Virus record (IMG/VR): IMGVR_UViG_3300014933_000441
Span: 1 to 22,881 of that record
Direction: 5' to 3' (one strand)
DNA length: 22,881 bases
Source: a virus
Under the pieces are notes generated by a model that saw only the letters and a list, made by a program, of their open reading frames with translations, had not been told where the DNA came from and made no database searches. Below are positions 1-22,881 of this stretch, piece after piece; the stretch's first letter is position 1; every line of letters begins with the position of its first letter. The position numbers and the translations under genes are program-made.

Positions 1-34
1 TATGCGGATTATATCCGTAAAATTTTTATACTCG
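1..34 (+). promoter_or_regulatory. Phage promoter with palindromic operator, copy 1
   Basis: The first 34 bases are identical to 14219-14252. The element holds a 13-bp interrupted palindrome CGGATTATATCCG (5-17), a run of A and T, and TATACTCG (27-34), which resembles the Bacteroidota -7 box TAnnTTTG. The palindrome covers the place where a -33 TTTG box would be expected, and no TTTG is present, so activation by a bound protein or a phage-specific factor is inferred. The ATG of the next gene lies only four bases after the -7 box, so the transcript would have almost no leader. Sequence upstream of base 1 is not visible, so a divergent partner cannot be checked. Confidence 0.7.
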
Positions 35-38
35 ACGC

Positions 39-239
39 ATGAGCAATAAAAACCAAAACAAAAAAAATCACGGCGAAGCTGATTTCTATGTCTACAACGA
101 TTCAATCGAATTGAAGAATAAACTCAAAGACATTGCTAAACAAAAAGGATTTTCATACGGATCATATTTGCGGTCGCTGATCATTGATCACGTCAATAAA
201 AATGAAGTTAAGTTGTCTGACGAATTAAAGAAACATTAA
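39..239 (+). CDS. Small ribbon-helix-helix-like DNA-binding protein
   Basis: This 66-residue basic protein has a lysine- and asparagine-rich N-terminus. It is followed by a short strand-like segment (FYVYND, about residues 16-21) and two predicted helices with the spacing of Arc/CopG/MetJ ribbon-helix-helix repressors (about residues 23-34 and 39-53, with a glycine-serine turn between). RHH proteins bind short palindromes as dimers. The gene sits directly behind the palindromic promoter at 1-34, so it is a candidate autoregulator and the candidate factor for all copies of that operator; this is inference. It converges on the portal gene and the two share the four bases TTAA (236-239) as both stop codons. 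The fold call comes from pattern only, and no family name is certain. Confidence 0.6.
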   Translation: MSNKNQNKKNHGEADFYVYNDSIELKNKLKDIAKQKGFSYGSYLRSLIIDHVNKNEVKLSDELKKH

Positions 240-1915
240 TCCGTTTCCTTCGGCTCCTTGCTCACCTGTTGGTTTACAGGAGTGGGCACAATTTTTAATT
301 TATTTGTCAAATCCAATTCCTGCGCAAACTGCGGAATATTTTCACTCGCTTCGCCAAGTCCTAAATTTTCAGTTACATTCTCAACGTCGCTCAAAGGAAT
401 ATGCGCACCGGCAGTTCCTAAGATTAATCTTGCAGCTTGAACTTCTTTCACTGGATCAATGTGCGGTACGTTAGGACCAACAAAACGAACAGAACGATAC
501 GATTCAACAACATCTGTGTTGCCGTTGCGTTTTGATAAAACATATTCAGGCGCAGTCACCTTACCTTCTAAAATGCAAACTTCTAACCAAAAATTATAAA
601 TAGGTTGGATAAATCCTGTTGAATGTTTAAATCTGCGAACATCAAGTGTGTGTTCCCAATCCTTTATCGCCGCTCTGCTTGCAGAGAACGAATCGTTGTA
701 TTTACCGGTTGCAATATTTGGAGGAAGCTCCAGAACTGCATAAAGTGAGTCTGAATTTTTCTCGTAAAAATCTTTGAAGTACAAAGGATTTTCATTCACC
801 AACATTTTTATTTCTGAACCAGGAGGCATGTTGAATGCCTGCTTGTTAGTTGTCGCTTGAATTTTGTTAGCAATGGTTTCGCCATCGTCAGTTTGCATCA
901 ATCGATTAGAAACATTCAAAGATGGATCAACATTATAACCTTGAATCGTTGATTTCAACCAAGGTGATTTTCCTTCAGACTCAACATCGTGTTGTACGAA
1001 GTAGCTTACTTTTGCGGCTTCCTCAGCTTGTCCTAATGTTGCTTCAGTGTAACGATCGAGCTTTGCAATTTTTTCAAGGCACGCGGATAACAATGGAATG
1101 CCGCGTGTGTTGGTTATTTTTAATTTTAAACCATAATACAAGTAGGCCATTTGCAAACCTGACTTCTTTCCCCACGCTTCAATGCGATCAAACTTGTATG
1201 CGTATAAATCTTTGATGTCGCCATTCACTACATACGATCGAACCCAAAAGGCAATATGTTTTCCTGTTTCGTCAATTTCTACACCATCAATTAAACGATG
1301 GCCATCAGGCATAGACTTAGGATACCACTCCGATCCGTAATAAGGTGACATTACTTGCGCACCATCAATCAACTGAATTGTATGTTTGCCTTTTTGATAC
1401 CGCTGAATGACTAATATGTCGCCGCCAATAATGGCATTACGCTCAGCTTCCCACTCCAATTCATTTAAGGTCAACATACCCGAATAATCGCACTTTGTTT
1501 TCCTGAATAAATTAAAACGTGTTTCTACATCCTTTTGAAATTTTTGTTTATCAAGCTTAATTCCGTTTGCTTCCAAGATGTTTTCCATCGGTTCAGCTTG
1601 TGGCTTCAGTCCGTTACCGATGGTCCAGGACACTATTCTTTTAACTGCTGTTTGAGCAATATCAGATTCTAATTGTGCTTGCCAAGAGCGTGCCCTTAGC
1701 ATTTGATAATCCAATGTGTAATTCAGCGCTGGACCAATTTCGCCAAGATTCTTTTCGCCGTTGAATGATACCGTTGAAATATTCCTGTAGGTCATACCGG
1801 GAAATTCAGCTGATACATCAGCCATTGTATGTCGAGCTTCAGTCTCTTTGTTTACAATGCTTTCAATCGAAACTTCTTTCGGTCGACTTTTAAAAATATC
1901 TCTCCATCCGCCCAT
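236..1915 (-). CDS. Lambda-type phage portal protein
   Basis: This is the dodecameric head vertex channel through which terminase pumps DNA and to which the connector and tail attach. The 559 residues match the lambda gpB / Phage_portal_2 pattern. An arginine-rich LRARSWQAQ segment (about 73-81) leads into a helix with the WTIGNGLKP turn (about 97-105). There is a central IGGDILVI strand (about residues 162-169), and a late FSASRAAIKDWEHTL segment typical of the family's stem and clip region. The length is close to lambda gpB (about 530). It is the last gene of the minus-strand late operon and follows the gpW-like gene by one base. In lambda the protease and capsid genes follow the portal; here a convergent + strand gene follows, so the capsid genes must lie elsewhere. 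Confidence 0.93.
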   Translation of the reverse strand: MGGWRDIFKSRPKEVSIESIVNKETEARHTMADVSAEFPGMTYRNISTVSFNGEKNLGEIGPALNYTLDYQMLRARSWQAQLESDIAQTAVKRIVSWTIGNGLKPQAEPMENILEANGIKLDKQKFQKDVETRFNLFRKTKCDYSGMLTLNELEWEAERNAIIGGDILVIQRYQKGKHTIQLIDGAQVMSPYYGSEWYPKSMPDGHRLIDGVEIDETGKHIAFWVRSYVVNGDIKDLYAYKFDRIEAWGKKSGLQMAYLYYGLKLKITNTRGIPLLSACLEKIAKLDRYTEATLGQAEEAAKVSYFVQHDVESEGKSPWLKSTIQGYNVDPSLNVSNRLMQTDDGETIANKIQATTNKQAFNMPPGSEIKMLVNENPLYFKDFYEKNSDSLYAVLELPPNIATGKYNDSFSASRAAIKDWEHTLDVRRFKHSTGFIQPIYNFWLEVCILEGKVTAPEYVLSKRNGNTDVVESYRSVRFVGPNVPHIDPVKEVQAARLILGTAGAHIPLSDVENVTENLGLGEASENIPQFAQELDLTNKLKIVPTPVNQQVSKEPKETD

Positions 1916-1916
1916 A

Positions 1917-2237
1917 TTAAACTACAAATCTATTTGGTCCTAAAAGTGTTCGTTGATCAACTTGTCTAAACTGATTTCCAATGATATCATTGGCGTAAAG
2001 CTGCCTGAGTCTCCTGTATCCCTCAATCACTTTTACAATTGCATTCGGATCCCTGTACTGTACATTCTGAACACTTTGACCAGTGTCAATTTTATACTCG
2101 ACAATGTTGCCTGACTGAACACTAACCAAGGCTGTCTTTAAGAGTTCGTTAATGATATTGTCAATCTTAGCAATGATGGATTTTGTGTCTCGCAAATTAT
2201 CAAAGTTTGCGTCAAGAGATAAATACATTACAGCCAT
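1917..2237 (-). CDS. gpW-like head-tail connector protein
   Basis: This 106-residue protein has a helical N-terminal half, then a strand pair (about residues 46-60, EYKIDTGQSVQNVQY) and a helix with AIVKVIEGYRRLRQLY (about 66-81). That matches the layout of lambda gpW-like head completion proteins, where a small alpha/beta protein plugs the portal after packaging. The position immediately upstream of a gpB-like portal repeats the lambda W-B order and supports the call. It has its own upstream promoter-like element (2263-2292), so gpW and portal may be transcribed separately from the tail genes. Assignment rests on pattern and position, not on a database match. Confidence 0.6.
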   Translation of the reverse strand: MAVMYLSLDANFDNLRDTKSIIAKIDNIINELLKTALVSVQSGNIVEYKIDTGQSVQNVQYRDPNAIVKVIEGYRRLRQLYANDIIGNQFRQVDQRTLLGPNRFVV

Positions 2238-2262
2238 GGTGCAAGTTTATTGACTAAAAATT

Positions 2263-2292
2263 GTGAGGTAAAAAAAATGCGGATATTATCCG
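2263..2292 (-). promoter_or_regulatory. Phage promoter with palindromic operator, diverged copy
   Basis: On the minus strand this reads CGGATAATATCCG (2292-2280), nine bases, then TACCTCAC (2270-2263). The spacing from palindrome to the TA of the -7 box is exactly that of the 34-bp repeat at 1-34 and 14219-14252, although the sequence between differs. It lies in the 69-base gap between the spike gene and the gpW-like gene and points at the latter. The predicted start of transcription is roughly 20 bases before that gene's ATG, so unlike the other copies this one would give a short leader. No matching -7 box is found on the + strand side. Confidence 0.55.
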
Positions 2293-2306
2293 AAGATTAG
2301 AGGAAA

Positions 2307-2858
2307 CTAATTTGTTTTTATTTTTGCATTCTTAGCATTTGTAATGTTTGCCGCTGATGCTGTTGCTGGAGTTGCGGTTGTTCCAGTGGCGGCAGGGGTT
2401 GTGCCATTTACATAAGGGTGAACGTGCGAATTATACGAGCTTACAAGTGCGTTAAACTTGGTTTTCAATTCGTTAAACTCGGTCGCAAGTTCATTGTATT
2501 TTACGGCAAAGTTTGCGTAAGTAGCTGGATTTTCACTGTCACCCATCAACACGGTACCGTCCGCGCGAAGCCAAACATTAAACTTGAAAAGACCGTTTGC
2601 ATCTGTTGAGAATAGTCTGTGTTCCCCAACTTCAGCAACACGGTTTTTAATCAAATAACCAATCACGCACTCATCACCATCGGCCTCCGTTTTTATGTAG
2701 ATGGCCGTCGTGCCTTTTGGCGCAACGCTATCTGTACCATGCGGCGCATAATCCTCAGCCGTATAAATTGCTTTAGCGCCAAGTAATTTCATTACACGTT
2801 GCTTCAGTTTGTTCAAAATGCTTGAATCGACTCTTAATAATTTGGCTCTTTCGCTCAT
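2307..2858 (-). CDS. Baseplate spike protein (Mu gp45 / P2 gpV-like)
   Basis: This is the membrane-piercing spike at the centre of the baseplate. The 183 residues show an OB-like N-terminal half, the segment GEHRLFSTDANGLFKFNVWLR (from about 78), the DGTVLMG turn of the beta-helix (about 100-106), a YNELATEFNEL helix (from about 121), and HVHP (145-148). In P2 gpV and Mu gp45-type spikes an HxH motif binds a metal ion at the tip. The following proline-, threonine- and alanine-rich segment is usual for this family. It overlaps the hub gene upstream by four bases (ATGA), which fits translational coupling of hub and spike. Confidence 0.85.
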   Translation of the reverse strand: MSERAKLLRVDSSILNKLKQRVMKLLGAKAIYTAEDYAPHGTDSVAPKGTTAIYIKTEADGDECVIGYLIKNRVAEVGEHRLFSTDANGLFKFNVWLRADGTVLMGDSENPATYANFAVKYNELATEFNELKTKFNALVSSYNSHVHPYVNGTTPAATGTTATPATASAANITNAKNAKIKTN

Positions 2859-4057
2859 ACTCTTGGAACGTTGGTGTGTGGGTCAATAAATGGATTAACA
2901 ATTTCTCCGCCGTAAACGCCTGGCAATACACATGTCAATGTGCAAGTTGTACCCTTTTCGTTGATTTGGAAATTCACTTCCTCAATGAACCATTTGCTTG
3001 CTTTATACAGATAACAAGAGCGATTCTTAACTGAAATTGTATTATTAGGCATAATGAATTTGCCATTTACAACAGGGCTTTCAAGAACAATTTTTAAAGG
3101 CAATGACTTCAGCTCTGTGCCAAGCTCACTGCGAACTGCTTTTTCAACAGTGTTATCGGTGCCTGAAGAAATTGAAATAACCTTGGGGCGATAAACTACC
3201 GGACAAAGTGGATTGGCAATAACAGCGTAGGCTAAGTTTCCACCGTCCTTGTCAGGCTGCATAACACCTTCAATGTGCGAGTGCATTGCTTGGCCATTAT
3301 AGTTAAGTACCATTTCGGTATAATTAATGTCCGTTGATGTTCCGGTACCTATGGTGAACAAATAGTCGGTACCGGTATAAGGCACATTTACAATAAGGTT
3401 TCCAAATATGTCGTGCGATAACGTAAGATTCTTTTGGATGGCCAATTCTTTCAAGTAGCTCAATACATTCTTTGCTTCAGGAGCAGTTGACTTACTTATT
3501 ACATCGTCTGCCTCTGAACGTGAGTCAAGTGTTTTGGTAGTGAAAATACTGTCTGCCCTGCTGCTTTTAACTTGAAAAGAAATGCCACCCTTTTTCGGAT
3601 TTCCGAAGTACGATAAAATTTTGGACACGATTTGTCTAAAGGTCATGCCATCCGATTGCAATGGATACGCCTTAGTTGGTATATCACAATCTTGTAACAT
3701 GCCGGCCTTTGAGTAACCGCCGATGTCCATGTATAAAGGCTGTGCACTGTCATGAAATAATTGTGACAAAACAAATCCGGTGAGTAACAACTGATCTGTT
3801 GTGGTTACAACCTGACCTTGTTCATTTTTAAATTGACCGGGCTTGTCATGAACATAAAACAATGAGCATTCATGAATATGAGTTACGGCCGCAAGCTCTG
3901 CGTGCACTTTATTATTTGGGTCGAAAAACATTCGTAACCGGTAAGTGCTGGCTACTGCATCATACTTTAATACAAGGTCCACTTCATTAAAAAACATTAC
4001 CTCCAGTATATGGGGCAAGTTCTCTGAAGAGCGCATATTTATTTTTAACTTAATCAT
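2855..4057 (-). CDS. Baseplate hub protein (Mu gp44 / T4 gp27-like)
   Basis: This protein forms the trimeric hub that holds the spike and caps the tail tube. The 400 residues contain the marker PLYMDIGGYSKAGMLQDC (107-124), with the dipeptide GY followed by the small 'dc..p' strand seen in Mu gp44 and P2 gpD-type hubs. A helix after GMTFRQIVSKILSYFG and the later segment SYLKELAIQKNLTLSHDIFGNL, typical of hub domain three, also fit. The gene is three bases downstream of the gp43-like gene and overlaps the spike gene. The order gp43-gp44-gp45 is the same as in Mu, which supports the assignment. Confidence 0.85.
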   Translation of the reverse strand: MIKLKINMRSSENLPHILEVMFFNEVDLVLKYDAVASTYRLRMFFDPNNKVHAELAAVTHIHECSLFYVHDKPGQFKNEQGQVVTTTDQLLLTGFVLSQLFHDSAQPLYMDIGGYSKAGMLQDCDIPTKAYPLQSDGMTFRQIVSKILSYFGNPKKGGISFQVKSSRADSIFTTKTLDSRSEADDVISKSTAPEAKNVLSYLKELAIQKNLTLSHDIFGNLIVNVPYTGTDYLFTIGTGTSTDINYTEMVLNYNGQAMHSHIEGVMQPDKDGGNLAYAVIANPLCPVVYRPKVISISSGTDNTVEKAVRSELGTELKSLPLKIVLESPVVNGKFIMPNNTISVKNRSCYLYKASKWFIEEVNFQINEKGTTCTLTCVLPGVYGGEIVNPFIDPHTNVPRV

Positions 4058-4059
4058 AC

Positions 4060-5286
4060 CTATGCGTAATAAACAATCGTTTTTCCTTTTTCTAAACCAA
4101 GAGCGATTTGCTTATAAGTTAATCCGTTGTTATTGATAAACTCATTCAAGTTGTTATCAAGCTCGTCAAGGCCATAAAATCTATGCGTTAACAAAATGAC
4201 ATTGCTGTCTTCAGTAAGCACATACGAAAATTCCTTTCTTCCACTTAAGGCCAGTGTGTATAAATTTGCCAATGTCATTCCAACCAAATCATCCAATCCA
4301 TTTTGAAGATTAAATCCGGGAACATACTTTGTTGGTCCGCCTGCGTTGTTTGCCTGAATTGAATCAAGGTCGTCGTGATATTGCGCATGCGCTGTTTGAA
4401 TGCTGGACATAATGCTTAATGTAACTGAAGCATTCGAATAATTATTTTCTAAAGGAGAAATGGCCGCTACACATAATGCGGACAAAAGAGAAGATCCTTG
4501 GTATTCATAAAGTCTTTTGGATGTAACAGTGGTTAAGCCGGTGATAGTTTGTCGCAGTTTATTCCACTGATTTAAAAGTGTTCTTATCCGATCCTGAACG
4601 TTCGATGTAAATTGAGCTGGTAACAAAAGGAAGTTTGTTAAGGCTTGCATTGCCAAAATAGGTGATGCTGTGATGGCGTTAATTGTGGCGTTTGCTTCGT
4701 TGAAAGCGTTAAAGTATGTTTCAGCTTCAGAAGGGATTTGAATAATTTTCACCGCATAATTATAGTCCGTGGCTACATTTTCTTTTAACGTGTCGACATC
4801 CTGAATTGACGGAGTAATATTTGGCTCTTCAGAAATAAGAGAACTAATTTCAATTTGCTTTAAAATAATGACATCAAGAGGATTCGAAACAATCCTTACG
4901 CCTTCATTATTTATTGTTTCGAAAGCTGTGCACGTTACCTTTGTTACATTCAGCTCTGTATCGTCAAATTTTAATTCAAGTATTTGCGCCAATATTGTGT
5001 CATAATAAGGATGCTCAATTACACATGGCTTTTCATTCTTTATCGAGTTTTCAAAAAGCTTGGAATCCTCAATGTTATTTTCTCCAACAAAATAAAATTC
5101 AAGCGGAAATCTGCGCGACCTCAACTTTCTTTTTTTAATCAACTCGCCCTCAATGTCCACAAATTGAAAGTCGCCTGAATTAAACGCCAATTCCCTTGAA
5201 AAAGAAGGACGAGTGAAAAGCGTATATTGCTTTTGATCACCGGTTGTAATAATTAAATTCTTGGTATATCTGTCTGTCCAGCTCAT
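4060..5286 (-). CDS. DNA circularisation / gp43-like tail protein
   Basis: This 408-residue protein starts with MSWTDRYTKN and a beta-rich N-terminal domain. That domain includes a GDFQFVDIEG strand, a basic KKRKLRSRRFPLEFYFVG segment (residues 51-68) and the ...CVIEHPYYDTILAQIL stretch. This is the layout of the Mu gp43 (gpN) / 'DNA circularisation protein' N-terminal domain, which in virions is a baseplate/tail-tip protein rather than an enzyme. The rest is mostly helical without clear motifs. It precedes the hub gene by three bases and overlaps the upstream gene by four, as in Mu where gene 43 precedes 44. The C-terminal two thirds are not recognised. Confidence 0.65.
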   Translation of the reverse strand: MSWTDRYTKNLIITTGDQKQYTLFTRPSFSRELAFNSGDFQFVDIEGELIKKRKLRSRRFPLEFYFVGENNIEDSKLFENSIKNEKPCVIEHPYYDTILAQILELKFDDTELNVTKVTCTAFETINNEGVRIVSNPLDVIILKQIEISSLISEEPNITPSIQDVDTLKENVATDYNYAVKIIQIPSEAETYFNAFNEANATINAITASPILAMQALTNFLLLPAQFTSNVQDRIRTLLNQWNKLRQTITGLTTVTSKRLYEYQGSSLLSALCVAAISPLENNYSNASVTLSIMSSIQTAHAQYHDDLDSIQANNAGGPTKYVPGFNLQNGLDDLVGMTLANLYTLALSGRKEFSYVLTEDSNVILLTHRFYGLDELDNNLNEFINNNGLTYKQIALGLEKGKTIVYYA

Positions 5287-6077
5287 AATTTACCAGCGTA
5301 TTTTAAAATTTGTTTCTTTGCTTCTTTAATATAAAAGTTCTCAATCTTCACCGCGCTTCCTAAACTTGCACGATGCATGAAGTTGGTTTTGTGTACCTCA
5401 ACTGCTCTGCCTTTCTTAACCCGGTAAATTGGAATAAGCTTTATCATTAATTTTCTGGAAGCAGCTGTTTGATTCGCTGATCTTGTTCCGGTCCATAACT
5501 CTTGCACCTTAAAAAGGGTTTGCACGCCGTTGGTTGAGTTGCCTAAAACATAAGCGTCGTTTCCGTTTACTTCCCTGGCCTTAATCGCTGCACGAATGAA
5601 TTTTTGTTTTCTATTCCTAGAACTTACACTGGTTACTTTCTTGGCATTGATGATTTTCTTCTCAATTTGGGTTAAGCGAAATTCTTTTTTTACAAGGCCG
5701 TTGCCTCCACGACGAGCTTGTTGCATTGCAATAAATGATTTATGTCCAATGCTTCCTCCGTATTCTTGCTGTTCGAGTTCCTTAACAGCATAGTTCGTCG
5801 CTTGGTTAACGAGTTTATTCTCGAAAAAACCAACGATTGACTTCATTTTATTAATGTTAAATCCTTGGGCTTGCTCTACTTTTGAATTGGCTTTAAAGAA
5901 GTTCTTTTGCCTCTGTAAGAACGCTTTTCCGGCTTCCTTTGGCATTGTATTCAACTTTACATCAAATGCAGCTGAATTAAGGGCTGTCCTGATGGCAATA
6001 GGAAGCGCAGACTTATGGAGCTTTTCCAGAGTCGCGGTCATTCTTACCGTTGCATCAGTATTTATATTCAGTATCAT
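5283..6077 (-). CDS. Putative tail-associated structural protein
   Basis: This basic protein begins with MILNINTDATVRMTATLEKLH and a helical segment (RTALNSAAFDVKLN), followed by lysine-rich and glycine-rich stretches such as GHKSFIAMQQARRGGNG. I place the start at 6077 (264 residues). That ATG overlaps the stop of the upstream gene as ATGA and is preceded by a GGGTAAGGGTAAA-like purine tract; an in-frame ATG at 6092 would add five residues. Mixed helix and strand, high lysine content and position between fibre and gp43-like genes suggest a virion protein, perhaps a minor tail protein of the lambda gpZ type. No specific family is identified, so the function remains an inference from context. 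Confidence 0.5.
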   Translation of the reverse strand: MILNINTDATVRMTATLEKLHKSALPIAIRTALNSAAFDVKLNTMPKEAGKAFLQRQKNFFKANSKVEQAQGFNINKMKSIVGFFENKLVNQATNYAVKELEQQEYGGSIGHKSFIAMQQARRGGNGLVKKEFRLTQIEKKIINAKKVTSVSSRNRKQKFIRAAIKAREVNGNDAYVLGNSTNGVQTLFKVQELWTGTRSANQTAASRKLMIKLIPIYRVKKGRAVEVHKTNFMHRASLGSAVKIENFYIKEAKKQILKYAGKL

Positions 6078-6631
6078 TTTACCCTTACCCAATTATTTGA
6101 AGCAACCACGCAAACAAATTCTGCCGAACCACCCGGACCAATTGTAATTGCTGAAGCGGACCAATTCAATGTGTCGCCGCTCTCAGGTGTTAAATCAATA
6201 TTGTGAGCACTTCTATTTTCGTATCGGTGATAGATTAAGTCGTCGCAATCTGTACTTGGTGGCAAATAAACTGTTCTGTCTCCAGTTGTTCCGCTGGCAA
6301 TAAAATAAACGCGTTTACGGCCTGCAGTCGAAAGAAATGCGTGTATGTGATATGGATTAACACCACCGGTATATGGAACAACTAATTTGCGGTTGTGTAA
6401 ATAAGCAAGCATGGCCTCGACATATTGAAAGCCGTTTGTTTCATTTTCCGGCAATCCATTGGCGGTCATACCAGCATCAGGTCCAACAGCGCGAAGGAAC
6501 TTAGCAAATAACTGATGTAAGTCAGTATAAACCGACTTCTTAACTGGCGTTGCTCCATCCACTATGTTGCCATTTGGATAGTCTGAATCCGGTGCGCCGA
6601 TGTTCGGGTAGTTTTGAATGCCGATGCCCAT
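6074..6631 (-). CDS. Fibre-like tail protein, paralogue A
   Basis: This 185-residue protein shares its first ~75 residues with the product of the next gene upstream (6633-7175). Both carry GIQNY.N...PDSDYPNGNI, a Y.D.HQ.FAK.LR helix, and NGLPENE.NGFQY..AM. The remainder is unrelated and beta-rich (HIHAFLSTAGRKRVYFIASG..., then ...GGSAEFVCVVASNNWVRVK), ending in a tryptophan-containing strand. A constant N-terminal attachment part with a variable C-terminal part is the usual plan of baseplate-bound fibre or receptor-binding proteins. Position directly after the gp48-like gene matches the place of fibre genes in Mu and P2. The receptor is unknown. Confidence 0.6.
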   Translation of the reverse strand: MGIGIQNYPNIGAPDSDYPNGNIVDGATPVKKSVYTDLHQLFAKFLRAVGPDAGMTANGLPENETNGFQYVEAMLAYLHNRKLVVPYTGGVNPYHIHAFLSTAGRKRVYFIASGTTGDRTVYLPPSTDCDDLIYHRYENRSAHNIDLTPESGDTLNWSASAITIGPGGSAEFVCVVASNNWVRVK

Positions 6632-6632
6632 A

Positions 6633-7175
6633 TTAGTAAAGTATTATCCAGTTAGAGTTAGCCTTGTCTAAGCATATTTTTTTGCACACACCTGCGCCAA
6701 CAGCCATTGAAGCACCTCCACCAATGGTGTCAGAGCCACCCGGATAAACCGTAACGCTATTTGACGAATCGTTCTTAACGGTCACACATAGCGAGTCATA
6801 ATCATGTGCGGATGCCGCTTGAAGTCCAATGTCTCCGCTGGCAGGTGAACCCGGAAGAACATCAATCAACGGGTTAAACAATGCATTAACCGAAAGTGAA
6901 ATGCTCCGATTGAATCCAATGTAACTGCCCGGATCGCAAAACAACTTTCTCATGGCTTGCAAGTATTGAAAACCATTGTATTCGTTTTCCGGCAATCCAT
7001 TTGGTGTAATGCTGGTTAACCTTAATATTTTTGCAAATACCTGATGCATGTCAGAATAAGTGTTCTTGTCAAAAGGCGTTCCATTAAAACCACCTGTGTT
7101 GTCTTTAATATTTCCGTTTGGATAATCCGAATCCGGCGAACTAACATTTTTGTAATTTTGAATTCCTCTTGCCAT
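6633..7175 (-). CDS. Fibre-like tail protein, paralogue B
   Basis: This 180-residue protein has the same N-terminal block as its downstream neighbour: MARGIQNYKNVSSPDSDYPN, then DMHQVFAKILR and NGLPENEYNGFQYLQAM. It then has its own C-terminal half with glycine- and serine-rich beta repeats (YPGGSDTIGGGASMAVGAG). The pair looks like a tandem duplication with diversified distal domains. The genes are one base apart, and this one starts one base after the gp48-like gene. Both end in a pattern of the form 'NSNWI.' / 'SNNWVRV', suggesting a common terminal strand. A role in host attachment is inferred from order and architecture only. Confidence 0.6.
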   Translation of the reverse strand: MARGIQNYKNVSSPDSDYPNGNIKDNTGGFNGTPFDKNTYSDMHQVFAKILRLTSITPNGLPENEYNGFQYLQAMRKLFCDPGSYIGFNRSISLSVNALFNPLIDVLPGSPASGDIGLQAASAHDYDSLCVTVKNDSSNSVTVYPGGSDTIGGGASMAVGAGVCKKICLDKANSNWIILY

Positions 7176-7176
7176 C

Positions 7177-7878
7177 TTATATAAAATTTATAAATAAAAG
7201 CCCAACTGCTTGAACCTGCTTAAGTGCTAAAATCAACTGCCTGAACTCTGTCTTTCTTGATAGCGGTACGTTGGCATACGAGCCAAGTGATGCTCCACCT
7301 ATAAAAAAAGTACATTGCAATCCGCCAGTATCAAATGAATTATCTTGGTTTTGGTCAATACTATTTACAACTAAGTTGTTCCAGTAAGGACTTTCAATGC
7401 CTCCATGCTGCTGATTACCGTGGAGCAAGTCAATCAAATTTGAAGTGCCATAGTGTAAATTGGGCGCCTGATTCTCGAATGTATTCGGATAAATAGGGAA
7501 TAAATTCTCATGCACATAAACCGGAAATCCAGCGGCCTGCAATTGACTTTCCAAATACAGGTAATGTCCTTTTGCCGGATTGATTCCCGGTGCGGCCATC
7601 TTTCTTAATATTGCTTTTTTTCTGTCTGATAAAGATGTCGAGCTACTTGCATTTATTTCAAGTCTTCGCTCCCAATCGCTTGCGTCGTCCACGGTAAATT
7701 TATCGTTGTCCGGGATTAATGAATCCAAAATGCTTGCCGCATCATCGTATGCCTTTGCTTCACTTATACCAAGAGCACTGTGAAGGCCATAACGATAGCT
7801 ATCAGGATACATTCGAAACGCTCTACCTGTTGGGTAAAGCTGCTCAGTGATTTTTAATATATCGGAATGCGAACTCAT
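7177..7878 (-). CDS. Baseplate wedge protein (Mu gp48 / YmfQ-like)
   Basis: The 233 residues fit the Mu gp48 / YmfQ (DUF2313) baseplate family, related in role to P2 gpI. The N-terminal LYPTGRAF motif (14-21) corresponds to the family's 'LlPpGrAf'. DWERRL (68-73) corresponds to the 'dWE..lG' motif, and an RKKAILRKMA helix (from about 85) follows. The family links baseplate J to the fibres. The gene starts exactly at the stop of baseplate J (one-base overlap, TAATG), and fibre-like genes follow, as in Mu 47-48-49. The C-terminal third is longer than the minimal family. Confidence 0.85.
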   Translation of the reverse strand: MSSHSDILKITEQLYPTGRAFRMYPDSYRYGLHSALGISEAKAYDDAASILDSLIPDNDKFTVDDASDWERRLEINASSSTSLSDRKKAILRKMAAPGINPAKGHYLYLESQLQAAGFPVYVHENLFPIYPNTFENQAPNLHYGTSNLIDLLHGNQQHGGIESPYWNNLVVNSIDQNQDNSFDTGGLQCTFFIGGASLGSYANVPLSRKTEFRQLILALKQVQAVGLLFINFI

Positions 7879-9044
7879 TAAATGTAAATTATTGTAGGAT
7901 TTAAATAAGGTATATCACCCAATTGAAAAGTGTATGTACTTAAACTAACGCCGTCAACTTTAAATGAAACAGATGTGAAGATTGCTCCTGGTTTAGCGCT
8001 AATAATTACACCAACCAATTTATTGATGTCAATAATATCATTCTTTAAAGCAATTGGTTCAGCTGCGGCAACGTAAGGACGAATTAATGCAATCGCATCA
8101 GTAAAAGCAGATAATAATTGAGCTTGGATGGTTGCATCCAAACCTTCGTAACCTGTGATGGTAATTATAATTGTTCTTGGTGTGATTGGTTTATAATTTA
8201 CAATCACTTGTAGTGGTCTACGACCGCGTTGATTTAAACTTAAGATTGTATCCGGAGAGAAGTTTACAACACTTTCAACGTCGCTTATAATTGTTGCCGT
8301 TGGTGTTCCTTTGCCATCAATACTATCCGCTTCAGTTGCCTCGATGTATAAATCAATTTGTGATGGCGCTCCATAAGTTGCGTATGGATAAACCTTTGCC
8401 ACGCCTTGTGCGTCCGCTGACCATAATCGGTAATCAGTTGCCGATCCACCTTGTGCCTCTCTTCGAAATGAATCTAAAACCTTTTGACGGTACTCGTCAA
8501 TTGTTTCACCGGCTAATGGTTGTATTGTTTGTGCGGTTACTACCGCGCCACTATTTACTTGCGCAATTGGAGCTGTAGCAGTTAATGTATCTGAAATGTT
8601 TAATTTACCGTCAAGCCCCAACGTCAATGCACGCAATGTAATGGTGCCAGATGTGCCGGTGAATGTAAATGCGGTATCCAAAATATAAAGCACTCCTGGA
8701 TTAAACGCACTATCATCACTTTTAAAAATACTCAATGCGGGAATTACCGCACCATTTGTGCCGGTTACGGTTACAGAATATTGTCCGGCAACGGCAGGAA
8801 AAGGCAACCTGCCCAATCGAACAGTGCCAAAACGATAAAGTGTTTCTGTGTCGCATGTATCCGGCCAAATGTTTTTTTGAAGCTCCCCGATGGCCAAATA
8901 AAATTGCTTTAATTTGCCTGCTAAAACAGACGCTTGCGCGCTCAATTCAGACTTACCGTCCTCGTTAATTGTCGCGTCAAACTCCGCTTCCAGCGAATTA
9001 ATTATGCTTGTATAAAGCTCTAATAATGTAGGTATTGTTGTCAT
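7878..9044 (-). CDS. Baseplate J-like protein (Mu gp47-like)
   Basis: This is a wedge protein of the contractile baseplate. The 388 residues show the standard plan: an N-terminal helix, a beta-rich middle (AGQYSVTVTGTNGAVIPALS), a helix with ETIDEYRQKVLDSFRREAQG, and the hallmark AQGGSATDYRLWS (197-209). After that comes GVAKVYPYA and a C-terminal domain with RRPLQVIVNY. Baseplate J proteins of Mu and P2 have this GG..tDY.. signature. The gene lies between gp46-like and gp48-like genes, the same local order as Mu 46-47-48. This is one of the firmest calls in the window. Confidence 0.95.
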   Translation of the reverse strand: MTTIPTLLELYTSIINSLEAEFDATINEDGKSELSAQASVLAGKLKQFYLAIGELQKNIWPDTCDTETLYRFGTVRLGRLPFPAVAGQYSVTVTGTNGAVIPALSIFKSDDSAFNPGVLYILDTAFTFTGTSGTITLRALTLGLDGKLNISDTLTATAPIAQVNSGAVVTAQTIQPLAGETIDEYRQKVLDSFRREAQGGSATDYRLWSADAQGVAKVYPYATYGAPSQIDLYIEATEADSIDGKGTPTATIISDVESVVNFSPDTILSLNQRGRRPLQVIVNYKPITPRTIIITITGYEGLDATIQAQLLSAFTDAIALIRPYVAAAEPIALKNDIIDINKLVGVIISAKPGAIFTSVSFKVDGVSLSTYTFQLGDIPYLNPTIIYI

Positions 9045-9046
9045 CT

Positions 9047-9556
9047 TTAAAAGAAGTCTTCGTTAAAATCTAATGGATAAAAATCTCCTGATGTTGGTCG
9101 TCTGCCGAATGTTATTTTGGTGATGCTTCCTTTGCCACTTGAATAAACAGTTTTAATATTCAACTCAACGGTGTTTACGGCAATAATGGCCACACTTACG
9201 GTTACCGTTGCGCCAATCGCACCTAAGTATCTTAAATCATCCTTTGCGGCATTTTCTAAAGTCACACGTCCAGAACTGTTTAAGGCAACCTCGTTTAAGG
9301 TCCTTTCAAAATTGCTATTATATTGACGGGCCTGATTTGTGCCAAACAATAAAGTATTTCCCCACCAATCAAAACGCTCTTTTCCTGTTTGAACCGATGC
9401 TGTATTTTGCGCAACATTTCCTCCAAACAAAGCCAAGTACGTTTGGTTTTCGTTGCCGTAAACAATCGCCAAGTCATTACCTAAAAGCTGAACGTCTCCG
9501 CCGTTTCCATTGTTTTCACCAACAGCAACATCAAAATATTTTCTTTTACTTGGCAT
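9047..9556 (-). CDS. Mu gp46 / gp25-like baseplate wedge protein
   Basis: The 169-residue protein has the segment FDVAVGENNGNGGDVQLLGN at its N-terminus, the aromatic FDWWGNTLLFG (62-72) matching the 'gWW.d...lGS' signature of Mu gp46, and a helix-strand C-terminal part (SVAIIAVNTVELNIKTVY). Such proteins initiate sheath polymerisation at the baseplate wedge. It lies two bases upstream of baseplate J and three bases after the tape measure gene. In Mu the gene 46-47 order is the same, but there genes 43-45 separate 46 from the tape measure gene; here those three genes are moved downstream. Confidence 0.75.
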   Translation of the reverse strand: MPSKRKYFDVAVGENNGNGGDVQLLGNDLAIVYGNENQTYLALFGGNVAQNTASVQTGKERFDWWGNTLLFGTNQARQYNSNFERTLNEVALNSSGRVTLENAAKDDLRYLGAIGATVTVSVAIIAVNTVELNIKTVYSSGKGSITKITFGRRPTSGDFYPLDFNEDFF

Positions 9557-9559
9557 GGC

Positions 9560-11680
9560 TTATTTTGTAATTTTCTTCGTTGATTCTACAAATGGCATAA
9601 TGTTGGCCACTTCTGTTTTACCACTCTTAACGCTGATGCTGGATCCACTTTCGTTTTTAAATACAAAAGTAAATTCACTCTTTTGCGCATCATTCATTTG
9701 CCCTCCCCATACAGAACTATTTTCGTACGCAGATTTGGCAGGCGATACACTTTTGAAAATGTTTAAAAAGTCGCTTGAATTAATCGTGCCATTGCCAACT
9801 TGGTTTTGGCCAAACATCACATTGCCCAAGTTTTTGTCAGCTAATCCTTTTGCTTTAGACTGCTCAGTAAGTAATTGATTGGCCAGCTCCGATCGCTTCC
9901 CTACTTCAGGTGTTCCTCCACCGTAAAATAAGTCAGCAAAATAAACCTTGTTTTTTTCTGCATCTAATTGGGCCTTGATGCTTTTTATTTTTTGCTCGCT
10001 TTCAAAACGCTCTCTGCTTACTGTGATATTGCGTTGACGCAAACTCATGTTGGTTGCCTCGCGAATACTCAGACCTAAGCTCCAGTATTGTGCAGTCAAT
10101 TTCTTTAACGCATCCTCTTCAGCTTTTATGTTGCCAACACTATCGAGACGCATTTTTTCTTTATACTGATCAATTAATTCTTGTTCCCTTTTCGATAACA
10201 ACATTAAACCGGCAGCCATTCCTGCTATACCAATAACGGCCCAACCAAATGGAGTCATGCCCAAGGCTGCATTGAATGCAGTTAAGTTGCCAGTGGCAAG
10301 CGCTGTACTTGCATTTACAAACTTTAAAGCAATGTTTTGAGCTACCAGCGCAGTCGTGTTTCCTCTTAAGGCTATTGAACTTACACCAAGTACAGCTGAT
10401 TGAATGCCCGCGGCAATGCTCAATGATTTTGAAACAACAGTTACGCCAATCATGGCAGCCTTCCACAAAGCATAATACTTTATTACATCCACGCCAACAC
10501 TTAACATGCCTTCCAAGTTATCAGTCAGCCATCCAATGCCATTCGTGATTTTAGTTACACCGGCGCCAACCTTCTCATTTGTTGTAATTAAATTGGTCCA
10601 CTTATTTCCAAGCTCAGTAATCCTGTTTCTTAATGTCGCTGAATTTACAGCGGATTGGTGATTCGCTTCATTCGTGTTTTTAATCCGCTCAACCCATTTG
10701 TCATAAGTGCCTAATTGATTAAAAATAACCTGACCTGCAGTCACATTTTCCTTGCCAAAAACAGACACCATCTTAATAGGATCCTTCGCAATTTTTGACA
10801 ACTCGTGTAAGCGCGCCGATAAACTATTGGTGTTATTCATCAAAAAGTTTAGGTCAACGCCTGCACTTCTTAAATCCTTACGCGATTGTTTGTCTAATCC
10901 TCCGGCAGCTCCCATGATGTTTAACAAGTTCCTGGCACCTACACCAATTCTTGTTTTATCCATCTGAAGCCCTAATGCCTCTATCAAAGCAGTTGATTCA
11001 GCCAAATCAACATTCATGTTTTTTGCACTGGCACCAAACTCTTGAAGGTATTGCGCAACTTCACTTGTTCGAACACTACCGACAATTTCACCGGCAGTTA
11101 ATATATTAATTGACTTTGCCGCTTTATCTGCGCCAAGGCCAAATTGATTCATGATGCTTGTAAGATTCTGTAAGGTTGGTTCAAGCTCTTGGCGTGATGC
11201 CTTACTTAATGTGATGCCGGCTTCAGCAATTTGTCTTAGCGCTTTTGGATCGTCAAGGTATTGAGACATCATCGAACCAATGGTTTCGAAACTTTTGGCA
11301 ATATCGATTGATGATTTTTTCGACACTTTTCCTAAGTCAGTAATCTCACTTTTAAATTTAACCATGGCCAGATCAGAAACACCGGTAACGGCCTGCAAAC
11401 TATGCAAGGCGGTTTCGTAATCCATGATTGAATTAACTGAAGAGCGACCTAGTTGAAATATACCGGCAACTGCTGCGCCGGTTCCAACCATCGACAATAA
11501 TTGCTTTTGCGCTTCTCCAAGTACAGGCGTTAACCTCCTGAACATCCTTTCGCTTCTTGCTGAAAATGCATCAGCTTTTTGCGTAAATCCGGCTAAGCTT
11601 CCAGACATGGTTCGCATAGCCGGCGACATTTGGTCTACTGCCGTAAAGATTGATGGTATTATAAATTTTACCCCGGACAT
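9560..11680 (-). CDS. Tail tape measure protein
   Basis: This 706-residue protein sets tail length and occupies the tube lumen. The N-terminal 350 residues fit the TP901-type tape measure domain: MDYETALHSLQAVTGVS (about 86-102), then SFETIGSMMSQ and LTSIMNQFGLGADKAAKSIN. Hydrophobic segments follow around 400-500 (a GVDVIKYYALWKAAMIGVTV stretch and GWAVIGIAGMAAGLMLL). The C-terminal part is charged and helical with many lysines and glutamates. At about 1.5 angstrom per residue, the rule known from lambda, it predicts a tail near 100 nm. Its ATG overlaps the stop of the frameshifted chaperone extension by one base, the normal neighbourhood for a tape measure gene. Confidence 0.93.
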   Translation of the reverse strand: MSGVKFIIPSIFTAVDQMSPAMRTMSGSLAGFTQKADAFSARSERMFRRLTPVLGEAQKQLLSMVGTGAAVAGIFQLGRSSVNSIMDYETALHSLQAVTGVSDLAMVKFKSEITDLGKVSKKSSIDIAKSFETIGSMMSQYLDDPKALRQIAEAGITLSKASRQELEPTLQNLTSIMNQFGLGADKAAKSINILTAGEIVGSVRTSEVAQYLQEFGASAKNMNVDLAESTALIEALGLQMDKTRIGVGARNLLNIMGAAGGLDKQSRKDLRSAGVDLNFLMNNTNSLSARLHELSKIAKDPIKMVSVFGKENVTAGQVIFNQLGTYDKWVERIKNTNEANHQSAVNSATLRNRITELGNKWTNLITTNEKVGAGVTKITNGIGWLTDNLEGMLSVGVDVIKYYALWKAAMIGVTVVSKSLSIAAGIQSAVLGVSSIALRGNTTALVAQNIALKFVNASTALATGNLTAFNAALGMTPFGWAVIGIAGMAAGLMLLSKREQELIDQYKEKMRLDSVGNIKAEEDALKKLTAQYWSLGLSIREATNMSLRQRNITVSRERFESEQKIKSIKAQLDAEKNKVYFADLFYGGGTPEVGKRSELANQLLTEQSKAKGLADKNLGNVMFGQNQVGNGTINSSDFLNIFKSVSPAKSAYENSSVWGGQMNDAQKSEFTFVFKNESGSSISVKSGKTEVANIMPFVESTKKITK

Positions 11681-12251
11681 TAACTCTTTTTATTTTTTGC
11701 TTTTATAATCTCGTACCAGTATAGAATTCCTCTGTAATCAATCCCGTCAAAAAAAAGGCCGCCCATATCTTTAGGCAGCCATTTCATTTCTAATCCGACA
11801 AGGAAAAAAACCTCTTCTATATTAATTGCTTTGCTATCCTTTAAAAAAAAACAGTGATACTACTTGCAACCACATAATCTACGCGGAACATCTTTTTAAT
11901 GACGCTCATTGGATATTTGTCTACGCTCATTGTTGCCAATAACGCGAACGATCTACCCATTGAATCTCCTTGGTCCAATCCTTTGAAATTGTCGTAAAAT
12001 GCGCCAATCTCAAATCGAGGTGAATAAGTCAATTCTTTAATTTCACCTTCACCAAGGTTTTGCTTCAACACCTGTTTGATGTTACCATTTTCAAGAATTA
12101 CCAAAGAACCTTCACTTACGTAACGCGCTACATTTTCAATGTATGCATCAATCAACTCGTTGCCATCTCCTTCAGGAAGCGTATAGCCGTTTTTAGTCAG
12201 CCATTGTTTTACCTCTTGTACCGCAACTTCTTTATTTACTAATTCAGGCAT
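11680..12251 (-). CDS. Frameshifted tail-assembly chaperone fusion (gpGT-like)
   Basis: Reading the 136-codon chaperone gene and slipping back one base in the run of nine T at 11843-11851 bypasses the TAA at 11841-11843. The ribosome then continues for 54 codons (LKDSKAINIEEVFFLVGLEM... to ...YWYEIIKAKNKKS) and stops at TAA 11680-11682, which overlaps the tape measure ATG by one base. The result would be a 190-residue fusion. The +1 frame closes within three codons, at a TAG. The same arrangement, a small gene after the tube protein with a frameshift extension just before the tape measure, is known from lambda G/GT and P2 E/E'. There the fusion chaperones the tape measure. The extension fills what would otherwise be an empty 160-base gap. 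Confidence 0.8.
11841..11851 (-). other. Slippery site for -1 frameshift
   Basis: The minus strand has nine T followed by AA. In the chaperone frame the codons are GTT TTT TTT TAA, which contains the heptamer T TTT TTT in the X XXY YYZ layout. Both tRNA-Phe can re-pair perfectly after a one-base backward slip, and the zero-frame stop codon follows at once, which usually raises slippage. A homopolymer this long may also cause RNA polymerase slippage, giving the same fusion from altered transcripts. Confidence 0.75.
11841..12251 (-). CDS. Tail-assembly chaperone (gpG-like, short form)
   Basis: This 136-residue acidic protein is rich in helices (VQEVKQWLTKNGYTL, ELIDAYIENVARYVSEGSLV) and ends in the T-run codons (ITVFF). 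It is placed between the tail tube and the tape measure genes, the conserved position of tail-assembly chaperones, and carries the -1 slippery end described separately. In lambda the short form is made in large excess over the fusion and coats the tape measure before tube assembly. The start codon overlaps the stop of the tube gene by one base (TAATG). I do not recognise the specific family; the call rests on position, size and frameshift. Confidence 0.8.
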   Translation of the reverse strand: MPELVNKEVAVQEVKQWLTKNGYTLPEGDGNELIDAYIENVARYVSEGSLVILENGNIKQVLKQNLGEGEIKELTYSPRFEIGAFYDNFKGLDQGDSMGRSFALLATMSVDKYPMSVIKKMFRVDYVVASSITVFF

Positions 12252-12658
12252 TAAGCTAATTTTTTTAGTTCGCCGCCGCCGCCAATGGTTAACGAGAATG
12301 TTGCGTTATTCACGTTTGCTTCAAGCTGACCAAGTGGAGATCCTTTGCCACGGTAAACTGAACCGTTGATGTGTGAAACTGTCCAAGTACCTTCAATAGT
12401 ACTTGCGGCTAAATCTTTTACCTTTTGAAGTTCTAGGTCAACATTCATGTCCCAAGCCACATTCAACTTAACTCTCCAACCTACTTGATTCAAAGAGCGA
12501 ATGCTTTCGCCGGAACCTGTTACCATGTTTTGATCATCCGCACCGCGAACGCCACCTAAATCATAGGTATTGTCTTCTGATGCTTTGATTTTTAAAACAA
12601 CTGTGCCCAAGTCCGGGTGGTCACAGATTACTTCGGTTATATTACCTCCTACAAACAT
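12251..12658 (-). CDS. Tail tube protein
   Basis: This 135-residue beta-rich protein follows the sheath gene by five bases. Its C-terminal half reads WTVSHINGSVYRGKGSPLG, then ANVNNATFSLTIGGGG and ELKKL. That fits Mu gp40-type tube proteins, where a 'G..y.GkG' turn precedes the last strands of the beta barrel. Tube subunits stack as hexamers to form the DNA channel. The conserved order sheath, tube, chaperone, tape measure gives strong support. The length is in the usual range for short myovirus tubes. A purine tract AGGAGGTAAT lies close to the ATG, one of the few Shine-Dalgarno-like sites in the window. Confidence 0.85.
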   Translation of the reverse strand: MFVGGNITEVICDHPDLGTVVLKIKASEDNTYDLGGVRGADDQNMVTGSGESIRSLNQVGWRVKLNVAWDMNVDLELQKVKDLAASTIEGTWTVSHINGSVYRGKGSPLGQLEANVNNATFSLTIGGGGELKKLA

Positions 12659-12663
12659 GGTTA

Positions 12664-14166
12664 TTATGCGCTAAAAGTTTGGAATCCTGATTGAACAGTG
12701 GTTGCAGATATTCTTGCAATGCCTGTTTTCTTGTATTGAAACGATGTGTTGAAACGATTTGGATTTGTGCCATCAACCGCAACAGTTAAGGAAGCAGCCG
12801 AAAATTCAGCATCGGTGATTAAACCATCTGACACAGCTTGTTTGATCAAGTTGTCAAGGATAATCGCTTTCCATTGTTTTGGCTTAATAACATTTACTGA
12901 TGAAACATCATCCTTATCGCCGGCGATTGTTTTACCAACCAAGTAAGTTTCTTCTAAAATGCGATAACGGTAACGCAAATTAAAATCAACCATCAAATCA
13001 CGTCTCCAACGGAACGCTGGAACGATTTCACCATCCGGGTGATAGGTTGTAACCGGATCTTTGATTTGATACTTACTGTTCACTAAATCAACAGTTGAAC
13101 AGCCATTTTTCACAATACGGTCGCGTTCGTTGTAATCTGACATTGCACCAATCGCAACTGGTGTTGGCATATCAACGTAATATTTATTTAATACATCCAA
13201 TTCAGGAGTATTTTGTGCGACTACAGCCCAAGTTGCAGCATCATTAGCTGCGGCTTCCATTGGCAATCCAGTTGAAAGTGGAGCAGGCGAAATGGAGATT
13301 GTTACCTCAGCTGCGCGTGGGTCAGTAAACGATGAAGGATCCTCAGCGACTGAACCAGTTAAGGCAATCAAAGGTTTCATCACTGTACCAACGAATCTTC
13401 CAGTAGGGCTTCCAGATGAAGGAATTCCATTCCATGCTTCTAACGCAGAGCAAATAGTTTCATTTGTACCGTAAGAGTTAATTAACATTGTGTTCCATTT
13501 TGGAGCCATCAATGCTAATGCAGCGGAAATTGAAGGTGTACCTGAACCGGCAGCAGAGTTGTTATTGATGGTGTAAGTAATGTCTGCATTATTACCGTCG
13601 GTGAATACACTAACGGCAATGTCATTGGCGGTTAAGCCTTTCCATTTACTTGTAAGTGTAAGCACGTAATCATTATCTGAAGCTGTAACTGGCGAGCCAA
13701 GAACAGCAGAAATAGCATCGTTTTGCTTTTGTGTAATTTGTGTTGATGTGTCTCCAACTACTACAGAGTAGCTGTAAAACTGTGCATCTAAGCCTTTGCG
13801 ACCTGCAATAACCAATGTGTGTGTGGCGTTTGCTGTTGCTGTACCTGTAGGCGTAACGGTAAGCACTTTAGCGGTTGCTCCAACAGCTTTTGATTGCGGA
13901 TAAAACACCAAAGGAATACCCCCTAAGATAGGCAATGCAATACGCGCAATTAAATAAGCGGGTGAACCATAACCGTAACGGTCGCCAACAGCTTTAAGGC
14001 TTGTTGCTTGCCATTCACTTGTATCTAATGTTGCTTGATTTGCTTCGTTTGCTTCACAAATAACAGCCACACGTTGCGGCAGGTTTGTTGTTAAATTGGA
14101 AAAGTTGCCTGCATCTAATTCGTATCCTATAGTTGAGGCGATTCTTTCTGATCCTACTGCGGCCAT
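12664..14166 (-). CDS. Contractile tail sheath protein
   Basis: This 500-residue protein forms the outer contractile cylinder of the tail. It has an N-terminal helix-strand domain with DRYGYGSPAYLIARIALP (62-79), which matches the 'fG.GS.la.m' motif of Mu gp39-type and other Phage_sheath proteins. A threonine-rich inserted beta domain (about 85-200) follows. The C-terminal domain includes RWRRDLMVDFNLRYRYRILE and KPKQWKAIILDNLIKQAV, the conserved end that contacts neighbouring subunits. It is the first gene of the minus-strand tail operon. It sits head to head with the glycosyltransferase cassette, with a palindromic promoter element in the 91-base gap between the two starts. Confidence 0.92.
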   Translation of the reverse strand: MAAVGSERIASTIGYELDAGNFSNLTTNLPQRVAVICEANEANQATLDTSEWQATSLKAVGDRYGYGSPAYLIARIALPILGGIPLVFYPQSKAVGATAKVLTVTPTGTATANATHTLVIAGRKGLDAQFYSYSVVVGDTSTQITQKQNDAISAVLGSPVTASDNDYVLTLTSKWKGLTANDIAVSVFTDGNNADITYTINNNSAAGSGTPSISAALALMAPKWNTMLINSYGTNETICSALEAWNGIPSSGSPTGRFVGTVMKPLIALTGSVAEDPSSFTDPRAAEVTISISPAPLSTGLPMEAAANDAATWAVVAQNTPELDVLNKYYVDMPTPVAIGAMSDYNERDRIVKNGCSTVDLVNSKYQIKDPVTTYHPDGEIVPAFRWRRDLMVDFNLRYRYRILEETYLVGKTIAGDKDDVSSVNVIKPKQWKAIILDNLIKQAVSDGLITDAEFSAASLTVAVDGTNPNRFNTSFQYKKTGIARISATTVQSGFQTFSA

Positions 14167-14205
14167 TTTAATTTGATTTTGCAGTAAAATTAGATTGACA
14201 AAAAA

Positions 14206-14235
14206 AACATTTAGAATATATGCGGATTATATCCG
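14206..14235 (-). promoter_or_regulatory. Possible divergent promoter for the tail operon
   Basis: The palindrome at 14223-14235, read on the minus strand, is followed nine bases later by TAAATGTT (14213-14206). The spacing to TA is the same as in the + strand direction and in the copy at 2263-2292. It points at the sheath gene, whose ATG is about 40 bases further on. The -7 match is weaker than on the + side. A single operator could therefore serve two divergent promoters. Confidence 0.35.
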
Positions 14236-14252
14236 TAAAATTTTTATACTCG
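14219..14252 (+). promoter_or_regulatory. Phage promoter with palindromic operator, copy 2
   Basis: All 34 bases are identical to 1-34. CGGATTATATCCG lies at 14223-14235 and TATACTCG at 14245-14252. The start codon of the first glycosyltransferase (14258) is only five bases beyond the -7 box, so the mRNA should be leaderless or nearly so. It drives the + strand cassette 14258-18368. Perfect conservation over 34 bases 14 kb apart, ending just where coding sequence begins, indicates selection on the whole element or recent copying. Confidence 0.75.
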
Positions 14253-14257
14253 GCTCG

Positions 14258-14938
14258 ATGACAAATTTTGGCGTAATTATTCCTTACAGAAATGATAGAC
14301 CTAGATTCTTTGATAATCTAAGGCGCATGTTAGAGGCCCAAACAGTAAAGCCAGCAAGAGAAGTATTAATAATGGATTATCCGGCAGAGAGTGACGCGAA
14401 AGATATTACTCAGCGGTACAGGAGAGGCTACGATATGTTGCGAGGACTTGGGCTCGATGTAATATTTTTTATGGAGGTGGACGATTGGTATTCGCCAAAG
14501 TACTTTGAGTTTATGCTTGCAAGTTGGGAGAAAAATAATCGTCCTGAAATTTTTGGCACCTCATACACATTTTATTATCACATTAAATTATTTGCTTACT
14601 ACCGCATGGGCCATTACGAGAGAAGCAGCGCAATGAGCACGATGATTTTGCCTGATCTAAATATTAATTGGTGCCCGGACCATGAGCCATACACTGACTC
14701 TCACTTGTGGACAATGGCAGGATTAAAAGGTGTTACGTTTACGCCAAGTGAACATATCTGCTTGGGTATTAAACACGGTGTTGGAAAATTAGGGGGTGGT
14801 AGTCATATTGATGCCCTTCACAGATATTCTTCAGGTACCGGTATTTTGGATGGCAATAAAGATTTCTTAAGATCAACACTGGATCCTGTAAGCTTTGAAT
14901 TTTACTCAAATTATTTTAATCAACAAGAGCATGAATAA
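14258..14938 (+). CDS. Glycosyltransferase, GT-A fold, family 2-like
   Basis: This 226-residue protein starts MTNFGVIIPYRNDRPRFFDN, the usual first strand and turn of GT-A nucleotide-sugar binding. An acidic EVDDWY motif follows (73-78), in the place of the metal-binding DxD. Then comes a catalytic-domain region ending with HICLGIKHGVGKLGGGSH, a pattern seen in phage and Bacteroidota GT-like proteins. I start it at 14258, because an in-frame ATG at 14195 would lie upstream of the promoter element. It should transfer a sugar to an unknown acceptor. It is the first gene of the cassette and overlaps the next gene by eight bases. Confidence 0.7.
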   Translation: MTNFGVIIPYRNDRPRFFDNLRRMLEAQTVKPAREVLIMDYPAESDAKDITQRYRRGYDMLRGLGLDVIFFMEVDDWYSPKYFEFMLASWEKNNRPEIFGTSYTFYYHIKLFAYYRMGHYERSSAMSTMILPDLNINWCPDHEPYTDSHLWTMAGLKGVTFTPSEHICLGIKHGVGKLGGGSHIDALHRYSSGTGILDGNKDFLRSTLDPVSFEFYSNYFNQQEHE

Positions 14939-15359
14939 AAGAAAAAAAACAAACCTGTATAAATTAACTCCTGAAGCAGACAAGATGTTAATTCAACTTT
15001 CAAAGGAATTAGGACAATTCCAAAGGAAAGATAAACACGGCAATCTTATGTTTCGTAAGGTAACCGAATTTGTTGGCACAAAGAATGTTCTTCTGGGTAG
15101 TAGAAACAAACTTGATAGTTACACCAAAGAATATAAAGAAATAAAACAGCCAATTCTTGTCAACCATTTAGTAGAGCTGCGCGAGATTTATCAAAAGGAT
15201 GGTCAAGTTGGTGTGGACATTTATGCTAAGTTTTTTAAAGACATTCTTGAAGCCGAAGCTCAGGAGCAACAAAAAGTAAGCGACGAGGAATACCTGAAGA
15301 AAAAAGCGGAGCTAAAAGAACAAGTGAAAGGTATTATTGCTGACAATCAAATCGTATAG
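14931..15359 (+). CDS. Unknown lysine-rich helical protein
   Basis: I do not recognise this protein. With the start at 14931 it has 142 residues; the more upstream ATG at 14895 would put 44 bases inside the preceding gene. It begins MNKRKKTNLYKLTPEADKML and has the segment FQRKDKHGNLMFRKVTEFVG. It then becomes strongly helical and charged (about residues 85-135, with EAEAQEQQKVSDEEYLKKKA), so a coiled coil is likely. There is no signal peptide or membrane segment. It lies between two glycosyltransferase genes in one operon with short overlaps, so it may act in the same pathway or be a virion or DNA-associated protein. Confidence 0.55.
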   Translation: MNKRKKTNLYKLTPEADKMLIQLSKELGQFQRKDKHGNLMFRKVTEFVGTKNVLLGSRNKLDSYTKEYKEIKQPILVNHLVELREIYQKDGQVGVDIYAKFFKDILEAEAQEQQKVSDEEYLKKKAELKEQVKGIIADNQIV

Positions 15360-15361
15360 TC

Positions 15362-16054
15362 ATGAAAATATCACTCGTTCACCCCTCCAGATCACGCCCG
15401 GCTATGGCAAAGCGTGCTTACCAAAATTGGATGTCAAAGATTTCAAAAAAACACGAAATTGAGCACATCCTTAGCTTAGACTTTAGCGATCCGCAAAATG
15501 ACGAGTACGAACGCTTTGATAAAATTACAATTGATCATAACACTTGTCTTGTGGAAGCAGTGAATGAAGGCGCGAAAATTGCAACAGGCGACATTCTAAT
15601 TGTTTTGTCTGACGACTTTAATTGCCCCCAAGATTGGGATGATTTAATTGTACAAGCCTTTGGTGACCAAAAATGTAAGTTGCTTAAAGTGTTTGATGGC
15701 ACGCAGCCATGGATAATCACCTTACCAATTATGGACCGCGAATATTACAACTCGCAAGGGTACATGTATTTTCCTGCGTACAAGCATATGTTTGCTGATA
15801 CACACATGAGTCACAAAGGCGATTTAGAAAATAATATTATTTGGAGAAACGATTTAATCTTTCCGCACAATCATTATTCTACCGGTAAGGTTGAAAAGGA
15901 CGAGGTGAATACAAGAGCAGATAATACTTGGGGCCAAGGAGAATTCGTCTATCTATCTCAGGTAAAAATGAATTTCGGTTTGTCGAATGTGAATGTATTT
16001 AATATTCATGAAAATGGCAGTCATCACACACACTGGTTAAGAGCAAAATTATGA
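15362..16054 (+). CDS. Glycosyltransferase-like protein, GT-A fold
   Basis: The 230 residues start MKISLVHPSRSRPAMAKRAY, a family-2-like first strand with an arginine-rich loop. HEIEHILSLDFSD (31-43) and TGDILIVLSDDFNCPQDWDD (75-94) follow, with Asp84-Asp85 in the DxD position. Conserved-looking late segments are LPIMDREYYNSQGYMYFPAY and an aspartate/histidine-rich IFPHNHYSTG. It has no membrane segment and should act in the cytoplasm on an activated sugar. The start is two bases after the stop of the preceding gene, and its end overlaps the next start as ATGA, so translation is coupled within the cassette. Confidence 0.65.
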   Translation: MKISLVHPSRSRPAMAKRAYQNWMSKISKKHEIEHILSLDFSDPQNDEYERFDKITIDHNTCLVEAVNEGAKIATGDILIVLSDDFNCPQDWDDLIVQAFGDQKCKLLKVFDGTQPWIITLPIMDREYYNSQGYMYFPAYKHMFADTHMSHKGDLENNIIWRNDLIFPHNHYSTGKVEKDEVNTRADNTWGQGEFVYLSQVKMNFGLSNVNVFNIHENGSHHTHWLRAKL

Positions 16055-16659
16055 TTTTACTATCTATTTTGATTCCGACAATTCCGGAGCGTAAGGTTCA
16101 GTTTTCTGCATTTCATTTTAAAATTATTAATCAAATACACGCTGAAGGCGCAAGAGATAAGGTTGAGTTTTGTGTGTTCAATTCGCCAAAAGGCGCACAT
16201 TCAGTTGGTGAAAAAAGAGATGCGTTGTATAGAATGGCAACAGGTACCTACAGCGTTCAGCTTGACGACGACGACGATGTGCCGGATGATTTTATAAAAG
16301 AAGTGCTAAAAGCAATTGAACAAGATGCCGACTGCATTGGTTATTATGAGCGATGCGTTATGGATGGAACGTATAAGCGTTCCAAAATAAGCATTGATTG
16401 CAAATGCTGGCAAGAGTTTAACGAGCCAATTAACGGCAATCATTATGAGAGAACACCGTTTTTTAAAACGCCAATCAAAACAGAATTATGTCAAAAGGTT
16501 GGCGTTAAAGACATGCGCTTTGCAGAGGATCACGACTTCGCAATTAGGATTTATCCTTACTTGAAAACAGAAACATTTATTGCCAAAGAAATGTATTACT
16601 ATTCAGCCAACACATTAACCCCTCAACAACATAAAGAAAGATATGGAATTACCAATTAA
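16051..16659 (+). CDS. Family 2 glycosyltransferase
   Basis: This is the clearest GT2-type member of the cassette. The 202 residues begin LLSILIPTIPERK. GEKRDALYRMATGTYSVQLD (53-72) leads into five aspartates (72-76), the metal/nucleotide-sugar DxD region. A later RFAEDHDFAIR (156-166) has the acidic pair that normally supplies the catalytic base. It is shorter than many GT2 enzymes, with no C-terminal membrane helix, so it is soluble. The ATG overlaps the upstream stop (ATGA), and its 3' end overlaps the start proposed for the next gene by 17 bases. The acceptor is not known. Confidence 0.8.
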   Translation: MILLSILIPTIPERKVQFSAFHFKIINQIHAEGARDKVEFCVFNSPKGAHSVGEKRDALYRMATGTYSVQLDDDDDVPDDFIKEVLKAIEQDADCIGYYERCVMDGTYKRSKISIDCKCWQEFNEPINGNHYERTPFFKTPIKTELCQKVGVKDMRFAEDHDFAIRIYPYLKTETFIAKEMYYYSANTLTPQQHKERYGITN

Positions 16660-17500
16660 ATACGTTATAATCAATTCAGGACTTAACATGTCAGACATCC
16701 AACCTCAACCAAAAACCATTTTAAAAACCATCCATAATGCTGGTTTTTTCTCTTGCTGCACCATCAGGCTTTTAGACATAATTGCCTATTACAACGAAAA
16801 CGGAAAACTACCTGACGAGGTAGATAGCACTGAGCAGTTCCTGCACTATAAAACAAAACCGGGCGATAATGTTATTCCTTTTTTCTTCCATGAAGAAACT
16901 GAAAAATACATGAAGCTGGATGTGCCGGTACCGGTTAAGGTTCGCTTTGATTGCATGGCCATTCAGTTTGATGCATACAAAAATTTGGACTTTGAAGCCA
17001 TCACGCCTTTCGTTAAAAAATACTTTGAGCCATCTATTCCAGTGTGTGAATCGCTTTGGAACTTGGAGGACAAATACAAACTTGATTTTGCAAACCTATG
17101 CTCTGTTTTTTATCGCGGAAACGACAAGGTTACCGAAATGAAGGTTGCTTCTTACGATATGTTTATTGAAAAAGCAAAGGAAATTAAAGCTGCCAATCCT
17201 GAGATCAGATTCTTGGTTCAGCCTGATGAGAAAGAATTTTTAGAAGCATTTAAAAGGGTGTTTCCTGATTCAATTTACTTCACCGAAACGCCGATGCTAA
17301 ATAAAATGATGAGCGCCATGTTTTTTGAAATACCTGTGGAGCAACGAGGCGAGTACGGCCGTAATTTTTACGCTGCCGTTCTCTGCCTTTCAAGATGTAG
17401 CCATGTAATTACACACAGCGGTAACGGTGCGCTTTGGCTTGCTCTATACCGTGGCCATGCTGATAATATTCACCAAGTATTTAACGACCAATGGCTTTAA
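16643..17500 (+). CDS. Fucosyltransferase-like Rossmann-fold protein
   Basis: This 285-residue protein has an N-terminal signature NAGFFSCCTIRLLDIIAYYN (32-51), with the VDSTEQFLHYK block after it. A later half with VFYRGNDKVTE (155-165) and RFLVQPDEKEFLEAFKRVFP (189-208) follows, and then CSHVITHSGNGALWLALYRG (252-271). The 'RG.DK..E' loop and a serine/glycine-rich C-terminal nucleotide loop resemble GT-B type fucosyltransferases of the GT11/GT23/O-fucosyltransferase group. That assignment is tentative. The ATG at 16643 overlaps the previous gene by 17 bases; an in-frame ATG at 16688 preceded by AGGA is a good alternative, giving 270 residues. It overlaps the next gene by ten bases. Confidence 0.5.
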   Translation: MELPIKYVIINSGLNMSDIQPQPKTILKTIHNAGFFSCCTIRLLDIIAYYNENGKLPDEVDSTEQFLHYKTKPGDNVIPFFFHEETEKYMKLDVPVPVKVRFDCMAIQFDAYKNLDFEAITPFVKKYFEPSIPVCESLWNLEDKYKLDFANLCSVFYRGNDKVTEMKVASYDMFIEKAKEIKAANPEIRFLVQPDEKEFLEAFKRVFPDSIYFTETPMLNKMMSAMFFEIPVEQRGEYGRNFYAAVLCLSRCSHVITHSGNGALWLALYRGHADNIHQVFNDQWL

Positions 17501-18243
17501 AACTCGCAGCAATTTATAATGTGTATGATGGCATTGAGCTGCTTCCATATTCAATTAATTCGATAAAGGACTTTGTCGATGAAATAATTATTGTTTACCA
17601 AAACGAAAGCAACTTCGGCGAAAAAAAGGATACGCTTAATGAGCTTGCTGAAGTAATTTCAAGGCTTGGTGTTTTAAAAAAAATATCCTTAAAGCTTTAC
17701 GAGCCTGATCCTTCTTTATTGGGTCACATGAATGAAACGAATAAACGGAACATTGGCATCCAACAGGCAAAGAACAAAAACTGCTCTCATTTTCTGTTGA
17801 TGGATTGCGACGAAATATATTTTAGTTTTGCCAATGCCTTGTTTCAATATTTAAAGTCAGGCAAGGAAGGATCCGCGTGTGAGATTTACACTTATTTTAA
17901 AAAGCCAACCTTAAGACTAAAGTCCGTTGACAATTACTTTGTGCCTTTCATTCACAAACTTAATCCGGACACAATAACCGGAGCAGATAAATATCCTTAT
18001 TATGTTGACCCAACGCGAAGGATTAACTGTAGCGATGTCGCTTTAATTAATGAACCAATGCATCATTTTAGTTGGGTGAGGAAAGACATTGAAATGAAGG
18101 TGCGTAACTCAACAGCGAAGCACAATATACTTCAATCAAATTTACTAAATGACTACAACAAGGACATTGGCGCGGGATATTTTTTAAAGGATTATAACCA
18201 GGAGCTTGTCGAAGTTGAGAATACCTTTTATATCAAGGTGTAA
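17491..18243 (+). CDS. Glycosyltransferase-like protein, GT-A fold
   Basis: The 250 residues have an N-terminal strand LKLAAIYNVYDG, then SIKDFVDEIIIVYQNESNFG. A central NKRNIGIQQAKNKNCSHFLL (84-103) is followed by MDCDEIYF (104-111), in which Asp105-Cys-Asp107-Glu108 forms the DxD motif. The later HHFSWVRKDIEMKVRNSTAK segment is common in GT2/GT17-like enzymes that act on peptide- or lipid-linked glycans. It is the last protein gene of the cassette; the tRNA follows 51 bases on without a recognisable promoter of its own. There is no signal peptide. The substrate is unknown. Confidence 0.7.
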   Translation: MALKLAAIYNVYDGIELLPYSINSIKDFVDEIIIVYQNESNFGEKKDTLNELAEVISRLGVLKKISLKLYEPDPSLLGHMNETNKRNIGIQQAKNKNCSHFLLMDCDEIYFSFANALFQYLKSGKEGSACEIYTYFKKPTLRLKSVDNYFVPFIHKLNPDTITGADKYPYYVDPTRRINCSDVALINEPMHHFSWVRKDIEMKVRNSTAKHNILQSNLLNDYNKDIGAGYFLKDYNQELVEVENTFYIKV

Positions 18244-18294
18244 AAAAATACGGATGAAGCCTGATGAAAAAAAATTGATTCAATAATTTTATAT

Positions 18295-18368
18295 CGCGGA
18301 GTGGAGCAGATGGTTAGCTCGTATGACTCATGATCATAAGGTCGCTGGTTCGAGTCCAGTCTCCGCAA
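18295..18368 (+). tRNA. tRNA-Met (CAT), initiator-like
   Basis: A full cloverleaf can be folded. The acceptor is CGCGGAG/CTCCGCA, with a C1-A72 mismatch at the end. The D stem is GAGC/GCTC (18304-18307, 18317-18320) and the anticodon stem TATGA/TCATA with loop CTCATGA (anticodon CAT at 18329-18331). The variable loop is AGGTC, the T arm GCTGG-TTCGAGT-CCAGT, and the discriminator A. The C1-A72 mismatch and the A11-T24 pair are hallmarks of bacterial initiator tRNA, but the three G:C pairs of the anticodon stem are missing. CCA is not encoded. It probably comes off the glycosyltransferase transcript by processing, since a terminator follows at 18416. Confidence 0.93.
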
Positions 18369-18415
18369 CGAAAGACGAACACGCTAGGGGACGCTCACAG
18401 GTGCAATCGCAAATT

Positions 18416-18442
18416 AAGCCCTCAGAAATGAGGGCTTTTTTA
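18416..18442 (+). terminator. Rho-independent terminator of the cassette
   Basis: A nine-pair stem AAGCCCTCA / TGAGGGCTT (18416-18424 and 18429-18437) with a GAAA loop is followed by a T tract. It ends the + strand transcript that carries the glycosyltransferases and the tRNA. The 47 bases between tRNA and stem show no gene or clear structure. Confidence 0.9.
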
Positions 18443-18466
18443 TTACTGATTACTTCCGAATTTATT

Positions 18467-18496
18467 TTTGATAATTAAATTAATTTTTTATACTCA
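18467..18496 (+). promoter_or_regulatory. Bacteroidota-type promoter for the exported protein
   Basis: TTTG at 18467-18470 and TATACTCA at 18489-18496, separated by 18 bases, fit the Bacteroidota -33/-7 pattern TTTG-N19-TAnnTTTG. No CGGAT palindrome is present, so it is likely read by the host housekeeping sigma factor, also in a lysogen. The predicted start is about 30 bases before the ATG at 18531. Confidence 0.6.
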
Positions 18497-18530
18497 AAGC
18501 CTCAGTTATTCTGTAACTAAAAAAAACAAC

Positions 18531-18911
18531 ATGAAAAAAACAATTGCCATCTGTGTGCCATTCCTAGTGGGAATGGCATTCAGCGTTGCAGCCAACACTC
18601 GAACGGGAAAGCCTCACTTTGCCACGGAGTTAGCTGTATCGAAAACACAAAACGAAGTGGTTAACGTTGCTTTTCCTTCAATGGAAATGGTATTCGTTGA
18701 CAATGCAAGTGAGGTTGTAAATTACATTCCTTTCATTTTGATTATGCCGGTTACAATCGTAACTAAGGCATTTGAGGCTGAATGCCGAACGGTCGTCTGG
18801 CAGGAATGTTCTTATAATCTAATTGACAACTCTAAAACAAAGCCAATTTACCTCATCAATAGAGACATTAGGCAGTTAACAGAGAGTGCGCTGATTCGCT
18901 CAGTATGTTAG
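18531..18911 (+). CDS. Small exported protein, possible moron
   Basis: Starting at 18531, the 126 residues begin with a Sec signal peptide: MKKT, a hydrophobic core of about 15 residues, then SVAA before a likely cleavage near residue 22. An upstream in-frame ATG at 18468 would overlap the promoter and spoil the signal peptide. The mature part has a hydrophobic stretch (YIPFILIMPVTIV), two or three cysteines (CRTVVWQEC and a terminal C), and no recognised domain. It lies between phage gene blocks but has its own promoter and terminator and the opposite orientation to terminase. That is the plan of a moron expressed from a prophage. The function is unknown; surface modification or exclusion of other phages is conceivable. 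Confidence 0.65.
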   Translation: MKKTIAICVPFLVGMAFSVAANTRTGKPHFATELAVSKTQNEVVNVAFPSMEMVFVDNASEVVNYIPFILIMPVTIVTKAFEAECRTVVWQECSYNLIDNSKTKPIYLINRDIRQLTESALIRSVC

Positions 18912-18935
18912 TTTAAAAAATTATTAAGAATGTGG

Positions 18936-18962
18936 CCCGTTGAGAAATCAACGGGTTTTTTT
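18936..18962 (+). terminator. Rho-independent terminator after the exported protein
   Basis: An eight-pair stem CCCGTTGA / TCAACGGG (18936-18943 and 18948-18955) with a GAAA loop is followed by seven T. It ends the exported-protein transcript and lies one base from the end of the convergent large terminase gene. In the reverse direction the T tract is weak, so it may slow but not fully stop terminase transcription. Confidence 0.88.
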
Positions 18963-18963
18963 A

Positions 18964-21018
18964 TTATCTCTGCGGCAACCTGCCGTGAATAATCAGGTGG
19001 CAAAAGTCCGGCCATCCATATTCCTTCGTGTCTGCTTTTATCTCGCGGAAAATTCTATTCATCAAAATTTCCTTGCATGCAGAATTATAAATGTCGGTAT
19101 CGAAAAAGTGGTTTTGAGAAGTCGGACTTTTCTTCTGCCAAATAAAATTATCGTCCTTGTCCATCTTTCTTTCCTCAGCTTCGTAATGCGAATAAAATCC
19201 TTCGTGCGAATAAAGGCCATTAGACGGTCGAGGGAAATTCATATAACCAGGAGGTTGCGGTTGTTGAGAATACTTGTCCCACTTCAAACCAATTCTCCTT
19301 GCCAATCGGTCCTTTAATTTGCCAACCTTCAAGATAAATAAATTTGGATGTGTTTGGCCTTGCTTGAAAATTGCGCCGTTGTCCTCGATTGGAACATAAC
19401 GATTCTCTTTATCACCTTTAAGTCCAATGATGGTAAATCTATTTTGACGACTATCAATATATGGCATCACAAAGTGTTCAGCAAACCCGGTATCCAAACC
19501 AGCAATCTGAATTTTCATAATCCTTCCAGTGTCAGTTTTATAATCAGCGCCCAACAGCGCATCCACTACTTTCCAAACACTGTTCGGTTTGCTCATGTCA
19601 TAACTCCACCGCTCCCTGGTCTCCTTGTCGGTATCCATATAAGCATTTTTAAAGGTGCCAATGGACCCGTGTGCAATTGAATACGTCGATCCATTCTCTG
19701 TATGAGCCACGAGCTGCCAATCCAACCTTGCATCATCGTACTGGCTCCCGATCTGATCATTAATATATCTTCCACCCAAGTCACCTGCCCAAGTCAACAG
19801 TACAATTTTGCCATTGCCTTGTTTAATCGATAAACTTTCAGGAATTTGAAACGCATCGTAATGCGTTTCATTATTTCTCAATGCATTTGCCGGAATTGCA
19901 CTCGAACCAGCTTCGTAAGTTTCTCCAAGCACAAGATTTTTGAAGGTTTGCATCTTACTTTCGTCAACAGGCTGCCCAATTGGGTTTGCTTCAAGGTATT
20001 TATACACGTAATCCTGCCAATCAAACATGTAAGTGGGCGCATAAAGACTGGAAATATGATAAGAATAATACCCTTCTTTAACCGGTTCTGCAGTCGGTCG
20101 CCACTCTCCCTTTCTTAGTAACTCATTTTTATTTTTATCGTCGAACTTTCCTCCGCATAAATGACAATGATACTTGACAGTTCCGGGAATTAATTCGCCT
20201 TTTTCTGTCAATTCATAAGTAATTCCACCAATAATTTTGCCGTTTTCATCACGTTTTTCCCACTCTAAGTTGATGTATTGACCGCATCCATCGCAAGGAC
20301 AAGGAATAAAGTACTTTCTCTGGTCCCCCATCAGGTAAACAGGCTCAATATTGCTCGTTTCCTTCCTTTCAGGGGTCGAAATGTAACAAAGCTTCATTTT
20401 TTGTCTGTAAGCCGCGAAACGTTGTTCAATCATTTCAGTTGTTGAGCCTGCTTCTTTGGTCGCTCCTTTCATCGACTCAAAATCATCAATAAAGCCATAT
20501 TGAACAGATCTATTCCTTAAAGTCTTGTGATTTGCGATCCCACCAATCAAATTACCTCCCGGAAACTCCTTTTTACGGTTTGTATCACCCGTTTTCATGT
20601 TTTTAGCGCGCTGCGTGTTGGTTTTTATAAGGTGCCTGATGCCGGAATTGTCAATCATACGGTCAACCTTGGCAATAGATTCATCAACAAGGTCGTCGTG
20701 GCCAATCAAAAATAAAATATTACCGGGGTTTTGAGAAATAATCCAACCAATGGCAGCCTCAATAACGGTTGTCGAGAAGCCGATTTGCGCACCTTTCATC
20801 ACCGCAATGATGCGTGCCGGGTGATCAGGCGCAAAGCAATCTACAATTTCACGTGTATAAGGACTGTTTTTATAGGACAACATCCCCGGAATTGGAGAAA
20901 CATCGCTTGTCATCATGCGATTTGCTTCTGCCCATTCGCTTGGTTTGATGTTCGAAAGCAAAAATTTAGCGCAATCTAGTATCTCGTCAATGACTATGAA
21001 GTCCTCTTCCTCAATCAT
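18964..21018 (-). CDS. terL: Terminase large subunit, GpA type
   Basis: This is the ATP-driven packaging motor and nuclease. The 684 residues follow the lambda GpA plan. The Walker A region is MKGAQIGFSTT (74-84). A Walker B-like YGFIDDFESM follows (174-183). Zinc-binding cysteines lie at CPCDGCG (240-246) and CHLCG (285-289), typical of GpA. Nuclease-domain aspartates lie in AGDLGGR (411-417) and AGLDTGF (506-512). Length is near lambda gpA (641). It starts three bases after the small subunit gene. In lambda the gpW and portal genes follow; here the order is broken by the cassette and the tail operon, which is unusual. No frameshift or missing motif is seen. Confidence 0.96.
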   Translation of the reverse strand: MIEEEDFIVIDEILDCAKFLLSNIKPSEWAEANRMMTSDVSPIPGMLSYKNSPYTREIVDCFAPDHPARIIAVMKGAQIGFSTTVIEAAIGWIISQNPGNILFLIGHDDLVDESIAKVDRMIDNSGIRHLIKTNTQRAKNMKTGDTNRKKEFPGGNLIGGIANHKTLRNRSVQYGFIDDFESMKGATKEAGSTTEMIEQRFAAYRQKMKLCYISTPERKETSNIEPVYLMGDQRKYFIPCPCDGCGQYINLEWEKRDENGKIIGGITYELTEKGELIPGTVKYHCHLCGGKFDDKNKNELLRKGEWRPTAEPVKEGYYSYHISSLYAPTYMFDWQDYVYKYLEANPIGQPVDESKMQTFKNLVLGETYEAGSSAIPANALRNNETHYDAFQIPESLSIKQGNGKIVLLTWAGDLGGRYINDQIGSQYDDARLDWQLVAHTENGSTYSIAHGSIGTFKNAYMDTDKETRERWSYDMSKPNSVWKVVDALLGADYKTDTGRIMKIQIAGLDTGFAEHFVMPYIDSRQNRFTIIGLKGDKENRYVPIEDNGAIFKQGQTHPNLFILKVGKLKDRLARRIGLKWDKYSQQPQPPGYMNFPRPSNGLYSHEGFYSHYEAEERKMDKDDNFIWQKKSPTSQNHFFDTDIYNSACKEILMNRIFREIKADTKEYGWPDFCHLIIHGRLPQR

Positions 21019-21021
21019 AAT

Positions 21022-21609
21022 TTAATCGTGATCCCCAATTCCTCTTTTGTTCATGGTTTCTTTCTGAAGCACTCGAACGGACCTCTTTGCCTCTTCGACT
21101 GCAGTTGTACTTGCATCGTTAATTACTCCAATGAGTGCTCCGCGCATCTCCGCCATCTCAGCTCTGCTCAAATCTTTCTTCTTTCCTATCTCCATCAAAA
21201 AATTATCGCAAGCAATGTGAAATTTAGAAATGAAGCTTTTCGAAAGTTGAGCAACAATAATTTTTACCTGGTCCGTCGGAATGTTTTGACCTTTCTCCTT
21301 GGCAATTTTTAATTTCTTCAGCTCGATGTCCAAATCAATCCGGTTAGTCTCAGAAACTTTTTTGATGTTATCGATGTTTTTTAAATCGGTACCGGCAAAC
21401 TGCGACTCAACATTTTTTAAATTTGGTTTAACAGACTGGATTATAACTTTTTTCTCAGTGTACTTTTCCAAAAATTCTTTATTCAGAGGATATTCTGCGT
21501 CAATTTTATCACCAACCATGGCAATTTTACCCCTTGAAATCTCAACAGAAAGTCTGTTAGTTGGCAAACCTACAAGTATCGAAAATTCTTTTTTGCTTAC
21601 CAGATTCAT
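21022..21609 (-). CDS. terS: Terminase small subunit, Nu1-like
   Basis: This 195-residue protein begins MNLVSKKEFSILVGLPTNRL, a winged helix-turn-helix-like start similar in layout to lambda Nu1. A central basic helical part follows (DLDIELKKLKIAKEKGQNIP, about 92-111), which in Nu1-like proteins forms the dimer. Then come a long helix with SKSFISKFHIACDNFLMEIG and a charged tail. It recognises the packaging site and recruits the large subunit, whose gene begins three bases downstream. Short palindromes repeated upstream of this gene (21616-21699) could be its binding sites. The promoter at 21656-21687 drives both terminase genes. Confidence 0.8.
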   Translation of the reverse strand: MNLVSKKEFSILVGLPTNRLSVEISRGKIAMVGDKIDAEYPLNKEFLEKYTEKKVIIQSVKPNLKNVESQFAGTDLKNIDNIKKVSETNRIDLDIELKKLKIAKEKGQNIPTDQVKIIVAQLSKSFISKFHIACDNFLMEIGKKKDLSRAEMAEMRGALIGVINDASTTAVEEAKRSVRVLQKETMNKRGIGDHD

Positions 21610-21615
21610 GCATTT

Positions 21616-21699
21616 GTTGCAACACGGAAACGCCCAATTTTAAAGGTGTTGCGGTCGAGTATAAAAATTTGTTGCAACATCTGCAACTTTTTTCGCAAC
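21616..21699. repeat. Cluster of GTTGCAAC palindromes and GTTGC half sites
   Basis: The 12-base sequence TTTGTTGCAACA occurs twice (21613-21624 and 21668-21679, 55 bases apart), each with the perfect palindrome GTTGCAAC. Half sites lie at 21648-21652 (GTTGC) and 21683-21687 and 21695-21699 (GCAAC). The cluster surrounds the terminase promoter and the start of the small subunit gene. It may be an operator array or a packaging (pac/cos-type) recognition site. Confidence 0.5.
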
Positions 21700-21843
21700 A
21701 TGACCCGAAATAAACCCATTGATTGGAATTTTCGCGGCTTCGCATTTATTGCGGCTTTGTGTTTTAACGTCAGGAGTACCTTGACCCCGGGGGTGTGTCC
21801 TTGTCAGTTGTTTACGATAGGCTTGCCTATTGCTTGATACCAT
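21640..21843 (-). CDS. Doubtful small ORF before terminase
   Basis: A 67-codon reading frame (MVSSNRQAYRKQLTRTHPRG...) overlaps the end of the DUF1737-like gene by 40 bases and contains the terminase promoter and half of the GTTGC sites. Its second half (KCEAAKIPINGFISGHVAKK) looks somewhat protein-like, but no family is recognised. The gap between neighbours is otherwise 194 bases, so it may simply be regulatory DNA. Confidence 0.2.
   Translation of the reverse strand: MVSSNRQAYRKQLTRTHPRGQGTPDVKTQSRNKCEAAKIPINGFISGHVAKKVADVATNFYTRPQHL
21656..21687 (-). promoter_or_regulatory. Promoter of the terminase genes
   Basis: On the minus strand GTTG (21687-21684) is followed after 20 bases by TATACTCG (21663-21656), preceded by the same AATTTTTA stretch as the 34-bp repeats. 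It fits a -33/-7 Bacteroidota promoter with the start about 40 bases before the terminase small subunit ATG. The CGGAT palindrome is absent; instead a GTTGCAAC palindrome (21671-21678) lies between the boxes, where a bound protein would block polymerase. So terminase is probably controlled differently from the tail and portal genes. Confidence 0.6.
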
Positions 21844-21983
21844 CGGACTCCAAAGCTAGGTAGATTCGCGGTTGATACGCCACCAATAGGCTGCCAACCT
21901 TTTTGCATAAATACTTTCACTAGCTCTGTTAATGCTGTATGCGAAGATGCCTCAACAATCATGTAATCTGAATACAAAATCAT
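21804..21983 (-). CDS. DUF1737-like small protein
   Basis: This 59-codon gene encodes MILYSDYMIVEASSHTALTE, then LVKVFMQKGWQPIGGVS (21-37) and ends ...RWYQAIGKPIVNN. The pattern 'hydrophobic strand, helix with LxxxVxxxxxxGWQPiGG, strand, YQAi.K' is the DUF1737 fold, common as a small protein of unknown function in bacteria and phages. It lies 36 bases after the T9SS cargo gene on the same strand, so the two may be cotranscribed. Whether it belongs to the phage or to the flanking chromosome is open. Confidence 0.75.
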   Translation of the reverse strand: MILYSDYMIVEASSHTALTELVKVFMQKGWQPIGGVSTANLPSFGVRWYQAIGKPIVNN

Positions 21984-22019
21984 AATTGAATTTTAAGCGA
22001 TTTAAGACACGCAAATGGT

Positions 22020-22847
22020 TTAATGGATTATTACCATCTTCTTTGCTTCGTTCGTGCCTGAGATGGAATAGAAATAAGTTCCTGAAGGCAAATCAGAATT
22101 GTCTAGCTCCACCGTATTGAAATTAGAATCGATATCGTATCGTTTTAATTCTTTGCCACTGATGTCGGTTACGATTAGCTGAGCTTGTGTGCCTAACGGT
22201 AATTGGTATGGTATAACTGTTTTGTTCTGAGATGGGTTAGGGTATGGATTGGACAGTGTGGACGATTGCTTGTCTAGCTGCGTGGTGTTGGTTGGTAATC
22301 CATTGCCGTTGTTGATTGAACCAATGGCGCCAACCAGAGAGTATATCCTGTGTTCTTTGAGTTGTAGTTTGTTGGTTGAATCCACGTAACAAATTAGCTT
22401 GTAACCGTTGCCGCCTGTGTTGAATGCGCCTAATGTTTTGCACTGGTTAATTGTGAGTAGCAGCGTGCCGTTTTCGCTAACGACATTGGCAATTGTGTTG
22501 TAAGTGGTTGGAGTTGTTGAGTTAACGGACTGAAAAAAAGTAACAGCAAATTCGATATTTGCATCGGTGTTGAAAAGTGAATCTGAAATCAACGAAGGCG
22601 CTTGATAAATTGAATATCCACCCGGAACAGGAATGAACATTGATTTAAAAATGGTGTGATTGGTGTTGTAAAGTTTGATTGTTTTGTTCGCTATGTCTGA
22701 GAAAACATACTTGTATCCGGACTTGGTTAATTTAACGAGAGTTGCTTGAACATTATTTGAGGAAGCAGGATAAGTATTCTCCAAAGTGATTTGAGAATTT
22801 AACTGCAAACTGATCAGAATGCAGATTAGGATTTTTATATTTTTCAT
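22020..22847 (-). CDS. Secreted protein with T9SS type A sorting domain
   Basis: The 275 residues start with a signal peptide (MKNIKILICILISLQLNSQI, core about 4-16). A beta-rich middle without a recognised domain follows. The protein ends in a Por-secretion C-terminal sorting domain of about 75 residues: NPYPNPSQNKTVIPYQLP, then LIVTDISGKELKRYDI, LPSGTYFYSISG and a KKMVIIH end. This is the classic TIGR04183 pattern of type IX secretion in Bacteroidota. The product is therefore translocated and anchored or released at the cell surface. It lies next to the terminase genes on the same strand, and may be phage cargo that alters the host surface or the first host gene beyond the prophage. Confidence 0.88.
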   Translation of the reverse strand: MKNIKILICILISLQLNSQITLENTYPASSNNVQATLVKLTKSGYKYVFSDIANKTIKLYNTNHTIFKSMFIPVPGGYSIYQAPSLISDSLFNTDANIEFAVTFFQSVNSTTPTTYNTIANVVSENGTLLLTINQCKTLGAFNTGGNGYKLICYVDSTNKLQLKEHRIYSLVGAIGSINNGNGLPTNTTQLDKQSSTLSNPYPNPSQNKTVIPYQLPLGTQAQLIVTDISGKELKRYDIDSNFNTVELDNSDLPSGTYFYSISGTNEAKKMVIIH

Positions 22848-22869
22848 GGTTTATGGGGTTAATTTAAAT

Positions 22870-22877
22870 CAAGTATA
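22870..22877 (-). promoter_or_regulatory. -7 box of the T9SS protein gene
   Basis: TATACTTG on the minus strand matches the Bacteroidota TAnnTTTG box at seven of eight positions allowing the free bases. It lies 22 bases before the start codon. The -33 box would fall beyond the end of the window. Confidence 0.5.
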
Positions 22878-22881
22878 AAGA

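Follow-up and report, generated by a model that had tools for sequence, protein, structure and literature searches.

Glycosylation of phage virions has so far been shown mainly in a few mycobacteriophages. For Che8, capsid glycans have been reported (PMC11256854), and mycobacteriophage glycans have been placed at the C-termini of the capsid and tail tube subunits (Freeman 2023, as cited in PMC12619734). Gp108 of Che8 belongs to an operon of three glycosyltransferases, while in Corndog a methyltransferase and glycosyltransferases lie between the portal and protease genes (PMC4351075). The locus described here resembles Che8 gp108-gp110 and Corndog gp35-gp38 in having phage GT2-type enzymes in a small operon. 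As in Corndog, the modification genes lie inside the virion gene region, and methyltransferases, which are associated with the mycobacteriophage systems, occur here in the cassettes of relatives. In contrast to the mycobacteriophages, the phages considered here are Bacteroidota-type myoviruses whose glycosylation is a prediction from their genes, and the genes form a bookended, swappable cassette that lies mostly on the strand opposite to the tail operon and comes with a shared control element. Moreover, the enzymes at the two ends of the cassette (GT1 and GT6, below) have no match or counterpart among the Che8 enzymes.

Two further systems provide points of comparison. Flavobacterium columnare phage FCL-2 and its relatives (Ficleduovirus) have homologous TerL, portal, sheath, tube and baseplate proteins, but they differ in having no glycosyltransferase cassette and in carrying other genes and the portal gene after TerL. 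Bacterial capsule and O-antigen loci share with the cassette a layout of constant end genes around a variable middle of glycosyltransferases and modifying enzymes; the cassette, however, is phage-borne and soluble, and no membrane proteins of the flippase or polymerase type were seen in it.

The cassette between the sheath and terminase genes

The window, by which we mean the whole stretch of DNA that was analysed, is a linear IMG/VR record of 22,881 bp. Its minus strand encodes a late module of contractile-tail type: portal, baseplate, tape measure, tube, sheath, TerL and TerS. Between the sheath and TerL genes, at positions 14258-18243, six plus-strand ORFs follow one another head to tail, spaced by an overlap or by 2 bp:

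12664-14166, minus strand: gene for the tail sheath, on the left of the cassette (44% to its homologue, the tail sheath of FCL-2)
14258-14938, plus strand: GT1, GT-A fold glycosyltransferase (AlphaFold pLDDT 95.3; at least 95 IMG/VR relatives)
14934-15359, plus strand: U2, small putative protein inside the cassette (a relative occupies this position in L017/L022)
15362-16054, plus strand: GT3, GT2-type glycosyltransferase (PF00535, E 5e-6; PHROG 14945, E 6e-19)
16051-16659, plus strand: GT4, GT2-type glycosyltransferase (PF00535, E 7e-6; PHROG 14775, E 8e-27; Che8 gp108)
16643-17500, plus strand: FT5, putative GT-B/fucosyltransferase-like protein (motif YRGNDK; distant relatives in the L020 and L045 cassettes)
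17491-18243, plus strand: GT6, usually the last cassette gene (DxD-like motif LLMDCDE and position)
18964-21018, minus strand: TerL, gene for the large terminase, on the right of the cassette (GpA_ATPase, PF05876, E 2e-46)

A first-pass annotation of this DNA had described a tightly coupled plus-strand operon between the terminase and tail genes, and this is borne out, with both flanks on the minus strand. It had counted five genes, where we find six. Of its assignments, four GT-A-like proteins and one fucosyltransferase, those of GT1, GT3 and GT4 are well supported, and those of GT6 and FT5, whose folds are unproven, are plausible. The evidence from fold and family differs from gene to gene. 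Finally, it had proposed structure searches of the proteins, and for GT1 such a search found a nucleotide-sugar GT-A fold with an acidic metal motif in the predicted model.

This GT1 model, built with 56 family members, has its best structural matches in TarS, SpsA and TarP (VIA Z 13-14). Thirty of the 56 members match PF00535 (best E 4e-10), and in the acidic metal motif characteristic of GT-A enzymes E73 and D75 are invariant and D76 nearly so. The IMG/VR relatives were found with the GT1 alignment; a survey of 50,697 phage records returned none, and among the contigs of some 85,000 cellular species there were five, all metagenome-assembled and three of them labelled Bacteroidota. Based upon this distribution, GT1 is essentially a gene of uncultured phages. 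It is also the most constant gene across cassettes: in most loci it is directed away from the neighbouring sheath gene, and TerL closes the opposite end. GT1 can serve as a searchable marker for such cassettes. In a viral library, GT1 was similar to a Che8 glycosyltransferase.

The remaining genes vary in how clearly they can be assigned. GT3 and GT4 both score above the Pfam cut-off for GT2 (PF00535), and the PHROGs that they match are glycosyltransferase families of phages. GT3 also matches glycosyltransferases of Streptomyces phages. GT4 matches Che8 gp108 both as a single protein (27.6%, E 2e-7) and as a family profile (139 bits), and by sequence comparison it is a homologue of this enzyme, which comes from a phage with reported virion glycans. 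U2 has no family match in Pfam or PHROGs. FT5 has none in Pfam, PHROGs or the PDB, and its structure model failed (pLDDT 45); the YRGNDK motif and the distant relatives in the L020 and L045 cassettes point to a fucosyltransferase-like protein, an assignment that is unproven. Searches of IMG/VR with GT4 or FT5 as single proteins returned no relatives. Downstream of GT1, GT6 is present in 32 of 74 loci, many of which are truncated by a contig end. Its 35 family members gave no glycosyltransferase match in Pfam or the PDB, and GT6 is a probable GT-A enzyme because of its DxD-like motif and its fixed place in the cassette. None of the six cassette proteins in the window contains a membrane segment (highest 19-residue hydropathy, 1.22).

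Presence, absence and exchange of the cassette

To survey the site in relatives, loci were chosen by TerL, not by GT1, and near-copies were removed; 36 loci contain both TerL and sheath genes. A cassette with GT1 lies between the two genes in 19 of the 36 loci, in a gap of 2.8-9.3 kb. The other 17 have no cassette with GT1, and here the gap is usually about 100 bp (median 129 bp). In L146 and L151, the site holds 2.8 and 7.6 kb, respectively, of other cargo without the families sought.

In the relatives, GT1 usually comes first and GT6 last, and the middle genes are exchanged. Cassettes with GT3/GT4 (type A) account for 8 of the 19, and those with the c10 GT-like, Asn-synthetase and hexapeptide-acyltransferase families (type B) for 10 of the 19, a count made by script that includes some cassettes assigned to type C in the finer split used for the TerL tree. 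Pfam families detected in the cassette middles of relatives comprise Asn_synthase, Hexapep, an FkbM-like methyltransferase and further glycosyltransferase families. On a TerL tree of 30 rows, presence and absence of the cassette require at least eight changes and four states require ten; when well-supported branches alone are considered, five changes are forced for the empty state. The sheath/TerL site is polymorphic, and cassettes are swapped at it. Beyond what the first-pass annotation had seen, the locus is a swap-in cassette, present in some and absent from others, in dozens of uncultured phages.

The position and orientation of the cassette vary as well. In some phages it runs in the same direction as TerL and sheath; in four loci (L044, L058, L078 and L092) it lies at the portal/g2 boundary instead of the sheath. 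In a second, unrelated phage lineage, GT1 is found between the tape-measure region and the head protease/portal genes. We also considered the tRNA that adjoins the cassette as a mark of insertion and rejected it: among the other cassette phages scanned, only L018 (whose contig is also the source of L117) has a tRNA by the sheath gene.

A control element shared with the virion operons

The region between the sheath gene and GT1 contains a putative control element, which recurs in whole or in part elsewhere in the window:

14219-14252, plus strand: control element between sheath and cassette, made up of the palindrome GCGGATTATATCCG and the promoter-like AATTTTTATACTCG
1-34, plus strand: second copy of the control element, before the RHH-like gene, identical to 14219-14252
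39-239, plus strand: RHH-like small protein, proposed late-operon regulator (synteny and family profile)
2279-2293, no strand given: third copy of the palindrome, before the g2-portal operon (palindrome match)
21656-21668, minus strand: promoter-like ATTTTTATACTCG, before the TerS-TerL operon (exact match; 15-nt match to the region upstream of the cassette)

The 34-nt element stops 5 nt upstream of the GT1 start, and the copy at 1-34 stops 4 nt upstream of the ORF at 39-239. The contig starts exactly at this second copy, at position 1. The palindrome CGGATNNTATCCG occurs at three places in the window, all of them intergenic, against an expectation of zero. The cassette had been proposed to lie under a phage promoter common to the virion genes; the part of this claim that stands is the identical or recurring sequence of the promoter region, and the promoter itself is putative.

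Judged by full-length relatives, the RHH-like gene is found between the portal and head protease genes, on the opposite strand, in 27 of the 31 genomes examined (window included), whether a cassette is present or absent. A profile of 21 syntenic RHH-like proteins matches the RHH proteins AvtR and ORF56 at 3e-4, while the single proteins fall below Pfam cut-offs. We rejected the possibility that this gene serves the cassette alone, since cassette-less phages carry it too.

When the region upstream of GT1 was compared with that upstream of the RHH-like gene in the same genome, a common stretch was present in 10 of 24 genomes (score of at least 15, against a 99th percentile of 14 among mismatched pairs). 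The corresponding comparison of the regions upstream of the sheath and RHH-like genes revealed a common element in 19 of 26 genomes versus 5 of 646 mismatched pairs, and this element is also present in the cassette-less G030 (95 nt exact) and G036. Among the 18 genomes where the exact match spans at least 14 nt, 16 agree in its polarity, which points toward the RHH-like gene or cassette and away from the head protease or sheath. The sequence of the element varies among genomes and is repeated inside each genome. Thus, the recurrence of the sheath/cassette element at the RHH-like gene and head operon indicates that the cassette is wired next to the late virion operons. The late, virion-related role that the first-pass annotation had favoured from shared promoter architecture is strengthened by this 26-genome comparison.

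The element need not belong to the cassette, and an initial assignment of the repeat to GT1 itself was refined: the repeat still precedes the sheath gene when another gene comes first or no cassette exists. Because it stands before the sheath gene in G030 and G036, it may belong to the tail operon, with the cassette as no more than a neighbour. On the simplest reading, one control element would serve both the head and the tail operons, and the cassette at the tail operon would take the place that the RHH-like gene has at the head operon. The RHH-like protein, in turn, may bind the element.

Virion proteins and other candidate targets

We favour, with some reserve, the reading that a contractile-tail phage here carries a modular locus for the glycosylation of its virion proteins. 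The phage would be of Bacteroidota type, with the cassette divergent from the tail operon and probably expressed together with virion assembly, since one element is found at the sheath/cassette junction and at the RHH-like gene/head operon. GT1, the proposed initiating enzyme, would use a nucleotide sugar of the host to attach the first sugar to a virion protein in the host cytoplasm, and from there GT3, GT4, FT5 and GT6 would build a short oligosaccharide. As relatives swap the middle genes for other glycosyltransferases, an FkbM-like methyltransferase, an Asn-synthetase-like amidotransferase or a hexapeptide acyltransferase, the glycan would differ from phage to phage. The benefit could be masking of the particle or tuning of attachment.

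Several observations would fit a virion target: GT1 occurs in the virion modules of two unrelated phage architectures, the cassettes of relatives carry predicted sugar-decorating enzymes, and the cassette appears to be soluble throughout. Other observations argue against it: GT1 and GT6 lack matches among the Che8 enzymes, the element also precedes the sheath gene in the cassette-less G030 and G036, and one relative (G004) has a TET/JBP gene. The capsid and sheath proteins of cassette carriers show no acceptor signal in the form of Ser/Thr enrichment or a tail extension, and their Ser/Thr content, length and C-termini are the same as in non-carriers, of which only five were compared. Among the three targets that the first-pass annotation had put forward, virion proteins gained support from the homology of GT4 to Che8 gp108 and from the shared wiring, whereas phage DNA and the host surface lost ground.

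If the cassette enzymes instead glycosylated modified bases in phage DNA, they could protect it from restriction. Virus-encoded glycosyltransferases for DNA hypermodification are known (Pyle 2024, cited in PMC12619734), GT1 is soluble, and one relative (G004/L020) has a gene for a TET/JBP oxygenase. However, that gene is the only one of its kind among 28 long relatives and lies more than 20 kb from the G004 cassette, and a thymidylate-synthase-type hydroxymethylase was found in none of the 28, which are linear records of uncertain completeness (the window is itself a 22.9-kb fragment). The cassette is, moreover, wired with virion operons and not with replication genes. We regard a DNA target as unlikely, though it fares best among the alternatives.

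A change in host surface polysaccharide, leading to superinfection exclusion or serotype conversion, ranks just behind it and is likewise improbable. Glycosyltransferases of temperate phages are known to alter the host surface (PMC12619734), and the cassettes are like polysaccharide loci in their variety of genes. Yet membrane-spanning proteins are absent from the window cassette and almost absent from the families of its relatives, and neither a membrane flippase of the GtrA type nor membrane-bound glycosyltransferases, the components of Gtr-type serotype conversion, are among the six cassette proteins. Tyrosine integrases were found in only 4 of 28 relatives, FCL-2 is without sign of lysogeny (PMC4541368), and a lysogen would gain little from late expression. 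Least probable, in our view, is that the enzymes target a host protein, or a small molecule, in the course of infection (for takeover or counter-defence), from a virion neighbourhood that serves as a tolerant insertion site: accessory genes are often located at operon boundaries, and this one is open to the other cargo of L146 and L151, but the GT1 family recurs in the virion modules of the second lineage and the FCL-2-like group has the cassette at two virion-operon boundaries (sheath and portal).

Returning to virion glycosylation, different cassette versions occupy one spot in dozens of relatives, which suggests a changeable sugar coat that these phages put on their own particles. More tentatively, and with less than even confidence, we propose that the site may act as a ‘serotype locus’ of Bacteroidota phages: a bookended glycan cassette, controlled by the RHH-like protein, that phages gain, lose and exchange at fixed boundaries of late operons and by which related phages with conserved virions would bear different sugar coats. 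Glycosylation of phage virions is known in itself; what is new is the scale and modularity, with a swap-in glycosylation cassette tied to the late operons of a large group of uncultured phages. If this reading is true, a sugar coat on the virion would be a common trait across a broad group of environmental phages, and it would vary through cassette exchange, much like bacterial capsules. This would bear on adsorption, on evasion of surface or antibody binding, and on phage typing.

Ends of the contig

The left end of the window coincides exactly with one copy of the 34-nt repeat, the control element that pairs a palindrome with a promoter-like motif (positions 1-34). A contig start at precisely this repeat points to a break in the assembly at that place and to a record that covers only part of the genome. 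Two genes lie at the other end, beyond TerS:

21804-21983 (-), small protein matching DUF1737 (E 2.9e-5), upstream of TerS
22020-22847 (-), protein with a Por_Secre_tail domain (type IX secretion C-terminal sorting; E 2.6e-9), at the contig end

For the latter there are two readings: a gene of the phage whose product relies on the host T9SS, or host DNA flanking a prophage.

Between the cassette and TerL

Two features separate the glycosyltransferase cassette from TerL:

18295-18369 (+), tRNA-Met (CAT) gene
18531-18911 (+), small ORF whose N-terminus is hydrophobic

L018, one other relative with such a tRNA, carries its tRNA-Met at 7567-7641, adjoining the sheath gene. The small ORF is preceded by TTTTTTATACTCA, which resembles the phage promoter-like motif; a search for relatives of this ORF found none.

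GT1, sheath and possible DNA modification in other phages

GT1, the first cassette gene, is also carried by a second phage lineage with unrelated head and tail (L074-L093), where it is flanked by tape-measure and head-protease genes and sometimes occurs alone. Among the cassette-less relatives, the sheath of L009 (12146-13972) exceeds the usual length by ~100 residues and carries additional sequence around residue 160; a sheath of this kind is absent from most of the other phages without a cassette. Finally, the cassette-bearing relative L020 (genome G004) encodes a TET/JBP oxygenase domain (record positions 42029-42391, -), >20 kb away from its cassette, and this phage may also modify its own DNA.
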